Origin: an uncultured archaeon
GTDB taxonomy: Archaea > Halobacteriota > Methanosarcinia > Methanosarcinales > Methanoperedenaceae
DNA: 33,393 nt
Direction of reading: 5' to 3'
Assembly: GCA_902386135.1 (NCBI GenBank)
Contig: CABMIB010000004.1
Location: 1 to 33,393 of the forward strand
Shown piece by piece: positions 1 through 33,393 of this stretch. The notes under the pieces were generated by a model. The model was not told the origin of the DNA. It did no database searches and worked only from the letters and a program-made list of their open reading frames with translations. Position numbers and translations under genes: made by a program. Position 1 is the stretch's first letter, and each line of letters starts with the position of its first letter.

Positions 1-3000
1 AATCATACCATCTGGATGCCCTTGAATGGCAGTTCGAGCGGAAACCTGATCCGAAAGTGCTGGAAGAAGTGCAGCAGGTCGAGAGCCAGATAGCGCAAAC
101 ATTTGATGAATTGATGCTGCTTGACCCGGGCGAAGAGAGGCTGCAACAAATTCGTAAAGCCCAGCTTGAATTCGAAACCAACATGGATGAAGGGTTCCGA
201 TTGAGAGCAGCGGGAGATTTTGAAAAAGCAGATATTCTCGATAAGGAGTGGGTCAATCCAGGTTTTAATGCGCTCAGTGATATGATCACCAATAGCAGCG
301 CAGTCTATAGTGAAATAGCGCAGCGGATAGGGAGAGAAGCTAGTATAGGTACTACCTTGATTGTGATCGCAGCCGGAATGATGATCGGATTCCTGATCTT
401 AAAGTTCCAGAAGATGCAACTAAGGACTAAACTGATGGCGTCCGAACAAAAAGTGCTGCGTCAGAGCGAAGAACGCTACCGCACAATCATTGAAACTGCG
501 CATGATCTCGTCTGGACATTAAATAACGAGGGTAACTTCACTTTTTTTAACAAGCGGTCTGAAGGAACCAGTGGATACAAACTTTCTGAATTGATCGGTA
601 AAAGTTTTGCCCCTCTAATTTTCCCGGAAGATTTACCAAAAGTGCAGGAAGTATTCCTTAAAACTCTGCAGGGCAATCCGCAAAGTTATGATGTGAGGGT
701 ATATAACAAATATGGCAAGATTTTCATACTTTCGGTTAATGCCGTCCCTTTATATGAAAATGATAAGATTATCGGAACTGTTAGCTTCGGAAGGGATATC
801 ACTGAGCATAAGCAGGTTGAAGAAGCATTACAACAATCTGAGGAAAAATACCGCAATTTGATTGAAAATATTCAAGACGGCGTTTTTCTTATCCAGGGTA
901 CTAAAATCCAATTTGCCAATGAGGCGTTTGCAAGGATGGTCGGATACACGGCTGAAGAAGTTATCGGGAAAGATTTCCGGGAATTTGTTGCACCTGAAGA
1001 CCTGGAGATGGTTATGGACCGCTATCGTCGAAGGCACGAAGGAGAACATGTTCCCAGGGAATACGAAATCAGCGGGATGCACAGGGACGGGACAAAGATC
1101 TTTGTCAATATAAATATCGGGCTTATCAACTATAATGGCGGAGTGGCAAGTATAGGAACGGTAAAAGACATAACCGAGCGCCGGAAGGCTGAGGAGAAGC
1201 TACGGTTATTTCGCAATCTGATTGACCAGTCAAATGACGCTATTTTTATTGATGACCCTGAAACCGGTCATATCCTGGATGTCAATGGTAAAGCATGCAG
1301 CAGCCTGGGATACAGGCGTGAGGAACTCCTTAGCATGCATGTTTCTGATATTGAAACTACCCTGCCGGACCATTTTTCCTGGAAAGAACATGTTGAAGAG
1401 GTTAAGAAAAAAGGATATCTGATTTTGGAAGGTCGGCAGAGGCGCAAAGATGGCGCGATACTGCCTGTAGAGATAAATGTCAGTTATGTTTCCTTTGGAA
1501 AAAATAATTACACACTGACCGTGGCTCGTGATATCTCTGAGCGTAAGCGTATGGAGAATGCGCTAAGAGAGTCAGAGGACATATACAGGACGGTATTCGA
1601 GACCACCGGAACCGCGACAGTGGTTATCGAAGAGGATACTAAAATATCCCTGGTAAACGAAGAGTTTGAAAAACTCACAGGTTATTCCAGAGAGGAAGTG
1701 GAAGGTAAGAAAAGCTGGACGGAATTTGTTGTAAAAGAAGACCTGAAAAGAATGATAAAGTACCACCATGAGCGGAGAGTTGAACCAAAACAGGCTCCAA
1801 ATAAATACGAGTTCCGGTTAGTCGACAGACATGGCGGTATCAGGGATGTTTTTACAACCATCGCTATGATCCCGGGAACAAAAAGAAGTATAGCATCCCT
1901 TCTGGATGTCACCGAGCGAAGACAATCAGAAGAGGCGCTGAAAGAAAGCGAGGAACGCTACCGCCGCCTCGTGGAATCCTCTCCGGATGGGATCATCGTC
2001 CACAACCAGCGCGAGTTTGTTTTCTTCAATATGGCAGCTGCAAAAATTTTGGGAGCAGCAAACCCTGAAGAACTTATTGGAAAACCGATACTTCAATTTA
2101 TACACCCAGACTATTGCGGAATTGTCAAGGATCGGCTCCGCCTGGAAAAAAAAGGAAAGGCTGTGCCTCTGATCGAAGAAAAGTGGCTTCGACTCGATGG
2201 CACGCCTGTAGATGTGGATGTAGTGGCAATTCCTTCTACCCATAACGGCAAGTTGGAGGTGCACGCTGTTATCAGGGATATCACAGAGCGCAAGCGGGCT
2301 GAGGAGCTGATAAGAGAGCAAGCTGCCCTTCTCGATAAAGCACAGGATGCTATTTTAGTCTGGAATTTAGAAGGCAGCATCACCTACTGGAATAAAAGTG
2401 CACAGCGTCTGTATGGCTGGACAGCAGAGGAAGTCTTAAGTAAAAATGTCAATGAGCTTTTGTATAATAAAGAAGAGTCATCGCAACCCAATGAAGTTCA
2501 GAAGAGCGTGATCGAGATGGGAGAGTGGAGCGGTGAGTTGCACCATATAACAAAAGACGGCAGGGATATCACCGTCGAAAGCCGCTGGACTCTGATGCAT
2601 GATAATAAAGGAAAACCAAAATCAATACTTGTCATAAATACGGATATAACCGGGAAAAAGAAGCTTGAAGAGCAGTTCCTGCGGGCGCAGCGCATGGAGA
2701 GCATAGGCACGCTTGCAGGCGGTATAGCGCATGACATCAACAATGTTCTGGCGCCGATAATGCTGTCACTGGAACTATTAAAGGAAAAATTCACGGATGA
2801 TGAAAGCCAGAAATTGATTGATATTCTCGATCGAAGCGCCAAGCGCGGAGCCAGCCTGATAAAGCAGGTCCAGTCATTTTCGCGAGGCGTAGAGGGTGAA
2901 CGCATACCTCTTCAAACAGCGCATCTTATATCAGAAATAAGACAGATAGCAAAAGAGACATTCCCGAGATCCATCGAGATCATGACCGATATACAGAAAG

Positions 3001-3809
3001 ACCTTTGGACAATCTCCGGGGATGCAACACAACTACACCAGGTCCTGATGAACCTCTGCGTGAATGCCCGCGATGCTATGCCGGATGGCGGTATCCTGAG
3101 TATATCTGCCGAGAATATTTTCATTGATGAGAACTTCACTCATATTAATATTGAAGCCAGGGTTGGTCATTATATCGTAATTGCTGTCACGGATAACGGA
3201 ACCGGTATTCCTCCTAAAATAATGGACAGGATGTTCGAACCGTTTTTCACAACAAAAGAGCATGGTAAAGGCACAGGCCTTGGTCTTTCTACTTCTCTTG
3301 GAATTGTGAAAAGCCACGGCGGGTTTATAAATGTATATAGCGAAGTCGGAAAAGGAACGACATTCAAGGTTTATTTGCCTGCAATTACAACAACTGAAAC
3401 ACAAAAAGCGGAGGAGCCGACGCGTGAACTTGTCGCAGGGCATGGAGAATTGATTCTTATTGTTGATGATGAAGCCCAGATTCGTGATATCACTAGCTCA
3501 GCGCTAAAGACACATGGATACAGTGTGCTCACGGCCAGTAACGGAATGGAGGCAATAGCTTTGTACGAACAAAACAGAGAAGAAATCAAACTTGTTCTTA
3601 TGGATATGATGATGCCGGTTATGGACGGGCTGGCAGGCATTCAAGAGTTGCGTAAAATCAATCCGGGGGTCAAGGTTATTGCAGCAAGCGGATTAACAGA
3701 GAAAGACAAGCTAACAAAAGCTGCAGGCACGATGAACGCTTTTTTACCAAAGCCTTTTACGGTTGAGAAATTGTTAAGAACCATACATGGGGTTCTGAGC
3801 GCGAAATAA
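1..3809 (+). CDS. Hybrid sensor histidine kinase with six PAS domains (5' partial)
   Basis: A membrane sensor kinase of a phosphorelay. The reading frame is open to the first base of the window, so the true start lies outside; the first in-frame start seen is GTG at 57, and residues are numbered from it. Order: helical segment resembling a four-helix-bundle chemoreceptor-type sensor (to about residue 95), one membrane helix (about 98-116), six PAS domains starting near 136, 262, 380, 503, 628 and 750, a HisKA dimerisation domain with phospho-acceptor His892 in GGIAHDINN, a HATPase domain with N, G1 and G2 boxes ([30 protein letters not shown]), and a C-terminal receiver with phospho-acceptor Asp1183 in LMDMMMP. 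It has no DNA-binding output domain, so a downstream phosphotransfer or response protein is expected elsewhere. The PAS6-to-receiver part closely matches the kinase at 15419-17665. It converges on smc with 46 bases between them. Confidence 0.93.
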   Translation, partial: SYHLDALEWQFERKPDPKVLEEVQQVESQIAQTFDELMLLDPGEERLQQIRKAQLEFETNMDEGFRLRAAGDFEKADILDKEWVNPGFNALSDMITNSSAVYSEIAQRIGREASIGTTLIVIAAGMMIGFLILKFQKMQLRTKLMASEQKVLRQSEERYRTIIETAHDLVWTLNNEGNFTFFNKRSEGTSGYKLSELIGKSFAPLIFPEDLPKVQEVFLKTLQGNPQSYDVRVYNKYGKIFILSVNAVPLYENDKIIGTVSFGRDITEHKQVEEALQQSEEKYRNLIENIQDGVFLIQGTKIQFANEAFARMVGYTAEEVIGKDFREFVAPEDLEMVMDRYRRRHEGEHVPREYEISGMHRDGTKIFVNINIGLINYNGGVASIGTVKDITERRKAEEKLRLFRNLIDQSNDAIFIDDPETGHILDVNGKACSSLGYRREELLSMHVSDIETTLPDHFSWKEHVEEVKKKGYLILEGRQRRKDGAILPVEINVSYVSFGKNNYTLTVARDISERKRMENALRESEDIYRTVFETTGTATVVIEEDTKISLVNEEFEKLTGYSREEVEGKKSWTEFVVKEDLKRMIKYHHERRVEPKQAPNKYEFRLVDRHGGIRDVFTTIAMIPGTKRSIASLLDVTERRQSEEALKESEERYRRLVESSPDGIIVHNQREFVFFNMAAAKILGAANPEELIGKPILQFIHPDYCGIVKDRLRLEKKGKAVPLIEEKWLRLDGTPVDVDVVAIPSTHNGKLEVHAVIRDITERKRAEELIREQAALLDKAQDAILVWNLEGSITYWNKSAQRLYGWTAEEVLSKNVNELLYNKEESSQPNEVQKSVIEMGEWSGELHHITKDGRDITVESRWTLMHDNKGKPKSILVINTDITGKKKLEEQFLRAQRMESIGTLAGGIAHDINNVLAPIMLSLELLKEKFTDDESQKLIDILDRSAKRGASLIKQVQSFSRGVEGERIPLQTAHLISEIRQIAKETFPRSIEIMTDIQKDLWTISGDATQLHQVLMNLCVNARDAMPDGGILSISAENIFIDENFTHINIEARVGHYIVIAVTDNGTGIPPKIMDRMFEPFFTTKEHGKGTGLGLSTSLGIVKSHGGFINVYSEVGKGTTFKVYLPAITTTETQKAEEPTRELVAGHGELILIVDDEAQIRDITSSALKTHGYSVLTASNGMEAIALYEQNREEIKLVLMDMMMPVMDGLAGIQELRKINPGVKVIAASGLTEKDKLTKAAGTMNAFLPKPFTVEKLLRTIHGVLSAK

Positions 3810-3855
3810 AAAGAAAGCAGTCTTTATACAAATCCAGAAGCTTTTTCAGTTCCTC

Positions 3856-6800
3856 TCAATTCAACTGAATTCCCGTAATGCTGGATATATTATTTTCCTG
3901 CATAGCCACGCCTACCGTCCTCTTTGCAGCCTCTATCATGGGCTTTCGCAGCGAGACCACGATGAACTGGGCATTGGATGCGGCTTTCTGGATGCGCCTT
4001 GCTACCTTCTCCGCGTTCACGCCGTCAAGGAACATATCGATCTCGTCAAAAGCATAGAACGGTGCAGGCCTGTACTGCTGGATGGCGAACAGCAGCGATA
4101 ACGCTGTCAGGCTCTTTTCACCGCCTGACATAGCTTCGAGGCGCTGCAGAGTCTTCTCCGACGGCTGGGCTTTTATCGTCATCCCGCCTGAGAACGGGTC
4201 ATCGGGCTTCTCAAGGAAAAGCTCACCTGTTCCGTCAGATAGCTCGGCGAATACCTGTTTGAACTGGTCATTTATGCCGCTGAAAGCATTCATGAACGCC
4301 TCTTTTTTCATCTCTTCGCATTTTTTTATACGAAGCATTATCTCTTCTCTCTCATGGAAGAGCGTGTCACGCCGCGACTTTAAGTCCTTCTGCCGGTTCT
4401 CGACCTCGTTATACTCATCGATAGCCCTCATGTTGACTGGCTCAAGCTTCTCCATCGCCCTCGTGAGCGCAGCTATACGAGAAACTATGGACTCAGAAGA
4501 CGGTACCTCTTCATCGCGATTCAACCCGCGCTCAGCTATCTCATTATCCAGGGCGATTATTTGCTCGGTGAGTGCATCCTTTGTGGATTGCAATGCCAGG
4601 AGATTCCTCTCCAGGTCGCCAAGCAGTCTCTGCACACCCTCAAGACTTTCTTTGAGTGTGCTCTCCTCGCTCTGGGCGCGCATCCGCTTGTTCTGGAGTT
4701 CCAGCAGTTCCCCTCCAAGCTCTTTCTCCCTGATATTCTTCACTTTGAGGTCTGATTCCAGCGTCTTGATCCGCTCGCGCAGGGAATTTATCTTTTCGCG
4801 GTGTCCTTCCTTCTTGGTATCAAGCTCCGAGAGCCGCTCTTTTGTCTCATCTATCCTTGCCTGCGCATACTTCTTATCAAGCTCGACTGCATTGATACCT
4901 GCCTCGATATCCCTGAGCCGGCCCTCAAGCCTGTCAATTTCCTCCTCTATCTTTGAGGCTTTATTGCTGAGCTCTGGAACCTCGGAGCCTTTCAAAAGCT
5001 CCTCAAGTTTCTGTATGTCCTCAAGCAGCGTGTTTATCTGCTCATCCTTTGCACGCTTATCCACCTCGATACCATCCATCTGCTTTTTGATCTCACTGCG
5101 CGCATCCTCTATCTCAACGAGCTGTTTCTTCCTGGTCTCAATGACTTCGGCCAGTCGCGTGCCCCTGCTCTTGATCTCTTCCATCTGCATCTCAAGCTTC
5201 GCGATCTCCTTATCGAAGTTTGCAGCTTCATCCCTGACCTGTGTAAGGTGCTCTTCGGCTTTCTCTAATTTGTTGAGCGCGGATTTACGCCTTCCCTCGT
5301 ATTCTGATATCTGCTCCGCGATCTTTTTGATGTTCTCCTCTTCCCCGCTTGCGAATGATAACTTTGATCTTATCGTGCCTCCGGTCATGGCGCCGGCTTT
5401 CTCTATCAAATCCCCGTCAAGTGTCACAAGACGCTTTCCGCCCATGAGCCTCCTTGCAGTGCTCAGGCTGTCTGAAACGATGGTGTCCCTGAAAACGTAC
5501 CAGAACACGGAGGTGAATTTCTTATCGTAATCAACAAGATTTATAGCATAATCGATGATGCCTTCTTTTTCTTTTTTCTGCATCGAAGGCATGGATTCCA
5601 TTTTGTTAAGAGGCAGGAACGTAACCCTTCCCAGGCGCCGCTCTTTCAGGTATCCGATAGCTCTTGCGGCATCCTCATCCGTATCCACCACGACCGACTG
5701 CATCCGCGCTCCGGCGGCTATCTCAAGAGCCACGGAATATTTTTTATCGACCTTACCAAGTTCAGCTATCGTACCGTATATACCCGGCAGTTCCCTGTTC
5801 TTCTTTGCGCGAAGGACGGCCTCAACTGGCTCGCTGTAATTGATCTCGGCTGCGGCTTTTATCCGCGCCTCAGACCTGGCGTACTCCTGCTGGAAGAGCC
5901 GCAGGGAATTATCAAGGTCGGATACCACCATTTTTATTTGCGTCCTGTTCTTCTCAAGGTCAAGTGAATCCCTGACAAGCTCCTGCTTTTTCGCATTGAT
6001 CTCCTCTACCTGCGTTCTGGCGCCGCTGGTATCAAGATCAACGGAACCTATCTTGGAAACCGAGTCCTGTATCTCAAGCTCCATGTCCCGCGCTTCCGAG
6101 GATTTTCGCCTTATCGCGTCAAGCAGGCGGTCTTCCTCACGCATGAGCTCGTTCTTTTCGTTCTTCATGGTCTCAAGCTGCTGTTTTGACTCTGACAGAT
6201 TATCCCGTGTTCCTGCGAACCGGGCATCCACTTCAGCTATCTTGCTCCGTACAACGAGAAGCTGCGTCCTTTTATCATCAAGCTCGGCAGAGACGGTCTC
6301 TTTCCTCAGGTTCTCTTCGTTCAGCTTGGCTGTGAGCTCTGCTATCTTGCCCTGGCTGCTGTCGATGTCCAGGAAGGCTTTTCTTCTTTGCGATTCTATA
6401 TCATTTATCTCGTTCTCTGCAAGCTCTATGGTATTCGTGCATCGGGAAATCTCACCCTTGATGGACTCCATCTCTTTCTTCAGGGCTATCTGCTCGCCTT
6501 CGCCTTTCTGGATGATCAACGAATTTAATTCCGAAAGAGTATCCTCGATCTTCTGAAGCTCCTTTTTGCGCTCCTCCACCTGTTTTGAGAGTTCCTCTTT
6601 TTTGGTGCCCCTGTCCTGCATTTCTCCTGTGAGCTTATCCAGTTCGTTCCTTGCGTCCTTGAGCCTTGCCAGCAGGACATACCCTTCATATTTTCGCTTC
6701 TCATCCCGCAGAGACTGGTATTTCAAAGCCTGGTCGCGCTCCTGCTGCAGCTTGATAAGCTGCTCGCCGACCTCGGCAAGTATGATGTCTACCCTCTCTA

Positions 6801-7365
6801 TCCGTTCACGCACTATCTCAAGCTCGTTCAAAGCCTGATCTTTCTTATCATCGAACTCGGCCACGCCTGCGATCTCGTCGATTATTTTCCGCCGCTCGGT
6901 AGGCGTCATTTCAATGATATGGGTGACATCCCCCTGCATTACCACGTTATAACCCTCGGGGGTTATCTTCGCCTTGGAGAGATAGTTATGGATATCGGAA
7001 AGGCTGACAGGCGTTTCATTAAAATAATAGTAGCTGTAATACCCCGACTCGGTCTGCCTTACTTTTCGCGTAACTGCGACCTCATCCGAATCTATAGGCA
7101 TTTCGCGGTCCCTGTTATCGAAGCGTATGGTCACTTGGGCAAAGTTCTTTCTCCCGCTGTCTGCGTTGAATATGAGGTCTGTCAGTTTCTCAGCCCTCAT
7201 TATCCTTGAGTTCGAGAGACCGAGAGCAAATAAGATACCGTCAATTATGTTGGATTTACCACTTCCGTTAGGACCGGAAATGGTCGTAAAATCATCAAAG
7301 AAAGGAATTTTTACTTTTTTACCGAATGATTTGAAATTTTGAAGTTCTATCTCCTTGATGTGCAC
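3856..7365 (-). CDS. smc: Chromosome segregation ATPase SMC
   Basis: Structural maintenance of chromosomes protein, the ATPase of the condensin-like complex that compacts and segregates DNA. At 1169 residues it has the usual length. The N-terminal head has Walker A GPNGSGKS (31-38). Two long coiled coils flank a hinge at roughly 510-660, which carries the GIYGTIAEL-type opening. The C-terminal head has the ABC signature AMSGGEKSLTALS and Walker B with Asp1107-Glu1108 (FYAFDEID). The start is GTG, immediately after the TGA of the upstream coiled-coil gene, with a GAGGT ribosome binding site inside that gene's last codons, so the two are probably translationally coupled. The kleisin partners ScpA and ScpB, often next to archaeal smc, are not seen nearby. 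Confidence 0.97.
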   Translation of the reverse strand: MHIKEIELQNFKSFGKKVKIPFFDDFTTISGPNGSGKSNIIDGILFALGLSNSRIMRAEKLTDLIFNADSGRKNFAQVTIRFDNRDREMPIDSDEVAVTRKVRQTESGYYSYYYFNETPVSLSDIHNYLSKAKITPEGYNVVMQGDVTHIIEMTPTERRKIIDEIAGVAEFDDKKDQALNELEIVRERIERVDIILAEVGEQLIKLQQERDQALKYQSLRDEKRKYEGYVLLARLKDARNELDKLTGEMQDRGTKKEELSKQVEERKKELQKIEDTLSELNSLIIQKGEGEQIALKKEMESIKGEISRCTNTIELAENEINDIESQRRKAFLDIDSSQGKIAELTAKLNEENLRKETVSAELDDKRTQLLVVRSKIAEVDARFAGTRDNLSESKQQLETMKNEKNELMREEDRLLDAIRRKSSEARDMELEIQDSVSKIGSVDLDTSGARTQVEEINAKKQELVRDSLDLEKNRTQIKMVVSDLDNSLRLFQQEYARSEARIKAAAEINYSEPVEAVLRAKKNRELPGIYGTIAELGKVDKKYSVALEIAAGARMQSVVVDTDEDAARAIGYLKERRLGRVTFLPLNKMESMPSMQKKEKEGIIDYAINLVDYDKKFTSVFWYVFRDTIVSDSLSTARRLMGGKRLVTLDGDLIEKAGAMTGGTIRSKLSFASGEEENIKKIAEQISEYEGRRKSALNKLEKAEEHLTQVRDEAANFDKEIAKLEMQMEEIKSRGTRLAEVIETRKKQLVEIEDARSEIKKQMDGIEVDKRAKDEQINTLLEDIQKLEELLKGSEVPELSNKASKIEEEIDRLEGRLRDIEAGINAVELDKKYAQARIDETKERLSELDTKKEGHREKINSLRERIKTLESDLKVKNIREKELGGELLELQNKRMRAQSEESTLKESLEGVQRLLGDLERNLLALQSTKDALTEQIIALDNEIAERGLNRDEEVPSSESIVSRIAALTRAMEKLEPVNMRAIDEYNEVENRQKDLKSRRDTLFHEREEIMLRIKKCEEMKKEAFMNAFSGINDQFKQVFAELSDGTGELFLEKPDDPFSGGMTIKAQPSEKTLQRLEAMSGGEKSLTALSLLFAIQQYRPAPFYAFDEIDMFLDGVNAEKVARRIQKAASNAQFIVVSLRKPMIEAAKRTVGVAMQENNISSITGIQLN

Positions 7366-8034
7366 TCATCTACCTCTTTTTGGGGTCTCATATATCTCAA
7401 CCCCTTCCTTCGACCTCTCGCTCCTCTTGACATCAGGTTTCTTAAATTGCGTTTTTCCCTCTGGTTTATCATCGACTGCAACAGGAGCATCATCTGCTTC
7501 TATTATCCGCTGCTCTTTTCTTCTGTCCTTCGGCGCGTAGTTGCTGGCAATTATGTACTCACCTTTCGGCTTTGGTTTCTCAGCCGGCTTTGCCTCTTCC
7601 TTCGGTGCTTCCATCTTAACCGGGGGTTCTTCCTTCGGTTTCTTTTTAACAATAAGCTCCTGTACTATTGATTTCTGGTCAAGGAGCTCTTTCATGACCC
7701 CGTCGTATGCGCTGTTGAGTTCAATAAGCCTGTGCTCGATCCTGTTCATCCTGTTCTCGGCTTCCTTGAGAGCATCCGTTCCCGATTTTTGCTGCTCAAG
7801 TATGGAATCCCGCAGGGATTTGTTCATCTCTACAATGTCGTTTACCTTTTCAGTGAATTTCATCCTCAGCTCATCGAGAGTGGATTCCCGCAGCTTGATC
7901 TTATCTGCAAAGCGCTTCTCCATCTCGATCAGAATGGACTCCCGCAGCTTTTCCTGCATCTCTGCAATCTCCTTGTCCCGTGCAGCCAGTTTTTGCTCAA
8001 GTCTCTCGATTATAATATCCCTTTCGGTACTCAT
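7366..8034 (-). CDS. Coiled-coil protein of unknown function, coupled to smc
   Basis: A 222-residue soluble protein that I cannot assign to a named family. The first 120 or so residues are heptad-rich coiled coil with a recurring RES or RDS element (LRESIL, LRESTLDEL, LRDSIL). A Lys/Pro/Glu-rich linker follows (KKKPKEEPP to KPKPKGEY), then a charged, probably disordered tail. I chose ATG at 8034 because GAGGGAT lies about six bases upstream; a longer frame would have to begin with TTG at 8073 and has no such site. Its stop is directly followed by the smc start. That position suggests a role linked to SMC or chromosome organisation, which is inference only. Confidence 0.75.
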   Translation of the reverse strand: MSTERDIIIERLEQKLAARDKEIAEMQEKLRESILIEMEKRFADKIKLRESTLDELRMKFTEKVNDIVEMNKSLRDSILEQQKSGTDALKEAENRMNRIEHRLIELNSAYDGVMKELLDQKSIVQELIVKKKPKEEPPVKMEAPKEEAKPAEKPKPKGEYIIASNYAPKDRRKEQRIIEADDAPVAVDDKPEGKTQFKKPDVKRSERSKEGVEIYETPKRGR

Positions 8035-8133
8035 CTGTATCCCTCTTGCTCTATAAATAGCAAAATCAGTCAAATAGGTTTTGGTCTCTCATGACATTTT
8101 GCACGGTAAACATACCTTAATAAGTTAAATAAT

Positions 8134-9432
8134 TTATGGGGAAAGGCGCTTTCTGTCGCGCGGGAATAACACCACTTCACGGATGTTTTCGACACCCAGC
8201 ATTGTCATAAGCAGCCGTTCCGCGCCCAGGCCCCAGCCAGCATGGGGAGGCATGCCGTACCTGAACGCCTTGAGATAGAACTCAAAACCGTCAGCGTTAA
8301 GCCCCTGCTCTGTGATCCTGCTGCGCAACAATTCATACGAATGCACGCGCTGCGCACCTGAGGAAAGCTCCATGCGCGGGTGCATCATGTCAAAGGCGCG
8401 ACATATCTCGGGCTTGTTCTCGTAAGGCATGACATAGAAGGGCTTGATCTTTGTGGGCCAGTCAACGATGAAGTAATGCTTTCCCACCGTATCTCCAATC
8501 GAGTGCTCTGATTCCGTGGTCAGGTCATCGCCCCATTCTATCTTTTCGCCGTTATCCCGTGCAATAGAAATAGCTTCATCATAAGTTACACGCGCAAAAG
8601 GTGTTTTCGGGATTTCCGGTTCTACTCCGAGCGTCTTCAGGTATTTCTCCCCGTTCTCTGCAACGCTTGAATAAACGTGTTTAACAAGGTTCTCAAGGAT
8701 GACCATTACATCTTCATTATCAAGGAAACTCGCCTCAATATCAATGGATGTCGCCTCATTCAGGTGTTTTCGTGTATCATGTTCCTCTGCCCTGAATATC
8801 GGGCCTATCTCAAAGACGCGGTCAAGCCCGCCAGACATCATCAGTTGCTTGAACAACTGGGGACTCTGGTTGAGGAAAGCCTCGCGTTCAAAATAAGTTA
8901 TCGGGAAAAGGGCTGTTCCTCCTTCGGTGGCGGTTGCAACGACTTTGGGTGTCGTGATCTCGATAAAACCTTCCCCGCTAAGGAATTCACGCACGCTCTT
9001 CTGGATAAGATGCCGTATCCTGAAGATCGCCTGTGTACCCGGACGCCGCATGTCCATGAACCTGGCATCCAGGCGCGTATCGAGGTCTGCATCCACTTTT
9101 CCTGTGGTATCCATTGGCAAGGGGGACTCAGCTTTTCCAAACACCGTAACTGCTATCGGGACAAGCTCATAACCATTCGGCGCTTTTGCTTCTTTCTTGA
9201 CGTTACCTGTAATGGCTACAACAGATTCGCGCGAGAGGTTGCGCACGATCTCAAGTACGTTCTTGTCTATCGTCTTCTTAAAAAGCGTTACCTGGATGAG
9301 CCCCTCCCTGTCCCGGACTACGAGGAAAGTAATCCCCCCGAGGTCGCGTATCTCATGCGCCCAGCCGCAAACCGTGACGCTGCTCCCGTTCATTTCAGGG
9401 GTTATCTGTGTTGAATAATGTGTTCTTATCAT
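8134..9432 (-). CDS. aspS: Aspartyl-tRNA synthetase, archaeal type, probably non-discriminating
   Basis: Class IIb synthetase that loads aspartate on tRNA-Asp and, if non-discriminating, also on tRNA-Asn. At 432 residues it has the archaeal length, without the bacterial insertion domain. An N-terminal OB-fold anticodon-binding domain (about 1-105) contains [11 protein letters not shown]. The catalytic domain has motif 2 ([20 protein letters not shown]) and motif 3 ([11 protein letters not shown]). His26 and the Pro in KAPNGYE (Pro85) sit where published archaeal work places the specificity residues: His and Pro in non-discriminating enzymes, Trp and Lys in discriminating ones. If that alignment holds, asparaginyl-tRNA would be completed by GatCAB. 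It starts with ATG, 39 bases after the HEAT-repeat gene, and ends 99 bases before the coiled-coil gene. Confidence 0.97.
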
Positions 9433-9471
9433 GAATATCTTGACTCTGTAATGAGTAATTGTATTATTAAT

Positions 9472-10767
9472 CTATTGTATCGATTGATTATCCTCGCTTT
9501 TTTGGATCTTTTCTGCAGGTTCTTCTATCTTCAGAATGGTATCTGCCGCTCCCCTTCGTGATGAATCCTTCCTGTCTTTTAAAGCCATAATAAGAGGTCC
9601 AACCACAGGCTTGCCTATCTTCATGAGAGCCTGCGCAGCTTCCTCCCTGACGTACTCGTTCCTGTCTTTCAAGGTCTGGATAAGAGGTTCTACAGCAGGT
9701 TCTCCTATTTTAACAAGAATTCCTGATACGTCCTCCCTGGTATACCCGTTCCCGTCTCTCATTGCTGCAATAAGAGATTCTACGGCAGGTTCCCCTATCT
9801 TCCCGAGAGCCACTGCTGCTCTCCACCTGATATCCCAATCTTCATCCTTTAAGCTCTGAATGAGAGCCTGTACAGCAGGTTCTCCTATCCTCATAAGAGC
9901 TTCTGAGGCTTCCTCCCGGACTTCAGGGAATACATCCTTCATAGTCGCAAGCAAAGGTTCTACCGCCCTTTTATCTTCTATTTTTCCAAGAGCCTCGGAA
10001 GCTTTCTTCCTTACCTCGATGTCACTGTCCCTTAAAGCTGTAATAAGAGGTTCAACTGCCTTTTTATTTCCAATCTCCCCAAGTGCTTCGGCAGATCTTT
10101 TCCGGACATACTCGTTCCCGCTCCTTAAAGCTACTATAAGGGTACCAACCGTCCGTTTATCATCAATCTTTACAAGTGCTTCCCCTGCGTCTTCCCTGAC
10201 ATATTCGCTTTTATCCTCAAGAGCCAGGATAAGCGGCTCTACCGCCCTTTTATCGCCTATCTTTCCAAGAGCCCGGGCTGCCGCCTCCCTGACATACTCG
10301 CTTTCATCCCTGAGAGCAAAAATAATGGCCTCCACCGCTTTTTTATCGCCTATCTTTCCAAGAGCCTGCGCAGCCGCCTCCCTGACATACTCGCTTTCAT
10401 CCATGAGAGCTAAAATAATGGCTTCCTCCGCCCTTTTATCGCCTATCTCTCCAAGAGCCATAGCAGCCGCCTCCCTGACATACTCGCTTTCGTCCTTCAA
10501 AGCTTGGATAAGTGGCTCTACTGCCCTTCTATCCCCTGCTTTGCCAAGAGTCTCCGCCGCCCTCCTTCGTATATACCTGTCTTTGTCTTTTAAAGCAAGG
10601 ATAAGCGGCTCTACCGCTCTTCTATCCCCTATATTTCCAAGAACTTCTATGGCTTTTTTTCGGAACTTTACGTATTTTTCCTGCTCCAGTACTTCCTTCA
10701 AGCCTTTAATATCCCTTTCTTCCGCCATTTTTTCAAGGTCGGGCCTGGAAATATCAAATAATCCCAT
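9472..10767 (-). CDS. HEAT-repeat (PBS-lyase type) protein
   Basis: A 431-residue solenoid made almost entirely of about 13 tandem HEAT-like repeats of the PBS lyase type. The first eight have a 31-residue period and end with a GDKRAVEPLI-type helix. The last five have a 30-residue period in which GDKRA is replaced by GEPA. Such solenoids usually act as protein-binding scaffolds or regulators; PBS lyase activity on phycobilin is not expected in an archaeon. Repeats 3-5 are almost identical, suggesting recent expansion. No signal peptide or membrane segment is visible. The ATG start has a strong AAGGAGA site just upstream. It is the first gene of a same-strand run with aspS. The partner is unknown. 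Confidence 0.9.
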   Translation of the reverse strand: MGLFDISRPDLEKMAEERDIKGLKEVLEQEKYVKFRKKAIEVLGNIGDRRAVEPLILALKDKDRYIRRRAAETLGKAGDRRAVEPLIQALKDESEYVREAAAMALGEIGDKRAEEAIILALMDESEYVREAAAQALGKIGDKKAVEAIIFALRDESEYVREAAARALGKIGDKRAVEPLILALEDKSEYVREDAGEALVKIDDKRTVGTLIVALRSGNEYVRKRSAEALGEIGNKKAVEPLITALRDSDIEVRKKASEALGKIEDKRAVEPLLATMKDVFPEVREEASEALMRIGEPAVQALIQSLKDEDWDIRWRAAVALGKIGEPAVESLIAAMRDGNGYTREDVSGILVKIGEPAVEPLIQTLKDRNEYVREEAAQALMKIGKPVVGPLIMALKDRKDSSRRGAADTILKIEEPAEKIQKSEDNQSIQ

Positions 10768-11060
10768 ACAGTCTCCTTATTCCGTTTTTTGAACGTAATT
10801 GAGCATTATGCGCCTATGCCTCCAGGTAAGAAAGAACATTGTAGCCTGCTCTAAGTAATCCGGCCTATTGCGAGCTAATTCTCTGCAGGATTGTCACCCG
10901 CATGGTAGTGGGGTCTATAACTTCAATCCAATATCTCTCTCACATCTATTCACATCACACTAACATCGGTATATATATTTCTATTGCTTTAATTTGCCCG
11001 GGCCGTCGTAGAAATCTTTATAACTCATTATAATATTTATTATAGCATATAGGGAAAATT
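10768..11060. other. Intergenic region between divergent genes
   Basis: This 293-base gap separates the HEAT-repeat gene from the cupredoxin-like gene. It holds the HEAT gene's ribosome binding site at its left end and AT-rich promoter-like sequence at its right end. I looked for a tRNA or short gene around 10880-10960 and found none I can support. Confidence 0.6.
11016..11024 (+). promoter_or_regulatory. TATA-like box ahead of the cupredoxin-like gene
   Basis: CTTTATAAC lies about 40 bases before the ATG at 11061, in a locally AT-rich stretch. Archaeal TATA boxes sit about 25 bases before the transcription start, which would give a leader of 10-20 bases containing AGGG. A second AT-rich stretch at 11029-11043 is an alternative. 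Assigned by eye. Confidence 0.4.
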
Positions 11061-11594
11061 ATGGACTCAAAAAATAATACGTTATATCCTTTAATTATAC
11101 TATTCTTCCTTCTGGGAATTGTGGTAGGGTATGTAATTCACAAGCCGGAGACGAGAATCGAGTATGTCAACAAAACTATAGAAGTTGCGTCGACTCCAAC
11201 AATAAAAGAAGTCGAAAAGATCGTATATGTTACTGCAACCCCCACCTATGTGGCTCCGGCTGCAACCATTGTAACGGCTAATTTTAGTGTAAAAGTATAC
11301 AATCCTGATACTGATAAGCCCACTAATACCATGGAACTTACTAACCGGCGCTTTAACCCACAAACATTATCCATTCCGACAGGCGGTACTGTTTTGATCA
11401 AGATCTCCGATTACTCGCTGCAAAGTCCCCTGATACTCACCCTCGACTCGTACGAAATGAGCCTCGGCACAAGCGGTGCAGTGGTAGTGACATTCAATAA
11501 AAAAGGCATATACAATCTTAAAGCGGTCATTTCCTCAGGTGACCCGAATGTAATACCGCAGACCTACGGAGAAGCTGTAGTAACCGTATCTTAA
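11061..11594 (+). CDS. Membrane-anchored cupredoxin-like protein lacking copper ligands
   Basis: A 177-residue protein with one N-terminal membrane helix (about 9-26, LIILFFLLGIVVGYVIH), a Thr/Pro/Val-rich spacer, and an extracytoplasmic beta domain (about 75-177). The domain has a plastocyanin-like layout: RFNPQTLSIPTGGTV, then a middle strand region, then a KKGIYNLKAV strand where cupredoxins have the F..PG.Y..C loop. The protein has no cysteine, and its only histidine is at the membrane edge, so a type 1 copper site is not possible. It may be a structural or surface domain. Its 3' end overlaps the convergent activator gene by four bases. The fold assignment is by pattern only. Confidence 0.7.
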   Translation: MDSKNNTLYPLIILFFLLGIVVGYVIHKPETRIEYVNKTIEVASTPTIKEVEKIVYVTATPTYVAPAATIVTANFSVKVYNPDTDKPTNTMELTNRRFNPQTLSIPTGGTVLIKISDYSLQSPLILTLDSYEMSLGTSGAVVVTFNKKGIYNLKAVISSGDPNVIPQTYGEAVVTVS

Positions 11595-12277
11595 ATATAA
11601 GACTTTAATGCGCCCAGCGCGTTTATTATCTGGGGCTCACCGGGTATCAGGATATTTTTCCCGAGGATCTCCCTGAGCGCTGCGACCAATCCTTCATTTT
11701 TCACTGTTCCCCCGATGAGAACTACAGTCTCAGCCTGCGGTACCATAAATGATATCCTCCGCGCAAAAGCATAATGCATCCCTGCTACGACTTCCTCCTT
11801 TGAATATCCTGCAACAAGCTGCGAGATCATCTCGGAGATTGCAAATACCCCGCAGGTATTATTGATGTCCGGGACGCGTTCTGCCTTTAAATGAAGCCTG
11901 CCCAGCTCGTTCAGTTCTATTTTAAAATAATTTGCCACGAACTCGAGGAATGCACCAGTACCCGCGCTGCATTTGTCGTTTATTATAAAGTTATTTCTCC
12001 TGACATCTATGACCTTGGTATCCTGCCCCCCGATGTCCACTATCACATCAACATCGGAAAAGTAATGCCGGACACCATAAATAGCAGCGGTTATTTCGGT
12101 CACTGTCGCTCTATGGGGGACCGAATGCCTGAAATACCCTGTTGAGATTATCTCATCGTTCCCTATCCCTTTCACCAGTTCTTTCCAGTTATGGGTCGAA
12201 GTTATCCGGTACTTGACCTCCCCATTCTCTATTGTCGCAATTTTTGCGGTGGTGCTGCCGACATCAAGTCCTATCAT
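11591..12277 (-). CDS. BadF/HgdC-type ATPase, activator of a 2-hydroxyacyl-CoA dehydratase-like protein
   Basis: A 228-residue ASKHA-fold ATPase of the HgdC/BadF family. Family members form a homodimer bridging one [4Fe-4S] cluster and use ATP to drive a low-potential electron into a partner protein. The N-terminal phosphate loop is GLDVGSTTAK and a second nucleotide motif is VDIGGQDTK. The two cluster cysteines are Cys103 (NDKCSAGTGAF) and Cys142 (NNTCGVFAISEM), 39 residues apart, the same spacing as Cys127/Cys166 of Acidaminococcus HgdC. GGTVKN near the C terminus completes the fold. The length is below the usual 260 or so but no motif is missing. It starts with ATG after GAGGTG, and that ribosome binding site lies in a duplicated 16-base repeat. 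It pairs with the gene at 12399-13334. Confidence 0.9.
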   Translation of the reverse strand: MIGLDVGSTTAKIATIENGEVKYRITSTHNWKELVKGIGNDEIISTGYFRHSVPHRATVTEITAAIYGVRHYFSDVDVIVDIGGQDTKVIDVRRNNFIINDKCSAGTGAFLEFVANYFKIELNELGRLHLKAERVPDINNTCGVFAISEMISQLVAGYSKEEVVAGMHYAFARRISFMVPQAETVVLIGGTVKNEGLVAALREILGKNILIPGEPQIINALGALKSYI

Positions 12278-12280
12278 GAA

Positions 12281-12296
12281 GCGACACCTCGCTTTA
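12281..12296 (-). repeat. 16-base direct repeat, copy A (carries the activator gene's ribosome binding site)
   Basis: GCGACACCTCGCTTTA on the + strand; on the transcribed strand it includes GAGGTG, about eight bases before the activator start codon. An identical copy lies at 12362-12377. The two copies bracket a 65-base hairpin-rich segment, as a target-site duplication would. Confidence 0.85.
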
Positions 12297-12361
12297 GTCG
12301 TTCTAGGGGTATGGTCGCAAGACCATACCCCTTCGTTTGATAAACCTTTCTTAAAGGTTTA
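12297..12361. mobile_element. Small hairpin element between two direct repeats (MITE- or REP-like)
   Basis: A 65-base non-coding segment between the two 16-base direct repeats. It contains a perfect 12-bp stem, 12305-12316 with 12321-12332, closed by GCAA (a GNRA-type tetraloop). A second perfect 9-bp stem is at 12341-12349 with 12353-12361, with a CTT loop. Such elements can fold in the mRNA and act as processing sites or partial terminators within an operon. It encodes no protein. Whether it moves as a unit is inferred from the flanking duplication. Confidence 0.6.
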
Positions 12362-12377
12362 GCGACACCTCGCTTTA
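12362..12377 (-). repeat. 16-base direct repeat, copy B
   Basis: Identical to 12281-12296. It lies just past the stop of the dehydratase-like gene on the transcribed strand and carries a second, apparently unused GAGGTG motif. Confidence 0.85.
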
Positions 12378-12398
12378 CCTGGCATTGGAATATGTTTG

Positions 12399-13334
12399 TC
12401 ATAACCTCTCAAGCATCTCCCTGAAGGCCTCAAGCCTCAGTTTTATCTGCTGCGGTGTATTACCCGGCAGGTCTCCCTGGAGCGTCAGCATGGGGTAATC
12501 AAGTCCTTCCCGGATGAGTTCATCCTCAAGCATATGGTGGCATGCGAACTGGGTATAATGTATCACCCCGTCTACTTTTCTTTTTTCAAGTTCCTCCCTG
12601 AGGAAGTTAATCCGCAAGCTAAGCGGCCTGGCAAAGGTATAGTTACAGTAATCCCGTGCTATCTCCTTAATATCGGTGCCTCCGTGCCTTATGAACTCAT
12701 ACGGCAGTTCGTCAAATACAACCTGCAGGCCAAGCGATTGCGCAACTTCATGGAAATCATAATATATCGGGGGGACACCTATCAATGCAACCCTGCTGTC
12801 AAGCTCAAAATCGCTTTCTTTTATTGAGGCTATAGCCTTTCTGAAACCGTCCATATCACCCCGGAGGTCGCTAAAGGAGATCAGGATGCTGAAGGCTTCG
12901 GCTGGTGATATTTTTCCGCAGCTTCTTTTCATATCGATCATCTGCCCGAGCTTTTTCAGTTCCATGATTTCTCCGGGTTTTTCAGGGAATTGAATATCTC
13001 CGAGAAAGCCGGAAAGCCTGTACAGTTGGGATTCAAGGTATTCGGGGTCGCCGTCGAACGGGTAAAAAAAGAAATGGGTCGGAAGCCCGCTCATCGCGAC
13101 GTTCTGTCCGTCCACAAGGGCATTATGGCAGTCCCCGCCGGCTACCACGATAAGGGAATCGACAGCGATCTCCTTTTTAATAAGCATCTCCTTCCAGATA
13201 GCAGTCCACGCACACAGTTTGTTTTTGGGGTACTTTCTGGATGCGGGGACGACGTTATTTACATCAAACGGTTCTCCACCGCAGGCGAATATCAGTTCAG
13301 GAGGAACGAGCGCCGTAATTCCGATTTTTGACAC
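12399..13334 (-). CDS. 2-hydroxyacyl-CoA dehydratase (HgdB/D) family protein, possibly double-cubane-like
   Basis: A 311-residue protein of the 2-hydroxyacyl-CoA dehydratase D-component family, which carries iron-sulfur clusters and receives electrons from an HgdC-type activator. It has the family opening PPELIFACGGEP, Cys18, Cys41 (NKLCAWT) and Cys69 (GGDCHN) in the N half, and ACHHMLEDELIREGLDYP near the C terminus. Only one such subunit is present. True dehydratases need two different subunits, whereas the double-cubane cluster proteins described from Carboxydothermus work as one protein plus an activator. Homologues are known in methanogens without assigned function. The GTG start follows AAGGAAAG. 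It is transcribed first, with the activator about 120 bases downstream. The substrate is unknown. Confidence 0.85.
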   Translation of the reverse strand: MSKIGITALVPPELIFACGGEPFDVNNVVPASRKYPKNKLCAWTAIWKEMLIKKEIAVDSLIVVAGGDCHNALVDGQNVAMSGLPTHFFFYPFDGDPEYLESQLYRLSGFLGDIQFPEKPGEIMELKKLGQMIDMKRSCGKISPAEAFSILISFSDLRGDMDGFRKAIASIKESDFELDSRVALIGVPPIYYDFHEVAQSLGLQVVFDELPYEFIRHGGTDIKEIARDYCNYTFARPLSLRINFLREELEKRKVDGVIHYTQFACHHMLEDELIREGLDYPMLTLQGDLPGNTPQQIKLRLEAFREMLERL

Positions 13335-13537
13335 ATGCTTTCCTTTGTCTACGGGTTATTAATCCTTTTGCAGGAGATATCTGCACTATTAATATAAAGC
13401 CGATTAAAAAACACTGAATGCGCCTTTATAATCCGTTTTTCATGCTTAAAACGTTTATTAATTGTATAAACATATTTATTCGGCGACGAAAGATTTAACG
13501 TATGGTGAAATAATTAACTTTGCCGGAGGTGAAAAAA

Positions 13538-13687
13538 ATGGTCGGACTGGAAAGTTCAATGGATAACGCCCAGACGGCACAGAAGACTAAAAAGCCTGAA
13601 GTCGATTCTGCTGAAAAAAGCAGGCAGAAGAAGTTCATGGAACAGCTCAGACGCCGCTCGGTACCTCAACCCAAAGGAGGCAAATAA
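13538..13687 (+). CDS. Small highly charged protein (49 aa)
   Basis: A short gene starting with ATG at 13538, preceded by a near-perfect GGAGGTGA ribosome binding site, and ending with TAA. The 49-residue product is rich in Lys, Arg, Gln and Glu, including QLRRRS and a GGK end, with no cysteine, membrane helix or recognised domain; it is probably disordered. AT-rich, TATA-like sequence lies at 13471-13480 (CATATTTATT). The strong start signals are the main reason to call it real. The function is unknown; nucleic-acid binding is only a guess from the charge. Confidence 0.65.
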   Translation: MVGLESSMDNAQTAQKTKKPEVDSAEKSRQKKFMEQLRRRSVPQPKGGK

Positions 13688-13720
13688 TTTTTAATTAATA
13701 AAACTGGGCTATTAGCCGGT

Positions 13721-13814
13721 AGACATGAGGGCGGGCGAATATATCCCAAATATATTAAATTACCAGGCATTTGATTTGCCTTTTCATGTTGCACTGTTCG
13801 CTCCCTTATGTCTA
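13721..13814. repeat. Imperfect inverted repeat in a gene gap
   Basis: The left arm 13721-13739 (AGACATGAGGGCGGGCGAA) pairs with the right arm 13798-13814 (TTCGCTCCCTTATGTCT), with one G:U-compatible change and a two-base bulge. The 58-base loop holds further short palindromes. It could be a terminator or RNA for the 49-aa gene, or a remnant element. Confidence 0.55.
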
Positions 13815-13880
13815 TAGATTTTTTGAACTTAAGTACGGTCTTGATTGCAGGGGCGTAAAGTACATTATTAAGTTAATGCC

Positions 13881-13890
13881 ATAAATATAA
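13881..13890 (+). promoter_or_regulatory. TATA-like box ahead of the Cys-cluster protein
   Basis: ATAAATATAA lies 32-41 bases before the ATG at 13922. No ribosome binding site precedes that ATG, so a very short or leaderless transcript is likely. Assigned by eye. Confidence 0.4.
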
Positions 13891-13921
13891 TAACTATTTA
13901 GTCAATTCGGCATCTGTTATT

Positions 13922-14230
13922 ATGGACCAAAACATTTACTCTGACCCCGCCCATAATCTGGGTTGCAGCTACCGTTTTACCTGCGGAGCTGTGAAGTGCC
14001 CCGAAGTTGCGGCAGCGTTGGGTAAGCCATCATGCCATATAGAAAAGTTCAGGCGCTACCAGCCGTCTGTTGAAACATGGTACAGACGGGACTGGGAGGA
14101 CGTTAACAGGATCACCTGGAGAGAGGTTTTCTGCCTGCAGGAGTCGTGGATTTACATGCTGTACATTATTATACTTAGCGTATTTATATTTATGGCAATG
14201 GTATTAATGAGACTTTTATTAAACACTTAG
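13922..14230 (+). CDS. Small Cys-cluster protein with C-terminal membrane anchor
   Basis: A 102-residue protein with two parts. The N-terminal soluble part contains Cys15, Cys21, Cys26 and Cys38 followed by His39, a spacing that could bind a metal or iron-sulfur cluster but matches no standard motif I know. A single hydrophobic helix at about 79-97 ([18 protein letters not shown]) anchors the tail. Aromatic and basic residues ([10 protein letters not shown]) lie between. There is no ribosome binding site, but a TATA-like box is suitably placed. It converges on mptA and overlaps its stop by four bases. I cannot name a family. Confidence 0.65.
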
Positions 14231-15237
14231 CTGATATTATTAATCTCCTGCCTCAGCTCCCCCAGAGTTGATTTACGCTCGGCGAAAGCATTATGGCGGT
14301 GGATGCTTTCCTCGTTTATCTGCTTGACAGTGATGATCGAATCATCAGGCAGCTCAGGAAATTCGTTCACGATTTTCTGCGCCATGGTTCGCACGCAGTC
14401 CTCTACGAATTTGGGGTTCTTATGCGCCAATTCTACTATTGCGGCTTCATCAGATCTCTTTAACAGCTCGAACATCTGCGAACTCATGGAGTTCTCGATT
14501 ATGTTGATTATCCTGTCGATAGAAACAAAGTTACTATCATGGACCTCGATTGAAATGATTCCCCGCCCCCTCTGGTTATGCGTGGGCATGGGTACCCTGT
14601 TCAGGAACTCCCTGATAACCTCGTCTTTTACGCCAAGGACTTTTAGTTCCTTTTTTGCCTTATCCCGCATGATCTCCTGGGCGCAGGGGCAGGCTGTGAT
14701 TCCCAGGACTTCAGCGCCGACGAGCTTTCTCACGTTCAGTTCTTCCCCTCTTATAGCCCTGGCTTCGGCAAAGATGTTCACGACTTCCTGGCATTTTATT
14801 TTCGTCATCGGGGTCTCTCTTTTGATGATATATTCGCTTTTCATCCTGACCTCGGCGTTCAAAGCGTATTCATGTCTGTCGATAAGCCGCTTTGCCACTT
14901 CCCCGCACAGGTCTTCTATCTCATAGACCGGCGCAGCTATCATTTCCTCAAGCACAGCATCTATGGCTTCAAAGTTCCGTGAGAGGTTTGCGCCTTTCCT
15001 GTTGGACGGGAGATCTACAAAAATATCGAACGTGGATACGAGTACGATAGGACGCTTATCTTTGCGTGCCACTTCAACAAGTTTCTTTACATCTGTTACC
15101 CCAACTCTTGTCAGCGTGATGGGAATCTCGGGCAGGTTTGCCTGGATATCGGGGAGGTGTATGACTGGAAGTTCCATCTGGTCAGGTTCTCCAAAATATT
15201 TATCTCTGTAAGTCCTTGCAGGCTTAAAGATGCTCAT
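14227..15237 (-). CDS. mptA: GTP cyclohydrolase MptA (COG1469/FolE2 family)
   Basis: Fe(II)-dependent GTP cyclohydrolase. In methanogens MptA converts GTP to 7,8-dihydroneopterin 2',3'-cyclic phosphate, the first step to the pterin of tetrahydromethanopterin. The 336-residue length fits the archaeal family. Family motifs seen are [20 protein letters not shown] at the N terminus, [11 protein letters not shown] with the paired cysteines, [10 protein letters not shown] with the metal-site histidine region, and [14 protein letters not shown] near the C terminus. It starts with ATG at 15237. It is monocistronic as far as seen and lies tail to tail with the Cys-cluster gene. The cofactor fits an organism with methanogenic or reverse-methanogenic C1 metabolism. 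Confidence 0.96.
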
Positions 15238-15289
15238 TATGACGTTGTATTATTAAACTATTGCTATTTGGTTCTGCTGTAATGAGGGG

Positions 15290-15336
15290 GGTGATTACCA
15301 ATTCATAGGTTCGCCATTTAAACTCAACTGTTTTTT
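15290..15336 (+). repeat. 47-base direct repeat, copy A
   Basis: It begins GGTGATTACCAATTCATAGG. It matches 17979-18025 with about four differences in 47 bases, including 27 identical bases in a row (15297-15323). It lies downstream of the second hybrid kinase gene, with copy B upstream of the same gene. Confidence 0.85.
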
Positions 15337-15418
15337 GAAAAACCACCGATTGATTAGAACAGTCAGGTTAAATTAAAGGATATTATACTATTATCTTAGG
15401 TCTTAGTGAGGGGTCTCT

Positions 15419-17665
15419 CTATTTTGCACTTAAAACCTCATGCATGGTTTTTAGCAACTTCTCAGCAGTGTAAGGTTTTGGCAAAAAAGCGTTTGTATAA
15501 TGCGCGATATTTGCAAGTCTATCTTTCTCCGATAATCCACTAACTGCAATAATTTTGACCTCAGGATTAATCTTACGAATAGCCCGGATGCTCGTTTGAC
15601 CATCCATAACAGGCATCATCATATCCATAAGTACAATTTTGATTTTATCTTTATTTTCAGTATACAATGCTACTGCCTGTTCACCATCTTCGGCTGTAAG
15701 CACTTTATACCCGTATGCTTCCAGTGTCGAGCAAGTAATCTCACAAATTGAGACTTCATCTTCAGCAACGAGAATAAATTCCCCATTACCAACTGGCAGT
15801 TCAAGCTTATGCTGTCCTGCATCTTTTATTTCAGTTTTGATCGCCGGCAAGTAGACTTGAAATGTTGTTCCTTTCCCAACCTCGCTATACACATTTATAA
15901 ATCCGCCGTGACTTTTCACAATTCCAAGAGCCGTTGAAAGACCTAAGCCCGTGCCTTTGCCATGTTCTTTTGTGGTAAAAAACGGCTCAAAAATTCTATC
16001 CAGTACTTCAGGAGAGATACCTGTTCCAGTATCTGAAACAGCAATGACAATGTAAGAACCGACTTTAGCTTCAGTATGCATCCGTGCATAATTCTCGTCA
16101 ATGAAAAAATTCGAAGCTGTGATACTTAAGGTGCCGCCAGATGGCATCGCATCGCGTGCATTCACACAGAGGTTCATTATAACCTGGTGCAACTGTGTCG
16201 CATCCCCCGAGATTCTCCAGAGATCTTTGGGTATATCAGTTCTGATTTCAATATTTCTTGGAAATGTCTCCTTTGCGACCTTCTCAATTTCAGTAATAAT
16301 ATGTTTCGCTTGAAGGGGGTTGCGTTCACCCTCCACCCCTCGTGCAAACGATAGAACCTGTTTTATCAAATCTGCCCCTCGTTTGGTATTTCTATCCAGC
16401 ATATCAAGCAACTTCTGACAATCTTCGTCTATGTATTTATCTTTTAATAGTTGCAGCGATAACATTATTGGCGTCAAAACATTGTTGAGGTCATGCGCTA
16501 TGCCGCCTGCAAGCGTACCTATGCTTTCCATCCTTTGAGCGCGAAGGAACTGCGCTTCAAGCTTTTTCTTTTCAGTGATGTCTGTGTTAATGACAAGTAT
16601 TGATTTAGGTTTTCCCGCATCATCACGCACCATGGTCCAGCGGCTTTCGACAATGACTTCTTTACCATCTTTCGTCACCTCATACAACTCGCCTGCCCAC
16701 TCACCCTTTTCGATGACGCTCTTTTTAGCTTCAATGCGCCTGGCTGATTCTTCTTTATATAGAAGCTCATCAGCATTTTTACCTATGATTTCCTCTGCTG
16801 CCCAGCCATACAGATGCTCAGCGCCTTTATTCCAATAGATAAAGTGTTGTTCTAAGTCCCAGACGCCAATGGCATCGTGTGCTTTATCAAGAAGGGCAGA
16901 TTGTTCTCGTATTTTTTCTTCAGCCAGCTTGCGCTCAGCAGCCTCTTCTATATTAAAAATGTTCACTATATTCCAAAGAGACCAGGCAATTCCCACCGCA
17001 ATTAAAGCGCGGAACATTTGAACCGGAAATCCAAACCATGAAATAAACCATACATTGTTTATCGCCGAAGCTGGATAAAAGTTCGCTTGGGGGACTATCC
17101 ATCCTCCGAATATCCCATAAAGCCCAAATAATAAAGCGATAAGAATAAAATATTTTTCAATTTTAGCCCCGTCTAATTTCTTAGCTTCACTCTTATAGTA
17201 TGAAATAAATCCCGTAGCACTTAAAATCGCACCTGGAAAACCCAAAAAGTATCTTGATGAAATATTCCAGGTATCAAAAGATGTTGCTCCTGATAATGCT
17301 GGCATTCCAAGAAATAAAAGCGCTATTGTAAATGGAAACCAAATACCGAGTCTTTTTCTCCCGCCGATATTAATCATCCCGTAACCGAATAAAAAGAGAG
17401 ATAAGAAGGAAATAAATAAAACCGAGGCACCAAGAATTTCCAGGAAAGGAAGGTTCCCTTTAATGAGCTTAAACATATCTATAAATTCGCTTATTCCGTG
17501 AATAAACCCAAACCAGGCCAAAAGCCATAAAATATCAAGCAATCTAAATTTGCTCTGTTTGGTAACCCTTAGCTGCACGAAAATGATAATCCCAAGGATT
17601 GTAAAAGCAAACCCATAAATGAAGAAGACAACATCCAGATTTTTAATAAAAAAGTCAGTTAACAT
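15419..17665 (-). CDS. Hybrid sensor histidine kinase with multi-pass membrane sensor, one PAS domain and a receiver
   Basis: A membrane sensor kinase of 748 residues counted from ATG at 17665, which follows GGGGAAAG; a longer frame would need TTG at 17704. The N-terminal 240 or so residues form about seven membrane helices, resembling a seven-helix sensory module. One PAS domain follows (about 262-375), then HisKA with His391 in GGIAHDLNN, a HATPase domain ([30 protein letters not shown]), and a receiver with Asp681 in LMDMMMP. From the PAS domain to the end it closely parallels the kinase at 1-3809, including [20 protein letters not shown], whereas the sensors are unrelated. It is flanked by a 47-base direct repeat. 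No response regulator with an output domain is nearby. Confidence 0.93.
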
Positions 17666-17978
17666 TAGACTTTCCCCATAGCTTGGCAGACATTTCCAAT
17701 TCAATAATTGGTCGATGTATTTCTACGGATTCAGTTATCATCGTTTTTCACTTAGTTTACATCTTGAGATAGATAGTAATTCAAGCCAACCTGTTCCATC
17801 CTTCGCTCGAACTCAATTTCATTAGTTTATCTCTACTCGCACTCTACTGTTACCCAGATAACCACTTGTTATCTTAAATTTAACGCTACCGAATGTCTGT
17901 GAAAAGTGCATACACATGGCACAATATATTAAAAAGAGTCAGCAAACCAGATGTCTCTCCTGGCACCTTGGCGTATCA

Positions 17979-18025
17979 GGTGGTCACCAATTCATAGGTT
18001 CGCCATTTAAACTTAACCGTTTTTT
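17979..18025 (+). repeat. 47-base direct repeat, copy B
   Basis: Matches 15290-15336 in the same orientation with about four differences. The two copies enclose the second hybrid kinase, about 2.7 kb apart. Confidence 0.85.
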
Positions 18026-18071
18026 ACGCTTGTAATCAACTATTTTAACTTGTTACAATAGTACGAAATAA

Positions 18072-18103
18072 GTTACCAATGGTTTTGGGTGGGCGTTGGT
18101 AAC
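18072..18103. repeat. Inverted repeat GTTACCAA / TTGGTAAC
   Basis: A perfect 8-bp inverted repeat, 18072-18079 with 18096-18103, with a G-rich 16-base spacer. It lies about 50 bases upstream of the TATA-like box of the ABC operon, so a regulator binding site is possible. Confidence 0.45.
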
Positions 18104-18151
18104 CACCAATGAGGCAGTATCCCGCAACGAAATTCCCAACGATGAAAAAAG

Positions 18152-18160
18152 TTTTATATA
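18152..18160 (+). promoter_or_regulatory. TATA-like box ahead of the ABC-2 exporter operon
   Basis: TTTTATATA lies about 80 bases before the ATG at 18241, which would give a leader of roughly 55-60 bases. A second AT-rich box at 18181-18189 (TATATTATT) would give a shorter leader. Assigned by eye. Confidence 0.4.
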
Positions 18161-18240
18161 GTAAGCGTAATATAATCGTGTATATTATTTAAGTACGGAA
18201 TAAACAGACCATACCCGGTTGTTAAAATGTGAAATAAACG

Positions 18241-19173
18241 ATGGAACCTATAATAGAGATACGCTCCCTTTCAAAAAGTTACGGGAACTTCAGCGCTTTA
18301 AATAACGTATCCCTCAGCATAGAAAAAGGGACAATATTTGGTCTGCTCGGACCGAACGGGGCGGGCAAATCAACCCTTATCAGGATACTCTCATGCCAGT
18401 CAAGACCGGCATCAGGCCATGCGTATATATCAGGCCTTGATGTGGTCGCGGATAAAAAAGAGGTGCTTTCTATCATCGGGGTCGTTCCGCAGGAGAACAG
18501 CTTCTATGATGAGCTTACCGTGAACGAGAACCTCCTGTTTTTCGGCTCATTATACGGCATCTCTGTTATCGATATCAAGAGAAGAAGCCATAAAATACTG
18601 ACTTTGCTGCACCTGGATGAAAAGAGCGCAAGCTTAGCCAGCAACCTGTCGGGAGGTATGAAGACCAGGCTGAACATCGCCTGTGCGCTGATACATAAAC
18701 CCGGGGTGCTTATCCTGGATGAGCCCAGCGTCGGGCTTGACCCTGTATCGAGGAAAGCCCTGTGGGATACCATAAGGGAGGTAAACCGGGAAGGAACTAC
18801 TATCCTCATTACAACCCATTATATGGAAGAAGCGGATCTGCTTTGCGACAGGGTAGTGATAATGAACAGGGGCAAAATCGTTGTCGAAGGAAAACCGGAG
18901 GAACTAAAAAACAGTGCCGGAGAGAGAGTTGTCCAGGTTATAAGCATCCCGGGCAATTACCATGCAGTAAAAAGCAAGATAGAATCCCTGGAAGCTGTAA
19001 TATCATGCAGCAAGAATGAGAAGGGGCTAAAAATATCACTCAGGGGTGAGCTACCCCTGCAGGCTATCTTAGAGGTTTTTGGCTCTGCCGGCGAGAAGAT
19101 AAAGAACGTGGAATCCGGCAGTCCGAGCCTTGAGGATGTGTTCATAAAGGCTGCCGGGGAGGCATGGCATTGA
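18241..19173 (+). CDS. ABC-2 type exporter, ATP-binding subunit
   Basis: A 310-residue ABC ATPase of the drug/lipid export (DrrA/NatA-like) group. It has Walker A GPNGAGKST (about 37-45), a Q-loop VVPQENSF, the signature LSGGMKTRLNIA, Walker B VLILDEPSVGLDP and an H-loop TTHYMEEADLLCDR. The C-terminal 80 residues form the extra domain common in this group, ending EDVFIKAAGEA. The last ten bases overlap the permease gene, so the two are coupled and surely form one transporter. The leader lacks an obvious ribosome binding site. The substrate cannot be read from the sequence. Confidence 0.95.
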   Translation: MEPIIEIRSLSKSYGNFSALNNVSLSIEKGTIFGLLGPNGAGKSTLIRILSCQSRPASGHAYISGLDVVADKKEVLSIIGVVPQENSFYDELTVNENLLFFGSLYGISVIDIKRRSHKILTLLHLDEKSASLASNLSGGMKTRLNIACALIHKPGVLILDEPSVGLDPVSRKALWDTIREVNREGTTILITTHYMEEADLLCDRVVIMNRGKIVVEGKPEELKNSAGERVVQVISIPGNYHAVKSKIESLEAVISCSKNEKGLKISLRGELPLQAILEVFGSAGEKIKNVESGSPSLEDVFIKAAGEAWH

Positions 19174-21074
19174 CGATTGGCTCTGTCATCAGGAAAGACC
19201 TGAAGGTATATGTCCGCCACAGGAAGACGCTGCTGCTGATATTCATCGCCCCGATACTTATCATGATATTGATCGGGTCCGTATTCTCAGGCGCTTCGGG
19301 GGAAGGTCTTAAGGATGTAAAGCTCGGTGTGGGCGGCGGGTCGGGGCAGGGTGAGCAAATAGTCCGGGAACTGACCAACAGCAGTATGTTCATAATCATT
19401 AAAGAGAACACCACTGATCCTGCCGTTATCGAGGAAGGGGTCAGGAAAGGAAAATATAGCGCAGGGATTTTCATTCCTGAAGACGAAACGCAGTCATTGA
19501 GGCTGTACATCGATAACTCAAGAATCCAGATAGCACCCGGCATTTCCATGGCGCTATTCTCCACTACCGAGAAGTTATCTTATGAACTCACCTTTGGTTT
19601 TATCAGCACGCTCTGGAAGAACCTGGCGCAGATGCAATCCGAATTGAAGCCCCTGAAAGAAGGAGTATTGAAGATCAACAGTAGCATCGAAGGCTTAAAC
19701 AGCGATACCCGGCATGTGCTGGTCTCCCTTGATGATATCAACGTATCCGAGTTGAACAGGTCGGTAGCCGAAATGAAAAATACCCTTGACCTTATGAAAA
19801 GCGACCTCATCCGGACTGCTAATGATATCAATACAACGCGTAAAGAACTGAGGGAACTGGACAATAACGTGAGTGAGATATACAATGATTCCGTGGAATT
19901 AAGAGATGACCTCAAATTCGTGATTGATAACATCGATTCGACCGATGCTGCACTGCTTGGGATCCAAACTGACCTGCAGAATACATACAACAATACCTGT
20001 TCCGACCCCTCAACGCCGCAATGCATATCCATTGCAGGCACAATCCGGCAGATACAGGATACAAGGGCGCTGATGCTTGAGAGGACAGGACGCATCAGGG
20101 CACTTTATAATAATCTTGCGAACATAGCCCAGAAAAGTGCCGAATTGCACGAAAAACTGAACAGGGCCGATATAAGGCTCCAAAATATGCAGGAATCTAT
20201 CGGCAATTACACGATTGAGATCTCAAATATCCACGGGAATATCATGAACATCGAAAATGCCATCGCTTCCCTGGAAAATGTTAAAACCAGGTCGACCAAC
20301 GTCTCTATCCAGATGAACAGCCTTGCTTCCGATATGGCCAACAGTACGGCAGGCCTCGTCTCCGATATCGACAGGACCGGGGACGTATTAGGAGAGGTAA
20401 TAGCACGGTCGCCCGCTGTTATTGCCTCGCCTGTCAAACTTGAGCAGGACGCGGTATTCAAGGGTAGGTCTTATCTTGACTTCCTTATGCCCGGGATTAT
20501 ATCCATCGTGCTGATGTTCGTATCATTCCTTCTTGCATCCATAACCATAGTCCAGGAGCGGTCTAAAAAGACCCTGGTACGGACACTGCTGACACCCCTG
20601 TCACTTGAAGGGTTTATAATAGCAAAGATATCCGCCCTTGTCCTTATTGCCCTCCTCCAGGGGATTATCCTGATAATCGTGGCCTTCATATTTTATGGGA
20701 TCGTTGTACCTGTGGACCAGCTCGGACTGCTGTTCCTTGTGATCCTTGCATATTCCGTATCCTTTATCGGTATCGGGATGGCGCTTGCAACGTTCGCGGA
20801 GTCAGAGAACACCGCAATGCTCCTATCCCTGGTGCTCAGCATCCCAATGCTGTTCCTGTGCGGTATTTTCTTTCCTTTTGAGAGCATGCCCGCATTGATG
20901 GTCAGGCTGGGCGGCGCGCTTCCGATAACAATGGGCATCAGGGCGCTGGAGTCCGTGCTTATATACCAGGAAGGGTTCCTGGCGATTACCGGCTATTTGC
21001 TGCCGCTTCTGCTGTATGGGGTTGCGGGGCTCGGGACAGCATATCTGCTGCTTAGAAGGGAAGTGACGGATTAA
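19164..21074 (+). CDS. ABC-2 type exporter permease with large extracytoplasmic coiled-coil domain
   Basis: The membrane subunit of the exporter, 636 residues. Membrane helix 1 (about 22-42, LLLIFIAPILIMILIGSVF) is followed by some 390 extracytoplasmic residues, then at least five helices from about 437 to the end, the usual ABC2-membrane half. The outer part begins with a YhgE/Pip-like globular segment and continues as long coiled coil with many Asn-Xaa-Ser/Thr sites. A cysteine pair (NNTCSDPSTPQC) could form a disulfide. ATG at 19164 has GGGGAGGC immediately upstream and overlaps the ATPase gene by ten bases. The large outer domain sets it apart from simple six-helix DrrB permeases and suggests contact with the envelope or a large substrate. 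Confidence 0.93.
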   Translation: MALTIGSVIRKDLKVYVRHRKTLLLIFIAPILIMILIGSVFSGASGEGLKDVKLGVGGGSGQGEQIVRELTNSSMFIIIKENTTDPAVIEEGVRKGKYSAGIFIPEDETQSLRLYIDNSRIQIAPGISMALFSTTEKLSYELTFGFISTLWKNLAQMQSELKPLKEGVLKINSSIEGLNSDTRHVLVSLDDINVSELNRSVAEMKNTLDLMKSDLIRTANDINTTRKELRELDNNVSEIYNDSVELRDDLKFVIDNIDSTDAALLGIQTDLQNTYNNTCSDPSTPQCISIAGTIRQIQDTRALMLERTGRIRALYNNLANIAQKSAELHEKLNRADIRLQNMQESIGNYTIEISNIHGNIMNIENAIASLENVKTRSTNVSIQMNSLASDMANSTAGLVSDIDRTGDVLGEVIARSPAVIASPVKLEQDAVFKGRSYLDFLMPGIISIVLMFVSFLLASITIVQERSKKTLVRTLLTPLSLEGFIIAKISALVLIALLQGIILIIVAFIFYGIVVPVDQLGLLFLVILAYSVSFIGIGMALATFAESENTAMLLSLVLSIPMLFLCGIFFPFESMPALMVRLGGALPITMGIRALESVLIYQEGFLAITGYLLPLLLYGVAGLGTAYLLLRREVTD

Positions 21075-21144
21075 CCTCGTTTTTGCTGTTAGCACGATTT
21101 TTATCAACTGCGATTATACCTTTGTGTAGCCAGAGTATGGTATA

Positions 21145-21208
21145 AGGTTGGCGGCACAGCCTCAAAATACTGCTTCGACCCTCGACTAACCTTTTTTACC
21201 GCCAACCT
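21145..21208. terminator. Inverted repeat with T tract after the exporter operon
   Basis: AGGTTGGCGG (21145-21154) and CCGCCAACCT (21199-21208) form a perfect 10-bp inverted repeat around a 44-base loop, and a T6 tract lies just inside the right arm (21192-21197). It sits 70 bases past the permease stop, so transcript-end formation or a small structured RNA are both possible. Confidence 0.45.
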
Positions 21209-21320
21209 GTCTCCTCTTTAATCCAATCACTTATATACCCCAGACGAAAGCCGTTTATAGGCTTCATATCAATTGCACCCAGTACAAAGAACTATATTCC
21301 CGGACACAGATGAAAACACC

Positions 21321-22127
21321 ATGTCCGTAAGTCCTATCGTCCGCCTGAACCGGGTCTCCTTCATCCGGGGCAGCACAGCCATTCTTTATGATGTATCCCT
21401 TCATATCAATCCGGGGGAGCACTGGGCTATAATAGGACCTAACGGTTCGGGCAAGACAAGCCTCGTAAGCATAATCAACGGCTACCACCAGCCTTCCGAA
21501 GGAGAGGCCATAGTGCTTGGGAGAAGGTTCGGTGCCACCGACCTCAGGGAACTGAGACGGTTTATAGGCGAATGCAGCTCGGAGATAAGGGATATGTTGC
21601 ATGACCGGGAACCGGTAAGGGATATCGTGCTATCAGGGAAGTTCGCCAGCATCGGCCTGTACGAATCCCCGAGCTCGAAAGACCGGGAGCGTGCGGATAA
21701 GTTAATGGATTTTTTCGGATTATCCGGGTTATCAGACCGCCCTTTCAGTACGCTCTCAAACGGGGAACAGCAGAAAACCATCCTAGCCAGGGCGCTCATG
21801 CCAGAACCAAGCTTGCTCGTGCTGGATGAGCCATGCGCCGGTCTTGACCTTAAAGCAAGAGAAGAACTCCTGGACTCCGTGCAGAGAATGGGCGCTTCGC
21901 CAGGCGGTCCTGCACTGATATACATCACCCATCATATCGAAGAGATAGTACCAGCGATAACACATGCGCTGGCTCTGCGGCAGGGCAGGGTTGTGGAGCA
22001 GGGCGCCAAAAACGAGGTGCTGACAGATGACGTGCTTAGCAGCATTTTCGGGGTGCATATCGAGGTTCAGGAGAGGGATGGTCGTTTATGGCCTGTTATA
22101 TTGAAATCTAAGATGAAACTCTCATAA
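21321..22127 (+). CDS. Stand-alone ABC ATPase (ModF/PhrA-like)
   Basis: A 268-residue ABC ATPase from ATG at 21321; a longer frame needs TTG at 21273, which lies near a likely transcription start (TTTATAG at 21253-21259). It has Walker A GPNGSGKTS, the signature variant LSNGEQQKTILARAL, Walker B LLVLDEPCAGLD and the H-loop ITHHIEEI. The DEPCAGLD form and LSNGEQ resemble ModF/PhrA-type ATPases, which are not clearly tied to a permease. No permease or binding protein lies next to it. Its role is therefore unknown; it may regulate or energise a system encoded elsewhere. Confidence 0.9.
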   Translation: MSVSPIVRLNRVSFIRGSTAILYDVSLHINPGEHWAIIGPNGSGKTSLVSIINGYHQPSEGEAIVLGRRFGATDLRELRRFIGECSSEIRDMLHDREPVRDIVLSGKFASIGLYESPSSKDRERADKLMDFFGLSGLSDRPFSTLSNGEQQKTILARALMPEPSLLVLDEPCAGLDLKAREELLDSVQRMGASPGGPALIYITHHIEEIVPAITHALALRQGRVVEQGAKNEVLTDDVLSSIFGVHIEVQERDGRLWPVILKSKMKLS

Positions 22128-22216
22128 TACATCGGTAGCCGCAATTTTAAAAATGAGAAAAACAATTCATGGAAAATTATAAATAGAGTATTTGCCGTTT
22201 ACTCCGCGGTGATGGT

Positions 22217-24409
22217 ATGAGTTTCCTGTTAGACCCGCCTGCGCTATTCGTTCTTGGAGTTTTACTTTATTTTGTTGGCAACAGACTGAAAATGGAGAGG
22301 CTTGCCAGAATCACTATTGGCCTGCTCATAGTGCTCTCATTCATATTGTTCAGCCTGCTGCTGTATACAGATACTTTCCGCTGCGTTTTCCCCATAATCT
22401 GCAATAACATGAGCGGCTCCGAGTTCATGTTCCACTCGGACATTACAGGCATTTACAAAAAAGATGTCCCGCTGCTCGTTGTGATCTTTCTCTTTGTTCT
22501 CTATCCTCTATGGATATACTTTGGTTATGCCGCTGTGCTTATGCTTTCCAAGCGCAGGAGGTTCTCAAAAGAAGTTTATTCTTACAAGGACGTGAAAAGC
22601 CACAGGAACAGCGCCCCGCTAAAATATTCTGTTGTCCGCTACCCGGATAACGGGCGCGACATTAACGATCCCGGGCAGGCTGTGAGGGCTGCTGTCGAAG
22701 CTCTGGGCGGGATGCAGAACTTCGTGAAACGCGGCGATAACGTCATGGTCAAGGTGAACATATGCGGGGGAGTGCCAGAACTGGTCGGGACTTTTACGAC
22801 AAAAGAAGTTGCCGGGTATGTAGTTGACATGGTGCGCGAGGCCGGAGGGGAACCCTTCATTTGCGATGCCGACATGGTCTGGACAAAGTTCTGGAGCAAC
22901 GCAAAAGACGAGGGCTGGATCGAATGGGCTGCGCAGAAGGGAGTGAAGCTTGTAAATCTCTCTGACACTAAAATAGTTTATTTTAACTTTGGCGAGGATA
23001 GCCTGCTACAGAGAGAGCGCGTTTCAAAAGAGATCGTGAACGCTGATGTGATAATCTCCATACCTGCCATGAAGACGCACATGATGACAAGCGTTACCCT
23101 CGGGATGAAAAACATGTACGGCACGTTCCCTGAGATTGATAAAGCAAAATACCACAAGCTCGGTATAAACGAAGTGATATACTGGGTAAACCGTGCTTTC
23201 ACGCCCAATCTTACTATCATAGACGGCACTATAGGCGGCGAGACGGTCGGTCCGCTCTCCTGTGAGCCGGTTGATTTTCGCACCATCGTGGCTTCCAACA
23301 GCGTGGTAACAGCAGACGCGATAGCCGCGCAGCTCATGGGTTATAAGAACCCTGTCCGGGAGATTGACCACCTCAAGCTTGCTCATGAGAGAGGGCTTGG
23401 AGATGCTTCTGTGAAATTTGATCCTTCATCCCTGCCCCCTCATATTTCAGACGGCAAATGGAATCTTCCGGACCCTGATGTCGCGAAGCTCTACGTAAAA
23501 AGCACTCATATGCTGCTTCAAATCCCGGGATGGGATACCTTCTTCAATATGGGCTCGGATGTCTTCCTGTTCGATGCATCAAGGCTGCCGCTGATTAAAT
23601 ATTTCACTCCGGGGTTCCTGTCGATACTCAACGATGTCATCAAATGGACGATGGACAAAAAACCTGACACGCCGGAGAGTAAAAAAAGAAAGGGAATTAA
23701 CCTGGGTATTGTAATCGTCCTTGCGATTTTATCGGTTATAGGCTTCATTTCAGAAGGATTTATCGCTAAATCCTCGCTTGAGTTCTCGCTTGGTTTCCTA
23801 GCTGCTATCGTTCTCGGAGCCATATTCGCGAGAAGAATGAAGACGAAGCATCTCGTTTCAATATCTTTAGCTTCGATTTTGGTATCATACGCTGTGGAGC
23901 GGTACGCCGTGCTGGCAGGCATGTGGCATTATATCGATGGCAGCGCGCCTCCGTTTTTCGCGCTGTTCTCAACCCCTATCTTTATTATTACGATACTGGG
24001 GATTACATCATATCTTCAGCGTATATTTGCATTCATGAACCTCAAAGGTAAGAGATTAAGGATTTTCCCGGCTGCTCTGATCATTCTCGCTTTTGCGGTT
24101 TTTATGGTATTCGAGGGCTATTCTGCTCTTGCTACGCCGCAGGTCATTGCGATGTATGTTGGGTTCGCCGTCTTGAGCCTCTTCTATAATAACAGGCAGG
24201 GTCTGGAATGGAACTTCGCCTTCGCGATCGTTGCGGTCGCACTGGGCGGTTCCATGGAACTGCTCGGCGCGGTGAGCGGGCTGTGGAGCTACGCGTTCAG
24301 GGAAGGATTGCCCATATTCATAAGCCTCGCATGGGCGCTGAACGCATGGGCAGCATGCGGGATTACGCAGGTTTTCGGGGTGAATATGAGGGACGCGGTT
24401 GTTAAATGA
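22217..24409 (+). CDS. Membrane-embedded DUF362 protein with duplicated C-terminal membrane module
   Basis: A 730-residue protein of unusual build. About three N-terminal membrane helices (near 5-22, 33-52 and 82-108) precede a DUF362 domain (about 135-430), which shows VMVKVNICGG, NADVIISIPAMKTHMM and TLGMKNMYGTFP. About seven C-terminal helices follow from residue 490. The membrane part appears internally duplicated: YAVLAGMWHYIDG near 563 and LLGAVSGLWSYAF near 682 are each followed by a Pro-Xaa-Phe helix. That module vaguely recalls lycopene-cyclase/carotenoid-type membrane domains. DUF362 proteins often carry or neighbour 4Fe-4S domains, and a ferredoxin gene lies 264 bases away on the other strand. 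The function is unknown; a membrane redox role is inference. ATG at 22217 has GGTGAT upstream. Confidence 0.88.
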   Translation: MSFLLDPPALFVLGVLLYFVGNRLKMERLARITIGLLIVLSFILFSLLLYTDTFRCVFPIICNNMSGSEFMFHSDITGIYKKDVPLLVVIFLFVLYPLWIYFGYAAVLMLSKRRRFSKEVYSYKDVKSHRNSAPLKYSVVRYPDNGRDINDPGQAVRAAVEALGGMQNFVKRGDNVMVKVNICGGVPELVGTFTTKEVAGYVVDMVREAGGEPFICDADMVWTKFWSNAKDEGWIEWAAQKGVKLVNLSDTKIVYFNFGEDSLLQRERVSKEIVNADVIISIPAMKTHMMTSVTLGMKNMYGTFPEIDKAKYHKLGINEVIYWVNRAFTPNLTIIDGTIGGETVGPLSCEPVDFRTIVASNSVVTADAIAAQLMGYKNPVREIDHLKLAHERGLGDASVKFDPSSLPPHISDGKWNLPDPDVAKLYVKSTHMLLQIPGWDTFFNMGSDVFLFDASRLPLIKYFTPGFLSILNDVIKWTMDKKPDTPESKKRKGINLGIVIVLAILSVIGFISEGFIAKSSLEFSLGFLAAIVLGAIFARRMKTKHLVSISLASILVSYAVERYAVLAGMWHYIDGSAPPFFALFSTPIFIITILGITSYLQRIFAFMNLKGKRLRIFPAALIILAFAVFMVFEGYSALATPQVIAMYVGFAVLSLFYNNRQGLEWNFAFAIVAVALGGSMELLGAVSGLWSYAFREGLPIFISLAWALNAWAACGITQVFGVNMRDAVVK

Positions 24410-24485
24410 AATGAGAGGATTAACATACTATCGCAGTGCTGTGAATTTGGTAGTATCCTAAATTTCGTGATATGCATAAAAAACA

Positions 24486-24657
24486 GTAGCTACTGAGATA
24501 TAGAGAAATATCTCAAAAAAATCTCTCTGTGCCTCAGCGCCTCTGTGGCTTACAAAAAACTTGCCACTGAGACGCAGAGAACACGGAGATTGAAGTAAAG
24601 GATTTAGCTTTTGATGCTCCGCAATGGTCTCTGTACCTCAGCGTCTCTGTGGCTCAG
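24486..24657. repeat. Cluster of alternating CTCTGTG-type repeats
   Basis: Three clear units of about 30 bases alternate in orientation: 24521-24550 (+), 24563-24590 (inverted, GCCACTGAGACGCAGAGAAC) and 24628-24657 (+). A degenerate fourth lies at 24486-24510 (inverted). Neighbouring units can pair into hairpins. Similar 'cctctgtggc / gccacagagac' repeats recur in many genomes as intergenic families. The cluster fills the gap between the convergent DUF362 and ferredoxin genes. Confidence 0.75.
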
Positions 24658-24673
24658 TTATATACTATGAAAA

Positions 24674-24880
24674 TTACCAGTTCCGCTCAAGCCGTATCGC
24701 TTTCGGTTTGCACGCCATCACGCATGTAGTGCAGCCGATGCAGAAACTCTTATCCACGACCTCAACGACTTTTTTGCCGTTTTTCTCGATGATACGATAT
24801 ATCCTCGGACCCTTCGGGCATACCCTGATGCATTCCCCGCATCCAGTACATTTTTCAGGATCTACAAATATCTCGATCAT
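24674..24880 (-). CDS. 2[4Fe-4S] ferredoxin
   Basis: A 68-residue electron carrier with two CxxCxxCxxxC motifs: CTGCGECIRVCPKG (starting at Cys11) and CIGCTTCVMACKPK (starting at Cys47). Proline follows the fourth cysteine of the first motif, but Lys does so in the second. A charged insertion with a beta-hairpin pattern (RIIEKNGKKVVEVVDKS) separates the clusters. ATG at 24880 has only a weak GAG site. It is transcribed away from aroC and towards the DUF362 gene. A partner is not shown; DUF362 is one candidate. Confidence 0.93.
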   Translation of the reverse strand: MIEIFVDPEKCTGCGECIRVCPKGPRIYRIIEKNGKKVVEVVDKSFCIGCTTCVMACKPKAIRLERNW

Positions 24881-24921
24881 TATATCTCATGTAATAAATC
24901 GTAACTGTAATATTCCAAGTA

Positions 24922-24930
24922 GTTATATAG
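24922..24930 (+). promoter_or_regulatory. TATA-like box ahead of the aroC operon
   Basis: GTTATATAG lies 24-32 bases before the aroC ATG, which predicts an almost leaderless mRNA. TAAGG at 24946-24950 could still act as a weak ribosome binding site if transcription starts earlier. Assigned by eye. Confidence 0.4.
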
Positions 24931-24953
24931 ACAATCAAACTTAATTAAGGTTC

Positions 24954-26051
24954 ATGTCTGGAAATACCTTTGGCACACTGTTCCGTATAACAACATGGGG
25001 CGAGAGCCACGGCCCTGCAGCAGGTGTGGTGATTGACGGATGCCCTTCAGGTATGCAACTCAGCGAGGCTGATATACAGAAGGAGTTGAACCGCCGCCGT
25101 CCCGGGCAGAGCGATATAACCACGCAGCGGAAAGAGGAAGATAAAGCGGAGATCCTGTCAGGGGTATTTTCGGGAAAAACAACAGGTGCGCCGATATCCA
25201 TAATAGTCAGGAACAGGGATGTTGATTCAAGCAAGTATGAAGAGCTTCGCAACACTCCGCGACCCGGACATGCGGATTTGACGTATGAGTTAAAGTACGG
25301 CATCCGTGACTGGCGCGGAGGGGGAAGGTCATCTGCAAGGGAAACCATAGGACGTGTTGCAGCAGGCGCGGTTGCAAAGAAAATTCTTTCCAGTCACGGA
25401 ATTGAGATACTTGGCCATGTAGCGGCACTGGGAGGCATCTGCGCAAAACCAGTCAGTATAGAAGAGATACGTGAGAACACTGAAAAAAATCCTGTGAGGT
25501 GCGCAGACCCGGAAGCGGCTGTTGAGATGTACGCGATGATCCAGGCCGTAAGAAGCGAAGGCGATAGCGTTGGCGGAGTAGTGGAGATAATAAGCCTTGG
25601 AGTCCCTGCGGGCGTAGGCGAACCGGTCTTTGATAAACTCAGCGCAGAGCTTGCCAGGGGATTGATGAGCATCGGTGCCGTAAAAGGGGTTGAGATAGGG
25701 ATGGGTTTTAAATCCGCAGTTATGAAAGGGAGCCAGATGAACGATCCTGTAACTATTAAGGATGGAAAACCCGGGATGCTTACCAATAATGCTGGCGGGA
25801 TCCTTGGAGGGATAAGCAACGGCGAGCCGATTATATGCAGGATTGCCGTAAAACCCACACCCTCGATCTCAAAGGAGCAATGCACCATCGATATGAGCAG
25901 TATGGATGAAACAAAAATAAATATCCATGGACGCCATGACCCCTCAATACCGCCGCGCATCGTGCCTGTGGCAGAAGCTATGGTGGCGCTTGTTCTTGTT
26001 GATATGATGATGAGAGGTGGGTTCATAAACCCGGTTACCGGAGAAAGGTAA
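24954..26051 (+). CDS. aroC: Chorismate synthase
   Basis: Converts 5-enolpyruvylshikimate 3-phosphate to chorismate using reduced FMN, the last step of the shikimate pathway. At 365 residues it has the normal length. Signature segments seen are [12 protein letters not shown] at the N terminus, [42 protein letters not shown] and [13 protein letters not shown], plus the C-terminal [18 protein letters not shown]. It is the first gene of a tight same-strand operon, with sepS starting four bases after its stop. Confidence 0.98.
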
Positions 26052-26055
26052 AAAC

Positions 26056-27669
26056 ATGAAATTCAATCCTGATGAGATCAAAGAAGCAACAAAGAGAGAT
26101 TTCGACGCTGCATGGAACGATGGGAGTAAATATGTCTCCAATCCCGGAGTCAATGAAAAGTACCCGCGATTTGCATTAAAGTACGGCAAACCCCACCCGG
26201 TGTTCGACACCATCCAGCGCCTGCGTGAAACGTACATGCGCCTCGGTTTTGAAGAGTTCATGAACCCCATCATAGTGGAAGACAGGGATATCCACAAGCA
26301 GTTCGGATACGAGGCGCTCGCTGTTCTTGACCGCTGCTTCTATATCGGCGGACTTCCACGACCGAACGTAGGGATATCGGATGAGAGGATAGAGGGGATA
26401 AAAAGCATCCTGGGGGACTTAAATGATGAAGGAGTGGAAAAGATAAGGCAGATACTCCATGCTTACAAGAAAGGCGAGATCGAAGGGGATGACCTTGTAC
26501 CTGAGATAGCAGCCGAATTAAAGGTCTCAGACTCAAAGGTGGCAGTGATGATCGACCGGGTGTTCCCGGAATTCAAGACACTCGTTCCCGTATGCTCCCA
26601 GAATACGCTTCGGAGCCATATGACCTCCGGCTGGTTCATAAGCCTTGGTGAGATGTGCGACTATCGGGCACCGCCGCTTCGGCTTTTTTCAGTGGACAGG
26701 TGCTTCCGGCGCGAACAGGCTGAGGACGCAACGCGCCTTATGGCTTATTATTCAGCGTCATGCGTCATAATGGACGAAAATGTTAGCATAGAAGATGGGA
26801 AAGCCGTAGCAGCAGGGTTATTGTCCCAATTCGGTTTCTCTAACTTCAAGTTCAGGCCCGATGACAAGAGAAGCAAGTATTATGTGCCCGACACCCAGAC
26901 AGAGGTATTCGCCTATCACCCGAAACTTGTGGGTTCAAAGACAAAATACAAGGACGGCTGGGTCGAGGTTGCGACGTTCGGCATATACTCGCCGTCTGCG
27001 CTCTCGCAGTACAATATCCCCTACCCTGTGATGAACCTGGGCATGGGTGTTGAGCGGCTGGCGATGATACTGCATGATTCAATGGATGTTCGCGCGCTTA
27101 CTTATCCGCAGTTCCAGTATAAGACCAACTGGACATTATCCGATAGCGATATCGCGTCCATGATATACGTGGAAGACGTGCCCGCGACAGAGGCAGGAAA
27201 AGAGATACAGAAAGCTATAACCAGAGCCTGCGAACAGTACGGCAGCACCCAGAGCCCCTGCGAGTTTACAGTCTGGGAGGGGCAGTTATTCGACAGGAAC
27301 ATCAGGGTAAAAATCGTAGAACCCGAGGAGAATACGAAACTCTGCGGTCCTGCTGCGATGAACGAGGTCATTTCATACAAAAACGATATCCTGGGGCTGC
27401 CGAGGACATCCAGGTGGGACGATGCTTTCAATAACGGGACAAGCACAGGCATAAGATACATCGACGCATTTGCCGCACGCTGCGCAAGAGATATAGAGGT
27501 CGCTGCCCAAAAAGGCGAAGGCTGCGAAACACGTGTGAGAATTATCAAGGTACCGTCCGAGATAAATATCAGGATAGACCCGATAGCGCAGCGTTATATA
27601 ACCGGGAACAAGCGGAAGATAGATACACGCGGGCCTGTCTTTACGACTGTAAGGATGGAGATCATTTGA
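26056..27669 (+). CDS. sepS: O-phosphoseryl-tRNA(Cys) synthetase (SepRS)
   Basis: Class II synthetase that charges tRNA-Cys with O-phosphoserine; SepCysS (not in this window) then converts it to Cys-tRNA-Cys. The enzyme is confined to methanogens, their anaerobic methane-oxidising relatives and Archaeoglobus-type archaea, and so is a lineage marker. The 537 residues match the family length. It opens MKFNPDEIKEATKRDF, with motif-1-region GFEEFMNPIIVE, motif 2 TLRSHMTSGWF with DRCFRREQ, and motif 3 NLGMGVERLAMILH. The C-terminal anticodon-binding region runs from about residue 370 and includes PSEINIRIDPIAQRYITGNK. GGAGAAAGG ahead of ATG at 26056 comes from the aroC tail. A dedicated CysRS is not seen in the window. 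Confidence 0.97.
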   Translation: MKFNPDEIKEATKRDFDAAWNDGSKYVSNPGVNEKYPRFALKYGKPHPVFDTIQRLRETYMRLGFEEFMNPIIVEDRDIHKQFGYEALAVLDRCFYIGGLPRPNVGISDERIEGIKSILGDLNDEGVEKIRQILHAYKKGEIEGDDLVPEIAAELKVSDSKVAVMIDRVFPEFKTLVPVCSQNTLRSHMTSGWFISLGEMCDYRAPPLRLFSVDRCFRREQAEDATRLMAYYSASCVIMDENVSIEDGKAVAAGLLSQFGFSNFKFRPDDKRSKYYVPDTQTEVFAYHPKLVGSKTKYKDGWVEVATFGIYSPSALSQYNIPYPVMNLGMGVERLAMILHDSMDVRALTYPQFQYKTNWTLSDSDIASMIYVEDVPATEAGKEIQKAITRACEQYGSTQSPCEFTVWEGQLFDRNIRVKIVEPEENTKLCGPAAMNEVISYKNDILGLPRTSRWDDAFNNGTSTGIRYIDAFAARCARDIEVAAQKGEGCETRVRIIKVPSEINIRIDPIAQRYITGNKRKIDTRGPVFTTVRMEII

Positions 27670-27693
27670 TTAATAACAGATGAAGTGTCAATA

Positions 27694-28236
27694 ATGGAAC
27701 TGAAAGCTGAACCTTATACACTTAAATTACGCCCCGATGTCCAGAGCTCCGAGCAGGCGATGCGCAGCAATTTAAATCTCCAGTGGTGCAGCGGGGTTCT
27801 TTTTAACGTGCTGGCGTTCAAGAACATGGCAAATAAGGTGGAGTTTGACGCCATTCTCTGGAACGATGAGGCGATGTTATTTATCGAATATAAAGATTCC
27901 ACAACAATGTATAAGAACCTGGAAGCGAAGAGGGCGCAGCAGATAAAGGGAATTGCCAGGAACATTGCCAGGGCATTTGGTTTCCAGAAGTACAATTTTA
28001 TTATCGTGGTAAACGGCATCGAGCAGAGGACAGAAAAAGGGACGGCTATAGTGATACCGCTTAATGAACTCACCAATTATACTCCGGAGTTTGAATCCGC
28101 AATCGAAGAGCTTGATTATGTGGACTGGCTTCTGAGTAAATACGACCGGAAGGATAATCCGGTTGAGTTTACCAGGGAACTTGTGCTAAAAGAACTGAGG
28201 ACATTGCATGATAAGATCAAGCAGGTAAATAGGTGA
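27694..28236 (+). CDS. Predicted PD-(D/E)XK nuclease-fold protein
   Basis: A 180-residue soluble protein from ATG at 27694 (GTG at 27685 is an alternative start). It shows the core pattern of the PD-(D/E)XK nuclease superfamily: an early helix with Glu20, then Asp52 in KVEFDAILWN, then Glu65-Tyr-Lys67 in LFIEYKD, followed by a helix with QQIKGIARNIARAFG and a strand NFIIVVNG. The Asp-x12-Glu-x-Lys spacing fits the metal site. No specific family is recognised, and it could be an inactive or RNA-directed member. It lies inside the aromatic operon, 24 bases after sepS and one base before aroK, so it is co-transcribed with metabolic genes. Confidence 0.7.
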   Translation: MELKAEPYTLKLRPDVQSSEQAMRSNLNLQWCSGVLFNVLAFKNMANKVEFDAILWNDEAMLFIEYKDSTTMYKNLEAKRAQQIKGIARNIARAFGFQKYNFIIVVNGIEQRTEKGTAIVIPLNELTNYTPEFESAIEELDYVDWLLSKYDRKDNPVEFTRELVLKELRTLHDKIKQVNR

Positions 28237-28237
28237 T

Positions 28238-29089
28238 ATGAAGCAAACAGGATACGCCTGCGCCCTCGGGGCAGGAACGATAATAAATGCGATAGCAACG
28301 TGGAAAGGGGCAGCGTTTGGCATTGACCTGCGTACCGAGGCTGAAGTGACGCTTACGGATTCTAAGAAGATACAGGGGTATATCGAAGAGGGAGGGGATA
28401 CCACACTTATCGAGCGCTGTGTTGAGCTTACCCTTTCTCGATTCGGCTCGGATTGCGGCGCCAATGTGTCGACAAAAAGCGAGATCCCCATTGCAAGCGG
28501 GCTTAAAAGCTCAAGTGCGGCAGCAAATGCAACAGTCCTTGCGACCCTTGACGCACTCGGGGAAAAGCTCGATACGCTTGAAGTTGTAAAGATCGGCGTA
28601 CAGGCGGCGCTTGATGCAAAGGTGACAATCACAGGCGCATTCGATGATGCATGCGCTTCGATGCTTGGGGGATTCGTGATCACCGATAATAAGAAAAAGG
28701 AGCTTATAAGAAGGGTGGAGCGCGATTCTGAGGTGCTTATCCTTGCTCCTGAGAAAAAAGTATTTAGTTCAGGTACCAACGTGGCGCGCTCGCGGCTTGT
28801 AGCGCCCTGGGTGGAGATGGCTTATAAGGAAGCACTGGCTGGAAATTACGAGAAAGCCATGACCCTGAACGGCTTCCTGTACTGCGCCGCGCTCGGATTC
28901 AGCACAGAGCCCATAATGGCAGCGCTTGAGGCGGGTATTGAGGGTGTTAGCCTTTCAGGCACGGGGCCGGCATACACAGCTCTTGGGGCTCCGGAACAGC
29001 TTGACAGGCTTGAGCCGGTGTGGAGCAAGATAGGCGGAAGAATCATAAGGACTAAGGTAAATAATACGGGTGGACATACCGGTGGATAA
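28238..29089 (+). CDS. aroK: Shikimate kinase, archaeal GHMP type
   Basis: Phosphorylates shikimate with ATP to shikimate 3-phosphate, two steps before the AroC reaction. Archaea use a GHMP-superfamily enzyme unrelated to bacterial AroK, and this 283-residue protein fits it. It has an N-terminal GAGTIINAIATWKGAAFGID, the GHMP phosphate loop PIASGLKSSSAAANA (about 88-102), ITGAFDDACASMLGG, and the C-terminal SLSGTGPAYTALG. ATG follows AGGTGAT, which overlaps the previous gene's stop. It is co-transcribed with aroC and chorismate mutase. Confidence 0.96.
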   Translation: MKQTGYACALGAGTIINAIATWKGAAFGIDLRTEAEVTLTDSKKIQGYIEEGGDTTLIERCVELTLSRFGSDCGANVSTKSEIPIASGLKSSSAAANATVLATLDALGEKLDTLEVVKIGVQAALDAKVTITGAFDDACASMLGGFVITDNKKKELIRRVERDSEVLILAPEKKVFSSGTNVARSRLVAPWVEMAYKEALAGNYEKAMTLNGFLYCAALGFSTEPIMAALEAGIEGVSLSGTGPAYTALGAPEQLDRLEPVWSKIGGRIIRTKVNNTGGHTGG

Positions 29090-29091
29090 AC

Positions 29092-29376
29092 ATGCCGCTA
29101 AAAAAGGTCAGAGAGAAGATAGAAAAACTTGATGCGCAGATACTCAACCTTATCGAGCAGAGGACTGCGCTGGCAAAGGACGTGCTTAATGCTAAAAAGG
29201 CTCTTGGCATGCCGATAAATGATGTTGAGCAGAACAGGGTGGTGCTGGACAGGGTGGCGAACGCAGCGACCGAGAGAGGGCTTGACGGGGAATCAGTGAA
29301 GAGGGTTTTTGAGATACTTATCCAGATGAATATCGAGCGGCAGCATGAGTTGAGCGGGGAAGGGAATTTGCCGTGA
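29092..29376 (+). CDS. aroQ: Chorismate mutase, AroQ class
   Basis: Rearranges chorismate to prephenate, the branch point to phenylalanine and tyrosine. The 94-residue, all-helical, monofunctional protein has the AroQ pattern: an Arg in the first helix (KKVREKIEKLDAQILNLIEQR), ALAKDVLNAKKALGMPINDV, then EQNRVVLDRVA and a last helix VKRVFEILIQMNIERQHE. It starts two bases after the aroK stop and closes the operon. It is not fused to prephenate dehydratase or dehydrogenase, which must lie elsewhere. Confidence 0.93.
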   Translation: MPLKKVREKIEKLDAQILNLIEQRTALAKDVLNAKKALGMPINDVEQNRVVLDRVANAATERGLDGESVKRVFEILIQMNIERQHELSGEGNLP

Positions 29377-29399
29377 TAGGATTGGGCGCTAAAAATATC

Positions 29400-29603
29400 T
29401 TAAGAGCCAGTTTTGCTTCTAATTCTCTTCACAATATCTTCGATACTTTCACTTTCCCGTCTTTTTCGTATCTCCTCTACCATATCGCCTTTCCCACCCA
29501 GAATTGAAATAAATCGCACTGCATTTGCATATCCCAGACGCTTTATTAGCGCGGTTGTCCCCTCTATAAGAAAGCGCTCTTTAGTTGTGTTTTTTGCTTT
29601 CAT
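29400..29603 (-). CDS. Small antitoxin-like protein
   Basis: A 67-residue protein from ATG at 29603, which has AAAGGGAG just upstream; an in-frame ATG at 29642 would add 13 residues but lacks such a site. The pattern KERFLIEGTTALIKRLGYAN followed by AVRFISILGG resembles short antitoxin-type proteins in which an 'EG..AL...LG...A.RFI' segment precedes a charged tail. The C terminus is charged (EEIRKRRESESIEDIVKRIR). It is convergent with the chorismate mutase gene and divergent from the 54-aa gene. The toxin partner is not clear: the nearest candidate is Doc at 29828-30199, transcribed in the same direction but separated by the opposed 54-aa gene. Confidence 0.6.
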   Translation of the reverse strand: MKAKNTTKERFLIEGTTALIKRLGYANAVRFISILGGKGDMVEEIRKRRESESIEDIVKRIRSKTGS

Positions 29604-29677
29604 ACTCCCTTTATGAAGTACGTGGTATAGATTAATAAGCATATCTTAAATACAATGATGACCAATTAAAACATACC

Positions 29678-29842
29678 ATGGAGAAGTATTCAAAAAAAGA
29701 AAGTCAGGAATTTATAGGCACTTCGCCCCAGCCCACAATAGTCGCAGAAAGGGAAATGGGGTTAACTCCTGAAGAAAAGAAGCTCCTGAAAGAATCCATG
29801 CGCCGGCACGATAAAGCTCTCAGAATGCTAGCTAATATGTAA
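29678..29842 (+). CDS. Small hypothetical protein (54 aa)
   Basis: An open frame from ATG at 29678 to TAA at 29842 with a charged, helical product (LTPEEKKLLKESMRRHDKAL) and no recognised domain. It lies between two minus-strand genes, and its last 15 bases overlap the end of the Doc gene tail to tail. No clear ribosome binding site is seen. It could be an antitoxin-like partner of Doc or a chance frame; the codon pattern and composition look protein-like. Confidence 0.45.
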   Translation: MEKYSKKESQEFIGTSPQPTIVAEREMGLTPEEKKLLKESMRRHDKALRMLANM

Positions 29843-30199
29843 TCTCTGAGCTTTTTCTTTTAGCCAGCCCTCTATAGCTTCTACAGAACATTCGTATTTT
29901 GCTATTTTTAGCATCAAATTGGTAATCTCTTCAGCCTCTGCATTCAGAAAATATCCCTCCGTTCCAAGTACGTTTTCTGCTGTCATGATGGCGCTCCTCT
30001 TATTCCCATCGAAAAATGGATGCGCTGAAGCGATTATATATAATATTAAAGCAGCCCGCCTAAAAATGGTTTTACCACGATTTGCCTTATAAACCAATAA
30101 TTCCAGCGTCCCCTCATCCCGTAGTCCCCTGGTTCCTCCATATTCCTTTATAATTTCATCATGGATTTCTATTATTTTACTGACTGTGAGATAGTCCAC
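29828..30199 (-). CDS. doc: Doc-type Fic-fold toxin
   Basis: A 123-residue protein of the Doc (death on curing) group of the Fic superfamily. Doc of phage P1 stops translation by phosphorylating elongation factor EF-Tu, and the archaeal target would be aEF1A. The catalytic motif HPFFDGNKRSA (about 60-70) is complete, with His, Asp and Lys-Arg intact. The N terminus YLTVSKIIEIHDEIIKEYGG and the RGLRDEGTLE segment are typical. The start is GTG at 30199 after GAGGGAT. No Phd-like antitoxin is seen directly upstream; the 45-base gap to the S-layer gene is too short. Candidate partners are the two small neighbouring genes. Confidence 0.92.
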   Translation of the reverse strand: MDYLTVSKIIEIHDEIIKEYGGTRGLRDEGTLELLVYKANRGKTIFRRAALILYIIASAHPFFDGNKRSAIMTAENVLGTEGYFLNAEAEEITNLMLKIAKYECSVEAIEGWLKEKAQRLHIS

Positions 30200-30243
30200 T
30201 AATATCCCTCGTAACAGTGTTCATTGCAGCTTTAAAGTACAGC

Positions 30244-32154
30244 TCATGTTCTTCTCTTTTTGCACCCTGAAATGCTGACTGCCAGAAGCGCCGCTATCGC
30301 CGTAACAACCTCAAACCCTGTAGCCTTTTCTGCCTGTTTCTCTGCCGGAATGGTCGTAACGGTAGCCGTCGCATCGGGGATATCCGGCATCGCCTCTACA
30401 GTAACCTCTTCAAGCGTCACCTGTTTACCCGCCATACTGGTCGGATAGAACCTGAGTTCATCCGAATTCTCAACAAAAAAGCTGAGATTCCCGAAAAGGT
30501 TTATGCTGCTTCCTGCTTTCAGGTCGATAGGTTTCCTGTTCTTTAATACAATCCTCTCAGGTTCTACGACCGTGACATTGAATACACCTAACTTGTCGCC
30601 TTCTTTTATCTGAGTGACATTATCCGATACGAACCAGGTGTACCGCAACTGTATCATATCAATCGTGGCACCTGCAAAAACTGCATCAAGGTATGTGCTA
30701 AATTTTGGCGTCCCGTTTTCTCCAGGCACAGCATATTTAGATACATTTTCACTCATTAGCAATACATCATTAAGCTCAACACCATTCCTTCTGAGCACCA
30801 GCCGCGCCGTTCTTGGAGAGCTTGCTGCATCGATGGACTTGACCGTCAGGTCGTATCCTTCACCCAGTTCCCACGTTTCCCCGTCAACAAGTGTCTTTTT
30901 GTCGTAAAAGCTATCTCCATGCGCTATCAATATCCTTGCAAGCCCGTCATTTTGTACAGCATATTTAATTCCGCCCAGGCTAAACATGATGTACTGCCCG
31001 TCTACTGCGGGTGGTTTCTTACCTTTTATTTTAGTATAAGCATATGGCACCCGAATCTTATAACTTGTGTATGAGAGACCCCCCGCCGGTATCCTCCTGC
31101 CCGACATGTTTGTTATCTCAAGTGCTTCTGAATAATTACCCGAGTCGATGTCGTACCAGAATCCTGCATAATTCAGACCGTCCCATGCAGTAAGGTCGTT
31201 TGAACCTGTAGCTCCCCTGCGCTCATTTTTTTCATTGTACCAATCATAAAATAAATGAACCCTGAAAGTATTCGAGTCAGCTACTTTTAGTTTTATACCC
31301 CCAATAATTTCGATAATGCGGCCCGGCTTTAAACCTACAGGAACAGCCGTATTTCTCATTGTAATGCCCGTATCGGAAACTTTTGTTACTTTCATCACTC
31401 CGAATATATCCCCTTTGTTGACCGGCGTGTAGTAATCTGATACCTGGAATATACCTTTTATTGTAACAGAAACTGTTTCTTTTTCTTCAAAAACAGAATC
31501 AACATGAACTGCAATAACCGGCTGGTCCTGTATCTCATAAATATAATTTTTCCCGGCATCGACGGTCTTTGTATCTACCCCAATTCCGTCCTTCTTGAGT
31601 GAAAACGTAACTTCAGCGCCAGTTACATTCACATCTCGGATTTCAAGGACATAACCATCGCTCATGGCCAGGTTGCTTCCCCTTACCAGTGTATAACTGG
31701 CGCGTTCATCGATCAGTATTTTATGGAGCGAGCTGAGGTTTATTCCGCTGGTGGTTGTGATATTGCTCTTACCCTTTGGATATCCTGCCAGGTATTTTTC
31801 TCCCATGAACCCGATAACAGCATATTCCCCGAACGGTCTGTATCTGGCAGTGGCTGTTCCAGCCGTTGTAGAATATACAATTCCGTTATATGGGATAGTC
31901 CTGTCTTTTATGTTATCAAGCTTTATGGTGAGGGATTCATTACCTGCGTTATTATCTGCATCGTAATAGAACCCATCAAAATTCGCAGGCGTCCATGCGA
32001 GTGTCAGGTTTTCTCCAGGCTCCCAGACAAAGCGGGATGCCGGCGCACTGACAGGGGTCGTGGCATGGGCTACGACTATCAGGAAGAGCGCCATCAGCAA
32101 TGCTATTGTAAGTACTGCCATTAAAAACGGTATCCTGTTTCCACGCCTGACCAT
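30244..32154 (-). CDS. S-layer-type protein with two tandem S-layer domains
   Basis: A 636-residue surface protein. A signal/anchor helix at about 10-31 (FLMAVLTIALLMALFLIVVA) is followed by two tandem copies of the Methanosarcinales S-layer domain, about 40-315 and 325-580. Matching segments are NFDGFYYDADNNAGNESL and NYAGFWYDIDSGNYSEAL. A Thr/Pro/Glu linker and a C-terminal membrane helix (about 612-628) before SGCKKRRT complete the build. About a dozen Asn-Xaa-Ser/Thr sites suggest glycosylation. The arrangement matches the Methanosarcina tandem DUF1608 S-layer protein, though it may be a minor paralogue. ATG follows AAGGT, and TATA-like sequence lies near 32237-32250. Confidence 0.92.
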   Translation of the reverse strand: MVRRGNRIPFLMAVLTIALLMALFLIVVAHATTPVSAPASRFVWEPGENLTLAWTPANFDGFYYDADNNAGNESLTIKLDNIKDRTIPYNGIVYSTTAGTATARYRPFGEYAVIGFMGEKYLAGYPKGKSNITTTSGINLSSLHKILIDERASYTLVRGSNLAMSDGYVLEIRDVNVTGAEVTFSLKKDGIGVDTKTVDAGKNYIYEIQDQPVIAVHVDSVFEEKETVSVTIKGIFQVSDYYTPVNKGDIFGVMKVTKVSDTGITMRNTAVPVGLKPGRIIEIIGGIKLKVADSNTFRVHLFYDWYNEKNERRGATGSNDLTAWDGLNYAGFWYDIDSGNYSEALEITNMSGRRIPAGGLSYTSYKIRVPYAYTKIKGKKPPAVDGQYIMFSLGGIKYAVQNDGLARILIAHGDSFYDKKTLVDGETWELGEGYDLTVKSIDAASSPRTARLVLRRNGVELNDVLLMSENVSKYAVPGENGTPKFSTYLDAVFAGATIDMIQLRYTWFVSDNVTQIKEGDKLGVFNVTVVEPERIVLKNRKPIDLKAGSSINLFGNLSFFVENSDELRFYPTSMAGKQVTLEEVTVEAMPDIPDATATVTTIPAEKQAEKATGFEVVTAIAALLAVSISGCKKRRT

Positions 32155-32315
32155 TTTTTACCTTATAGATGCTCTCACCGGTTATGTTTCGATACCACTA
32201 CCAGATTAATCAGCCTTTTTATGATATGATAGTATAAAAAATTAGCGAGGTTATAAACCATTCGGGAATAAATTTTAAAAAATGGGACCTGGGAATCGCT
32301 ATTCATGTTGCATGT

Positions 32316-33119
32316 TTAAGAAATATATTTCTCAATAATCCCGATTATCTCCTTGATATCCCTTATCACCACATCAGCTTCCTCGCAAAGCCTGGGCGGA
32401 CACTTCCCGGTCTGCTGTATCGATAAAACCCCCAGGTCAGCGGCGCGCATTGCAAGAACATCGTTGATCCCGTCGCCTACCATGATAACCTTATCATACT
32501 GCCGTTTCAGGCTCTTCACTATCTCTTCTTTTTTCCTTGGCGTGGCTATCTCGAACACGCATTGCAGGGGTAAGCACACATTCATGGCAAGCGCTGAGAG
32601 ATTCCGCATGCTGTCGCCTGATGCAATATATATCCCAACATCTTTCTCGGTAAGGGTTCTTATCACAAGAGGTGTGTTGGAATATACTCTTCCGCCCGTG
32701 CAGATGACATACGGGATGCTATTTGTTTCTACGTCGATTATCAGCCCAACGCCCATATAGAAAATGTCCCTGCATTTACTTTTGACAACAGCCATTACGT
32801 CCTGGAGGTCTTTCATTGTAGCTATTGTATCATTTCCAACAACAGATTCGGCCGTGGCTTTATCTACCAGGGCCCTTGAGCAACCGACCTCGATGTCGAT
32901 ATTGTATTTCCTGATAAAATCCGAAATAAGCATGTCCGGCGGGCAGTTAACGAGTTTGTTTGAATCAACCTGCATTACCAGGATGGCACAGTATGGCTTT
33001 TTCCCGACGAACTCGGTTGAGACAAGCTCGTGCAGGTATTCTCCGGTTTTTATGTTTTTCGCCACGCGGTACATGCGCAGCAGTGTTCCTGCACTGTCAA
33101 ATACAACAGCAATTTTCAT
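32316..33119 (-). CDS. HAD-superfamily hydrolase with P-type-ATPase-like core
   Basis: A 267-residue soluble HAD protein from ATG at 33119; an upstream in-frame TTG at 33128 is less likely. Motif I is VVFDSAGTLL with nucleophile Asp8, but position +2 is Ala10 instead of the usual Asp (phosphatases) or Thr (ATPases). Motif II is in IYIASGDS, a Lys lies in TPRKKEEIVK, and motif IV is VGDGINDVLAMRAADLGV with Asp216 and Asp220, as in soluble P-type ATPase-like proteins. Several cysteines occur, including KCPPRLC near the C terminus. A TATA-like box about 30 bases upstream (near 33145-33155) and no ribosome binding site suggest a leaderless mRNA. The substrate is unknown. Confidence 0.85.
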   Translation of the reverse strand: MKIAVVFDSAGTLLRMYRVAKNIKTGEYLHELVSTEFVGKKPYCAILVMQVDSNKLVNCPPDMLISDFIRKYNIDIEVGCSRALVDKATAESVVGNDTIATMKDLQDVMAVVKSKCRDIFYMGVGLIIDVETNSIPYVICTGGRVYSNTPLVIRTLTEKDVGIYIASGDSMRNLSALAMNVCLPLQCVFEIATPRKKEEIVKSLKRQYDKVIMVGDGINDVLAMRAADLGVLSIQQTGKCPPRLCEEADVVIRDIKEIIGIIEKYIS

Positions 33120-33218
33120 AGCATACAAACGGTTTTCATGGGTTATTATATTTTTCTTGAGATTGTGTAAAGTAAACCTCTAAACGTTACACTTATCACC
33201 TCATTTCTGATTGAGAGT

Positions 33219-33255
33219 CTCAGGGGCAAAATTTATGCTAAGAACCACCCCTGAG
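33219..33255 (+). promoter_or_regulatory. Hairpin enclosing the transposase start codon
   Basis: CTCAGGGG (33219-33226) and CCCCTGAG (33248-33255) form a perfect 8-bp stem whose loop contains the ATG at 33235. Such a hairpin could limit translation of the transposase. It may instead be part of the element's end. Confidence 0.45.
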
Positions 33256-33393
33256 CTGCGAACGTCTTTCGCAGCGTTACATAGGAAGGGGTACAATAAA
33301 AGCTTTATTGCAGGTCTGTTTGATACAACACGTCAGACTGTGCACAGATGGTGCAAAAGAGCTTTTCACCAGGGAAGAGAAAGCTTCCGGGAC
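33235..33393 (+). CDS. IS630-type transposase, N-terminal part (3' partial)
   Basis: The frame is open from ATG at 33235 to the last base of the window (53 codons). It encodes a helix-turn-helix of the IS630/Tc1 type: LHRKGYNKSFIAGLFDTTRQ followed by TVHRWCKRAFHQGRESFRD, where RQTVHRW is the recognition helix. The DDE catalytic domain would follow outside the window. There is no ribosome binding site. The left end of the insertion sequence should lie between the HAD gene and 33235, but its terminal repeat cannot be defined without the right end. Confidence 0.8.
   Translation, partial: MLRTTPELRTSFAALHRKGYNKSFIAGLFDTTRQTVHRWCKRAFHQGRESFRD

Follow-up and report, generated by a model that had tools for sequence, protein, structure and literature searches.

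Background

The substrates for which the HGD-D superfamily is physiologically well known are CoA thioesters. Six cysteines hold the double cubane in BzdN and three hold the single aqua [4Fe-4S] cluster in BzdO; both BzdO and HadB combine this three-cysteine pattern with a single [4Fe-4S]-OH2 cluster (PMC11971306). The double-cubane protein DCCP reduces acetylene, hydrazine and azide (PMC11971306). Thus reduction of triple bonds is within reach of the superfamily.

To our knowledge, QueF is the only known enzyme that reduces the nitrile of preQ0 (7-cyano-7-deazaguanine) to form preQ1 (7-aminomethyl-7-deazaguanine). It uses two NADPH and a cysteine thioimide for this net reaction (PMC5485725). 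Viruses with QueF homologs carry dPreQ1 in their DNA (PMC6884629). Queuosine itself is made de novo by bacteria only, according to a paper of 2024 (PMC11130926).

Two genes in a Methanoperedenaceae genome

The window, that is, the whole stretch of 33,393 nucleotides analysed here, belongs to an uncultured archaeon of the Methanoperedenaceae. Its minus strand contains two genes previously described, from the letters alone, as a two-gene system of a dehydratase-like subunit and its activator. The system is real, and profile searches confirmed both families. The gene at 11591..12277 (minus strand) encodes an activase of the HgdC/BcrA-D type, 228 aa long. It scores 174.4 bits against the acyl-CoA dehydratase activase model TIGR00241 (cut-off 125.4), matches PF01869 in the Pfam scan (E 7e-30), and has orthologs in other genomes and phmmer matches to the solved activators 4eht (E 2.7e-36) and 7yyl_E (E 2.5e-32). 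Both cluster cysteines ascribed to it are present: Cys103 in NDKCSAGTG (codon 11969..11971, minus strand) and Cys142 in NNTCGVFA (codon 11852..11854, minus strand), 39 residues apart and aligned with the cysteines of 4eht and 7yyl.

The gene at 12399..13334 (minus strand, GTG start) encodes a short HGD-D subunit of 311 aa. PF06050 is its sole match in the Pfam scan (E 8.5e-23, above the cut-off), and the same scan revealed no homology to the T-fold of QueF (PF14489). The subunit is 94% identical to its counterpart in Ca. M. nitroreducens Mnv1 (Candidatus Methanoperedens, ANME-2d). No second HGD-D gene was found in the source genome (99% complete), which upholds the layout of one subunit with an ATP-driven activator. 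Neither a CoA-transferase nor a fermentation gene was noticed near the pair among the window genes scanned.

Here 121 bases separate the two genes, whereas many relatives have them overlapping or almost abutting. The gap contains a perfect 11-base inverted repeat at 12306-12331, GGGGTATGGTC-GCAA-GACCATACCCC, present in a single copy in the window and flanked by short direct repeats agcgacacctcgcttta; it is perhaps a small inserted element. An Rfam scan of positions 10500-15500 of the window gave no match.

Conserved cysteines and fold

The four cysteines singled out in the preliminary description sit where it placed them. Cys41 in KLCAW (codon 13212..13214), Cys69 in GDCHN (13128..13130) and Cys265 in HYTQFACHH (12540..12542), all on the minus strand, are the proposed cluster ligands 1, 2 and 3, invariant in the archaeal members and in a relative from the fusobacterium Ilyobacter polytropus. 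Cys18 (codon 13281..13283, minus strand), a possible fourth ligand or nucleophile, is invariant in the archaeal members and replaced by Ala in Ilyobacter, and hence is not essential to all members. All four are invariant in 30 Methanoperedens-type sequences, and the members found in the order's other families keep them too.

The cysteines were compared by aligning 11 short members with 14 longer HGD-D proteins from the same phylum, most of which are of the double-cubane type. Most long forms have additional cysteines at the positions of T7, V187 and P211, in an insertion beside N26, and at two positions near Y232. None of the 11 short members has a cysteine at any of these positions; instead, they share T7, D24, N26, N27, W43, D68, N71, H195, H259, T261, Q262 and D271. 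Since the cysteines of the second cubane are absent and the remaining three follow the pattern of BzdO and HadB, the short family probably holds one cluster, its iron either open or capped by Cys18.

This bears on the earlier assignment of the pair to the double-cubane reductases. A DCCP-like enzyme acting on some other small substrate would explain the layout of one subunit plus activator and the weak similarity of the C-terminus to the double-cubane model, 7yyl and 6eno. However, the double-cubane model NF040772 matches residues 222-308 only, at the C-terminus, with 32.7 bits against a cut-off of 350 (56.4 bits for the Ilyobacter member). In the phylogenetic tree the short family forms its own clade with the Ilyobacter protein, separate from the double-cubane type, with support 100/99, although the branch leading to the Ilyobacter protein is long (2.46), which calls for caution about long-branch effects. 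The cysteine pattern, the NF040772 score and the separate clade led us to reject a double-cubane identity; as judged from sequence, the site would hold one simple cluster on Cys41, Cys69 and Cys265, an outcome that the preliminary description had itself named as refuting its view. We regard the DCCP-like reading as highly improbable.

The AlphaFold model of the subunit has the superfamily fold (overall pLDDT 85.5); near Cys41 (residues 38-43) and Cys265 (residues 264-266) the pLDDT drops below 50. The best Foldseek match by E-value is 3o3n_B of 2-hydroxyisocaproyl-CoA dehydratase (E 4.3e-14, TM 0.77). Both subunits of that enzyme are followed by MbdON, DCCP, which ranks ninth and so speaks further against a double-cubane protein, and BzdNO; the match to 9g87_B has an E-value of 1.9e-10. 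The fold match to 3o3n, together with the Pfam HGD-D and activase families, could be taken to mean that the pair is a 2-hydroxyacyl-CoA dehydratase or a CoA-ester reductase with an unusual single subunit. But such enzymes are expected to have two different subunits and the genome encodes one HGD-D protein, which is some 60-90 residues shorter than both Had subunits. Moreover, no pathway context for a CoA ester was seen; the context is instead the co-distribution with queuosine genes and the operon described below. A CoA-ester enzyme is thus very unlikely.

Phylogenetic distribution

Strong matches to the short HGD-D family are confined to one order (393 genomes of the phylum considered), where they occur in 51 of 186 genomes. 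Family f1 (Methanoperedenaceae) has them in all but two incomplete genomes and family f3 in all but one incomplete genome; the other occurrences are in genus g14 of family f4 and in one genome of family f2, G381, which is Methanosarcina-like in its size and kinship. Among the 186 genomes, f38, genus g138 of f4 and all other f2 genomes lack the short HGD-D family. Very tentatively, f3 may correspond to ANME-2a/b and f38 to ANME-2c, and Ca. Ethanoperedens may be the source of the closed g14 genome of 1.9 Mb.

The distribution of QueA is almost the same: it is present in 49 of the 186 genomes, 47 of them shared with the short HGD-D family. No QueA was found outside the lineages that bear this family (386 genomes of the phylum). 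In the 118 good-quality genomes of the order, the short HGD-D subunit occurs in 30 and QueA in 29, and the two sets differ by G381 only; these counts include many close kin and correspond to only about 3-4 independent gains or losses.

The pairing is conserved to a degree well above chance: an ortholog of the activase was present in all ten HGD-D-bearing genomes checked, and of 29 Methanoperedens-type loci, 27 have it adjoining the HGD-D gene. Locus L003, from Ca. M. nitroreducens ANME-2d, has a split pair, the activase ortholog being on another contig (G509:C7:179272-179952); locus L006 has an HGD-D gene with no adjacent activase. One Methanoperedens genome (G364) has, besides the short pair, two further, longer HGD-D genes (L071, L072) with activases nearby. 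Viral and phage relatives of the short subunit were searched for and none was found.

Queuosine pathway genes

On a single stretch of contig C61 of the source genome (L139, G000:C61:5000-20000) we found QueA (422 bits, cut-off 324), a bacterial-type Tgt (467 bits, cut-off 307) and QueH. Apparently, this archaeon holds a complete queuosine pathway. QueH is present in 49 of the 186 genomes, its distribution almost coinciding with that of the short HGD-D subunit; no QueG was found above the cut-off. The first queuosine hypothesis suggested by the co-distribution with QueA, that the pair is an epoxyqueuosine reductase, was downgraded once QueH had been found in the same genomes. QueC is present in all 14 cases checked (13 genomes and the Ilyobacter replicon).

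QueF (PF14489) exceeds the cut-off in only one of the 186 genomes, on a phage-like contig of G436; no chromosomal QueF was found in the HGD-D-bearing archaea of this set. QPTR, which transports preQ0 and preQ1, was found in none of the 14 cases tested. Given that QueC, Tgt, QueA and QueH are present and QueF and QPTR absent, the vacant step is that from preQ0 to preQ1, as scored in the archaea; the data for Ilyobacter are those of the plasmid pILYOP01.

The QueF-bearing contig (L138, G436:C66:1-20000), binned with Methanoperedens, also encodes QueC, FolE, DNA polymerase A and a clamp loader, as well as a radical SAM protein that is probably QueE. It is likely to be from a virus with 7-deazaguanine-modified DNA. 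G436 was considered as a case of displacement of HGD-D by QueF and rejected: the TGA of its HGD-D gene is a normal stop, and the QueF gene is on the phage-like contig.

An empty QueF step could also mean that preQ1 is imported, the que company of the pair being a matter of lineage and chance. Indeed, preQ1 salvage is inferred for many bacteria of the gut that have QueA, QueG/QueH and Tgt but lack QueF (PMC6593275). On the other hand, QueC in all genomes checked implies that preQ0 can be made in the cell, and without QPTR uptake would need another transporter. The Ilyobacter operon and the queA-tgt neighbourhood described below are, in addition, independent linkages, and import is a quite improbable explanation.

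Gene neighbourhoods

In Ilyobacter polytropus (Fusobacteriota), plasmid pILYOP01 contains an operon of HGD-D, activase, queD, queE, folE and queC (L136:12001-16155) with intergenic gaps of at most 13 bases. The pair occupies the place in the operon where queF would be expected. The Ilyobacter HGD-D protein is 30% identical to the window subunit over the full length (E 3e-42). Among plasmid records, the window subunit matched this one alone, and no further plasmid relatives of the Ilyobacter protein were found.

The leader of the Ilyobacter operon (L136:11865-11979; fold z-score -4.4) contains a match resembling the preQ1-I riboswitch, with 12.3 bits against a gathering threshold of 39 (E 3), and a terminator-like hairpin just before the start codon of the operon. 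The riboswitch match is below the threshold, and a preQ1 riboswitch ahead of the operon was not counted as evidence.

Among the archaea, seven genomes of genus g11 of f3 have the pair either adjoining queA-tgt or no more than 2.5 kb away, the distance being about 110 bases in the tightest cases. In Methanoperedens the pair is 2-5 kb from queH in L015, L018, L019, G432, G433, G439 and G455, a list in which some genomes may occur more than once. The window itself contains a gene for the GTP cyclohydrolase MptA at 14227..15237 on the minus strand (TIGR00294, 457.4 bits, cut-off 220), which provides a precursor of pterins and possibly of 7-deazaguanines. In 15 of 30 Methanoperedens-type loci, no more than 2.6 kb separates mptA from the pair, a linkage that is suggestive only.

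In the Methanosarcina-like G381 genome, which has no QueA, the pair follows, in one row (L137:9614-19499), genes for a DpdA-like transglycosylase, three proteins of unknown function (269, 163 and 1296 aa), a PglZ-like protein and a HerA-type ATPase (mad8-like). The DpdA-like match is divergent (NF041059, E 2.5e-6, 26.6 bits, cut-off 200). The row suggests a 7-deazaguanine DNA system and is a candidate for a new DNA-modification defence system.

The same co-distribution and linkage would be expected if the pair acted elsewhere in 7-deazaguanine metabolism, either on epoxyqueuosine, converting it to queuosine in place of QueG or QueH, or on preQ0 already in tRNA or DNA. In the good-quality genome G410, QueA and the pair occur with no match to QueH, which fits the former variant. 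However, QueH is present in almost all pair-bearing genomes, so that its step is filled and that of QueF is empty. Furthermore, the Ilyobacter operon places the pair with the genes that make preQ0, not with queA or tgt, and G381 has the pair without QueA. Such a role elsewhere in the pathway is unlikely.

Proposed function and mechanism

It is very likely that the pair has some role in 7-deazaguanine metabolism. The specific role that we propose is that of an ATP-driven iron-sulfur nitrile reductase converting preQ0 to preQ1, with the 311-aa protein as the catalytic subunit, and we put the probability of this reading at roughly 0.7. It is drawn from the empty QueF step, the co-distribution with QueA, the que linkages and the Ilyobacter operon; the operon is the strongest single fact, and the co-distribution with the empty step is the strongest pattern. 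In the literature covered, which excludes most subscription journals and preprints, no link between this HGD-D family and queuosine was found.

From the gene content, co-distribution, linkage, conserved residues and clade we infer a substrate, a cluster type, an oligomer and a chemistry along the following lines. The activase, as the proposed electron donor to the HGD-D subunit, would form a dimer with one [4Fe-4S] cluster held between its subunits by Cys103 and Cys142, and would take an electron from ferredoxin. By analogy with related systems, ATP hydrolysis would then drive the transfer of single electrons of very low potential to an HGD-D homodimer. The nitrile nitrogen might bind at the open iron of a [4Fe-4S] cluster on Cys41, Cys69 and Cys265. 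Four one-electron cycles (four electrons and four protons, in two rounds of two each) would convert the nitrile to the imine and further to the aminomethyl group. Cys18 could play the role of the thioimide cysteine in archaea, with Ala in its place in Ilyobacter. The resulting preQ1 would be inserted into tRNA by the bacterial-type Tgt and processed to the end by QueA and QueH.

The ATP-driven low-potential reduction envisaged in the preliminary description is retained as a prediction from sequence, most simply by a homodimer of the HGD-D subunit; for the substrate, given there as unknown, we can name preQ0 as a specific candidate. Among the substrates of the superfamily, a free base would be a novelty.

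The pair would rather probably represent a second, unrelated biological enzyme type for nitrile reduction, one that belongs to the benzoyl-CoA-reductase/dehydratase superfamily. By making preQ1, it would enable methane-oxidising archaea, archaea related to them and a fusobacterium to synthesise queuosine de novo, and in one methanogen it would serve a cluster for DNA modification. If so, there is a route of nitrile reduction that spends ATP and not NADPH, and the queuosine pathway is complete in the archaea behind anaerobic methane oxidation; until now, archaea have been regarded as incapable of making this base. An orphan HGD-D clade, now annotated automatically as 2-hydroxyacyl-CoA dehydratase, would gain a function.

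Comparison with known systems

The pair shares with QueF (PF14489) the proposed reaction, the place in the pathway and the place in the operon. The proteins are unrelated: QueF is an NADPH-dependent T-fold enzyme with a cysteine thioimide, whereas the pair would be an ATP-driven HGD-D iron-sulfur enzyme. QueH and QueG, the epoxyqueuosine reductases, are likewise iron-sulfur reductases of the pathway proposed for the pair, but they catalyse a different step and belong to different protein families, and QueH is already present in these genomes.

Within the superfamily, DCCP and its activator (6eno, 7yyl) resemble the pair in having a single HGD-D subunit, an HgdC-type activator and ATP-driven reduction at low potential. 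However, the short subunit is about 110 residues shorter than DCCP, lacks the cysteines of the second cubane, falls in its own clade and occurs in another genomic context. The (R)-2-hydroxyisocaproyl-CoA dehydratase HadBC and the class I benzoyl-CoA reductases BzdNO and MbdON have the fold in common with the subunit, and HadB and BzdO share its three-cysteine, single-cluster pattern; these enzymes consist of two different subunits and act on CoA esters, whereas the pair has one, shorter subunit.
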